This document shows positions 1-44,359 of a stretch of 44,359 nt of DNA, in pieces. The notes below the pieces were generated by a model that was given only the letters and a program-made list of their open reading frames with translations, made no database searches and had not been told where the DNA came from. The position numbers and the translations under genes are program-made. The first letter of the stretch is position 1. Each line of letters starts with the position of its first letter. The DNA is taken from positions 1 through 44,359 of IMG/VR virus record IMGVR_UViG_3300023174_000283; one strand, 5' to 3'. The stretch comes from a virus.

Positions 1-750
1 ATACCATTCTCATTTACCAAGAGTATAAGTAGCCCTTATAACAATACCAACGATAAAGTTTTACGAGTGTTTATATCTGATGCAAACGGAAAGGCTTTGG
101 GATACAAAAAGTTTGCTTACATAGATTATGTTAATCTCACAGATATAGCATCTCTAGATAATGGTGTAAGCAATATTGATGTTTCTGGGTTGAGTAGATT
201 AGGTACACTTGAAGTAACTTTAAATTACACTTATTTGACTGCATTGAATCGTTTACCAAAATCATTAACAGCAATCTATGCCAGTATTTGTAATCTAACA
301 CAAGTGAATCTTAATGGTCTTACAAATCTTCAAAGGCTTTTTGTGGATTCAAATAGTTCTTTGACTTCTATTGATTTATCGTCTTGCATAAATTTGACAG
401 AATTACAGATAATGACTTGCAGTTTATCTACTCTAAATTTAAACGGGTTAAGCAATCTCAATCTAGTTAAGTGTTTTGGAAATCCCTTGACATCTATTCG
501 TGCTACAGGAGTAGGTGGGGCTATGGGAACTGCATATTATGGTTATACATCTTATTCCTCCTTTTATTCAGGTATAAATCTTGCTAGTTGCAGTTTGAGT
601 GGTTCTGCTTTGAATCAATTGTATACAGATTTAAATACCACGGCAGGGGGAAATGCTTATCTTATTGTCAATACTCAAGCAGGTGGTGGGGAACTTTCAG
701 ATACTCCTTCAATTGCCACAAACAAGGGATATACAGTTCTAGGCACATAA
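1..750 (+). CDS. Leucine-rich-repeat protein, 5' end outside window
   Basis: The frame is open from base 1 with no stop, so this is the C-terminal part of a longer protein; a GTG at 67 is only an internal candidate start. Seen: about six irregular repeats of roughly 20 residues of the type L-x-x-L-x-L-x-x-C/N-x-L-T-x-I/V-x-L (for example LTQVNLNGLTNLQRLFVDSN, followed by LTSIDLSSCINLTELQI), which is the solenoid pattern of leucine-rich repeats. The C-terminus (LNQLYTDLNTTAGG, then IATNKGYTVLGT) is a capping tail that I associate with LRR modules on phage structural proteins. Known of the fold: LRR solenoids bind proteins or glycans. Inference: a virion surface or adhesion protein. It overlaps the next gene by one base (TAATG), so the two are probably co-transcribed and translationally coupled. 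Confidence 0.7.
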   Translation: MPFSFTKSISSPYNNTNDKVLRVFISDANGKALGYKKFAYIDYVNLTDIASLDNGVSNIDVSGLSRLGTLEVTLNYTYLTALNRLPKSLTAIYASICNLTQVNLNGLTNLQRLFVDSNSSLTSIDLSSCINLTELQIMTCSLSTLNLNGLSNLNLVKCFGNPLTSIRATGVGGAMGTAYYGYTSYSSFYSGINLASCSLSGSALNQLYTDLNTTAGGNAYLIVNTQAGGGELSDTPSIATNKGYTVLGT

Positions 751-1373
751 TGAGATATTTCATCACACCAAATTACAGTCTAGCGTTTATACCAAAGAGC
801 GGATGTTCTACTCTTGCTCGTTGTGTGATAGATTCATTTCAGCCCGATGAAAATTTGTTAATAGAAAACGGTGCGTATCCTGAAGGAAAAACACCAGATA
901 ATAACCAATGGCAATGGATGGCAAAAGTAGAACACACACCATCAAAACCGATACTTGCGTTCATACGAGAACCTCTGTCCCGCTTTCTTTCTGCTATGGC
1001 ACAGTTTGGTTTAACTGATGTGTCTGCTGCACTAGAATCACTAACCGCAGGAACACACTTACAGTTGCGTAAACGAACCATAGACCTATCTACCAATCCT
1101 CATTTTCTTCCACAGATAAATTGGGTAGATGCTAACACCAAACTTTACAAATTTCCCGACCATCTAAACGAAGGTGCATTAGAAATAGGATTCACTCTGC
1201 CTCTACCAACAATTAACGCAGCATCAAATCCCAAACCTGTTCCTACTGCTGAACAAGAAGCAGCGATACTTCAGTACTATACTGAAGATACGATTCTTTA
1301 CAATTCAATCATAACACCCGGAATTGTTACAGAAATAACAGAAGAGCGTATCTCCGCAATAGAATTGACATAA
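750..1373 (+). CDS. Sulfotransferase-like protein
   Basis: This 207-residue protein starts at the ATG overlapping the preceding TAA (TAATG). Seen: near the N-terminus the sequence IPKSGCSTL (residues 14-22) matches the 5'-phosphosulfate-binding loop of PAPS-dependent sulfotransferases (PKxGxT/S type). FIREPLSRFLSA (71-82) matches the 3'-phosphate-binding motif (R-E/D-P-xx-R-xx-S) of the Sulfotransfer_2/carbohydrate sulfotransferase group. The protein is short for the family (usually 230-350 residues) and a catalytic base was not identified. Known of the family: transfer of sulfate from PAPS to a hydroxyl or amine, often on glycans. Inference: modification of a host or virion glycan. It follows directly on an LRR surface protein, which fits a surface-chemistry role. 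An alternative is a degenerate P-loop relative without activity. Confidence 0.62.
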   Translation: MRYFITPNYSLAFIPKSGCSTLARCVIDSFQPDENLLIENGAYPEGKTPDNNQWQWMAKVEHTPSKPILAFIREPLSRFLSAMAQFGLTDVSAALESLTAGTHLQLRKRTIDLSTNPHFLPQINWVDANTKLYKFPDHLNEGALEIGFTLPLPTINAASNPKPVPTAEQEAAILQYYTEDTILYNSIITPGIVTEITEERISAIELT

Positions 1374-1392
1374 GCAAAATCTGTGCTATACT
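1365..1392 (+). promoter_or_regulatory. Sigma70-type promoter with extended -10, upstream of nrdJ
   Basis: TTGACA (1365-1370) is a perfect -35, followed after 16 bp by TATACT (1387-1392), preceded by TGC (an extended -10). The -35 overlaps the last codons and TAA of the sulfotransferase gene. About 45 bp of leader and an AGGAGAA ribosome site (1439-1445) follow before the nrdJ ATG at 1451. Only the match is seen; activity is inferred. Confidence 0.7.
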
Positions 1393-1450
1393 AGGCTAAA
1401 TCAAGGTATCTGTTCCTAAATACAGGAACACTACAACTAGGAGAAATAAA

Positions 1451-3226
1451 ATGAGTGACTTCAACGGATTGCCTACCCCTTATCAGTCGTTTATCCATCT
1501 TTCGCGTTACAGCAGATGGATGCCAGAAAAGAATCGCAGAGAAACATGGGAGGAAACCGTTGCTCGTTATTTTAATTTCTTTGAGAAGCATCTTGAAACC
1601 AAGTGTGGATACAAGGTGGAAAAGTCGGTTCGCAACGAACTTGAAACCGCTGTTCTGAATCTTGAAGTGATGCCTTCCATGCGAGCATTGATGACCGCAG
1701 GTGAAGCACTTGAGCGTGACCATGTTGCAGGTTACAACTGTGCGTTTGTTGCTCTGAATCGTCTTCGTGCGTTTGATGAAATCCTGTACATCCTCATGTG
1801 CGGCACAGGCGTAGGCTTCTCGGTTGAGCAGCAGTTTGTAAACAAGTTGCCAACAATTGCAGAAGAGTTCAGCGACAGCGATACGGTAATCGTTGTTGAG
1901 GACAGCAAGATTGGTTGGGCAAAGGCATACAAGGAACTAATGTCGCTGCTTGTTGGTGGTCAGATTCCAAAGTGGGATACTTCAAAGGTTCGTGGTGCTG
2001 GCGCAAGACTCAAGACTTTCGGTGGTAGAGCATCGGGCCCAAGACCACTTGAAGACCTGTTCCGTTTCTGTGTTGATACTTTCAAGAAGGCAGCGGGTCG
2101 CAAGTTGACTTCTATTGAGGTTCACGATATCGTTTGCAAGATTGCTGAGATTGTTGTGGTGGGCGGCGTTCGTCGTTCTGCTCTCATTTCTCTATCCGAT
2201 CTGAACGATGAGCGTATGCGTGGAGCCAAGACGGGTGCATGGTGGGAAGCCAACGCACAGCGAGCCTTGGCTAACAACTCTGCTGTCTATAAGGAGCGTC
2301 CTGAAGTAGGAACATTCATGGAAGAATGGCTATCACTTTACAACTCTAAGTCAGGCGAGCGTGGCATCTTTAATCGTGATGCTGCCAAGCGAACTGTTGC
2401 GAAGTTGGGTGATCGTCGTGATTCAAACCATGAGTTCGGAACTAATCCTTGCTCAGAGATTATTCTTCGTGATCGTGAGTTCTGCAATCTCAGCGAGGTT
2501 GTGGTTCGCAGAGAAGATACGGAAGAAACTCTGAAGCGTAAGGTTCGTCTTGCTGCTATTCTTGGCACATGGCAGGCTAGTCTTGTAGACTTCCGTTATC
2601 TGTCAAGCGAATGGCGTAAGAACTGTACCGAAGAAGCCTTGCTTGGTGTGTCTCTCACAGGCATCTTGGATAATCCAATCATGCGAGATAATCGTGAAGG
2701 TCTACACAATATGCTTAACGATCTTCGTGAACATGCCGTAGAAATAAACGCAAAGTGGGCAAGCAAGTTGGGTATTAATCCCGCAGCGGCTATTACATGT
2801 GTCAAACCGAGTGGTTGTGGAACACTTGACACAAAAATTAAAACTACACATGGAATCATGTCTTTTGAAGAATTATTTGAGTTGTGTGGTAAAAATCCAA
2901 AAGAATTGTGTGATGGAGAATGGATATCTCCTCCTGTTGATATATTTGTGTTTGACGAAAATAACAATAAGAAAAAGATTACCAATTTGTATGTCAAGGG
3001 ATATTCACCAGTGTTTCAAATAGAAGATGAAAATGGAAACACATATAAAGTTTCATCTGAACATCGTTTACTTACAAAAACTGGATGGAAACACGCTAGA
3101 GAATTGACTGTAGAAGATGAAATAGTTTCTTTTGAATCGGGGACATCGGAAATACTAAATACTTCTGTGTCAAACCAAGAGGAACCCGTAAATGAAAAGA
3201 GAACGAAAAGCAAGAAGAATATATGA
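1451..3226 (+). CDS. nrdJ: Class II ribonucleotide reductase, N-terminal half fused to N-intein
   Basis: The 591-residue product carries the N-extein (1-455) of an adenosylcobalamin-dependent ribonucleoside triphosphate reductase, then an N-intein (456-591). Reductase marks: C97 in GYNCAFV (N-terminal redox cysteine), TNPCSEIILRDREFCNLSEV with C334 and C345 spaced 11 apart (as thiyl-radical C408 and redox C419 in the Lactobacillus leichmannii enzyme), and ITCVKPSG at the end, the first half of the conserved PSGTVS phosphate-binding loop. The start is fixed by AGGAGAA 5 nt upstream of ATG. The protein stops at 3226 after a lysine-rich tail, inside the start region of the HNH gene. The enzyme needs no oxygen and no NrdB. 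Activity should depend on trans-splicing with the product of 3910-4590. Extein codons are GC-richer than the intein part. Confidence 0.93.
   Translation: MSDFNGLPTPYQSFIHLSRYSRWMPEKNRRETWEETVARYFNFFEKHLETKCGYKVEKSVRNELETAVLNLEVMPSMRALMTAGEALERDHVAGYNCAFVALNRLRAFDEILYILMCGTGVGFSVEQQFVNKLPTIAEEFSDSDTVIVVEDSKIGWAKAYKELMSLLVGGQIPKWDTSKVRGAGARLKTFGGRASGPRPLEDLFRFCVDTFKKAAGRKLTSIEVHDIVCKIAEIVVVGGVRRSALISLSDLNDERMRGAKTGAWWEANAQRALANNSAVYKERPEVGTFMEEWLSLYNSKSGERGIFNRDAAKRTVAKLGDRRDSNHEFGTNPCSEIILRDREFCNLSEVVVRREDTEETLKRKVRLAAILGTWQASLVDFRYLSSEWRKNCTEEALLGVSLTGILDNPIMRDNREGLHNMLNDLREHAVEINAKWASKLGINPAAAITCVKPSGCGTLDTKIKTTHGIMSFEELFELCGKNPKELCDGEWISPPVDIFVFDENNNKKKITNLYVKGYSPVFQIEDENGNTYKVSSEHRLLTKTGWKHARELTVEDEIVSFESGTSEILNTSVSNQEEPVNEKRTKSKKNI
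2816..3223 (+). other. Split intein, N-terminal fragment (about 136 aa)
   Basis: The intein begins at C456, directly after PSG of the reductase. Block A-like CGTLDTKIKTTHGIMSFEEL provides the nucleophilic Cys1. Block B-like YKVSSEHRLLT provides the conserved histidine (H538), and the following GWKHARELTVEDEIV is the usual beta-strand region after block B. After this the fragment runs into a polar tail (EEPVNEKRTKSKKNI) and ends, with no block F or G in this frame. Those blocks are on the separate gene at 3910. Confidence 0.9.
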
Positions 3227-3923
3227 AAAATATCATAGTGTTACTCTTCCAAAAGAAATGGAAGTTCATCATATTATTCCTGTTCACGCAGGAGGAACTA
3301 ATGATCCTTCCAATCTGATTGCGATTACTAAAGAGAAACATAAAGAAGAGCACCTAAAACGATATGAAGAAACCAAAGATTTCCGAGATTTATGTGCATA
3401 TCATATGATAGGATACAACTTTACAGAAGCACACAAAATATCCTCATCTGAAGGTGGTAAAATAGGAGGAAACAAGGTAAAAAAATTAGGTGTGGGTATA
3501 TGTTCCGCAGACAAAAAGAAAAGATCAGAATGGGCATCATTGGGTGGAAAAGCGGGCGGCAAAGTTCAATACGAAAAAAAGTTAGGCATTCACAAGCAAA
3601 CAAAAGCAGAAAGATTAGCGTTTGCCTCTTCTGGAGGAAAAGTAGGAGCGTTCACAAAATCAGAAATACAGTCTGCCTTAGGTAAGCGTGGTGGAAAAAA
3701 TAACAAAGGATTTGTTTGGCTAACTGACGGAATCATCTCCATAAAATATTCAAAAAGCAAGCAGAGAATAAAAAGCACAAATCAATTTTTAAAAGAAAAT
3801 CCAACTTTTAGAAAAGGAAAAACCGAAATAAAACAAAAGTGCTTAAAGTGTGGAAAAATAATGAATGCTAGAGCAATAGGTAGATATCATAACGAAAGGT
3901 GTAAAAACAATGACAAAGATTAA
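3192..3923 (+). CDS. Free-standing HNH homing endonuclease inside the split intein
   Basis: The 243-residue protein overlaps the upstream gene by 35 bp and the downstream gene by 14 bp, in a third frame. AAGAGGAA (3177-3184) is a good ribosome site for the ATG at 3192. Seen: an HNH core near the N-terminus (VHHIIPVHAGGTNDPSNLI, then KEKHKEEH; H26-H27, N41, H50). Four spaced glycine-lysine motifs follow (GGKIGGNK, GGKAGGK, GGKVGAF, GGKNNKG at about 88-172), resembling DNA-binding NUMOD-type repeats of mobile nucleases. A C-terminal C-x2-C-x12-H-x3-C cluster (C217, C220, H233, C237) is probably a zinc finger. Known of the family: site-specific DNA cleavage that copies the element into uninterrupted alleles. 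Inference: it cuts intein-free nrdJ near the PSG/TVS codons. The base composition is markedly A-rich compared with the reductase exteins, which supports separate origin. Confidence 0.9.
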   Translation: MKRERKARRIYEKYHSVTLPKEMEVHHIIPVHAGGTNDPSNLIAITKEKHKEEHLKRYEETKDFRDLCAYHMIGYNFTEAHKISSSEGGKIGGNKVKKLGVGICSADKKKRSEWASLGGKAGGKVQYEKKLGIHKQTKAERLAFASSGGKVGAFTKSEIQSALGKRGGKNNKGFVWLTDGIISIKYSKSKQRIKSTNQFLKENPTFRKGKTEIKQKCLKCGKIMNARAIGRYHNERCKNNDKD

Positions 3924-4017
3924 ATCAATAACAAGACTCTCTCCAGAATTCATGGTAGATATTGAAGTGGAAGACACTCATTCCTATCAACTTTCAAACG
4001 GTTGGGTTTCTCATAAT
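3910..4017 (+). other. Split intein, C-terminal fragment (36 aa)
   Basis: Block F-like VDIEVEDTHSYQLSNGW is followed by block G VSHN, with penultimate His35 and terminal Asn36, then Thr as first C-extein residue (codon 4018-4020). Its own ATG and ribosome site make it an independently translated fragment, as in naturally split inteins. Confidence 0.9.
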
Positions 4018-4590
4018 ACAGTTTCGCAATTGACGGATGCCGCTTCAGGCATTCACGCTCGTCACAATCCGTATTATATTCGTACCGTTCGTGCAGATCG
4101 CAAAGACCCGCTGTGTCAATTCATGTTGGACAAAGGCTTCCCCGCAGAACCGTGTGCCATGAAGCCCGATTCGGTTATGGTGTTCTCGTTCCCAATGAAG
4201 TCACCCAAGGGCTGCATTACACGAAACGATATGACTGCGGTTGAGCATCTTGAACTTTGGTTGACTTATCAAAAATATTGGACAGAACATAAGCCATCAA
4301 TCACGGTAACTGTTCGTGAGCACGAATGGGTAGAGGTTGGTGCATGGGTTTATAAGAATCTAGACCTAGTTTCAGGCATCTCATTCCTGCCGCACTCGGA
4401 TCACTCCTACAAGCAGGCTCCCTATCAGGACTGCACCAAGGAGGAATACGAAGCCTTTGTGTTGCGTATGCCTAAGGATGTAGATTGGACTGAGTTAAGC
4501 AAGTATGAAAAGGAAGACAATACCGCAGGCACTCAAACCTACGCTTGCTCGGCTAACTCATGCGAAATCGTAGACCTCGTGGCAAACTGA
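3910..4590 (+). CDS. nrdJ: C-intein fused to C-terminal part of class II ribonucleotide reductase
   Basis: The 226-residue product begins with a 36-residue C-intein, ending in the splice signature WVSHN, followed by Thr37 as the +1 nucleophile. The C-extein (37-226) opens with TVSQLTDAASGIHARHNPYY, which completes the PSG-TVS phosphate-binding loop broken upstream. It ends with YACSANSCEIVDLVAN: the C-x4-C pair matches the C-terminal redox cysteines (C731/C736) of the L. leichmannii enzyme. GAAAGG (3894-3899) lies 10 nt before the ATG. Joining the two exteins gives 645 residues, somewhat shorter than the 739 of the reference enzyme. The gene overlaps the HNH stop by 14 bp, so translation is probably coupled. 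Neither half could be active alone: radical-site cysteines are on the first half, and the substrate loop and tail cysteines on this one. Confidence 0.92.
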   Translation: MTKIKSITRLSPEFMVDIEVEDTHSYQLSNGWVSHNTVSQLTDAASGIHARHNPYYIRTVRADRKDPLCQFMLDKGFPAEPCAMKPDSVMVFSFPMKSPKGCITRNDMTAVEHLELWLTYQKYWTEHKPSITVTVREHEWVEVGAWVYKNLDLVSGISFLPHSDHSYKQAPYQDCTKEEYEAFVLRMPKDVDWTELSKYEKEDNTAGTQTYACSANSCEIVDLVAN

Positions 4591-4591
4591 C

Positions 4592-4608
4592 CCCCATAAA
4601 TAATGGGG
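4592..4608 (+). promoter_or_regulatory. Small hairpin overlapping a late-promoter-like CATAAATA
   Basis: CCCCAT (4592-4597) pairs with ATGGGG (4603-4608) around a 5-nt loop, directly after the nrdJ C-half stop. No U-tract follows, so it is a weak terminator candidate at best. The loop side holds CATAAATA (4595-4602), one mismatch from the T4 late promoter TATAAATA, 5 nt before the preferred GTG start of the resolvase gene. Function is inferred. Confidence 0.4.
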
Positions 4609-5150
4609 TGAAAATTGTAGGAATTGACTATTCGTTATGCTCGCCGTGTGTTGCTGTAACAACAGACGGCGGGCTATCCTACCAAGCCCATTATCTTACT
4701 CAAACTAAAAAGTTTCTAGGTGATTTTAAATTTGGTAACTTTTTAATAAAAGGATGGGAATATCCTGCTTGGACGACACCCGAGGAACGCTATCAGGGGC
4801 TCTCAGAATGGGCTATAAGCCTCGCTGGTGCGTCCGAGCGAGTAATGATAGAGGACTATGCTCTTGGAGCCAAAGGGCGTGTTTTCCATATCGGAGAGAA
4901 CGCTGGATTATTAAAATGGAAACTGTGGAACTCTAAAATTTCCTTTAAAGTTGTAGGCCCAACGGTTCTTAAAAAATGGGCAACAGGCAAAGGAAATGCT
5001 GATAAAGAGAAAATGCACGAAGCATTCAAGCAGCGTTTCGGATTAGATTTGCAAGCCCGTCTAGCAGGCGGTAAAGGCAAGATAGGCAATCCTGTAAGCG
5101 ATGTGGTGGATGCGGTATGGTTAGCCGCTTATAACTTATCGTTATCTTAA
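4608..5150 (+). CDS. RuvC-like Holliday junction resolvase
   Basis: This 180-residue protein has the RNase H-fold acidic pattern of RuvC resolvases: an N-terminal strand IVGIDYSLCSPCVAV with the first Asp, VMIEDYALGAKG with the central Glu, and a C-terminal SDVVDAVWLA with paired Asp. VGPTVLKKWATGKGNADKEKM is also typical of phage RuvC relatives. Known role: resolving branched DNA before packaging, the job of gp49 in T4. Start choice: GTG at 4608 places the start just before the first catalytic strand, as in most family members. An in-frame ATG at 4560 would add 16 basic residues read from the end of the nrdJ gene and has no ribosome site; neither start has a clear one. It ends one base before the convergent fiber gene. 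Confidence 0.82.
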   Translation: MKIVGIDYSLCSPCVAVTTDGGLSYQAHYLTQTKKFLGDFKFGNFLIKGWEYPAWTTPEERYQGLSEWAISLAGASERVMIEDYALGAKGRVFHIGENAGLLKWKLWNSKISFKVVGPTVLKKWATGKGNADKEKMHEAFKQRFGLDLQARLAGGKGKIGNPVSDVVDAVWLAAYNLSLS

Positions 5151-5151
5151 T

Positions 5152-8100
5152 TTAACCAACCCCAACATTAGGCAGAGCAGTATTAAACAATTCTGCTTTC
5201 ACAGAGTAAACAGTATCGGCTGTTGTACCATTGCTTGCGTATAAACTCATAGCCTGAGTTACACTATCAAATGTCAGACCGTAACTAGAAACCGCAGTTC
5301 CGCCAGACGCTATGTTAATTGTTGTAGTGGCTAACATTTGTTTATTTGCGGGATTAAAGGTTACATACATTTCAGTTAATTGATTTTTATCAACCGCTGA
5401 ACCAGTTGTGGTGCTTGCTTGAACAAAAAGTTTACCTCCTCTTATTCCACCAACAGAGTCAAATGATGTGTATATAAGTGTTGAAGCAGTAGTTCCAGAA
5501 ACAGTAACATTAATGCCTTCAATATACATTACAGGACTACCCAAAGTATCCAATCCATTAACACTGCTTGGAGCAACATTTATTTGTTGTGATTGTGTTT
5601 GAACTCCGTATGCAACTAAACTGCCGTTAGCCTGACTTAAATCAACATTACCATTTATCGTTAGAGTTCCTGTGGTGTATACATTTTGTGTTGTTATGCC
5701 AGAGGAAAATTGTTGTACGGCTGAGAATATTTGTGGGGTATCAGTTTTAACAAATCCTGTGAGAGAACCAGTTAATCCGTTTATAGATTTCACATAATTT
5801 GAAGTAAGACCAACTGCTCCTGTATTTGATACTGTAAACTCATTACCAAACGAAGCAACACCTGTGACACTTGAAGTTGCAAGTGGCGGAGAACCACCTC
5901 CACTAGATGATGCAATAACAAAAGTTGCTCCTACAGCAGTAATGGTTATATTACTACCTGCTGAAATACCAACACTACCTGTTACACCATTAAATCTCTT
6001 TACATAGTTTCCTGTGAGACTTACTGCTCCTGTATTTGATACCGTAAACTCATTACCAAACGAAGCAACACCTGTGACACTTGAGGTTGCTATAGGTGTA
6101 GAATAATTTACGGTTCCTGTTAATCCATTGAATGATTTTACATAGTTTCCTGTGAGACTTACTGCTCCTAAAGCAGAAACTGTAAACTCATTACCAAACG
6201 AAGCAACACCTGTGACACTAGCAGACGCTAGAGGAGAAGATCCTCCACCACCTGATGATGCAATAACAAAAGTTGCTCCTACAGCAGTAATTGTTACATT
6301 GCTACCTGCTGAAATACCAACAGTGCCTGTGATTCCATTCAAAGAGTACAATATATTTTTTGCAGTTATATTGCCTGAGAAAGTTGCACCACTAGCACTT
6401 ATTCCTGATGGAGAATTCAATAAACCGTAAATGATTGTTTTTTGTTGTGTACTTGCTCCAATTACTGTTGTGTTAGAGCCTTGACCAACAGCATTTGCAC
6501 CAATAACAATTTCAGATGTTGCTCCGCTTGCTACGGCTAATCCAGAAGTATTGTATCCAATATAGATTGATTGATTTCTATTGTCCATTCCACCAGAAAG
6601 ACTTCCGTCTTCAGTATATGTGTCTTGTCCAGAGTTGTTGCCTAACGCTAAATTGCTAGCACCCTTTTTAAGATATCGAAGTGCTTGTGTTCCTATTGCA
6701 GTATTATTACTGGCGTTTGTTAAACCAATTAAACTCTGATAACCAAGAGCAAAATTGCCGTTACCGTTTTCATTTTTGTTTAACGAGCCTGGGCCGATAG
6801 CAATATTATATTGCCCGATTGTAGTATTTTTTAAAGCCTGAGGGCCAATAGCAATGTTTGATGTGCCAGAAGTATTATTGTATAAAGTTTCTTGTCCAAT
6901 AGCAATGTTACTTCCTCCGTATGTGTTTTTATTCAGAGAAAGAGTTCCTAATGCTATATTATCATTACTATAATATGGATTTTCTGGATCATAAATGTTG
7001 TTTAAAAGTGCGCCATTACCAAAAGCAATGTTGGTGGGATTGCTTCCTCCTCCTGCACCAATTGCTACGCCAGCAATTTCAATATCGGTTGCGGTTGATA
7101 TACTGTCTATGAAAGATTGTAGACCATACCACACTTGTCCTTGAAGACCTGTATAAAGTTTAGCCAATCCAGTAATACCACCTGTAGCACCGTTAACTGA
7201 TGAAACATAATTGCTGAAATTTACGGTTCCACTTAAACCGTTCCAACTTTTAACATATCCACCAGTTATGCCCAAAGTTACATTTGCACCAGTACCACCA
7301 GAACCACCAGAACCACCAGAAATATAAATGTCCGCAATTCCAGGATTGTTTATGTTTGTTCCAACAACAACTCCAGGGCCTTTAAAATTGAATCCCTTCA
7401 ATTCACCGTATTGTATTATTGGCAAATTAAAGTTATCGTTAGAGTATACCGATTGAACATATCTTTCAATATTGTTTATTGTTGCTTGTTCATTCGGGGC
7501 TTGTATCCAAAGATAGTATTCTTTTCCTGATATCATTCTAGGATTGATTGCACCAGTTTTGGTATCAACCATTCTGTCTCCACCACCGACTCCAAAAGCC
7601 CATCCTAGTGCTCCGTATCCTATAGTTTGATATAAAGCAACATCTTGTGCGTTTGTTAACCCATCAAAATTTGCATCAAATAACGGAGGATATCCTGAGG
7701 CTCCTGATGTCCATCCAGTCCAATCTCTGAGATAAGGATACTCTTCATACATGGTTCCTTGCGTTGGAGTTCTGTAATCAGCATTTGGGTTGATGCACAA
7801 TTGGAAAGGTTCTGAACTAGCAGCACCTGTTAATGGTTCAACTTCAGAAATATACACTAAACCAAGAAATAAACTTGAGTTTAAGTAATATCCTGTATCA
7901 GGATGAGGGTTAGCAACAGAAACTGAGTTTAGATTGTTCCAGTAATCTTCATAGGTTACAGGAAATGCTCCTGTTGGGCCAAAAAAAGAACCTGTTGAAT
8001 TATTCAGAACATCTTTTAAAACATTTACGCGAAATGACGGCCATTGCATTGTGCCGTTCTGACCAGTTTTACCAACAACATGCCAGTTTGAGGTATCAAT

Positions 8101-8319
8101 AGTGAATTGCCCTAAACCTGGTATTTTGTTTGTGGTGTAACGATATATTAATTTGCCTGCTCTTCCGCTAGATCCAGTTTCTCCTTTGAGTCCTTGGGGT
8201 CCCTGTGTTCCAAAGCCGCCGCTAACTGTATCCGCAGAAGGATTAGTTCTAGAAACAGTTACAGTTGCGGCAGGACCTGTGTTGACGCTAACAACACTAA
8301 CAACTGGATCGTTTGCCAT
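5152..8319 (-). CDS. Long tail fiber protein with collagen-like, dockerin-like and YadA-head-like repeats
   Basis: The 1055-residue protein is the last gene of the minus-strand block. In order: a short N-terminal region (1-35), a collagen-like G-x-y stretch GTQGPQGLKGETGSSGRAGK (37-56), a globular part (57-330) containing a dockerin/EF-hand-like loop DANFDGLTNAQD (215-226), a glycine-rich hinge (334-345), about ten NxAIG/NxALG repeats of trimeric autotransporter head type (417-565), then three near-identical repeats around SSVTGVASFGNEFTVS (about 700-840) and a beta-rich C-terminus. These features predict a trimeric, fibrous virion protein, probably host-binding. The ATG has AAGGA upstream, inside the end of the previous gene, 5 nt away. 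The exact position on the virion is not known. There is no recognizable chaperone or collar domain. Confidence 0.75.
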   Translation of the reverse strand: MANDPVVSVVSVNTGPAATVTVSRTNPSADTVSGGFGTQGPQGLKGETGSSGRAGKLIYRYTTNKIPGLGQFTIDTSNWHVVGKTGQNGTMQWPSFRVNVLKDVLNNSTGSFFGPTGAFPVTYEDYWNNLNSVSVANPHPDTGYYLNSSLFLGLVYISEVEPLTGAASSEPFQLCINPNADYRTPTQGTMYEEYPYLRDWTGWTSGASGYPPLFDANFDGLTNAQDVALYQTIGYGALGWAFGVGGGDRMVDTKTGAINPRMISGKEYYLWIQAPNEQATINNIERYVQSVYSNDNFNLPIIQYGELKGFNFKGPGVVVGTNINNPGIADIYISGGSGGSGGTGANVTLGITGGYVKSWNGLSGTVNFSNYVSSVNGATGGITGLAKLYTGLQGQVWYGLQSFIDSISTATDIEIAGVAIGAGGGSNPTNIAFGNGALLNNIYDPENPYYSNDNIALGTLSLNKNTYGGSNIAIGQETLYNNTSGTSNIAIGPQALKNTTIGQYNIAIGPGSLNKNENGNGNFALGYQSLIGLTNASNNTAIGTQALRYLKKGASNLALGNNSGQDTYTEDGSLSGGMDNRNQSIYIGYNTSGLAVASGATSEIVIGANAVGQGSNTTVIGASTQQKTIIYGLLNSPSGISASGATFSGNITAKNILYSLNGITGTVGISAGSNVTITAVGATFVIASSGGGGSSPLASASVTGVASFGNEFTVSALGAVSLTGNYVKSFNGLTGTVNYSTPIATSSVTGVASFGNEFTVSNTGAVSLTGNYVKRFNGVTGSVGISAGSNITITAVGATFVIASSSGGGSPPLATSSVTGVASFGNEFTVSNTGAVGLTSNYVKSINGLTGSLTGFVKTDTPQIFSAVQQFSSGITTQNVYTTGTLTINGNVDLSQANGSLVAYGVQTQSQQINVAPSSVNGLDTLGSPVMYIEGINVTVSGTTASTLIYTSFDSVGGIRGGKLFVQASTTTGSAVDKNQLTEMYVTFNPANKQMLATTTINIASGGTAVSSYGLTFDSVTQAMSLYASNGTTADTVYSVKAELFNTALPNVGVG
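5834..6219. repeat. Three copies of a 38-bp identical block inside the fiber gene
   Basis: Identical 38-bp blocks occur at 5834-5871, 6044-6081 and 6182-6219, each coding on the minus strand for SVTGVASFGNEFTV. Flanking bases are also similar (about 90 bp per unit), and a second block of about 37 bp is shared by 5906-5942 and 6254-6290. They are internal coding repeats that can recombine to lengthen or shorten the fiber shaft. Confidence 0.9.
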
Positions 8320-8324
8320 ATGAA

Positions 8325-8663
8325 TTATGTCCTTGTAACTTCAGGATACACGGTAATCATACCTTGAACTAATCGCTGAACGATTGTGCTGCCTCTTGAG
8401 TGAAGTTCCACATCGTAAAAGTAAACGCCTGGTTTAATACCCGCTGTTCCTGTTGGCCCAAGCGAAACATAGATGTATCCTGTTCCGCCGGTAATTGAAG
8501 CACTTAAATTTATAGCAGTATCCGACGAATAATACTTTCGCATCTGAGCGAATGCAGTATATCCTGTGGATAAATTTAAAGCGTTTCCCGTGCTATCCTT
8601 TGTAAGGATGTTGAACGAGAAGTTCGCTCCTTGATCCATGTCGTGATTAATACTTACTGCCAT
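8325..8663 (-). CDS. Small beta-sandwich virion protein (unrecognised)
   Basis: The 112-residue protein has a pattern of alternating strands: NFSFNILTKDSTGNALNLSTGY, TAFAQMRKYYSSD, GTGYIYVSLGPTGTAGIKPGVYFYDVEL, then VQRLVQGMITVYPEVTRT. This resembles small Ig-like proteins found in tail-fiber loci of many environmental T4-like phages and the N-terminal fold of BppU-type baseplate proteins, where the motif G-x-Y-x-Y-D-V/I-E is common. No name is assigned. It lies between two fiber genes, 5 bp from each, and starts 5 nt after the TAA of the upstream gene without a ribosome site, so reinitiation is likely. Inference: a fiber attachment or baseplate-decorating subunit. Confidence 0.65.
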   Translation of the reverse strand: MAVSINHDMDQGANFSFNILTKDSTGNALNLSTGYTAFAQMRKYYSSDTAINLSASITGGTGYIYVSLGPTGTAGIKPGVYFYDVELHSRGSTIVQRLVQGMITVYPEVTRT

Positions 8664-8668
8664 ATAAA

Positions 8669-9982
8669 TTACGCTAGACGGGTAACATACGCAAAATTGT
8701 TTTGAGTAGCAATTATTATCGCTGTACTAGTATTTACTTGTCTTGTACTGCTAACACCAGAATCCGATACCAAATTGACAAGTCCAGCAGTATCGCTAGT
8801 ACTCCAAAAATCAGTTTGATAATATGGAGAAGTTCCAACTCTTCCCCTACCATACCATATTCCTGGATAAGATGTTCCAGTTTGAATAAGCAAATTTACG
8901 CCCGATCCAAGAATGTACAACCTAGTTTCTCCTACCTGTAAAGTGTTTGGATAGATTGTTAGAGTACCAGTAACAATTTGAGATGAGAATATAGACTTAT
9001 TGTTCAGCACAGTGCTCAGCACAGTGCTATCCACATAATCTTTGGTAGTCAGAGTTTTGGCATTAGAAGCACTGGTAGTACTGGTAGACGAACGGGCTTC
9101 TCCGTTCACATCTAAAGCCACAGCGGGAGAAGCGGTTCCAATACCAACATTACCAGCGGAATCAATTCGCATTCGCTCATTGCTGTTATTTGTTAAAAAG
9201 CGTAAATTACCATCAGAAGTAGAATTTGCTATAATAAAATCGTTATTATTGATCTGCTGATATGCTTTTCTACTATTTGATTTGTAAAATCCAATTTGGG
9301 GAGCGTTAATACTAGTAGTTACATCTTCAAGACGAAGCATTTCATCAAATTGTGCAGTTTGATTAGTAATGTGAAGTGCCACAACAGGAGAAGCGGTTCC
9401 AACACCAACCCTTCCTGAAGAGTCTACGAGTAAACCTTTAGTATTACTTGATAAACTGTTTCCGTATACAAGTTTAAAAACACCACCGTCTACACCAATT
9501 GAACCTGATGCATTAGTCACATCAGTTTCATTGAACAGAATAGCAGGAAGTGATGATCTGATTTGTATCGGAGTGGATGAGCCTGGAGCAAATGTGTATG
9601 GGCCACCAGAGAATGTTAAACCGCCGCCCGTATGATCGGTGTTACCATTCTTATCCATGAAATTATTGTCGGCGTAAGTTTGTGCGTTTGATTGAGCAGA
9701 AGCAACTCCAGTATCCACATACTGCTTGCTAACACCAGAAAGTCCTGCCGTATTGAGCAATGAGTTTACTAGATTATCCACATACCCTTTTGATGTCATG
9801 GAATTGGTGGTGAGAGGAACCGCGTATCCAGCACCTCCAATATTAGTACTAGTAAAATCAGTACTTTGAATAGTATTGTTTGGACGAATTACATTGTTAC
9901 CAACATACAATCCGTTCGGAAAAGCAATTCCGTTTGCGTTTGTGGTGTATGTACGAATTGAGTCTACTTTGATTTCTGACAT
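8669..9982 (-). CDS. Tail fiber-like protein, MSE(I/L)KV family, copy 1
   Basis: The 437-residue protein begins MSEIKVDSIRT, an N-terminal module shared with the two upstream paralogs. Seen: TSKGYVDNLVN and TKDYVDSTVLS motifs, a DHTGGGLTFSGGPYTFAPG segment also found in the 11816-13093 protein, and two copies of the beta-helical repeat SGRVGVGTASP / AGNVGIGTASP preceded by RMRIDS, typical of phage fiber shafts. The C-terminus (about 340-437) is unique and ends NNFAYVTRLA; it probably forms the receptor-binding tip. The start has no Shine-Dalgarno sequence; a perfect TATAAATA lies 6 nt upstream. The gene is separated from the upstream paralog by 34 bp that belong to a 70-bp repeat. Confidence 0.75.
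   Translation of the reverse strand: MSEIKVDSIRTYTTNANGIAFPNGLYVGNNVIRPNNTIQSTDFTSTNIGGAGYAVPLTTNSMTSKGYVDNLVNSLLNTAGLSGVSKQYVDTGVASAQSNAQTYADNNFMDKNGNTDHTGGGLTFSGGPYTFAPGSSTPIQIRSSLPAILFNETDVTNASGSIGVDGGVFKLVYGNSLSSNTKGLLVDSSGRVGVGTASPVVALHITNQTAQFDEMLRLEDVTTSINAPQIGFYKSNSRKAYQQINNNDFIIANSTSDGNLRFLTNNSNERMRIDSAGNVGIGTASPAVALDVNGEARSSTSTTSASNAKTLTTKDYVDSTVLSTVLNNKSIFSSQIVTGTLTIYPNTLQVGETRLYILGSGVNLLIQTGTSYPGIWYGRGRVGTSPYYQTDFWSTSDTAGLVNLVSDSGVSSTRQVNTSTAIIIATQNNFAYVTRLA
9005..9028. repeat. Tandem 12-bp duplication in fiber gene
   Basis: CAGCACAGTGCT occurs twice in a row, duplicating four codons (STVLSTVL on the minus strand). In frame, so the gene stays open. Probably a replication-slippage product. 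Confidence 0.85.
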
Positions 9983-10043
9983 ATTGGGTATTTATAAAGA
10001 AATTATTAGGTTTACATCAGGCATATCTAATTACCGAGACATA
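9974..10043. repeat. 70-bp direct repeat, copy 1
   Basis: Identical over 70 bp to 11625-11694. On the minus strand it holds the last nine codons and stop of the 10017-11633 gene, a spacer, TATAAATA, and the first three codons of the 8669-9982 gene. It is thus a complete gene junction cassette. Confidence 0.95.
9989..9996 (-). promoter_or_regulatory. T4-type late promoter TATAAATA
   Basis: A perfect match to the T4 late promoter -10 element (recognised by the gp55-type sigma in T4), 6 nt before the ATG of the 8669-9982 gene. In T4 late transcripts start about this far downstream, so the mRNA would begin at or next to the AUG. Confidence 0.7.
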
Positions 10044-11633
10044 ATGCCAAGCGTATATTCTAGTATTATTAGTCGAATTTACAGTACCGCCACCGGATAT
10101 GTTCGCACCATTTGAGATACTTTGAATTGGAGGATATGCGGTAGCGATATTTGCAGCAACACTGGAATGTTGAACTGTTAAAGTTCCAAGTCCGCAAATT
10201 TCTCCACTGGCGGTTTCCGCTGTAAAGGTGGAGGTGTTTCCCGCGCCAGCACCAGCCACACTGACTCTTGCGGCGTAAATATATAATTTTCCGGGAACAA
10301 GACCTGTTACATCAATAGTATAATTATTAGCCGAACCTTCTGGCGGAGTTGTAACTGTTACTGCTCCTGCTTTCAGATAATTGATACTATCCACATAAGT
10401 CTTGTTAGCAAGATGCTGCCCTTGAGTTGGAGCAGTTTCACAACTGATTAACGCACTTGAAGTGGCTCCTGCTAGTGTAAGCAATCCAGAAAATTTTCCT
10501 GTGCCTGCAACATCAAAAGTTGCACCAGGTGTACTAGTTCCAACGCCAACATTTCCATCAGAATCAATACGCATTCGTTCCAAAGAATTAGTGTATAGTC
10601 TTATAGTTCCGGTGGATTGATTTGCTGCAATGTTTAGAGCATTAGTAGAAATGCCAAATCCGTATCTATTTTCTCCTGATTTATAAAGTCGGATATGACT
10701 TGTTTGTTCTGCTCCTGTTGGAGAAGTATTGTTAATAAAATAGTTTCCAAGATCAACTTTTACAGTAGGAGAAGTATCACCAATTCCAACATTTCCAGAT
10801 GAGTCAATTCGCATTCTTTCAGTATTACTTGTTCCAAATCTAGTAGGTCCACCAAGATCGTTCCATATGTCTAATGTATTGTTGGAACCACCAAAACCAA
10901 GGTATCCGCCTCTTCCAGCACTGCCCCATAAACCCAAATAACACGCACCAGCCGAAGCAATTGCATCCGTTGTTTCTAGACGCAAAAGACCAGCATTTGC
11001 TTGACCTTTTACATGCAACTTTGATGCTGGAGAAGCCACACCAATTCCAACACTGCCGTCTTGTGTAACATGAAGCGAATTAGCGGTTTCATTCCAAGGA
11101 CTAGGATTAAATCCTATAGATATGCGATTTGCGGTTAAGCCATTGACTCCGAATGCACCAATTCCTGCACCATCGGCTGTTGCTGCATTTCCAAGTGACC
11201 ATTGAATACCGCGAGTCCATGAGGACCATTGAGGATTGGTAACAAAATTTATTCCTGTAACTGCAACATTGTTTCCAGCACTTGTTTTATCAAGTATTAA
11301 CTGACTGTTATTTAATGTGATATCACCAGCACCACCACCTGAAATAGTCATTCGCGCAGTATTATTTGTTATGAGATTCAGAGGATGAGCACTAACTGTA
11401 CCTAATGCTTCACTCACGGAATTTGATTTCCAACCGTACACAGATTTCACAATACCGTCTGTGGTGTACAGATGATAATCTCCGTTTAGGGCTCCTAGAT
11501 TTTCAGCAGTTGCCGAAGACACCACTAAAACGGTAGAATTGCCTGTGTTTCCTACCACGACTTGTGTTGCGACAGGAAACTGCAACGAGGTTCCGCTGCT
11601 TGGATTAATTGTGTTGACTTTTAGTTCTGACAT
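10017..11633 (-). CDS. Tail fiber-like protein, MSE(I/L)KV family, copy 2
   Basis: The 538-residue protein begins MSELKVNTINPSSGTSLQF. Seen: several shaft repeats of the form ERMRIDSSGNVGIGDTSP and SDGNVGVGTSTPGATFDV, each about 80-100 residues apart, then LTLAGATSSALISCETAPTQ and GQHLANKTYVDSI, which recur almost unchanged in the 11816-13093 protein. The C-terminal 130 residues (from about 405) differ and end WHYVSVIRYA. The pattern is a trimeric beta-helical shaft with a variable distal domain. No ribosome site precedes the ATG; TATAAATA is 6 nt upstream, exactly as for the 8669-9982 gene. The tail end of the gene is copied at 11668-11694, a sign of tandem duplication. Confidence 0.75.
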   Translation of the reverse strand: MSELKVNTINPSSGTSLQFPVATQVVVGNTGNSTVLVVSSATAENLGALNGDYHLYTTDGIVKSVYGWKSNSVSEALGTVSAHPLNLITNNTARMTISGGGAGDITLNNSQLILDKTSAGNNVAVTGINFVTNPQWSSWTRGIQWSLGNAATADGAGIGAFGVNGLTANRISIGFNPSPWNETANSLHVTQDGSVGIGVASPASKLHVKGQANAGLLRLETTDAIASAGACYLGLWGSAGRGGYLGFGGSNNTLDIWNDLGGPTRFGTSNTERMRIDSSGNVGIGDTSPTVKVDLGNYFINNTSPTGAEQTSHIRLYKSGENRYGFGISTNALNIAANQSTGTIRLYTNSLERMRIDSDGNVGVGTSTPGATFDVAGTGKFSGLLTLAGATSSALISCETAPTQGQHLANKTYVDSINYLKAGAVTVTTPPEGSANNYTIDVTGLVPGKLYIYAARVSVAGAGAGNTSTFTAETASGEICGLGTLTVQHSSVAANIATAYPPIQSISNGANISGGGTVNSTNNTRIYAWHYVSVIRYA

Positions 11634-11639
11634 ATTGGG

Positions 11640-11647
11640 TATTTATA
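11640..11647 (-). promoter_or_regulatory. T4-type late promoter TATAAATA
   Basis: A perfect late-promoter element 6 nt upstream of the ATG at 11633; part of the 70-bp repeat. The geometry predicts a leaderless or nearly leaderless transcript. Confidence 0.7.
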
Positions 11648-11667
11648 AAGAAATTATTAGGTTTACA

Positions 11668-11694
11668 TCAGGCATATCTAATTACCGAGACATA
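11668..11694 (-). pseudogene. Orphan C-terminus of a lost fiber gene (YVSVIRYA-stop)
   Basis: The last eight codons plus TGA of the 10017-11633 gene are repeated here without the body of the gene. Reading back in frame gives about 14 unrelated codons and then a TAG. The remnant marks a deleted or recombined fiber gene between the present 11633 start and the 11816 gene end. Confidence 0.75.
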
Positions 11695-11798
11695 TGGTTG
11701 TACTGTCAATAGTGAGTGCGGATGACAGCGGAACTATTTTGGATGTTTTTATGCTGCTCATGTGTTTATCTTGATATTGTGCAAAACAATACTGACCA

Positions 11799-11806
11799 TA
11801 TTTATA
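11799..11806 (-). promoter_or_regulatory. T4-type late promoter TATAAATA, distal
   Basis: A second perfect TATAAATA in the 182-bp spacer 11634-11815, 166 nt upstream of the 11633 start. It may once have served the lost fiber gene or may give the 10017-11633 gene a leadered transcript. The rest of the spacer (11695-11798) shows no gene. Confidence 0.55.
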
Positions 11807-11815
11807 TTACAAAAG

Positions 11816-13093
11816 TTAAGATACCCTTGTTAAAATAAGAGTCCATTTTGTACCAGTACCACGATTAATAAGACCGGTAACATATGAACTCATTGTTGTT
11901 GTTGCAGTAACACCGATTGGTTGATATAGAGAAGCATTACTTTCAAACAATATGACTCCATACCATGTTCCAACAGGAGCAGTGACGCTCACTGTTGTGC
12001 TTCCATTGAATGCAATATTCCATCCGCTTGGAGTGTACTGCAAAGTACTACCCACACCATTAACAACTATAGTAGAACCAATCCTCTGTAAATCATCCAC
12101 ATAATCCTTGTTAGCCAAATGCTGTCCTTGAGTTGGAGTGGTTGCACAACTAATTACTGCACTTGAAGTGGCTCCTGCTAGTGTAATCAATCCTGTGAAT
12201 GTGGCTCCTGATGCAGTTAATCCACCAATAGCGTTAATCGTACCGCCAACCCATAACTTCTTAGCCACACCAACACCACCAGAAACCACTAATGCTCCCG
12301 TTGTGGTGCTTGATGAATCTGTACTGTTAGTGAATGTAACACCACTAGCAACACCTAAACTACCGCCAACCGATAAATTCTTAGCCACACCAACACCGCC
12401 CGCCACAGTAAGTGCTCCTGTAGGTGTGCTTGATGAGTCTGTGGTATCTGATACGACTATCTGATTTGAAGTAGAAAAGGTTGTAGTTGCGGAAGTTGAA
12501 GTAATCTTGGTTGTGCCAGCCACCTGTAAATTAACTTGATTATATCCGTTAATAACCAGAAAATTACTAGCGTCATGGTATAATCTAGATGTTACCGCTG
12601 CATTTGAACCATTTCCTAGACCTATTGTACCAACAACATGAAGTTTAACGCTGCTTGCTGAATACGGAGCGGTTGCACCAACACCAACGGTATTTGTGCT
12701 GGTATCAACATTCAATAGAAGTCCACCTGAACCGAATGTATAAGGCCCCGCCGAGAAAGTTAATCCGCCACCACTATGAATCTGACCAGTAAGAGAACTT
12801 TTTACAAGATAAGTGTTTGGAAGACTGCTGCTTAAAGTTCCTATTGCAGAATCAACATAAAATTGACTTGCTCCCACTTGACCAGAACTCAATCCTCGTA
12901 CCGCAAACTGTTGGTCAACATAATATTTTGATGTGGCAGCGTTGTTTGGTGCGCTTGCCATACTGTAATTTCCTATCAAAACATTACCGTTGCTAGAACT
13001 TAAATCTCCGCTTACAATCAAACCACCTGGCGTGTTTACGCTAATACTAGTGGAGTTGAACGGCGAGATTGTGTTGACTTTTAATTCTGACAT
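11816..13093 (-). CDS. Tail fiber-like protein, MSE(I/L)KV family, copy 3
   Basis: The 425-residue protein begins MSELKVNTISPFNSTS. Seen: AATSKYYVDQQF, then GGGLTFSAGPYTFGSGG (shared with the 8669-9982 protein), then a duplicated module SSSTPTGALTVAGGVGVAKN / SSSTTTGALVVSGGVGVAKK each followed by L-x-V-G-G (about 215-285), then ITLAGATSSAVISCATTPTQ and GQHLANKDYVDDL shared with the 10017-11633 protein, and a unique C-terminus from about 335 ending TLILTRVS. Modules are shuffled between the three paralogs. The start has AAGGAA 4 nt upstream. A near-late promoter TATAAATT lies about 30 nt upstream. Inference: an alternative fiber or fiber layer. Confidence 0.75.
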   Translation of the reverse strand: MSELKVNTISPFNSTSISVNTPGGLIVSGDLSSSNGNVLIGNYSMASAPNNAATSKYYVDQQFAVRGLSSGQVGASQFYVDSAIGTLSSSLPNTYLVKSSLTGQIHSGGGLTFSAGPYTFGSGGLLLNVDTSTNTVGVGATAPYSASSVKLHVVGTIGLGNGSNAAVTSRLYHDASNFLVINGYNQVNLQVAGTTKITSTSATTTFSTSNQIVVSDTTDSSSTPTGALTVAGGVGVAKNLSVGGSLGVASGVTFTNSTDSSSTTTGALVVSGGVGVAKKLWVGGTINAIGGLTASGATFTGLITLAGATSSAVISCATTPTQGQHLANKDYVDDLQRIGSTIVVNGVGSTLQYTPSGWNIAFNGSTTVSVTAPVGTWYGVILFESNASLYQPIGVTATTTMSSYVTGLINRGTGTKWTLILTRVS

Positions 13094-13121
13094 GATATTC
13101 CTTGATGAATTGCTATACTAT

Positions 13122-13129
13122 AATTTATA
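13122..13129 (-). promoter_or_regulatory. Late-promoter-like TATAAATT
   Basis: Seven of eight bases match TATAAATA. It overlaps the stop of the 13125-16289 gene and would give the 11816-13093 gene a leader of about 24 nt containing its AAGGAA ribosome site. Confidence 0.4.
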
Positions 13130-16100
13130 TGATTTTCCAAGTGAATCCTGAAATAATCGTCAGGGTGTTTCCTGTGGTTACAGAAATGCCTGCACCAGGA
13201 TCTATGGTATACACGGAACTTGGAGAACCGTATGCCGAGAAAAGCGAAGGTTGTAGAGTTACAGTTTGTGTTATATTTGTGGCGGAAGATGAGTTAAACT
13301 GTGGTTGTGTGAAGAACGCTGATGCAATGTTACCTCCTGATGGAGTTGTAACCTGCAAACCACCTATCACCTTTAGATTTGTTCCTGCCACAGATCCTGT
13401 AGCACTGATAATTCCGTTTATATACAAACCATCTTTATTCACTCTAAGATGGTTAACTGTGCCATCAGAGTTTCCAACATCAAGCAATGTTGCAGTTCCA
13501 GTATTGTTGCCCGCACGAACACTGAGTCCCATGCATCCACCGGCACCTTGAGTAATACTACTGTATCCGTTAGTTATTAATAAACTTGGGATGTTTTGAT
13601 TGCCACCAACTATATGCAAAGGTGAGGTTGGTTGTGCTGTGCCTACACCAACATTGCCGCTTGAGTTGTTGATATACAAAGTTGGGGTGGTTCCGCTAGC
13701 GAAATTATACACCCCCGAGCCAGCAAAAGTTATACCTGTACCGCTGTGAGTATCTGAACGAGTCTTCAACAGGTAACGATCATCGTGATTGTGTCCTGTT
13801 AGAATTACCGCAGAAGTATTCTTGATAGCGCGAATCAGGTAGTTGGTGACTAGGAATCCTCCTGCAACAGAACCAGTACCTCCTGTTATTCCGTAACCTG
13901 CACTCAATCCTTCAGTATTGAATGTGGCTCCGTGGAAAATTTCGCCCAACCAATTAGTAGCCTCTCCTGTTACAGAACCTACTCCTATTCGGGTACGAAG
14001 ATCAGGAACAAAGAAAGTACTTAGTGTGCCACGATTTGTATCAACTTTTCCGTAAATGCGAACAGGAGTATTTGAACCAATACCTACTGTTGCCCAACTA
14101 ACAACATCTCCTGTGAGGGTAATGTTGCTTGCAGCAGAATTAACCGAATAAACTTTAGCATCCCAACTAGTTCCTCCTGTAGGAGAACCATTTTCCACAA
14201 CAAGGGTTACTATATCTGTAGCCTCTAACCCTCGGGTATCTCGTTCAACAGTGATAACAGGAGTTGTTCCTGCGCTACTTGAAACAATACCTCTAGCATA
14301 ATAGGTATTTCCGATTGATGTGTATAGATCAATATATCCTTGATATGATACGGCTCTACCATCACAAGGAATCCAGTTTAAAGTGTTATAAGTTGGATTG
14401 TCTGTTGAGCCTGCGTACTGTTGAATTGCGCCGATTGGCACAATAGTTTCAAGATACACCTGATCGGTTGCAGTTTGTCCTGCTCCAACAATTTGACCAG
14501 GATACGATAGAACATATCCTGCGGCAGAACCGCCAGCAACAACAGCCGGATAGAAAATACTCTTTCTAACACTATTTCCAAGAGTTGGTGCGTTTGTAGT
14601 TAAACCGCCGTCTATTGTTGTAGACAAGAAATATACGGTATTTGTTGAGTTTATATCAGGAACACCCGAAATGTATCCTTGAGAAACAATAACAAAATTG
14701 TTGGAATCAACTACAGATTCAACTATTCCTACCGCTTCTGCTTTAGCACTAGTATAAGTGGCGGCATTTGCGCCCACATATGCACCGCCAACTATTGCAA
14801 CCACACTGCCTGCGGATAATCCGTGACCTGATTGAGTAATCTTTGTTCGTGTACTGCTGGCTTCAAGCCATTGATCGTTAATACGACCACGAGCATCGGC
14901 TATTGGAATGGAATTTGGAGTGGAACCAAATGTTGCACCTGCTCCGTTTACAAATTCCGCATTAAATCCATCCGCCCACATGTTTGCAGAACCACCTGCT
15001 GTTGAGGTAATTCCAAATGGACCTGTTGTTAATCCATTAAATGTGCTTAGTGTGTAAGCGGTAGCAGCAGATCCTGTAGCATATTTAACTACTAAAGTTT
15101 CGGAACCAGTAATTGATTTATCGTATTCAAAAGCCCACTTACCACGAGCATCATAAGAAACAGCGATACTTGTGTTTTGACTGTTAGAACTAGTTCCAAC
15201 AAACACGAAATCATTTTTATTGTCGGTTGTTAGTCCGTAGTTGCGGAAATAACGAGCATTAATATACTGATTTTCCGAGACAACACCAAGCGGAACATTT
15301 GAAACTAAAGAGGCTTGTGATGTGCTCCATGTGAATGTTTTATCACCACTTGCTCCGCGAATGGTAAATCCTGCACCATCTAATTGTGTATCATTGAAAA
15401 ACTCGGTTGTTGGCCCCGAAACACCGAATTGAGATAATGGATCGCCGTAAACTGCAACCACATTGAATGTGGCTCCTGTTGGGCCGCCATTAACAGAACC
15501 AGTACCAGAAAATTTCATGTTTCCGTTAAAGGTAAACAGTTCTGGCCCACCACGAGAAAATACTGAACCAATCTTTATTTGCGCGGTTGGGCCAAAGAAT
15601 GGGCCTGTAACAGATTTAACAATTCCTATCACGGTGGCGGCAGCACTTCCTGATGCTCCGCTAAATGCTGTAATTCCAGGATTAAAATAGTACGCTGTTG
15701 CTCCCACAATCGGATAGGAGCCTGATGACATTCCAGTAACACCGATAAATCCTGCTTGCTGATACGCTAGTTCAATATTTTTGTCTTCAATACGAAGATC
15801 GTTGCTAGCCAAGAATGAGTTTTGACCACCAACAAACAATTGTCCATTGATAGTCAAATTGCCTTGCAGATTGATATTACCGCCAGGAGCGTTAATTGTA
15901 TTTGGTAGCATGTCCGATGCACGAACTCGCTTGATAGTACCAAATGCACTTTGAGTTGTATCACTGATGTCTGTGAAGGAATAGTAGTCGCCTGTTGCTA
16001 CTATCGGGGTTCCACTACCATCCAAAAGACCTGAGTAATCTAGAGAAATTTCATTATTGGTTCCGTAGTAACCAACACCGTGATTTGGCAGTAAACCGAA

Positions 16101-16289
16101 ATATTTAATACCATTATAATTTCCACCAGAGGAACCACTAATAATATTTACACCAGTCAAAGCCTGCACACCATAGACCGTTATTGGGTCTATTGCGTCA
16201 ATAATTTGGTTTGTAGTATCAAACCAAGTATTGAAAGTGTCCGACAATACAAGTCTTTTGATGTCTACTAGACCGGTTTCACCTGCCAT
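13125..16289 (-). CDS. Large tail fiber/collar-domain protein
   Basis: The 1054-residue protein is the first fiber of the series. Seen in order: an N-terminal region MAGETGLVDIKRLVLSDTFN and WFDTTNQIIDAI (1-35) of the kind that anchors T4-like fibers to the baseplate; a beta-rich part with LQGNLTINGQLFVGGQ and LRIEDKNIELAY (140-177); a long shaft; a phage tail Collar domain (about 617-770) with VPIGAIQQYAGS, WIPCDGRAVSYQGYIDLYTSIG and FFVPDLRTRIGVGS; then TGHNHDDRYLLKT (about 843-855), GNVGVGTAQPTSPLHIV, and a C-terminal beta domain. Known of Collar domains: found in short tail fibers (gp12) and other fiber tips. The start has an AGAGAGAG purine run upstream. It probably binds the host surface or anchors other fibers. 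Confidence 0.78.
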   Translation of the reverse strand: MAGETGLVDIKRLVLSDTFNTWFDTTNQIIDAIDPITVYGVQALTGVNIISGSSGGNYNGIKYFGLLPNHGVGYYGTNNEISLDYSGLLDGSGTPIVATGDYYSFTDISDTTQSAFGTIKRVRASDMLPNTINAPGGNINLQGNLTINGQLFVGGQNSFLASNDLRIEDKNIELAYQQAGFIGVTGMSSGSYPIVGATAYYFNPGITAFSGASGSAAATVIGIVKSVTGPFFGPTAQIKIGSVFSRGGPELFTFNGNMKFSGTGSVNGGPTGATFNVVAVYGDPLSQFGVSGPTTEFFNDTQLDGAGFTIRGASGDKTFTWSTSQASLVSNVPLGVVSENQYINARYFRNYGLTTDNKNDFVFVGTSSNSQNTSIAVSYDARGKWAFEYDKSITGSETLVVKYATGSAATAYTLSTFNGLTTGPFGITSTAGGSANMWADGFNAEFVNGAGATFGSTPNSIPIADARGRINDQWLEASSTRTKITQSGHGLSAGSVVAIVGGAYVGANAATYTSAKAEAVGIVESVVDSNNFVIVSQGYISGVPDINSTNTVYFLSTTIDGGLTTNAPTLGNSVRKSIFYPAVVAGGSAAGYVLSYPGQIVGAGQTATDQVYLETIVPIGAIQQYAGSTDNPTYNTLNWIPCDGRAVSYQGYIDLYTSIGNTYYARGIVSSSAGTTPVITVERDTRGLEATDIVTLVVENGSPTGGTSWDAKVYSVNSAASNITLTGDVVSWATVGIGSNTPVRIYGKVDTNRGTLSTFFVPDLRTRIGVGSVTGEATNWLGEIFHGATFNTEGLSAGYGITGGTGSVAGGFLVTNYLIRAIKNTSAVILTGHNHDDRYLLKTRSDTHSGTGITFAGSGVYNFASGTTPTLYINNSSGNVGVGTAQPTSPLHIVGGNQNIPSLLITNGYSSITQGAGGCMGLSVRAGNNTGTATLLDVGNSDGTVNHLRVNKDGLYINGIISATGSVAGTNLKVIGGLQVTTPSGGNIASAFFTQPQFNSSSATNITQTVTLQPSLFSAYGSPSSVYTIDPGAGISVTTGNTLTIISGFTWKII

Positions 16290-16291
16290 CT

Positions 16292-16501
16292 TTACTTACT
16301 CTCTCTGTTTAGAATTTGCTTAAGCATTTCTTTTATTTCACCAACTTCAGCCTTTAAAGTATCTATCTCTGCTTTTTCTTTTAGTATTTGGGCTTTTCGC
16401 TTTTCGTATCGTTCAACTTCTTCGGTATCTGTAAATATGAGGGCATTGGTAGATACATCTCTTTCAATTTTTTCATTTTTTACAGGTATTCTAGGAATCA
16501 T
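16292..16501 (-). CDS. Small coiled-coil protein (unrecognised)
   Basis: The 69-residue protein has a short polar N-terminus (MIPRIPVKNEKIERDVSTNAL) and a strongly charged helical half (EVERYEKRKAQILKEKAEID, then TLKAEVGEIKEMLKQILN) with heptad spacing of I/L residues, so a coiled coil is likely. ATG overlaps the TGA of the preceding wedge gene (ATGA), and the large fiber gene begins 3 bp after its stop. The tight coupling suggests co-assembly with one of these neighbours, for instance as a trimerization or attachment cofactor; that role is inferred. No family name could be assigned. Confidence 0.65.
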   Translation of the reverse strand: MIPRIPVKNEKIERDVSTNALIFTDTEEVERYEKRKAQILKEKAEIDTLKAEVGEIKEMLKQILNRESK

Positions 16502-19500
16502 GTGGCTACCACTCTCATATTTTGTAGTTTTGGTATTATCGTTCCATCATTACTCTTGAACACAACCTTTACTGCGAAAGTGTTGAATGAAGTTGCTCCT
16601 GTAATACCAAATCCAACCTCTCGGTACACATTCTTGTCGGAATAACTTGTACCTGAAGTTTGTGGTATTTGAATATACGACTGATTATCAAAAATAACTG
16701 TGTTATCTGCTCCTGCTGGTAGATAACGATAGTATACATCTACGCTACTTGGATATGGGTTTGTTAGAGAGAGATACACATTTAGATTTGTTGCATTTTG
16801 TTCAAGATTGATTCTCTTTGTGATGTAACGAGAATTTGTATAATCAAGACCGTTAGCAGAAGTTTCTGTTGTTGTGCTAGATGTAACTACATTTTCTATT
16901 GCATTCACATACGCTCTATCATAGTCAACAATCGGCGATACCCATCGGTTAGTTGTAACAAGATTTGCGGTTGTCTTGAAGAATGAAGTGCTTGATGGAG
17001 TTGCCGTATTTCTTGATGAAAGAACTGTATTCTTCTCGTTCATAATTGTTGAAAGACCCAAATTTGAAGTAGAGAAGTTTATAGAAGTTGTTGGTGGTAG
17101 TAGAACTGGAACGCTCATACGGAATTCATCAATATTGATCGTGCCAGCACCGTATACACCAGAGGTATCAACACCTGTACCAAGAGTCATTGTTCCTGAG
17201 TTTGAACTTCCGAAATCACAAGCATACAAAACAAATTTCATATTTTCATTATCATTCTTCAGTAAAGTGGAAGCATTCTGCGCTTTAAACAAACTTCCAA
17301 TATAAGGTTGTTTTGTTGCAATCTTGGTGGCATCTGAGATAACTGTATCTCCAGATACTGCTGTGAATAGGCTGTATTCGGTAGTGTTTGTCAGTACACT
17401 AATTGCATATTCTTTACCAGGCAACAGGTATACAGGAGTACTAAATTCAAACAAAGTTTCTGGATTATTTCCCAAAACACCATCAACACTTGTGTTTACA
17501 CTTGCAGGATATACTGTGCTAGCACCAAAAGGCAACACTTTAGATGGATGTGGATACCCGTTAACTGTCGGTTTAATCACAACAGTTACAGGGGTATTTC
17601 CAGAAGATTTAGTGTTGAAATATAGACCCAACTTCTTTATCATAATTCCCGCAGGATATTGTGCAGGATTTACGGTAAAGGTTTGTGAAAGCGGATCAAT
17701 AAGACCTTTTAGTTGCACCAATCCTGTTCTTTGATTTTGACGAGAGAAAACATTAGTAATCACATCATCAGAAGCAACACTTTCTCTTCTAATTATAGGC
17801 TTACGAGTGCTAGAAATATCATTACTCTTTACTCCGTAAGTTCCTTCAATATAGAAAATTTGATCTGCTGCCGTAGAAGTTGCAGTTTTATCGTCTGTTG
17901 CGGAATCAGTTACTCGTAGCAATTTACTTCCTGCGGTTATTACAGGATCAACGCCAGTATTAACCTTGAATCCGTAATAGCCTCCACCAGGAGGAACAAG
18001 TTTTCCGTAACTATCTGTAACCATTGATGTCACAGTTCCGCTCAATCCGCCAGAAGAAGTGACTTCGTATAGTCTTCCTCCCGATATACTCTTTCCGTCA
18101 AGGAAAGCATACATCGTGGTGTTTGGTTTGAGTCCTTCAGCCGCGATTGCAACCACAATATTTCTTGCATACGGCAGAATATCTTTTCGTATTACGCGAT
18201 TATCTGTAACTGCTTCATCCGATGAACGAAGAGTTTCGGGTAGTGTACTGAAATTGGAATTTCCAAAATTTACTCCGTTTGTTCTTGCCGCAATATTTCT
18301 GCTTGGAATATTGTTGTTTAAGTCAACAGTATTTTCGTCTATTCTGTTGCGTCCCGACCAGTTGGCTTCCCAATCGTTATATTGAGTACCAAAACCATTG
18401 CCCAATCCAGCACCTGTTAGACTTCTTGCATTAATTGATTGCCAGTTATCGTTTTCTCCGTTAATGTTTACCTTAACAATTGGATCGTTAACATCATCAT
18501 ACCAGAAATCTGATGATGGGAACAATCGCATAATACCAAGATAATTAGAAACCCCCATAGGATTTACTGTGGTTGTTGTTGTTGCAATTGGTTGTGCAAT
18601 TTGTGGTGACAAGGAATATGAGATTATTCCTGTGTTGTCAGCAGTTACTCCTGAAATTGCATTTAATGTAACATTACTTGGAGCACCTGCACCACTTGTA
18701 ATACCAGATAAACGATATACACGATCAATAAATGCTGGTCTTAGTAGAGTATTTTCATAATCAATTGAAGAATTATAGTTAGAATCTTGAACATCTGCCA
18801 CATTATGACCACGGAAAGAATCCACTAAGATTCCCTTTTTAGGAACTAATAGATTTGTGGTTGCATCAAGAATTTCTAAATTCTTTGCTTCTTGTTCTAG
18901 AATTGAAAGTGTAGTGTAGTATTCCACATTGTTGATTCGCTTTTCCAAATCTCCAATGTCTTTCATTGTGTATCTTCGGTTATTGTAATATCTAAATGAT
19001 GCATCCGAAGGAGAGAATGTATAAGGATTTAATGTTACCGTATATAAAGTCATTGCATCAGGATTATCCTGAGGTACGCTAGCATTAAAATCTGATATTC
19101 CAGTTATTACCGAGAAATTTTTGTCTCGTGTTAATACTATCTTGTCTGTTCTTGGCAAATGGTGGGTATACGAGAACTTATTGTTTCCATCAGGTAAAGA
19201 CATTAAGGATGGATAGAAATTTCCTGTTATTGAAGAAGAACTTGAAGCAGGAATTGATCCTGTTCTTCCTGGTCTAAAATCAATCACATCTCTTAAATCA
19301 TACTTTACACCTGTCTTGGGACTTGTGTACGACGGAATGTTATCGTAACCAAATGAAGATCCAGTGATGTAAGAATCTACTGTGAATGGGCCGTATTCTG
19401 CGCTATGAACAAATTTTTCTATGGTAACTGAGAATGGGCCTGTTATACCTGATGTGCTCAAATTTCCTGCTGTATATCCTGGTGCTAGTACCAATCTGGA

Positions 19501-21552
19501 CCAATCGTAGTATGCGTCTCTTTGTCCGGTGTCTAGCGTGAAATAACTATTCAGGTTTGTATTTGCTACTCCACCCAAAGACCCTGTGATTGAAACGACT
19601 CGGATAACATCAATATTTGGAGCAGTCTGATTGTTAGATAATAAGAAATATGGCTGTCCTCCATTATCATTGCGAACATTTTGCCAAGCGTAAGATGCAC
19701 CACCCGTAATTGATAGAACTTCTGTGGTGAAAGTTTTAGTTCTCTTTTTGTAACCAGCAGAGTAATTTGCAAGAGTAGAAATTAAGGCGTAGGCATTTCC
19801 AGTATACGACACTCCAGCAAATGTTAGTCCGGTTGGATTGCTTGTAAATGTTCCACTCAATTCTTGACCGCTCATACCGTATAGACGAACTCTAGATTCA
19901 GGGAAAGCAGAGGAAACGGCTACTGTTGGAAGTGAGGTTTGACCACTCACATACAAGCCAGTTTTTGTTGGTAGACTTACTGTTCCAGAACCACTTGATA
20001 TGTTTACTGGTGAGAAATGTGTGGTGAATGAATAATCAACATCGTTTATAGTTTTTACTGCTTTACCTGATGGAACAGACCACAATAAACTTTCCGTTCC
20101 TTGAAGTACTGTTCTACCGGAAGTTTGAGTGAAGTTAAAGAATTGCTGACCATTTGCGGTTACGCCAGGTATGAATGCTGTTTTTGTGGAACCAAAAGTT
20201 GCACCAGCCGTCATGGATACATCAAACAAATAAATGTTTGTGTTTGTGGCTGTTGTTCTCTCAAGTCCTCTAACTCTAGCACTACCGATTTGAGTGAAAG
20301 CACCAGAACCTGAAGATGAACTCAACAGCAAAGTAGGCATTGTTGATATGTCAAATCCTGTTAGATTTGTAGCATTGCCTACTGTTCCACCAGCAAATGA
20401 ACCTAAAACAGATGAGAATTGCGTTTTTGGCTGTGTGTAAGTGTCTCTAGCCTTGGAAATTTGTAGTTTTGTTGGGCCTTGTGTTTCAAATTCATATCCG
20501 AAAACATAAGCCTTACCAGGATTTAGAGATGCTGCAATATTTGTTGATGAATTGCCTGTTTCAAGAGTTAAATCAAATGGCTTAACTGTGTAATTACCAG
20601 ACTCATCATAGGTTCTGCGAGCAAGAGTATCTTCAATTACTGAATAATCAGGATACATTTCTTTCTTAATTGTGTATCCATCAACAACTCGGATGAATTC
20701 CAAGTAATCGCTTCTTGCAAAATTATCCAAAGAACCGCTTGTAGATCCAGCAGTTGTTGGATTAAAATTATTTCTCGCAATTACTAAATCTACCTTATAA
20801 CGATCTGAACCTGGAGCAGCATAATTATAATATCCGTATGCGGGATCATTTAAACTAGAATCATCTTCTGCGGCAACAAAACTTTTACTCTTACTAAAAC
20901 CAATTGAACATGTTGGATTATTGAAAACTCTAACATTAGAGCCAGCAGAGCCTGTTACAGAACATGCTGCTATTCTTTGTGCATCGTGAAGTACAAAGAA
21001 TCCGTCTGTATAACGAACACCTTCATCAACTGAAATTAGCACACAATCGCCTAAAGCATTAGCCGTCACTCCACTTATAGCAAAATTGCCAGTAATTGTA
21101 GCGTTTATTGCGGCGTTTGATGATGTGGTTGCGCCAAGAACAGTATTTACCGCAAACGCTGTTGCACCACTCACATACTGAAAAAATAGAACAGGATTTG
21201 TGTCACCAGATGAAAGTCCTGCTTCTGCGTGAATTACTGTTGCTGGAGCACAATTTGTAGCGTATATTTGAGTTCCAATAAAATCAGAAATATTTGTAGT
21301 TCCAGATAGTCCTGTTACACGAGCATACTTGATGTAATTTTCTGAAATTTGACCATTCAACACCATAGACCCATCGGAAAATACATGATTTCCGAATCGT
21401 TCAATTTGACTTTGTAGAATAGTTTGAAGTTGTGTCAACTCTCTGGCTTGAACAGCATAGCCAGGACGGAACATAAGCCTCAAAAACTTTTTAGTTGGAT
21501 CAAAGTCGTCGTAGTAAGGATCTGTATTGAACAAAGCGGAGTCGTAAGCCAT
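16498..21552 (-). CDS. Giant baseplate/fiber-attachment protein (DUF4815-like)
   Basis: At 1684 residues this is the largest protein of the window. The N-terminus MAYDSALFNTDPYYDDFDPT and FLRLMFRPGYAVQARELTQL, continuing QTILQSQIERFGNHVFSDGS, is the signature of the DUF4815 family of phage structural proteins, common in cyanophages and other environmental T4-like phages between gp8 and the fiber genes. Further seen: long beta-rich central part; ERIDNVEYYTTLSILEQEAKNLE-like helical segment near 860-890 (region KRINNVEYYTTLSILEQEAK); many Ser/Thr/Gly-rich strands; a C-terminal strand-rich domain ending IPKLQNMRVVAT. Position in the gene order corresponds to T4 genes 9-10, so a role joining fibers to the wedge is likely. 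AGGAAA precedes the ATG. Confidence 0.75.
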   Translation of the reverse strand: MAYDSALFNTDPYYDDFDPTKKFLRLMFRPGYAVQARELTQLQTILQSQIERFGNHVFSDGSMVLNGQISENYIKYARVTGLSGTTNISDFIGTQIYATNCAPATVIHAEAGLSSGDTNPVLFFQYVSGATAFAVNTVLGATTSSNAAINATITGNFAISGVTANALGDCVLISVDEGVRYTDGFFVLHDAQRIAACSVTGSAGSNVRVFNNPTCSIGFSKSKSFVAAEDDSSLNDPAYGYYNYAAPGSDRYKVDLVIARNNFNPTTAGSTSGSLDNFARSDYLEFIRVVDGYTIKKEMYPDYSVIEDTLARRTYDESGNYTVKPFDLTLETGNSSTNIAASLNPGKAYVFGYEFETQGPTKLQISKARDTYTQPKTQFSSVLGSFAGGTVGNATNLTGFDISTMPTLLLSSSSGSGAFTQIGSARVRGLERTTATNTNIYLFDVSMTAGATFGSTKTAFIPGVTANGQQFFNFTQTSGRTVLQGTESLLWSVPSGKAVKTINDVDYSFTTHFSPVNISSGSGTVSLPTKTGLYVSGQTSLPTVAVSSAFPESRVRLYGMSGQELSGTFTSNPTGLTFAGVSYTGNAYALISTLANYSAGYKKRTKTFTTEVLSITGGASYAWQNVRNDNGGQPYFLLSNNQTAPNIDVIRVVSITGSLGGVANTNLNSYFTLDTGQRDAYYDWSRLVLAPGYTAGNLSTSGITGPFSVTIEKFVHSAEYGPFTVDSYITGSSFGYDNIPSYTSPKTGVKYDLRDVIDFRPGRTGSIPASSSSSITGNFYPSLMSLPDGNNKFSYTHHLPRTDKIVLTRDKNFSVITGISDFNASVPQDNPDAMTLYTVTLNPYTFSPSDASFRYYNNRRYTMKDIGDLEKRINNVEYYTTLSILEQEAKNLEILDATTNLLVPKKGILVDSFRGHNVADVQDSNYNSSIDYENTLLRPAFIDRVYRLSGITSGAGAPSNVTLNAISGVTADNTGIISYSLSPQIAQPIATTTTTVNPMGVSNYLGIMRLFPSSDFWYDDVNDPIVKVNINGENDNWQSINARSLTGAGLGNGFGTQYNDWEANWSGRNRIDENTVDLNNNIPSRNIAARTNGVNFGNSNFSTLPETLRSSDEAVTDNRVIRKDILPYARNIVVAIAAEGLKPNTTMYAFLDGKSISGGRLYEVTSSGGLSGTVTSMVTDSYGKLVPPGGGYYGFKVNTGVDPVITAGSKLLRVTDSATDDKTATSTAADQIFYIEGTYGVKSNDISSTRKPIIRRESVASDDVITNVFSRQNQRTGLVQLKGLIDPLSQTFTVNPAQYPAGIMIKKLGLYFNTKSSGNTPVTVVIKPTVNGYPHPSKVLPFGASTVYPASVNTSVDGVLGNNPETLFEFSTPVYLLPGKEYAISVLTNTTEYSLFTAVSGDTVISDATKIATKQPYIGSLFKAQNASTLLKNDNENMKFVLYACDFGSSNSGTMTLGTGVDTSGVYGAGTINIDEFRMSVPVLLPPTTSINFSTSNLGLSTIMNEKNTVLSSRNTATPSSTSFFKTTANLVTTNRWVSPIVDYDRAYVNAIENVVTSSTTTETSANGLDYTNSRYITKRINLEQNATNLNVYLSLTNPYPSSVDVYYRYLPAGADNTVIFDNQSYIQIPQTSGTSYSDKNVYREVGFGITGATSFNTFAVKVVFKSNDGTIIPKLQNMRVVAT

Positions 21553-21564
21553 GTGTTTCCTCTG

Positions 21565-23940
21565 TCAGAACTGGAAAAGAACCTTGATTTCTTCTCGTTG
21601 TGATGCGTTTCTTGCTATCGGATTCATATTCTGTATGTATTCTAGATTTCCACTCTTATATTCAAAGTCGCCTACATGACCAACAGAAGCAATAGTTGCA
21701 GTATAGTTACCATCGGCGTAAGTAAATGTTAATCCAATACCTGATAGGAATCCTGATCCTCTAACATCAAACAGTTTTAGAGTTCCTGTGGTTGTGGTTA
21801 CAGGAGTCCAATCTACAACTTTACCTGAAGCGTATGCAGTTTGCCCTGTTGCTCCGTATACTGCGGAATCTAAAGTGAAACTTGAACTAGTAAACGGAGT
21901 ATTGGAATCACAAACAAGACTCAGAGATGTAGTTTGATCGTACACGCTTGTTCCTGATTCTATAATTTCGTCTATTTCTAAAACTTTTGCTGTGCCTGTT
22001 AGAGAATTTGTTGATCTTAGATAATAATCAGTTTGAACCAATCCTTCTGAAATCAAAGGTCTTCCTGATGGCTGTTCAACATACAAATATCCTGTGGATA
22101 AGGATGTGGTGGAAGGTTCCCATCTGTAAATGGATCCTGTAAAACGGGTATTTCTAATTTTTTCTGTAGGATTACCTACTGAAGATATCCAAAGTCCTGT
22201 TTTAAAGTCTGATCCGCCCACAGAAAAATTACCGCCTAAAGCGGCAACTTTAAGTCTTAGTAGTCTTCTGGCTTCAGTTCCTGCCACGGTATTTTCTATT
22301 ACATCTTGTATACCAAAAGTAACTCCAGTTCCGTACACAATACCGTTTTGATAGAAACTGCCGCTTACACCAGAAACAACAAGTTCTGCGGAACCTGTAT
22401 AACCAGAGACTCCTGTTGCCCAATATTTAACTGTACCTGATGCGCGATTATAATTTGTTAAACCATCAACCCCTGTCATTCCTTGAGTAACTGTTGATCC
22501 TACAGCAAATGCTCCTGTTGCTCCAGTTTTAATTAAACGCAATCTGCTGGTTTTTTTAGCCAAATTAGGATTGCTTAGAATTCCAAACTGTCTGTAATCA
22601 TTTTTTGTGGTTATAATCCCATCTTCCGATTGATTGAAATTTGTCACAACCATGAGAGCAGCAGCACCCAATTCTGCTGTAGCATTTGCACCATGACCAT
22701 CTCGTGGAGAAATCACAACATTACCAATATCATTTAAATCACCGCCACTCAATCCTACAAAAGTTAATCCTTTAACCACCTGCAAACTTGCGTATGTGTA
22801 ATTTTTGCCAGTATTGACCATTTCAATACCATCAATATAAGTTTGCTTTAAAACATTTGATTCTGCTGATGACGAAGTGACATTGCTTCCAAAAATTATG
22901 GTTGGATCTGCGCGATCAAAATTAGGATTTAGTGTGTTGCTGACAGATACTCCATCTCCTATAACTTTGATTTGCGGCAGTATAGAAAATCTACTAGTTG
23001 CAGCAGATAGACCAGTTGTGAGAGGATAATCTAATGTTACTGTTCCTGATCCAGAACCCGTTAAAGTAAATGAGGTTATTACTCGTCTTTGTCCTTCTCC
23101 AGCACCACTATCAATAGCCAAAATCATATCTTTATAATAATCGTTTTGACCGAAAAGCAGTGTGCTTGATATAACAACAGAAGTTGCTCCTGTTGGTGTA
23201 TCTGTAGAAATTGAATTAGAAGCATCAACCGAGCGCAGACAGTTTGTTGTGATTAAGAATGGTTTATATCCGCTCTTAAGTTCTATGAAATCTATGGTTC
23301 CTTTTACTGCGGCTTGTTGAGTTTGCCATTGCAAAATACGATCATCATTTAGTTTCAAGAAATTCACATAATCTACAGGAATATATCCTAGTCTTTCTAT
23401 TCCATTTACCGCATTATATGCGGTGTTTGTAATAAATTTTCTTTTAGATTCTGGTATAGAGTAAATGAATTTCCAACGATATCCATCAGAAAGTTTTCGG
23501 ATTACCGTGTCGGTATGAGTTGGAGGAATTGTAGACGCTGAATTGTAGTTGTTATCAATACATTTATAAACTCGTTCTTCATCCACAACCACATAAAATT
23601 CAACATACGATACATCACTGTATAGATCTATATCGTTTCTATACGGAGTATAAATTTTTCCTGCTATCCAATCGTAACGAGGAACAACCAAAGAAATATT
23701 ATCTCTGGTTATTTGTTTGTGGGCTATTAAATTTTGCCAGAAATCAGTTTCTGTTGTTTCAGAATCTACCGCTTCAGGAACATTACCATCTTCTGATGCT
23801 GTAGCACCACCAGACCAAGGTAAAGGTCTTCCGATTGATAGAAACCAAGTGTCATCCGACAAATTGTTAAATTTGTCAAAGAATGTGTCTACCACATATC
23901 TTTTAAGGTTTTGGCGTAATGGATCGCAGGAAATTGCCAT
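21565..23940 (-). CDS. gp8: Baseplate wedge protein, gp8-like
   Basis: The 791-residue protein begins MAISCDPLRQNLKRYVVDTF, continuing FDKFNNLSDDTWFLSIGRPL. The segment VYKCIDNNYNSASTIPPTHT (about 124-143) followed by LSDGYRWKFIYSIPES is the conserved core of gp8-type wedge proteins. T4 gp8 has 334 residues; here long beta-rich insertions (about 230-770), including two IGDGVSVSNTLNPNFDRAD-like strands and repeated V-x-G-V-S-G loops, more than double it, as is usual in environmental relatives. The C-terminus NLEYIQNMNPIARNASQREE and IKVLFQF is the last conserved part. It lies between the gp7-like and DUF4815 genes, as expected for the wedge order 6-7-8. A late-promoter-like AATAAATA lies 9 nt upstream of the ATG. 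Confidence 0.72.
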   Translation of the reverse strand: MAISCDPLRQNLKRYVVDTFFDKFNNLSDDTWFLSIGRPLPWSGGATASEDGNVPEAVDSETTETDFWQNLIAHKQITRDNISLVVPRYDWIAGKIYTPYRNDIDLYSDVSYVEFYVVVDEERVYKCIDNNYNSASTIPPTHTDTVIRKLSDGYRWKFIYSIPESKRKFITNTAYNAVNGIERLGYIPVDYVNFLKLNDDRILQWQTQQAAVKGTIDFIELKSGYKPFLITTNCLRSVDASNSISTDTPTGATSVVISSTLLFGQNDYYKDMILAIDSGAGEGQRRVITSFTLTGSGSGTVTLDYPLTTGLSAATSRFSILPQIKVIGDGVSVSNTLNPNFDRADPTIIFGSNVTSSSAESNVLKQTYIDGIEMVNTGKNYTYASLQVVKGLTFVGLSGGDLNDIGNVVISPRDGHGANATAELGAAALMVVTNFNQSEDGIITTKNDYRQFGILSNPNLAKKTSRLRLIKTGATGAFAVGSTVTQGMTGVDGLTNYNRASGTVKYWATGVSGYTGSAELVVSGVSGSFYQNGIVYGTGVTFGIQDVIENTVAGTEARRLLRLKVAALGGNFSVGGSDFKTGLWISSVGNPTEKIRNTRFTGSIYRWEPSTTSLSTGYLYVEQPSGRPLISEGLVQTDYYLRSTNSLTGTAKVLEIDEIIESGTSVYDQTTSLSLVCDSNTPFTSSSFTLDSAVYGATGQTAYASGKVVDWTPVTTTTGTLKLFDVRGSGFLSGIGLTFTYADGNYTATIASVGHVGDFEYKSGNLEYIQNMNPIARNASQREEIKVLFQF

Positions 23941-23949
23941 AGTTGATTG

Positions 23950-23957
23950 TATTTATT
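23950..23957 (-). promoter_or_regulatory. Late-promoter-like AATAAATA
   Basis: Seven of eight bases match TATAAATA, 9 nt upstream of the gp8-like ATG (23940) and overlapping the stop of the gp7-like gene. It may start a sub-transcript within the baseplate block. Confidence 0.4.
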
Positions 23958-26900
23958 ACGAGAATTGATAGATGAATTCTGTGGTGGTTTCCGTATCTGT
24001 CACTTTATTATCATTTTCATCTTTAAAGTATAAAGAAAGCCGATATTTGCCGTTTGCAGTTATCTGAGTGCCATTAGACAGGGTAAATACCCCTGTATTG
24101 CCTGGATAATTGCTAAACATTCCTCTACTCAAAAGACTTTTGAAAGTGGGACTTAAGAGTATTGTTGAGGTTGTGGTGGTTAATGGGCCTCTTGTGTGTA
24201 TCAGATACGAGGTAACTGAATCCTGACTCACCCAATACAGATCACACCATAATGATGCTGCCCCGTAGTATGGGATACTATCAGGATTCACTATAGAAGT
24301 AATGATTGTTAAATTTGATCCGCCCACAACAGGACTATTACCGTTGGCAAAAGTGAGATCATAGGGGATTCCTGAAGAGTTTGGTGTCTTTCCGTTTAAA
24401 GAAACTATCTGTAAATATGGCTTTGGAATAGAATCAGCAGTATCATATTTACAGTTAAATTCCTTGCCAACTTGTAAATTAAAAAATGAACGGGCTGTAA
24501 TTTTACGGAATTCAGAGGCGTTGGTATATTTCAAAACAGCATATTTTGAGTCTACATCTTGTGTGAATGAAGACTCCCAATCGGAACGAATACTAGTCAC
24601 CCCTTCTGCCCATTCAGGCCAATAAACTCCGGTAGTTCCTAAGAAGTCTGATTTTAAATTTTGGGGTATGCTTGCAACAACCTTACCTGTGATTTTGCGA
24701 TTTGGATGCTGATACACAATCCAAAACGGTTCAGCCGCAGATAAACCTAATCCGGAAGAACGCAATTCTTGTGCATCAAACAGACCTGCCGAAACATAAG
24801 TACCTGACTGAAGTTGTTTAAATTTATATTTACTAGGAGGATACATGCCAGGATAAACCTGATTATAAATGTAAGCCCCGTCAAAAGCAGTAACGCCTGT
24901 TGCTCCAGGTATCGCAAATTGAGGAGAACCAAATAGATTTGGATTGGCGGGAGGCCCTTGATAACTTCTTCCCCAAAACCACGAGTTTCCGTCTACATCT
25001 ATAGCACACGCCGCATGATAACCTGCGTCTACAGAAATAAAGTTTTTACCTGACGGAACCGTTAACTGACCGTAGGAATTACTTCCCCATCCTGTTATGC
25101 CACCATCTTTGGTTAGTGCAAGAGTGCATATTCTACTAGCAGAAACTTGCTTGTAGTTTTTATCTGAAGGAACTCTGCACTGATTATAGGATTTATCCCC
25201 CCAAGCCGTAATTCCTCCGTCTGCCATTAACCCTACAGCATGGCACGCTTTTCCTCTACCTAAAGAAACCGATTCAAATGTGACTCCTTGAGGAATTTGA
25301 CTTACTGACCATGCTATACCGGCGGCCGCGTTGGTAACACCATGATCTTCAACTCTAACATACGAGGTTGCGGTTCCTCCTGAAGTTAGAGGCCCTTCTA
25401 GTTGAGGTCCCCAAACATAAACACTACAGGCTGTTGTTCCATTTGCGGGGTCATTACCAATACCTAAATTAAATACTGTAGTATTACCGCTAGTTGGTCT
25501 GCTTGGGTAAGATAACTGTGGTGGAGTTTGTAATCTTTGCCAATTTTCATTCAAAGTGAGTTTAGAATACCCAGCAGCGTTTACCCCTCGCAAGCCTATT
25601 GTTGCACCCGAGTATCCTGGTGCGGCTTTAACATAAACCGAAGATATGTAATAAGATGAAACCCCTTGTGGTAAAATATTTACCGGCTTTCCTTCATTAT
25701 TTTCAATTTTCCAGAAAGCAAAATTATTATATGGTGTTGCTGTTTGTCCGGCTGCTGTAGTTAATCCTGTTGTGTAATCTATCTGAAAAGCAGTTAATCC
25801 TAATCCTGTGCTGAATCCTGCTAGATGATATGGGCCAGTGACTGAACTGCCTGTTACACTAACTGAACCGCCAGATGCTCCTATTGTGGCACTCCAAGCA
25901 CTACTAGTTAGACTAAAAGTTTTAATCAGAAGATTTGTTCCTGTTTGATAACTACCTTGTGTAATGCCCCAATACTGCAAAGTTCCGTCTGATTTTACAC
26001 CAATAGCACCAGCCATTCCTACATCAACAGATTTGAATCCTGTTCCTACTGGTACCGGTGTACTAGAAGTGCTAAAATATAAAGGTATCGGACTAGTGGT
26101 AGTCGCATTCCATATAGTTCCGCCAGCAGTTAAAGAACTGTCATTTAAAATTGCGGCGGAGTAATATAATCCTGCTCCAATCTCTTTAACACTAGTTAAT
26201 CCCGCAACCCAACTGGTATATTGGCTGCTATGTGAGTACATGCTGTTGGAAACAGTTCCTGTTGCACTTAGAGCAAGAATGCTATAATACCCAACCGATA
26301 TCTTTTTGTTTTGGTTGCTTGTTATTCTTGAAATTGGAAGTCCAGAAGGATTCCAACCCCAACCAGTAATACCGCCTTCGGTTGTGTCTTTAATGTACTG
26401 TATTCCAAAAGAAATTGGATTTCCTGTTGCTCCAGTAATTAAACTATCATGGACTCTTGGCACATAACCTGCAATATCCCCTGCTGTAGTTCCAAACCAT
26501 ACCGAAAGATCATCGTATGTGTTGTTTGTATACGGTGCGTAATTGCCTATTAGGGGAACCTCATAGCGAATTAATGATGATTCTTTATCAATATTTGCGT
26601 AATTGCATCTCTTTAGAAGAACGCTTCCAAAGAATCCCATACCTGCGGGATGTAGCAAACGACGAAGAACATCACGATAGCGATCAATAGTGACCTCTGT
26701 TAATAGCACATACGAGTAGTTTTGATAGTAATGGTTGTCTTGAAGTACTTTATTTGTGCTTAAACGACTGTCATTGTTTGCGTAATATCCTGCATACTGC
26801 GCCAATGCTCCAATAGTTGTGGTTCCGACAAATCCAGAACCATCAAAACTTTGAACGGTAACAGACGGAGCGATATTATAATTAACTCCAAAATTATCAA

Positions 26901-27750
26901 TTCTGATTCGTTTTATTGCGCCAGTATTTACATCAACTTCTTGAACTGTTCCTGATGCATTTAACCCCGTATCTCCTGCCGCTGGCGTGAAAACAACAGA
27001 ATCTCCAACCTTGTAGTTTGTTCCAGCATTTGTGATGTTTACCGATGATACAACAGAAAATACTCGTAACTCATTTCGCTTTACGCCATTAGCATCAGTA
27101 AATTCAATTCCGTAATTACCAGAAACAAATTGCCCATTTATGCCACTTAAACTAAATTCTGCAACATTATTTGAGCCTACTTGATATGTTGTTACATCAA
27201 CAACACGAGCACTTGCAATAACATTTCCTGAACCGTTTCTCTGAATGACATTTTTTCCTGCGGCTCCAAATATTGAATTTCCTTGTAGAGCAGAAGTTTT
27301 TATTGATCGTTTTGCAATCCACTTACCGTCAGAAAGACGAAGAATATCTCGTTTTGGATAGTAAAATTCCACATTCGTATCGTAAAGAATTCTAAACAAA
27401 AATTCGTATGTTTTTTCTGTTCCTTTAGCAGCATAAAATGCTTTGATATTTTTAATCAGTTTGCGATCATCAACAGGAGCATTCGTATCTTTACTTACCG
27501 CTAAAGTTTTTGGAAAATTTAAAAGATATTCGTTTTTAAATGCGTCAACAAATTGATCTAAAGTTTTGTCTATATCTATCACAGATCCCAATTTCATTGG
27601 AGAACGAAGATAATCAGTTTGTGTATCCAACCACTCATAATAAGCAGACAAAAACGCTACAAGAGTAGGATGGTCAACCCTAACAAACTCAGGTAACTGA
27701 GAAGGTATTAGCGGATGAATATGTTCTTTATGCTGAGATGGGTTAATCAT
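23956..27750 (-). CDS. Baseplate wedge protein (gp7-like position) with RCC1-type propeller insertion
   Basis: In this 1264-residue protein the N-terminal 400 residues (HPTLVAFLSAYYEWLDTQTD; IKNIKAFYAAKGTEKTYEFL; RRLLHPAGMGFFGSVLL) are the conserved wedge part of environmental T4-like phages, in the position of T4 gene 7. From about 455 to 600 and again 810 to 930 there are RCC1-type repeats (GGITGWGW; SDGTLQYWG; MADGGITAWGDKSYNQCRV; KDGGITGWGSNSYGQLTVPS; DVDGNSWFWGRSY), which normally build a beta-propeller. Between them (about 610-800) sits a beta-sandwich-like domain ending in SVYVWGPQLEGP and TATSYVRVEDHG, a tail typical of phage carbohydrate-binding modules. The remaining C-terminus (940-1264) is beta-rich. 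No ribosome site is evident; the start is 9 bp after the gp6 block stop, so coupling is likely. Confidence 0.72.
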   Translation of the reverse strand: MINPSQHKEHIHPLIPSQLPEFVRVDHPTLVAFLSAYYEWLDTQTDYLRSPMKLGSVIDIDKTLDQFVDAFKNEYLLNFPKTLAVSKDTNAPVDDRKLIKNIKAFYAAKGTEKTYEFLFRILYDTNVEFYYPKRDILRLSDGKWIAKRSIKTSALQGNSIFGAAGKNVIQRNGSGNVIASARVVDVTTYQVGSNNVAEFSLSGINGQFVSGNYGIEFTDANGVKRNELRVFSVVSSVNITNAGTNYKVGDSVVFTPAAGDTGLNASGTVQEVDVNTGAIKRIRIDNFGVNYNIAPSVTVQSFDGSGFVGTTTIGALAQYAGYYANNDSRLSTNKVLQDNHYYQNYSYVLLTEVTIDRYRDVLRRLLHPAGMGFFGSVLLKRCNYANIDKESSLIRYEVPLIGNYAPYTNNTYDDLSVWFGTTAGDIAGYVPRVHDSLITGATGNPISFGIQYIKDTTEGGITGWGWNPSGLPISRITSNQNKKISVGYYSILALSATGTVSNSMYSHSSQYTSWVAGLTSVKEIGAGLYYSAAILNDSSLTAGGTIWNATTTSPIPLYFSTSSTPVPVGTGFKSVDVGMAGAIGVKSDGTLQYWGITQGSYQTGTNLLIKTFSLTSSAWSATIGASGGSVSVTGSSVTGPYHLAGFSTGLGLTAFQIDYTTGLTTAAGQTATPYNNFAFWKIENNEGKPVNILPQGVSSYYISSVYVKAAPGYSGATIGLRGVNAAGYSKLTLNENWQRLQTPPQLSYPSRPTSGNTTVFNLGIGNDPANGTTACSVYVWGPQLEGPLTSGGTATSYVRVEDHGVTNAAAGIAWSVSQIPQGVTFESVSLGRGKACHAVGLMADGGITAWGDKSYNQCRVPSDKNYKQVSASRICTLALTKDGGITGWGSNSYGQLTVPSGKNFISVDAGYHAACAIDVDGNSWFWGRSYQGPPANPNLFGSPQFAIPGATGVTAFDGAYIYNQVYPGMYPPSKYKFKQLQSGTYVSAGLFDAQELRSSGLGLSAAEPFWIVYQHPNRKITGKVVASIPQNLKSDFLGTTGVYWPEWAEGVTSIRSDWESSFTQDVDSKYAVLKYTNASEFRKITARSFFNLQVGKEFNCKYDTADSIPKPYLQIVSLNGKTPNSSGIPYDLTFANGNSPVVGGSNLTIITSIVNPDSIPYYGAASLWCDLYWVSQDSVTSYLIHTRGPLTTTTSTILLSPTFKSLLSRGMFSNYPGNTGVFTLSNGTQITANGKYRLSLYFKDENDNKVTDTETTTEFIYQFS

Positions 27751-27759
27751 TGCGCTTTA

Positions 27760-29670
27760 TTAGTATGGGAATCTGCTACCAGATTCGCTTTGATCTATAC
27801 GATAAGATTCTTGTTCCAAAGTAATTGATACCAATTCGTTATCTATCAAAAGTATTTGATTTCTTCGTGGTTCAATATCTTTGATGTATGGTTTAACTGT
27901 AATTCTTATTTCCGTTTCAGTTTTTGGATTAACATATTGTGGGTTGAAATTTTTGAGAACAAGTTTACCTGTGGTGTAATCTATTGTACCGATAGAATAC
28001 GACAAATACACTTTGGTTCCGCCAACCAATTTGTAGATTCTCAAATTTCCGTATCCATCATCATCCATATAAACATCAACAATCGGTTTAACTGTGCTTG
28101 AAGAAGTTAAGTCTTGATAACCAAAACTTGTACTTTCCAGAATACTTGGATATCCATCAATCGGGTGGAATAGTTGTGTGTCAAAACGAAGTGTATACGG
28201 AGAAGGATTACCTAAATTTGGCTGAAATCTTTTTTGTAGTTTCATCTCAACCGTATTGCTACTAATTGTTGGATTAATATCGTCAATGTAAGTACTAAAT
28301 TTTGAAAGTCTAAAGTTCTTTCCAAACTTTTCTAGATTTTGCACTCCGTAATCATTTACCCGAATTTTTACCAAAGACTCTAAAGCAGATGGAGTTATAG
28401 TGGCTTTTGATGGATCGTAACGAACATTTATGCCAAGCACCAAATACAAATAATCAGGATCAACCACCTCTGGCAGAATAGACACTATATTTCTTTTTCC
28501 TAGAATAGTCTTTTGAATTGCTAACTTTTCTAGTGTGCTGATTGTAGTTCCAACTTTTGGCTTGATGGAGATAAACACTTTTCCGTACTGCGGTGGATCA
28601 TTTTCTTCTCCACCCCAAATAAAGAAGGATTCTGCTCGTTCTAAGAATTCTCTAGACAAAAGAGTGGAATAATCTTCCGTAGTTACTGCTCTCTCCTGAG
28701 CCTGATAACTACGAGGAGAATAGTATTTGATACTTGTTAAAGATTCTGGCGAAGTTCCTCCATCTGAAGGAGAAGTTGTACCATCAGATGCAGCAGTTAA
28801 AGTTACTGTGGGTATTGCTCTAGACAATGGTGTATTATTACTTGGCATGTATGTGAATGATTTGCATCCGTTTGCCAAAGCACCATTTGTAACCAAGAAT
28901 TCCACAAGAATAACATTTCCATTTTGAAGTGCTTTTCCAACCACTCCGTCTCCAAAATATATTTCAAAATTCCCTGTTTCAGTTTCTTGCAAAAAGTATG
29001 CTTTAGAATCAGCATCAAGAGTAGTAATATCTGTAGAACGGAACCAGGTGTCTAGCAATCCTTCGCTATCATTAACAGACTTTTGAATTCTAACAATAAT
29101 TGTATCTGTGTCTATTTTATTTGATGGTAGAGTAAATTTCTGAGCAGGATCATAAGAATTATACACAAAGGAGTAAGTTCTATAACTTCCCTCGTAAATT
29201 TCTACACCTTTTGCTACACATCTTCCGCCAACATACTCTACTTTGTAATTCTTATTTGTTGTGAAGTTGTAAGACTTTCCCGTTTCCAACTTTCCAATAA
29301 AAGGTTCTCCGCGAAGTATGAATGCTGTACCTGCTGCTATGTTTGAAACTAGAGTTGCATTTGTTCCTAGATCAACATCAACAGTTGCTTTTGATGCCTT
29401 TATGGATTTTGGGGTGTAACCCAAATGCTTGGCTATAGAAACTGCACTAGAACGAACAACTGCCGAATCTAAAAATGCTTCATTTGCCACCATGTTGGCG
29501 TAAAAGGCTTGATAGTGGGTATTATAAGCCAGAAGATCTAGAATAATATTAAGACCCGATGCTTCAAAATCGTAGTCTTTAAATTGATCTTGACCTCTCA
29601 GATAGGTCTTCAGGTTGTTTTTTATCAGATCAAAGTCTAAATTGTCTACTGGAAGATTATCTTGGTTCAT
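27760..29670 (-). CDS. gp6: Baseplate wedge protein gp6 (Baseplate J-like)
   Basis: The 636-residue protein is close to T4 gp6 (660). The N-terminus DFDLIKNNLKTYLRGQDQFK, then DYDFEASGLNIILDLLAYNT and HYQAFYANMVANEAFLDSA, then LGYTPKSIKASKATV, is the diagnostic gp6 region. The middle SYQAQERAVTTEDYSTLLSR and the strand FIWGGEENDPPQYGKVFISI belong to the Baseplate_J-like core. Known role: gp6 dimers form the inner ring that closes the baseplate around the hub and links to gp25 and gp53. ATG overlaps the stop in front (ATGA with the gp25 gene, whose coding ends at 29667), matching the conserved gp25-gp6 pair. Confidence 0.92.
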   Translation of the reverse strand: MNQDNLPVDNLDFDLIKNNLKTYLRGQDQFKDYDFEASGLNIILDLLAYNTHYQAFYANMVANEAFLDSAVVRSSAVSIAKHLGYTPKSIKASKATVDVDLGTNATLVSNIAAGTAFILRGEPFIGKLETGKSYNFTTNKNYKVEYVGGRCVAKGVEIYEGSYRTYSFVYNSYDPAQKFTLPSNKIDTDTIIVRIQKSVNDSEGLLDTWFRSTDITTLDADSKAYFLQETETGNFEIYFGDGVVGKALQNGNVILVEFLVTNGALANGCKSFTYMPSNNTPLSRAIPTVTLTAASDGTTSPSDGGTSPESLTSIKYYSPRSYQAQERAVTTEDYSTLLSREFLERAESFFIWGGEENDPPQYGKVFISIKPKVGTTISTLEKLAIQKTILGKRNIVSILPEVVDPDYLYLVLGINVRYDPSKATITPSALESLVKIRVNDYGVQNLEKFGKNFRLSKFSTYIDDINPTISSNTVEMKLQKRFQPNLGNPSPYTLRFDTQLFHPIDGYPSILESTSFGYQDLTSSSTVKPIVDVYMDDDGYGNLRIYKLVGGTKVYLSYSIGTIDYTTGKLVLKNFNPQYVNPKTETEIRITVKPYIKDIEPRRNQILLIDNELVSITLEQESYRIDQSESGSRFPY

Positions 29671-30062
29671 CTGGTTCTCTCTAACTTGATGTTAGTTTCG
29701 TATACTGCCTTTTGATTTACAATTGTGAATCTAATATTTAACACTAATGCTCCCGAATTACCCAAGACATTGTAATTCACATCTAATTTATCTATTCGTG
29801 GTTCATACTGCCTAATCGCGTCTTCCACTTTCTTTCTGCCGTGTACCGCCATAACAGGCCCTGGATTTTCAAACAACATATCGTAAATGCCTGGATCAAT
29901 TTCTGGATGAAATAGTTTTTCATTTTTTCTTAAGGATAGCAGATTCCTGATGGAACGCTTTACTGCTTCATCATCAGTTTTTATTGAAACATCTCCAGTA
30001 ACAGGATTACGAGAGAAATTTAAATCTAAATCTGTAAAAATGTTCTTGGTATAATCCGCCAT
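29667..30062 (-). CDS. gp25: Baseplate wedge protein gp25 (GPW/gp25 family)
   Basis: The 131-residue protein has almost exactly the length of T4 gp25 (132). Family motifs: DLDLNFSRNPVTGDVSIKTD, then AVKRSIRNLLSLRKNEKLFH, then PEIDPGIYDMLFENPGP and VEDAIRQYEPRI, with the conserved E-P-R core. Known role: it sits at the junction of wedge and sheath and primes sheath polymerization; the same fold is in type VI secretion TssE. TAATG overlap with the preceding gene and ATGA overlap with gp6 show a tightly coupled operon. Confidence 0.94.
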   Translation of the reverse strand: MADYTKNIFTDLDLNFSRNPVTGDVSIKTDDEAVKRSIRNLLSLRKNEKLFHPEIDPGIYDMLFENPGPVMAVHGRKKVEDAIRQYEPRIDKLDVNYNVLGNSGALVLNIRFTIVNQKAVYETNIKLERTR

Positions 30063-30694
30063 TAACTTTGCCTCTTGATTTCTAGTTCTATAAAGGCACG
30101 ATACTGTTCCAAAATTTTATGGCAATCTTCTTGATCGCTTGGTATTTCGTTTCTATCGCTCCACTCAACCTTTACAAACCCAACAAATACTTCTCCTTTT
30201 CGTATTGGAAGTATGGCAAACGCTTCAATATCTTTGGATTTGTTGTATACGCGAAGCGATGATTGTGGGTTTAGTGAATCGGTAAATCTAACTTTAGGAT
30301 TGTCTTCTTTTAAAATTTCAACAATATCCCAAAAAATCGTAACAAGAACGGATTGTAGATAAGGATATTCCATAGACACGCCAAATCCGCACGATTCGTG
30401 GGATACACTAAATCGTTTCATTGGAGAGCCTTCTAAAAATTTACCACCATTATGAAACTGACCAATCTGAGTTCTGCTAGCCTCCAATTGAAGGCGCAAT
30501 GCAGTTAACAGTTCGTGTATATGACTGTGTTTTTGATCTTTAGGATCAGAAATGTCTATTTCTGGATGCTCGTCTTTATGTGTTTCAAAGTATCGCTTTT
30601 TCATGTACGAGTATCCTGTAATCATGCCTCCAACCAATCCAGTTACGGCTATCCCGATATTTACCCAAAAATCCATTCCTATAGAGTTAGACAT
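30062..30694 (-). CDS. Membrane-anchored GAF-like protein
   Basis: In this 210-residue protein residues 9-29 form a single hydrophobic segment (FWVNIGIAVTGLVGGMITGY) followed by basic KKR, so an N-out/C-in or signal-anchor topology is likely. The soluble part has HIHELLTALRLQLEASRTQI, then GQFHNGGKFLEGSPMKRFSV, then IEAFAILPIRKGEVFVGFVK, the pattern of a GAF-like sensory fold. The motif Q/R-I-G-x-F-H-N-G-G is conserved in proteins of this kind that I recall in phage baseplate regions and in bacteria. It sits between the PAAR and gp25 genes. Function is not known; a membrane-associated protein here could be an inner-membrane-active virion component or a holin-like regulator. AAAGGT precedes the ATG. 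Confidence 0.6.
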   Translation of the reverse strand: MSNSIGMDFWVNIGIAVTGLVGGMITGYSYMKKRYFETHKDEHPEIDISDPKDQKHSHIHELLTALRLQLEASRTQIGQFHNGGKFLEGSPMKRFSVSHESCGFGVSMEYPYLQSVLVTIFWDIVEILKEDNPKVRFTDSLNPQSSLRVYNKSKDIEAFAILPIRKGEVFVGFVKVEWSDRNEIPSDQEDCHKILEQYRAFIELEIKRQS

Positions 30695-30727
30695 TTAGAT
30701 GCTACCTTTCTACTTCTTGAGAGATCT

Positions 30728-31027
30728 TTATGCAAACCCACAACCAACATTAGGACTTCCAGATGCTATTGCTGAACCGCAATCAAGAGGATCGCCCACT
30801 TTTGCGCCTAGTCTACTATTCACATAAACCGAACCAAAAGCAATAGTTTTGCTTAAATGGCAAGGATGATCGTCATCACAAGTATCGCAATGGGGCCCCC
30901 ATCCGTCATCGCTTCTATGCCATCCTCTACTATTCACAAAAACATTGTTTGACCAACTGATATTTGATCTTGGAGGATAGCATTCGTGACCCGTACAGAT
31001 GTCTCCTGCTCTACAAACTCCCTGCAT
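30728..31027 (-). CDS. PAAR-type spike tip protein (gp5.4-like)
   Basis: The 99-residue protein shows the two halves of a PAAR repeat: GVCRAGDICTGHECYPPRSN, then NNVFVNSRGWHRSDDGW, then SVYVNSRLGAKVGDPLDCGS and ASGSPNVGCGF. It has many Cys and His residues that could hold a metal ion as in known PAAR tips. Known role: a pointed cone on the gp5 or VgrG spike that pierces the outer membrane (gp5.4 in T4). Two genes separate it from the gp5-like gene, all in the same orientation. The C-terminus GFA ends directly after the repeat, so no effector domain is attached. Confidence 0.83.
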   Translation of the reverse strand: MQGVCRAGDICTGHECYPPRSNISWSNNVFVNSRGWHRSDDGWGPHCDTCDDDHPCHLSKTIAFGSVYVNSRLGAKVGDPLDCGSAIASGSPNVGCGFA

Positions 31028-31840
31028 TTAATTACCCCAAAATCCTTTCTGTTTCATCTTCGTTAAGTAGTCAAGATTGTCTTTTGTCGTCACGCCATCC
31101 ACCGCAAATGGGCCAGTTATATCTAGGATAAATCGGTCTCTATCACTAGACCACCAATTTGATATTCTAAAGGTATACACCGTATCCGAGTACCATCCTG
31201 TATAACCTGGATCAAATGCTCTCATAACAAAACTAGCGTGGACTATTGTTCCTAAGCCGTTTCGGTAAGCCCCTGCTGATCCTACTGTAGCATAGTTACT
31301 TTCGTTGAATTTTAAGCCTGGTGGCAGTTTAAACTGCTCAACAAACAAATCCATTTCGGACATGATTCCTGATATTTGTCCTGTTTCCATGTTTATTGTC
31401 AAATCTGGTGGAAATTCACCACCAACAACCATAATATACGGTTTATCAACACATCCCACATAGGTTTCAGAATAGCCTAAACCACCGCCTCCAATTCCTG
31501 GTAGAGTTGGTGTTCCGTAATATCGTCTCAGCACATTAAACGATACATTTTGTTTTTCTCGGTAAAGTCCACTAAATGGATCTACACTAAACAATGTTCC
31601 GCCACCAGGCCCCAATAAAGGTTCAGGGCCAAATACTATGGGACATGAGCCTGATGCGGAACCACCAGCACATCCAATATTATCTAATGCTATTGGATTT
31701 TCTTCTATTCCAGGATAATAGTAATTGGGAGATTTAACCCCGTAATGGGTATATCTGCCGCTGTAAGTTGCGTAATCTCCTGTTGGGACATTGCACGAAG
31801 GCGGTGTGTATATGAATGAACTGCCTGAACCACCCGGCAT
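31028..31840 (-). CDS. Baseplate-region protein with Ig-like (He_PIG type) domain
   Basis: In this 270-residue protein the N-terminal 80 residues are Gly/Ser/Pro/Tyr-rich (TGDYATYSGRYTHYGVKSPN). From about 145 the sequence EFPPDLTINMETGQISGIMS matches the central strand pattern of putative-Ig (He_PIG/cadherin-like) domains, usually L-P-P-G-L-x-L-x-x-x-T-G-x-I-S-G. AGAYRNGLGTIVHASFVMRA and YTFRISNWW continue it. It lies between the spike (gp5) and the PAAR tip with TAATG overlap to gp5, and a GGAGA ribosome site is inside the gp5 end. Inference: a virion protein near the spike or hub. No name could be assigned. Confidence 0.62.
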   Translation of the reverse strand: MPGGSGSSFIYTPPSCNVPTGDYATYSGRYTHYGVKSPNYYYPGIEENPIALDNIGCAGGSASGSCPIVFGPEPLLGPGGGTLFSVDPFSGLYREKQNVSFNVLRRYYGTPTLPGIGGGGLGYSETYVGCVDKPYIMVVGGEFPPDLTINMETGQISGIMSEMDLFVEQFKLPPGLKFNESNYATVGSAGAYRNGLGTIVHASFVMRAFDPGYTGWYSDTVYTFRISNWWSSDRDRFILDITGPFAVDGVTTKDNLDYLTKMKQKGFWGN

Positions 31841-33573
31841 TAAAAGTCTCCACCGTCAACAGTCAAAAGTCCTTCTGTTGGAAATTGAGTTTCAAACCCA
31901 ACCAAGGGGACAGCAGGAATACTAGTAACAGTTCCAACATTACTTCCTGTAGTTGATAACGCAGGACCCGAAACACCTGGATAGCCTGAAATTATGGTTG
32001 CTGTTGCACCAGGAACCGCGTAGAAGTTTTGAGTTGGAATTCCAGGAGCATTTGTTTGTACCGATTCCGAACCAGCAGGAACTGCTACAGGAGCGATGGG
32101 TTGCGGATATTGTTGTGTGGTTGTTGTTTTTGAAGATGAAGATGCAATGTATGCTGCTGCTCCTATGCCTCCAGCAACAACTAAAGTTGTAGCAATACCA
32201 CCAATTGAACTTGCTAACGAAGAACTTGGAGCAGATTGTGTTGTTTGAACATTTGTTAAAGCACCACCAGAAGAATTTGTAACTTCTGTGCCTACAGATT
32301 GAATTTCATTTGTATTTACAGTTTCTACATAATTTGTTGGATTTGAGACTCCACCTAAAGAATTTGTGAGTGATCCTTCTTGAGGAAGTTCAACAAAGTT
32401 TTCTGTGGGTGTAGTTGGTAATTCGCCTGTAACTGTTTCTGCTACTCCTCCAACACCAGAAACTGCACCCAAGGAAAAAGCCCCACCTCCTTGTTGTTCT
32501 GTAACTTGATATGGAGAAGCATTTTCATCCTTTACTGTTATTTCTTCAAGTTCTGCAATTGTTTCGTCTGAGGATGAAAAGTTGATGCTTAAACTATCGG
32601 GACTTACTCCCTCAGGATTAAAATCAATACGAGAGGCGACAAACAACATCTTTCCGCCAGCAGCAACGCTATAGTTTCCGTCTACCTTATGAACAAAATC
32701 TTTTTTGGTCTCCATTATGGTGTTGCCGTTTACTAGAATCTTGGCATCACCAATAATCTCTAAAAGACCGTCTTTTCCTATTCTTATCCTTTGAGAACCA
32801 TTAACATTGGTATTTTGATCGCCATTCACAAGGATGTTATCATTGTTCACTTTAATATCATAATTGTCATTTGCAACTTTTGTCACCATAGAACCATCAG
32901 GATAAATTTCAATCCATGTTCCTGAGGTGTGTCGTATGTGTATTCTTTCTGCTCCCTGTGTATCATCAAATTCTACGATATGCCCACTTTCAGTTTCCAT
33001 AACTTTGTTGTGTGGATATACAGAATTATACGCTGATTTGGGCTGAGACCAAGTGCCTTCACCCATTGCGGTTTGAACACTCGTCAATTCCTTGTCTATC
33101 TTTGCAGGAACTACAGTATACTGTAGACTGTCTTCGTCGTTTCGTGCTAGACGATTAACATCCGATTCATCTCGGTATTCTTCGTTTGGATAGATTCCAT
33201 ACGGATCATTAAATCCATAATTGGGGTTTGACAGTTTATCCGACAAAACTTCAGGTTGAGGTATTCCGTGAAATGTTCCTAGAATTACTGGGTCTTGTGC
33301 ATTAGCACCGTCTCGGAAAAATCCAATGACCCAAGAACCTTGAAGAAGACCGCTTGGCGAAAATCCTTTTCCGCTAGTAGAAGCAGAAGTATTGGGCATT
33401 AAAACTATTGCCCAAGGAAGAGATTCTGTGGGTATCAATTGCTTATCGTCGGTATGAAATTCTAAGCAACGAACTCTAACTCTTCCGATTTTTAACGGAT
33501 CGTTTGTGTCTTCAACAACACCGTGGAACCACACAAACCCATTTTTTCCCATATGGTCATTTACAGTTTCCAT
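31840..33573 (-). CDS. gp5: Baseplate central spike gp5 (OB-fold and beta-helix, no lysozyme domain)
   Basis: In this 577-residue protein residues 10-105 are the gp5/VgrG OB-fold (GFVWFHGVVEDTNDPLKIGR, then VRVRCLEFH, then LPWAIVLMPNTSAS, then QGSWVIGFFRDGANAQDPVI). Residues 190-320 form the strand-rich spike region (VMETESGHIVEFDDTQGAER, then IHIRHTSGTWIEIYPDGSMV, then repeated D-N-I-L-V-N-G-D / K-I-L-V-N-G-N) as in the trimeric beta-helix. The linker of about 85 residues between them has no lysozyme domain, unlike T4 gp5. The last 250 residues are Ser/Thr/Val/Gly-rich low complexity with one hydrophobic stretch (SSIGGIATTLVVAGGIGAAA). The ATG follows the hub gene by 4 bp without a clear ribosome site. 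Confidence 0.88.
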   Translation of the reverse strand: METVNDHMGKNGFVWFHGVVEDTNDPLKIGRVRVRCLEFHTDDKQLIPTESLPWAIVLMPNTSASTSGKGFSPSGLLQGSWVIGFFRDGANAQDPVILGTFHGIPQPEVLSDKLSNPNYGFNDPYGIYPNEEYRDESDVNRLARNDEDSLQYTVVPAKIDKELTSVQTAMGEGTWSQPKSAYNSVYPHNKVMETESGHIVEFDDTQGAERIHIRHTSGTWIEIYPDGSMVTKVANDNYDIKVNNDNILVNGDQNTNVNGSQRIRIGKDGLLEIIGDAKILVNGNTIMETKKDFVHKVDGNYSVAAGGKMLFVASRIDFNPEGVSPDSLSINFSSSDETIAELEEITVKDENASPYQVTEQQGGGAFSLGAVSGVGGVAETVTGELPTTPTENFVELPQEGSLTNSLGGVSNPTNYVETVNTNEIQSVGTEVTNSSGGALTNVQTTQSAPSSSLASSIGGIATTLVVAGGIGAAAYIASSSSKTTTTQQYPQPIAPVAVPAGSESVQTNAPGIPTQNFYAVPGATATIISGYPGVSGPALSTTGSNVGTVTSIPAVPLVGFETQFPTEGLLTVDGGDF

Positions 33574-33577
33574 AGTT

Positions 33578-34936
33578 TTAAACCGGATTTAGATTGGCTT
33601 CCTTATAATCTGGAATTGGATCGTCAAACGAATCTTTAGTTAAAGTTAAAATCATATTGTATTCGTTACGACCAATATTATGAGCGATTCTTGTTATCAT
33701 ATATCTACCTGATAGATAGGTGTCTCGCCATTCGTTCTTTTTTGCGGTATCTTCTTGAGACACAATATCCACCTGAACAATATCTCCAACTCGTCTTCGT
33801 GAATCGCCGGGAGCATCAATTTCCATTCCTACACTTCCAATTTGATTCATTAGACTATGGCGATTCAAAGAAAAATCCAAATACTGCTCGTTATCTTCTA
33901 TTTCATCCCATTTATATGAATGCTTAGGCAAGAATTTTCTATGAGATAGAATCTTATCACTAAATGTTTCATTCAATCTTGGTAATGTTGGATGCTTTGA
34001 AACATGAACTTGATCCTCAAACTTTTGTCTATAACTGTAGATATCATATTCTATCTTCTTATAGGTAGTATCAAAAGTTGTGAGAAGTGATCCGTATGTT
34101 CCTGTGGAAAAATCACGCATCTTATCACCAAAGTTGGTTATCACAACAGATTTTGCATTGTCTGCCATCTGTTTTGTAGAATTGTGATCGGCAGGAACAT
34201 GCTTGTAACTTGCAGAAACTGGTAAAGATTTCATGTACGATAGAGGCAAAAATAAGTATCTTCCCTCTAAGTTTTGGTAGAAAACATAATCACACATCTG
34301 ATTGTTGCCAGAATATGAAGACCTACTAGCCAAAAAGTTTATTGCGTAGAAAGGACTCCAATTTGGCAAAACAATATTTTTCATCCCATATGTTTCAAAG
34401 ACTACTAGTTTTGAGTTTCCGTTTTCGGTATTTGGAGATGCGTTTATTTCGTTATTTGGAACAATATAATCGTAAAAAATGTTTTTAACCATATCGCTGT
34501 ATGGCTGAGAACTATACGATTTAGATATCTTGGTTCCTGCATTAAAGAAGAATTCTTCTCCAACAAATTCTAGAGATACCAAAACCTGATTTTGTGAACC
34601 ACCAACTTTTTGTCGTGATGAGACTTTATAAACTTTAAGAGATAGTGTTATCTTTTTTCTTGGTTGATCTTGAATACCAGGAGTTGTAAACACTATTTTT
34701 AATGTTTCGTTACCTATTATTGGCATGTGCTTTGATAAGTTTAAAGCATCAATAAGAGTAACGAAACCACTCAATGAGTTTGAAAATAAATCTTCGTAAA
34801 TTACAACTGATGCCAACTGTTCTCTGATATTCATAGTGAAACCAGAACAAGAAGTCAATTCTATAGTTTCTATTACAATATCACCCGGTTTTGTCCACTT
34901 ATCGGTTGAAACAGAATATGGAACCATAGAAGACAT
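33578..34936 (-). CDS. Baseplate hub protein (gp27-like)
   Basis: This 452-residue protein has FTMNIREQLASVVIYEDLFS, then NSLSGFVTLIDALNLSKHMP and IIGNETLKIVFTTPG, the opening barrel of hub proteins of the gp27/late-control-D type in environmental T4-like phages. The later GAGTKISKSYSSQPY-like and SDMVKNIFYDYIVPN helices and MITRIAHNIGRNEYNMILTL near the C-terminus are also characteristic of this fold. T4 gp27 has 391 residues. It directly precedes the gp5 spike gene, which it should hold as a trimeric ring. AAGGA lies before the ATG. Homology to T4 gp27 is too distant to read with certainty. Confidence 0.7.
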   Translation of the reverse strand: MSSMVPYSVSTDKWTKPGDIVIETIELTSCSGFTMNIREQLASVVIYEDLFSNSLSGFVTLIDALNLSKHMPIIGNETLKIVFTTPGIQDQPRKKITLSLKVYKVSSRQKVGGSQNQVLVSLEFVGEEFFFNAGTKISKSYSSQPYSDMVKNIFYDYIVPNNEINASPNTENGNSKLVVFETYGMKNIVLPNWSPFYAINFLASRSSYSGNNQMCDYVFYQNLEGRYLFLPLSYMKSLPVSASYKHVPADHNSTKQMADNAKSVVITNFGDKMRDFSTGTYGSLLTTFDTTYKKIEYDIYSYRQKFEDQVHVSKHPTLPRLNETFSDKILSHRKFLPKHSYKWDEIEDNEQYLDFSLNRHSLMNQIGSVGMEIDAPGDSRRRVGDIVQVDIVSQEDTAKKNEWRDTYLSGRYMITRIAHNIGRNEYNMILTLTKDSFDDPIPDYKEANLNPV

Positions 34937-34953
34937 ATAGAAATCCTTTACAA

Positions 34954-35871
34954 TTAAACCTTAAACAAATCCGAGAATTGCTTTATGATATCATCCAAGA
35001 ACATAGGTTTAAGAATACTAATTTGACGCTTTTCTTCATTCTTTGAGTATTCGTAATTCATGTTTGATACTGCTTGTTGTGCAACAACGATTCCTTCCCC
35101 CGTGGTGTTTCCCGTTGCATCTACAGAAGGATCAGAATATAAGTTTATTAAACTTTTTGGAATATTTTGATATGGTCTGTAAGACACTCCGTTTGTTGCG
35201 TTATTTGGTGGAGCAAATTTGCATCTTGGATCTAACCAATTTCCATCAGAGTCTTCAAAATGGTGAACCGCATATGGAGTAAGTTCTGCTCTCGTTATTG
35301 TAGCAGTTATAGCATTTCCTAAACTGTTTGTTTGGGTTATTTGCGCTCCCAATTGAACCGTTCCATCACTTTTTGTTGTTTTTGTTTGAAAATCCCCACC
35401 AGTAATATTATCAACAACCAATTCTCCTAATGTCCTGTTATATGAAACAACCATTGCGCTAACCGATCCTTGGTAAATTGTTGATCCTGTTTCAAAAAAT
35501 GGAATGGCTGAAGTTACTGTTCCTCTTTCGTACAGAACGCTATCGTCTCTAATATAAAGAGTTGTTCCTGAATATAACAATTTAATCATTGCTTCAAACT
35601 CTGAATCGGTTAAAGGCCATTCGTGATACGGATTAATTATGTCATTGAATAGTAATACAATCCAGTGCAAATCTGAACGATTATAGACGATATTTGCTAT
35701 AGTTTCAGGTCTATCTCCATCTCTAATGCTGTATAAAAACAGAAGAGAGTTATTGGTTTTCAAGTATTCGGAAAATTTGGCACGAAGCAAAATGTTTTTT
35801 GCTTTTACCACCTTTGCTGTGTTTTCGTCTAATATGTAACCAGTAGATGGAAAATGTGTAAAGTATGACAT
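34954..35871 (-). CDS. gp53: Baseplate wedge protein gp53
   Basis: The 305-residue protein has an N-terminal half that is typical gp53: YFTHFPSTGYILDENTAKVV, then LFLYSIRDGDRPETIANIVY, then NRSDLHWIVLLFNDIINPYH, then EWPLTDSEFEAMI. The Y-x-I-x-D-G-x-R-P-E-x-I-A stretch is LysM-like. T4 gp53 has 196 residues; the extra C-terminal part here (about 110-305, ending KPMFLDDIIKQFSDLFKV) is usual in environmental relatives. Known role: a clamp joining neighbouring wedges into the hexagonal baseplate. The ATG overlaps the TAA of gp48 (TAATG), with AAGGA upstream. Confidence 0.9.
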   Translation of the reverse strand: MSYFTHFPSTGYILDENTAKVVKAKNILLRAKFSEYLKTNNSLLFLYSIRDGDRPETIANIVYNRSDLHWIVLLFNDIINPYHEWPLTDSEFEAMIKLLYSGTTLYIRDDSVLYERGTVTSAIPFFETGSTIYQGSVSAMVVSYNRTLGELVVDNITGGDFQTKTTKSDGTVQLGAQITQTNSLGNAITATITRAELTPYAVHHFEDSDGNWLDPRCKFAPPNNATNGVSYRPYQNIPKSLINLYSDPSVDATGNTTGEGIVVAQQAVSNMNYEYSKNEEKRQISILKPMFLDDIIKQFSDLFKV

Positions 35872-37193
35872 TAGTATCCTTTCTCAATTTCTGCTTGAGT
35901 AAGGATATTGAGTTCTGTGAAGTTTAATTCCATTTTGATTTTAGTAGGTGGCGCACCTTTACTGTTTGGTCTAAATGTGTTGAAAGGCTTTTCACCATAA
36001 TTCAAATCCACACTTGTTAAAGCACAACGAGATAGACGAGGAAGATAGCGGTTTTCATTGTTTCCATAATAAAATGTCAATTTAAATTCCGCAGGATAAT
36101 CCAACATTCTTCCTGCATCAGTACTTCGTTTTGGATGAGAATACTTCTTGAATGTTTCAACAATAACATACACTTCTTCCATTTCTCTTTCGCTTGTTGG
36201 ATAAAATTCATATCCTAGTTTAAAAGTTCTTCTGTTTGTGTTTTGGAAAAGACTCAAAATCATCGGATTAGGAACTTGTCGTGTTAATGCTTCATAATAT
36301 TGCTTTGCATTAACCTTTTCCAAGCCTAAAGATTCTGTTGCTTTAGTTAAAGGTTCACTTACTTTAGGACTCAATCCTCTTCCCATTTTATCTGCAAGTT
36401 CTTTACCTAGAAGATTATAATCGGCATTGCTAGTTCCATCCAACAAACTCTTGATTGAATTTCCTGTTGTTTTTGTAATATCTGAAAATGCTTGCATTCC
36501 TGCCATATCATCAGATTCATTGTACGACTGATTGTAAGCGACATTTACAGAACCAGGAAGATAAAGATAAATTGTTTTATCTATCTTTTTATTTGCTATT
36601 CCCAATCCTGTTTTTTCTTGTGTCCAACCTAATCCAGCATCGTTTGATAGTTTTCCTATACCGGCAGAATTTGCAAGATTAGAAACTATTCCGGTTCCCA
36701 TGCCAGAGGTTAACATGGCTACTCCTGCTCCAAGAGGGCCAGTTTGGCTAATATCGGCTGCGGCTTCAACTGCTGCTTTAACATTCCATGTATTACCAAC
36801 AGCAGTTCCAATACCTTGAAGTTTGCTTACAACTTGTGGGGTTAATGCACCCAATCCTGTAATGAGTGCTTCATTTGAACCACCTAAAGATGAAAAAAAC
36901 GATTCTTTATTTGAGTCTAGCCCACTACCACCTGTTTCAAATATCTCAAAACCGATATAATTCATATACTCGGGTCTCTCTCCAAGACCTTGCGGATACA
37001 TCAACACTTGTTTTTTTGAAGCAGTTTGTCCTGGTTTTTTGTATTTAAAGTCTACACCAATACTAGCAAGCATCTCCTCTAGTGACTCGCCAGAGTTTAC
37101 TTGTCCTGCTAAAGCATCAGATTTTTTTCCTACCGGTGGGGTATATGAAGATCCACCACCGCCCATGTCTTCCGCTGAAGGTAAAAATGCCAT
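35871..37193 (-). CDS. gp48: Baseplate tail tube cap gp48
   Basis: The 440-residue protein has a C-terminal half carrying the tube-like fold conserved between gp48 and gp54: RRTFKLGYEFYPTSEREMEE, then VYVIVETFKKYSHPKR, then MLDYPAEFKLTFYY, then LPRLSRCALTSVDLNYGEKP and FTELNILTQAEIEKGY. The N-terminal half includes a hydrophobic, glycine-rich region (about 120-180), and KKIDKTIYLYLPGSVNVAYN with the D-D-x-A-G-M-Q-A-F motif. Known role: the platform on the hub on which the tail tube starts. It is the first gene of the long leftward operon. GGGAG (37202-37206, minus) is its ribosome site, and an 18-bp palindrome lies behind it. Confidence 0.88.
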   Translation of the reverse strand: MAFLPSAEDMGGGGSSYTPPVGKKSDALAGQVNSGESLEEMLASIGVDFKYKKPGQTASKKQVLMYPQGLGERPEYMNYIGFEIFETGGSGLDSNKESFFSSLGGSNEALITGLGALTPQVVSKLQGIGTAVGNTWNVKAAVEAAADISQTGPLGAGVAMLTSGMGTGIVSNLANSAGIGKLSNDAGLGWTQEKTGLGIANKKIDKTIYLYLPGSVNVAYNQSYNESDDMAGMQAFSDITKTTGNSIKSLLDGTSNADYNLLGKELADKMGRGLSPKVSEPLTKATESLGLEKVNAKQYYEALTRQVPNPMILSLFQNTNRRTFKLGYEFYPTSEREMEEVYVIVETFKKYSHPKRSTDAGRMLDYPAEFKLTFYYGNNENRYLPRLSRCALTSVDLNYGEKPFNTFRPNSKGAPPTKIKMELNFTELNILTQAEIEKGY

Positions 37194-37723
37194 TTACTTT
37201 GCTCCCTTGTATACACCTATTTAGTATACTAAATATAAAAAAAGGACAAGCCATCGGAACCTTCAAGACCTACAAAGGAATATATAAGCCCTTAAATCCA
37301 GGCAAATACAAAGGAGATCCTAACCTTTGTGTATATCGTTCTCTTTGGGAACGCCGTTTCATGCAATTCTGCGATACCACAGAAACTGTTCTGAAATGGA
37401 GTTCTGAGGAAATAATAGTTCCATATAGATCACCTATAGACGATAAGATACATCGCTATTTTGTGGATTTTTGGGTTGAGGCTTTAAACAAAGAGGGTAA
37501 ACCTGAATGCATGCTTGTGGAGATAAAGCCAAAGTCCCAAACTAACAAGCCTCTGATAAAAGAGAACAAATTGACAAGAGGCAAAATGCAGCAAGTTAAA
37601 GACTGGCTAATCAATAATGCAAAATGGGAAGCAGCAAAACATTTCTGCGAAGAACGCGGCTGGCGGTTTTTGATACTTACCGAAAAAGAGATATTTGGAA
37701 AGGAAGAAACCATCAATGGCTGA
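37187..37723 (+). CDS. gp4: Head completion protein gp4 (TnsA-like nuclease fold)
   Basis: Conserved gp4 core: YKGIYKPLNPGKYKGDPNL, then CVYRSLWERRFMQFCDTTE, then VLKWSSEEIIVPYRSPIDDK, then HRYFVDFWVEALN and MLVEIKPKSQTNKP, then AKWEAAKHFCEERGWRFLIL. The R-S-x-W-E, D-F and E-I-K pattern is that of TnsA-like endonucleases; in T4 gp4 (150 aa) completes packaged heads before tail joining. Start doubt: ATG 37187 with GAAGG 5 nt upstream gives 178 residues but overlaps the divergent gp48 start. The family alignment would instead start near GTFKTYKG (about 156 residues), where AAAGGA (37241-37246) is followed 6 nt later only by an ATC (37253). No ATG, GTG or TTG exists in frame between. The canonical ATG is listed here. 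Confidence 0.85.
   Translation: MPFTLLPCIHLFSILNIKKGQAIGTFKTYKGIYKPLNPGKYKGDPNLCVYRSLWERRFMQFCDTTETVLKWSSEEIIVPYRSPIDDKIHRYFVDFWVEALNKEGKPECMLVEIKPKSQTNKPLIKENKLTRGKMQQVKDWLINNAKWEAAKHFCEERGWRFLILTEKEIFGKEETING
37218..37235. promoter_or_regulatory. 18-bp perfect palindrome in the gp48/gp4 divergent region
   Basis: TATTTAGTATACTAAATA reads the same on both strands. Each arm ends in ACTAAATA, six of eight bases of the late-promoter element TATAAATA, one facing each operon. On the minus side the distance to GGGAG and ATG fits a leadered transcript. It may be a symmetrical two-way late promoter or a binding site for a dimeric protein. Only the symmetry is seen; the role is inferred. Confidence 0.45.
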
Positions 37724-38510
37724 TGTAAGAGATTTGATATTTCAAATGATGGCTAATGAACTCAAAGGTTCCAAAAAAGAAAACCGTATTGGCATCATTT
37801 CCAAATTTGCTAAAGACACTGCTCTTGGCTACGCTAAAGATAAGGCTAAAGAATACGCATTAAATCAATTCAAAGGTGCTAAATCTCCTCTACAAAAACA
37901 AAATATACAAGAGTTATCTCAGAATACTGCGAGATTGGCTCTGTTGAGACGAACCAATCAAAAAGATTTACTGTCTAGAAAATCAACACAACTAATAAAA
38001 GATGCGGTTAAAGATACTCGTGTCTCAAACAGAAGAACCCTGCTAAATGGTGATAAAGCAAGAACACCATCTAACATACAGATGGGAAACTTGTATTTTT
38101 TTGGTTATTTACCTGAAAGCAGAGATAAGTCTGCATTTTTTGATGAATTTCCTCTTGTTCTGATGCTTAAACGAGAAAAAAATGGATTCATAGGATTAAA
38201 TTTTCATTACCTGAGAAATAATCTAAGAGCAGATTTTTTTGATGCTCTACTAGACTACTCGGATGTCACAAATTATGATGTTATACCTGAATCCGAAATG
38301 AAAATATCGTATGAAATGTTGCTATCGCCAAAATTTAAAAATTATTATAGACCTTGTATACGATCATATAGGTTTAAGAATTTCATAACAGGGTTATACG
38401 AAATAGATCCTAGAGATTGGAAAACCATGATGTTTTTGCCTTTAGAAAAGTTTTCAAAAATGTCCCGTGAAGATGTTTGGAAATGGTCAGACACAGAAGT
38501 AAAAAAGTAA
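37716..38510 (+). CDS. gp2: DNA end protector protein, gp2-like
   Basis: The 264-residue protein, near T4 gp2 (274), has the conserved middle GNLYFFGYLPESRDKSAFFD, then EFPLVLMLKREKNGFIGLNF, then HYLRNNLRADFFDALLDYSD, then YYRPCIRSYRFKNF and DWKTMMFLPLEKFSKM, a pattern I associate with phage DNA end protectors. The N-terminal 100 residues are Lys/Gln-rich helices. Known role in T4: gp2 caps packaged DNA ends against RecBCD and acts with gp4, here the directly overlapping upstream gene, as in T4. Start: ATG 37716 with GGAAAGGAAG 9 nt upstream; a TTG at 37695 in frame is less likely. It overlaps gp4 by 8 bp. Confidence 0.68.
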   Translation: MADVRDLIFQMMANELKGSKKENRIGIISKFAKDTALGYAKDKAKEYALNQFKGAKSPLQKQNIQELSQNTARLALLRRTNQKDLLSRKSTQLIKDAVKDTRVSNRRTLLNGDKARTPSNIQMGNLYFFGYLPESRDKSAFFDEFPLVLMLKREKNGFIGLNFHYLRNNLRADFFDALLDYSDVTNYDVIPESEMKISYEMLLSPKFKNYYRPCIRSYRFKNFITGLYEIDPRDWKTMMFLPLEKFSKMSREDVWKWSDTEVKK

Positions 38511-38519
38511 GGAGATAGC

Positions 38520-39416
38520 ATGTCATTCTTTGGTAACATCGGTGGGTTTGTCGGTAAACAACTTCAACAAGGAATTGCTGGGCCTCTTCTTGGTATTCTT
38601 GGTCTCAACACCACAGAACAAAATCCCAACAGCATTTATCAGGATGCCTTAACTCAAGCCAGATCGGTAGGATATCAGTCCTCCAATCGGTATATTTTGT
38701 TTTTTGAGCGTGTACCCAATATTGGGTTTGAATGGGATAACAAGCGTCTTTCCCTATCATGTGTAACTGCAACTACACCACAAAAAACATTTACTTCTTA
38801 TGAAAGAGATATTTCTGGCCCATTACGCAAAGTTCCATATTTGGCAAACTATGAAATGTCTGGCGAATTCAGATTTATGTGTTCTTCTGATATGTACGAA
38901 TACTACGCATTTAGTCGTTGGATGGATAATATTATAGATCCAGTATCAAGAATCGTGTCGTATTATGAAGATATAATCGGTAATCTAGTGGTCTGTGCTT
39001 TACCTCGTTCTATAGGAGCAGAATCCTCCGGCTCTAGTCAATTAGGAATCCCTTTCTTGGGTAACATACAATTAGGCAATAAAGAAACAAAATCTGCTCC
39101 ACTAAGTTACGGCGCGGCTATAGATTTAGCCCAAGAAGGCAAAATATTTGCATATAAACTCTCAGAAATATATCCAAAAACCATAGCATTGAGCGGATTT
39201 GACTCTGGTGCTGCTACCCAATCTCTTATGGTTAATGTAACTTTTAATTTTAGAGAAGTTACCGATATTTCTCAGAACGCAGAGTTGGTTTCAGCATACA
39301 TGAAGCAAATTGCTGACATGTATGGCCCTGCAATGGATGAAAATGGAAACGAGAGTGGCTTTGGAAGTTTGGTCAATTTTGGTATCAATACTGCTGCCAT
39401 GTTCTCAAAGCCTTAA
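38520..39416 (+). CDS. gp54: Tail tube initiator, gp54-like
   Basis: The 298-residue protein, near T4 gp54 (320), has RYILFFERVPNIGFEWDNKR, then LSLSCVTATTPQKTFTSYER, then ISGPLRKVPYLANYEMSGEF, then RFMCSSDMYEYYAFSRWMDN, then SEIYPKTIALSGFDSGA and LMVNVTFNFREVTDI. These are the strand and loop features of the tube-protein fold shared by gp19, gp48 and gp54. Known role of gp54: the first ring under the tail tube, next to the gp48 cap. The gene has an optimal AAGGAGAT ribosome site 3 nt from ATG and follows gp2 by 9 bp. It could also be a tube protein, but the length (tube gp19 is about 165) favours the initiator. Confidence 0.65.
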   Translation: MSFFGNIGGFVGKQLQQGIAGPLLGILGLNTTEQNPNSIYQDALTQARSVGYQSSNRYILFFERVPNIGFEWDNKRLSLSCVTATTPQKTFTSYERDISGPLRKVPYLANYEMSGEFRFMCSSDMYEYYAFSRWMDNIIDPVSRIVSYYEDIIGNLVVCALPRSIGAESSGSSQLGIPFLGNIQLGNKETKSAPLSYGAAIDLAQEGKIFAYKLSEIYPKTIALSGFDSGAATQSLMVNVTFNFREVTDISQNAELVSAYMKQIADMYGPAMDENGNESGFGSLVNFGINTAAMFSKP

Positions 39417-39468
39417 GTGAAAGTGAAATACATACAATTAGTGCATTGATTATTAAAGGAGAAACACA

Positions 39469-40188
39469 ATGGCCCTGCCTATTATTGCGACACCTAAGTA
39501 TGAACTAACCGTACCTTCCACAGGAAAAAAGGTAAATTATCGTCCTTTCCTGGTAAAGGAAGAAAAAGTATTACTTTTGGCTAATGAGTCAAAGGATCAA
39601 AAACAAATCATTAACGCAATGCGTGATATTATCACGAACTGCACTTTCGGTGAGGTTGATGTAAAGTCTTTGGCTACATTTGATATTGAATACATCTTCT
39701 TACAACTCAGATCTCGTTCTATTGGTGAGACTATTGAAGTGAAGTTGAAGTGCAAGAAGTGTGAAAAAGATATGCCTATTAGCGTAAACATAAATGATAT
39801 AACGATAAAGCGAGAAGAAGGAATTCAAAACAATATCCGAATCGCAAACAATACTGGAATAATTTTTAATTATCCAAACTTTGAAGCCCTTCAAACTCTT
39901 GAAAATTCTAATGGAAATAACCAAAACACTGAAGAACTTTTGCGCTTTATTGGTTCATGCGTTGAATCAATTTATGATGAAAAGCAAGTGTATCCTGCTA
40001 AGGATTATACCAACAAGGAATTGGTAGAATTTTTGGAAAGCCTACCACAAACAAATTTTGTAAAGATAATGGAATTCTTCAACAAGATGCCGTACATTTC
40101 TCACACAGTAAAGCCTAAGTGCGAAAAATGTGGAAATGAAGAAACGATAGAATTGAGGGGTGCTCAAGATTTTTTTCAATCAGCATGA
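39469..40188 (+). CDS. Baseplate hub / tail assembly chaperone, gp26-like (T4_baseplate family)
   Basis: The 239-residue protein begins MALPIIATPKYELTVPSTGK; continuing KVNYRPFLVKEEKVLLLANE, then VKSLATFDIEYIFLQLRSRS and IGETIEVKLKCKKC are typical of the family of phage proteins related to T4 gp26. Two C-x2-C pairs (C95/C98 and C218/C221) may form one zinc site. The C-terminus FLESLPQTNFVKIMEFFNKM is the helical part. It lies two frames before the tape measure gene, the position of tail assembly chaperones. AAAGGAGA precedes the ATG. A run of seven T near its end (40170-40176) is a -1 slippery site in the right phase to continue into the next ORF. Confidence 0.78.
   Translation: MALPIIATPKYELTVPSTGKKVNYRPFLVKEEKVLLLANESKDQKQIINAMRDIITNCTFGEVDVKSLATFDIEYIFLQLRSRSIGETIEVKLKCKKCEKDMPISVNINDITIKREEGIQNNIRIANNTGIIFNYPNFEALQTLENSNGNNQNTEELLRFIGSCVESIYDEKQVYPAKDYTNKELVEFLESLPQTNFVKIMEFFNKMPYISHTVKPKCEKCGNEETIELRGAQDFFQSA
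40170..40176 (+). promoter_or_regulatory. Candidate -1 programmed frameshift site (T TTT TTT)
   Basis: The zero-frame codons are TTT TTT preceded by T, a perfect X-XXY-YYZ heptamer. After a -1 slip the reading goes TCA ATC AGC ATG with no stop and enters the 40185-40412 frame. Stimulatory structure was not assessed. Confidence 0.55.
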
Positions 40189-40412
40189 TGCATGATAGTC
40201 TGGCGAATATGCTGCAAACCAATTTTCAAATGATGCAGCACCACCAGTATTCATTGCATGATATTGAAAATATGATACCTTGGGAAAGACAGATTTATAT
40301 TGGACTGCTTGTTAATCATGTGAAGGAGCAAAACGAACAAACCAAACAACAGGAAGCACAAATGTCTTCTTCAATGCCATCAATGCCTTCGATGCCATCA
40401 TTAAGAAGATAA
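40185..40412 (+). CDS. Small protein overlapping the gp26-like gene (gp51 position / GT-type extension)
   Basis: The 75-residue ORF starts at an ATG overlapping the stop of the gp26-like gene (ATGA). Seen: NMLQTNFQMMQHHQYSLHDI, then ENMIPWERQIYIGLLVNHVK, then EQNEQTKQQEA, then a repeated SMPSMPSMPS tail. The pattern of helix, P-W-E-R, helix resembles the C-terminal T part of tail assembly chaperones. It may be expressed alone by coupled initiation, as a fusion by -1 frameshift at 40170-40176, or both. There is no ribosome site of its own. The tape measure gene follows after 15 bp, as in other tailed phages where G/GT genes precede the tape measure. Confidence 0.7.
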   Translation: MMHDSLANMLQTNFQMMQHHQYSLHDIENMIPWERQIYIGLLVNHVKEQNEQTKQQEAQMSSSMPSMPSMPSLRR

Positions 40413-40427
40413 AGGGGATAAGAACTA

Positions 40428-43400
40428 ATGGCGGAAAATATAGGTGAAACACCCGACTCGGCATTTCCTGGAGTTCCCCCATCAATTCCAAGTTCTGCTT
40501 CCATTGATAATCTAACCAAAGAAACTGCTAGTTTAAAGGTAAGTATTTCTGAACTTACTCAAACACTAAAGATTCAAAACGCTAAAGATAATATACGAGA
40601 AGAGCGTAATGAAGAAACCAACAAATCTATGTTGGAATGTCTTCAAGAAATGCGATCACAGTTACACGCTTTATTAATTTTACAAAGAGAATCTATTGTT
40701 TCGTCCGCAGAAGAAAGAAGACGAAAAGAACCAGAGATAGAAGATGTAACTGCTGCTGCATCTGCTGCTTCAGGTAAAGGTGGAGGTAAAGGAGAAAAAC
40801 CAGAATTTAAGGGTGGTGGTAAATCATCATTCTTAGATGTTGGTATGGGAATATTCTTTATTGCTGCATCTATTGCCGCTTTGGGTGTTGGTCTTAAACT
40901 AATGAATGAGGTACGATTAGGTGCTATAGTTAGATCATTCATTATGATTGCGGCATTGGGTACAGGATTACTACTATTCTCCAAGTTGGGTAGTGGAGAA
41001 GATATGAAGAAGACCGCACTATCCCTAATAATTCTAGGTGCTGGAATTGCGGCTCTTGCATTAGGACTCAAAGTATTCCAAATGGTATCTTGGGGATCAA
41101 TAATAAAAGGAGCAATTGCTCTAGGATACTTGGCTGTTGTATTACCGCTTTTGAGTATGCTTGCTGATGGCAACAACCTAATCAAAGTCTCTGCTTCTTT
41201 AGTAATTCTAGGTGCTGGATTAGCCGCTGTTGCACTAGGACTAAAGTTATTTGAAATTGTATCTTGGAGTTCCATATTTAAGGGAATAGTTGCTTTAGGC
41301 TTATTAGGAACTGCTTTAGCCTTCATGGGTCTTATTGCTAAAGGCGATAACCTGATTAAAGCGGCTCTTTCTTTAATAATTTTATCTGGAGCGTTTATAG
41401 GATTATCGTTTGCTTTAAATATGTTTGCTGCTGTTCCTTTTGGAAACATAATTAAAGGCACTGTTGCTTTGGCAATGCTTGGATTTACTTTAGGAATAAT
41501 TTCCTTGCTCGGTGGAGATCGTTTAATAAAGGCAGCAACAGGAATACTAATATTTGGTGCTGCTTTAATTGTATTTACTGGCGCATTATTGCTTATGAAC
41601 TATGTGAGTATTGGATCTATACTCAAGATGTTCTTTGCAATGATTCTTATAATGCCTATATTTACTGCTCTAATGGTTGTAATGGCTCCTGCTATGGTAG
41701 TATTTGGTTTTGGTTTATGGTTGCTTGCAAAAGCAGTTAAAAACTTTGCTGAAGCGATGTATATTTTTGCTAAAGCGGCAATAGTTTTTGGTATTGGATT
41801 CTATATCATAGCATCAGCAATCAAATCCCTAAATTGGGAACAATTAGGTATGATTGGAGCAGTTATAGTTGGATTTGGATTGGTATTGCTTGGTTTAGGT
41901 TATGCTCTAGAACGCATGGGAGGTCAAAAGACTTTCTGGAAAACTGCTATGGCTATAACTTTATTAAGCGTGTCGCTAATGGTTCTTTCATTAGCCCTAC
42001 GAACCTTAAATGGTGTTGGTTGGGAATCCATAGGTAAAGCAGGAGCAATTCTATTAGGATTCGCATTAGTTGCCAAAGTAATTGGAGAAAATGGCGGAGC
42101 CTTATTTAAGGCAGGATTGGCATTACTTGCTGTTGGTATTGGTATTATTCCTTTAGCATTTGGTCTTAAGATGTTTGCGGGTATAGAACCGCAAACTGTT
42201 CTTACTGCGGCTTTAGCCCTCACATTAGTTGGAGGAGCAGCATTTTTATTGGGAAGTGCTGGTGCAGGAACTGTTTTAATGGGTGCGCTTTCAATTGCTG
42301 CTTTAGGTATAGCCTTAATTCCTCTAGCATTGGGTCTTAAAATGTTTGCAGGAATTGATTTGAAAATGTTAGGAATGTTGGCATTGGGACTTGTGCTTGT
42401 AACTGCTGCTGCTGTAGGAATGGGAGTTTTACTTCCACTTATAATTCCTGGTGCAATAGCAATTGTGGCTCTTGGTGCTGCTCTCGTTGTTTTAGGTACT
42501 GCGTTAAGTATTTTTGATGATTTCTTAACAGATTTTAATGAAACTATCAAAGTATTTGGTGATGTTGCAGTTAACATCATTCATGCTGTTGGAGATGTGT
42601 TTGGTGTGTTTAACACAATAATTACAACCACAGGACAAGTTATAGGTGATGTTATTGCACAGATGGTTCAACTTGCTGATCCTGGTATGGGAATGGCTTT
42701 GTTGGCAACTGCTGGAGGAATAACTGCCGTTGCCGGTGCTCTAGGGCTATTGATGGCTGCTGGTGGTGTTGGTGGTGTTGTGAGTTCCGCAGCGGGAATG
42801 GTTGGCGGTATAATGCAAGGAATTGGAAACTTCTTTACAGGATCATCTGGTGGAGTAACTGGTGCTTTGCAGGCTTTAGGAATTATTGTAGAAGCCGCAA
42901 AATATGTTAACGAAATAACTCAATTATCAACAGCAATTCAAACTCTGTCTTCTGCTCTTGCAAAACTTGCAGAGACTCCGCCCATAAAGGCAGAGGTATT
43001 GCAGCAACTATCAGAAATTATTGATAAGTCTGAACGATACGCAAAAACTCAACAATTGATGGTAGGAATGCGTTCCACAAGAATGACAATTTCTGAACCC
43101 TTGACTCCTGAAAGCAATGCAAAAACTAATTTTGTAGAGTCATTATCCGCCGAGGAAATTAGTCCATATACTTCTGCATCAACGGGAATGCTGCTTAAAA
43201 TGGCGGAGTCTGAAAAGGCTAACATTCAATCTTCAGGCAATCAAAAATATGGCGACAGACATGAAAAATTACTAGAAAAGATTCTTCAAGAACTAGAAGC
43301 CCGTGGAGTTGCATACAATAACATTTATACGACAAACGCCTCCTCAACCACTTACGCTGGCGGAGGAGGCGGTGTCGCCCAATTTATCCCAATTCAAACT

Positions 43401-43460
43401 TCAGGAAACCGAGAATCTACTTGGAAGGCAACTCAAGGCAGTTACCGTCCTGCTGGCTAA
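40428..43460 (+). CDS. Tail length tape measure protein
   Basis: The 1010-residue protein has an N-terminal region (1-130) that is polar with a coiled-coil stretch (IDNLTKETASLKVSISELTQ, then EETNKSMLECLQEMRSQLHA) and a Gly/Lys linker. From about 135 to 720 it is a long run of hydrophobic segments with an internal repeat of about 58 residues: ALGLK[L/V]F at about 211, 269 and a related one near 329, later IPLAFGLKMFAGI and IPLALGLKMFAGI. Residues 720-860 are Gly/Ala/Val-rich; the C-terminus (870-1010) is helical then glycine-rich (AGGGGGVAQFIPIQTSG). The hydrophobic content and position after the chaperone genes fit a tape measure, which fills the tail tube and enters the host membrane. AAAGGGG precedes ATG. 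It ends flush with the convergent gp32 gene. Confidence 0.8.
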   Translation: MAENIGETPDSAFPGVPPSIPSSASIDNLTKETASLKVSISELTQTLKIQNAKDNIREERNEETNKSMLECLQEMRSQLHALLILQRESIVSSAEERRRKEPEIEDVTAAASAASGKGGGKGEKPEFKGGGKSSFLDVGMGIFFIAASIAALGVGLKLMNEVRLGAIVRSFIMIAALGTGLLLFSKLGSGEDMKKTALSLIILGAGIAALALGLKVFQMVSWGSIIKGAIALGYLAVVLPLLSMLADGNNLIKVSASLVILGAGLAAVALGLKLFEIVSWSSIFKGIVALGLLGTALAFMGLIAKGDNLIKAALSLIILSGAFIGLSFALNMFAAVPFGNIIKGTVALAMLGFTLGIISLLGGDRLIKAATGILIFGAALIVFTGALLLMNYVSIGSILKMFFAMILIMPIFTALMVVMAPAMVVFGFGLWLLAKAVKNFAEAMYIFAKAAIVFGIGFYIIASAIKSLNWEQLGMIGAVIVGFGLVLLGLGYALERMGGQKTFWKTAMAITLLSVSLMVLSLALRTLNGVGWESIGKAGAILLGFALVAKVIGENGGALFKAGLALLAVGIGIIPLAFGLKMFAGIEPQTVLTAALALTLVGGAAFLLGSAGAGTVLMGALSIAALGIALIPLALGLKMFAGIDLKMLGMLALGLVLVTAAAVGMGVLLPLIIPGAIAIVALGAALVVLGTALSIFDDFLTDFNETIKVFGDVAVNIIHAVGDVFGVFNTIITTTGQVIGDVIAQMVQLADPGMGMALLATAGGITAVAGALGLLMAAGGVGGVVSSAAGMVGGIMQGIGNFFTGSSGGVTGALQALGIIVEAAKYVNEITQLSTAIQTLSSALAKLAETPPIKAEVLQQLSEIIDKSERYAKTQQLMVGMRSTRMTISEPLTPESNAKTNFVESLSAEEISPYTSASTGMLLKMAESEKANIQSSGNQKYGDRHEKLLEKILQELEARGVAYNNIYTTNASSTTYAGGGGGVAQFIPIQTSGNRESTWKATQGSYRPAG

Positions 43461-44339
43461 TCAATCCTCTTCAGCCAACTTACGGAAGTATGACAGGGTA
43501 TCGTCTTCCTCACCCGTATCCTCTTCCTGTGCTGGCTTCTTTGCAGCGGGAGCGTCCTTCTTACGGAACTTCTCGCTCAAACTCTCACGGATGGGCTCTT
43601 CGTCTTCAGCCTTCTTGGAGGACTTGATTTCGGTGGTGAGAACAGTCTCGTACCGCTCCTTCAATTCCTCGTAAGACTTAAACTTGTCGGAAGCAACAAA
43701 CTCCTGCAAGGCATACTGAGACTTCCACAACTTCTCAAGGAACTCATCCTTGCCTTCAAGCAGCGGACTCTTGGTGTCAAACTCACTCTTATCGTAGTTT
43801 GCAAAACCACCAACAGTCTGAATCTTCATCTTGAAGTTGCAACCATTCCAAAAATCAAATGGATTGATTGGCTCTTCGCCAGGAAACTTCGGCTGCATGC
43901 AGTCGCTAATCTTGTCAAAAATCTTCTTACCGTAGCGGAACAAGAACACCTTGCCCTCGTTCTCGCGGTTAGCAGGATCGCTTACAACCATGATGTTTGA
44001 GATGTAAGACAACTTACGCTTGCGATTACGAGCGATATCCTTATCAGATTCAATTCCGCTGTTCCACAGTTCGTTGTTTGCTTCGCAGACAGGACACTTC
44101 TTGCCTACGGTAGTGGGGCAGTTCTCAATGAACCATCCACCCTTGCCTTGGAATCCGTGGTTAAACACGCGAACCCAAGGAACTTCTTCGCCAGCACAAG
44201 CAGGCAGGAAGCGAATGATAGCAAAACCATTGCCGTCCTTACCACGCTCGGTGCTCCAAAAGCGGTCGTCCTTATATGACTTACTTTCCGTCGTCTTTTC
44301 CAATTCCTTGGCGAGAGCCGAGACGGAGTTCTTGCTCAT
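43461..44339 (-). CDS. gp32: Single-stranded DNA-binding protein gp32
   Basis: The 292-residue protein (T4 gp32: 301) has an N-terminus SVSALAKELEKTTESKSYK that corresponds to the cooperativity region. The OB-fold core contains the zinc ligands H61, C74, C82 and C85 (NHGFQGKGGWFIENCPTTVG, then KKCPVC) in the T4 order H-x12-C-x7-C-x2-C (T4 x12, x9, x2). GYNISNIMVVSDPANRENEG-like strand (seen as LSYISNIMVVSDPANRENEG) and VFLFRYGKKIFDKI are family core. The C-terminus is acidic (AQEEDTGEEDDTLSYFRKLA), the part that recruits partner proteins. Known role: coats replication and recombination intermediates. The stop abuts the convergent tape measure stop with no gap. An AAAGAAG run before ATG is very close, so the start could be weakly translated. 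Confidence 0.95.
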   Translation of the reverse strand: MSKNSVSALAKELEKTTESKSYKDDRFWSTERGKDGNGFAIIRFLPACAGEEVPWVRVFNHGFQGKGGWFIENCPTTVGKKCPVCEANNELWNSGIESDKDIARNRKRKLSYISNIMVVSDPANRENEGKVFLFRYGKKIFDKISDCMQPKFPGEEPINPFDFWNGCNFKMKIQTVGGFANYDKSEFDTKSPLLEGKDEFLEKLWKSQYALQEFVASDKFKSYEELKERYETVLTTEIKSSKKAEDEEPIRESLSEKFRKKDAPAAKKPAQEEDTGEEDDTLSYFRKLAEED

Positions 44340-44359
44340 CTTCTTTAGGTCTGAAAATC

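Follow-up and report, generated by a model that had tools for sequence, protein, structure and literature searches.

Probable -1 frameshifting at a T TTT TTT heptamer, conserved as T TTT TTN, joins gp26-like and gp51-like reading frames ahead of a viral tape measure gene

The window, by which we mean the whole 44,359-nucleotide stretch of DNA analyzed here (IMG/VR virus record IMGVR_UViG_3300023174_000283, positions 1 to 44,359), contains two overlapping open reading frames (ORFs) directly upstream of a tape measure gene (Table 1). The product of the first ORF is a gp26-like protein that matches PF12322 (T4_baseplate) with an E value of 1e-69 and 234.9 bits, against a curated cut-off of 24.5, and phrog_150 (baseplate hub) with an E value of 6e-75. 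The downstream frame is gp51-like: it matches phrog_634 ("baseplate hub assembly catalyst"; E 7e-25 to 3e-24) over profile positions 58-120 of 121, equalling only the C-terminal ~49 residues of T4 gp51, and it also matches the C-terminal positions 237-281 of phrog_150. The tail of this gp51-like extension is repeat-like in the window (40363-40409) and at loci L009-L011 (SMPSMPSMPS / KPSMPRMPSVPRR), and is missing in most relatives. The AlphaFold model of the gp26-like protein has a pLDDT of 93, and that of the gp51 domain is of moderate quality (pLDDT 76). Foldseek searches of the PDB returned no match at E <= 0.001 for the gp26 model or for the only moderate gp51 model, so these searches provide no structural link between the gp26 fold and known tail chaperones; PDB hits from a sequence profile were at chance level. 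Predicted-fold matches to the gp26 model occur in Bacillus phage SP-15, Campylobacter phage CP220 and Ralstonia phage RSL1, and the models suggest that the gp26 fold is spread more widely than sequence searches reveal.

Table 1. Features of the gp26/gp51-like locus, in positions of the window
Feature	Position	Strand	Basis
gp26-like ORF, zero-frame (short, G-like) product, 239 aa	39469..40188	+	PF12322, phrog_150, AlphaFold model
Slippery heptamer T TTT TTT	40170..40176	+	Read directly; all 144 non-Ackermann-type loci have TTTTTTN at the equivalent position
gp51-like domain read in the -1 frame, 78 aa + stop, proposed to form the C-terminal domain of the fusion	40176..40412	+	phrog_634, phrog_150 C-terminal matches
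Same -1 frame counted from its first ATG, 75 aa	40185..40412	+	ATG shares bases with the gp26 stop (ATGA)
Stop codon TGA of the gp26-like ORF, zero frame	40186..40188	+	Read from the sequence
Hairpin that may act as a stimulator, outer stem of 7 bp, 4 nt past the heptamer	40181..40214	+	MFE -10.4 kcal/mol
Tape measure protein gene, 1010 aa, directly downstream	40428..43460	+	phrog_4372 tail length tape measure, E 7e-21
Predicted junction peptide of the fusion	DFFSISMMHDSL...		Translation across the proposed shift

The 3' end of the gp26-like ORF reads GCT CAA GAT TTT TTT CAA TCA GCA TGA. The heptamer lies in phase 9 nt ahead of the stop codon, in the arrangement X XXY YYZ, the last base of GAT providing the first T. 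Read in the -1 frame from 40176, the same stretch gives TCA ATC AGC ATG ATG CAT (SIS-MMH) and remains open as far as a stop at 40410-40412. The 78 open -1 codons cover the whole of the 40185 ORF, and the predicted frameshift fusion would count 236+78 = 314 aa. The sequence and the profile matches confirm what an earlier note on this DNA had described, namely an in-phase T TTT TTT, a -1 frame open into the 40185 ORF and a tape measure gene next in line, and with them a layout like that of genes G and GT of lambda. Runs of seven T's are rarer in the window than expected (12 seen versus 39.7 expected), and its genes hold five in-phase TTTTTTN sites, the heptamer of Table 1 included. At the other four, which lie 267-2826 nt from the stop codon, the -1 run-ons are 0-31 aa long and do not reach another gene. 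Two of these four are T TTT TTT sequences with dead -1 frames inside the gp2-like gene at 37695-38510 (38096-38102 and 38234-38240). Because of these four other sites, the window taken by itself provides weak evidence for frameshifting.

Relatives of the locus were drawn from IMG/VR by means of motifs inside gp26, with the site itself excluded, and from annotated phage genomes. This yielded 169 scorable loci, reduced to 115 after removal of near-duplicates, of which 109 have the heptamer. An in-phase TTTTTTN at the homologous place, together with a -1 frame open into gp51, is found in all 144 loci that are not of the Ackermannviridae type (109/109 non-redundant), and the remaining 25 of the 169 are all of that type. 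The heptamer loci include those of Kyanoviridae, the Sinorhizobium phages phiM12 and phiM9, Stenotrophomonas phage Mendera, Pseudomonas phage Astolliot, the jumbo phage Atu_ph07 and Straboviridae outside the T4 branch (Vibrio phi-ST2, Cronobacter LPCS28). Among the 109 non-redundant loci with the heptamer the six T's are 100% conserved and third positions nearby vary. Of all canonical sites, only that of phiM9 (locus L023, heptamer before position 1993) reads T TTT TTG, and the two Sinorhizobium phages carry an additional ORF between gp51 and the tape measure gene (L022:2175-2594, L023:2164-2586). The probability, from codon usage, of a T-ending codon followed by TTT is of the order of 10^-43 if lineages are assumed to be independent, a value that is indicative only and overstated, because the loci are phylogenetically correlated. 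The real argument for the site is its invariance across genera and families, rather than this codon-usage probability; on these comparative counts the combination of heptamer and open -1 frame is far beyond chance. The conservation that the earlier note had wished to see checked is therefore upheld. Among the relatives retrieved, none outside two groups is devoid of a slippery site or has its -1 frame interrupted by stops, either of which the earlier note had named as evidence against its own reading; the two groups are the Ackermannviridae type, which is without the canonical heptamer, and the T4 type, which is without the arrangement.

A gp51-like frame placed behind a slippery sequence might nevertheless be translated as a separate small protein, starting at ATG 40185 by termination and reinitiation and involving no frameshift. 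Independent initiation is possible in this phage, because the ATG overlaps the zero-frame stop; such a zero-frame/-1 ATGA overlap is an ordinary layout of coupled genes, and many cyanophage records annotate gp51 as a gene of its own. As the sole source of gp51 we nonetheless consider this improbable. Codons one to nine of the -1 frame, where the domain begins, include no ATG, GTG or TTG in 44 of the 115 non-redundant loci, and among the 71 that do have an early -1 start codon just one shows a Shine-Dalgarno-like 4-mer. Likewise, no such 4-mer is found 5-16 nt upstream of the ATG in the window. In the -1 codons that run from the heptamer to the usual ATG, residue 2 stays hydrophobic, and this holds as well for 22 loci whose zero-frame stop lies elsewhere and so does not impose it. 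Independent initiation would leave these hydrophobic codons upstream of the ATG, and the fully conserved in-phase heptamer, unexplained, and in T4 gp51 the domain is joined to a gp26-like part. Missing start codons, scarce Shine-Dalgarno-like sequences and the conserved hydrophobic codon ahead of the ATG thus favor, at the level of comparative sequence, production of the domain as a fusion; in the window phage, reinitiation at ATGA would be possible in addition to frameshifting. In Cronobacter LPCS28 (L025:2720-2890) and Pseudomonas Astolliot (L033:1983-2159) the gp51 frame is either unannotated or annotated just from an internal start, because no start codon precedes the domain.

Slippage could also take place during transcription, with RNA polymerase slipping on the T run and the resulting mixed mRNAs yielding both products. 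The seven consecutive T's of the window would suit such a process, whereas in 88/144 loci the run is just TTTTTTC, and tracts that typically support transcriptional slippage are longer than this. Moreover, it is the codon phase and the re-pairable codons that are conserved, and not the length of the run, which makes a transcriptional origin of the two products very improbable. Finally, the T run could be nothing other than a conserved Phe-Phe written in AT-rich codons, with gp51 in the -1 frame by chance, since Phe-Phe is invariant in the IMG/VR gp26 alignment and TTT makes up 70% of the Phe codons of these genes, but this explanation is refuted by the comparative counts and has next to no likelihood left: of 98 other Phe-Phe dipeptides in these genes only 7 are encoded as T TTT TTN, TTTTTTN occurs elsewhere in these gp26 genes at 13 in 25,832 codons (0.0005 per codon), and the -1 relation is kept in every locus.

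Frameshifting is therefore the reading that we retain, and RNA structure 3' of the heptamer was considered as a possible stimulator. The hairpin of the window folds no better than shuffled sequence (z -0.3). When 45-nt windows were scanned from -400 to +150 around the heptamer across the relatives, folding z-scores dipped only directly 3' of the heptamer (mean -1.15, with 28% of loci below -2, for a background of ~-0.15). Near-perfect hairpins are present in S-PM2 (z -8.2), S-SSM7 (-6.1) and several related cyanophages, and in none of the other clades. A universal stem-loop in fixed register is ruled out, as hairpin positions differ and hairpins are weak or absent outside some cyanophage clades, the window included. 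Since they are strong in some clades and absent in others, structure would be a clade-specific enhancer at most.

In the Ackermannviridae-type loci the first Phe codon is replaced, giving ATT TTC or CTT TTC and no canonical heptamer, and the gp51 frame is kept in the -1 register, in several cases without an ATG and often unannotated. Individual examples are L028:2798-2962, L030:2735-2899 and L031:2801-2953 (Ackermannviridae), together with L026, L027 and L029; in these a gp51-like -1 frame with an MPWHL motif follows (A/C)TT TTC and is either unannotated, annotated from an internal start only or without an ATG. In several of these loci the -1 frame is closed until one codon ahead of TTC, so that any shift would have to occur on TTC or its neighbors. 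We infer a single-tRNA slip, from T TTC to TTT, as the form that such a shift could take.

The T4 branch presents a third arrangement. T4, Aeromonas phage 25 and Providencia PSTCR6 carry 26 and 51 as two separate genes that diverge from each other. T4 gp51 aligns with the profile of predicted fusions over 235 columns across the junction, gp51 domain included, with an E value of 1.3e-11 on its own and of 1.3e-20 as a three-sequence profile with two relatives, while T4 gp26 aligns with the same profile only as far as the shift site (E 1.7e-20). Control searches with six other T4 proteins, three shuffled versions of gp51 and reversed gp51 gave E values of 0.19 or worse. T4 gp26 and gp51 also match each other (E 6e-11), and both match PF12322. 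Thus, T4 gp26 is a homologue of the short form, and T4 gp51 is a homologue of the fusion from end to end. Differently from the window, T4 has two divergently transcribed genes and no frameshift; its gp26 keeps the Phe-Phe, encoded as TTC TTT at the old site. The simplest reading of these alignments would be that a duplication in the T4 branch gave one gene to each form and that the shift site decayed. The proposal of the earlier note that gp26/gp51-type genes of T4-like phages use frameshifting is consequently supported for all scored loci outside the Ackermannviridae type, but not for T4 itself, and the Ackermannviridae type departs from it in having no canonical heptamer.

Taken together, we conclude from these sequence comparisons that the locus is very probably a single tail-assembly-chaperone gene that is read in two ways through a -1 frameshift at T TTT TTT. 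Most ribosomes would terminate at the zero-frame TGA and release the short gp26-like protein, whereas a minority would slip back by one base on the heptamer, both tRNA-Phe re-pairing one base upstream, and continue to 40412, producing the long protein with the gp51 domain at its C-terminal end. If lambda G and GT are a guide, the tape measure protein would be coated by the short form, and the less numerous long form would use its gp51 domain to recruit tube or baseplate subunits. That the gp26/gp51 products act as chaperones is an idea drawn from T4 genetics and from gene order. T4 gp51 is needed for assembly and absent from the particle, and the presence of gp26 in the hub is disputed (PMC3004832). 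On a wider scale, one gene family may have taken three routes to a short and a long chaperone, a scenario to which we give slightly less than even weight: canonical slippage of two tRNAs at T TTT TTN, a -1 shift at the non-canonical (A/C)TT TTC of the Ackermannviridae type, where only the T TTC tRNA re-pairs well, and duplication in the T4 branch of Straboviridae, other branches keeping the frameshift.

For the annotation of phage genomes, this would mean that cyanophage and Ackermannviridae records in which gp51 is given as a separate gene, truncated or omitted are due for annotation of a frameshift product. With lambda gpG/gpGT (reviewed in Atkins et al. 2016, PMC5009743) the window shares a short protein with a predicted minor -1 extended form, a slippery site close to where the first ORF ends and a tape measure gene that comes next. 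It differs in its slippery sequence, T TTT TTN, and in a gp26 fold without PDB match, the likeness being one of gene layout. In the review literature T4 is given as an exception to tail-chaperone frameshifting (PMC5009743). Vladimirov, Gautam and Davidson 2022 (Virology 566:9-15) are credited by citing papers with identifying the tail assembly chaperone genes of T4-like phages (PMC10885494, PMC12846349), being cited for separate short and fused long genes in T4-like phages (PMC10885494) and for poly-T frameshift signals in the TAC-N genes of T4-like phages (PMC12846349). Because of these attributions, the core of our finding has to be regarded as already published in kind, and the relatedness of T4 gp51 and the frameshift fusion agrees with the results attributed to Vladimirov et al.; the Ackermannviridae-type shift site may be unreported so far, and so may the downstream hairpins specific to some clades. 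The -1 frameshift in the tail chaperones of Vandenendeviridae and Andersonviridae (GTTTTT motif, PMC12846349) is alike in its two-isoform logic, its T-rich site and a -1 frame open in all relatives, although it belongs to other families and uses another site. The window locus would add another case to the reported frameshifting chaperones of T4-like phages.
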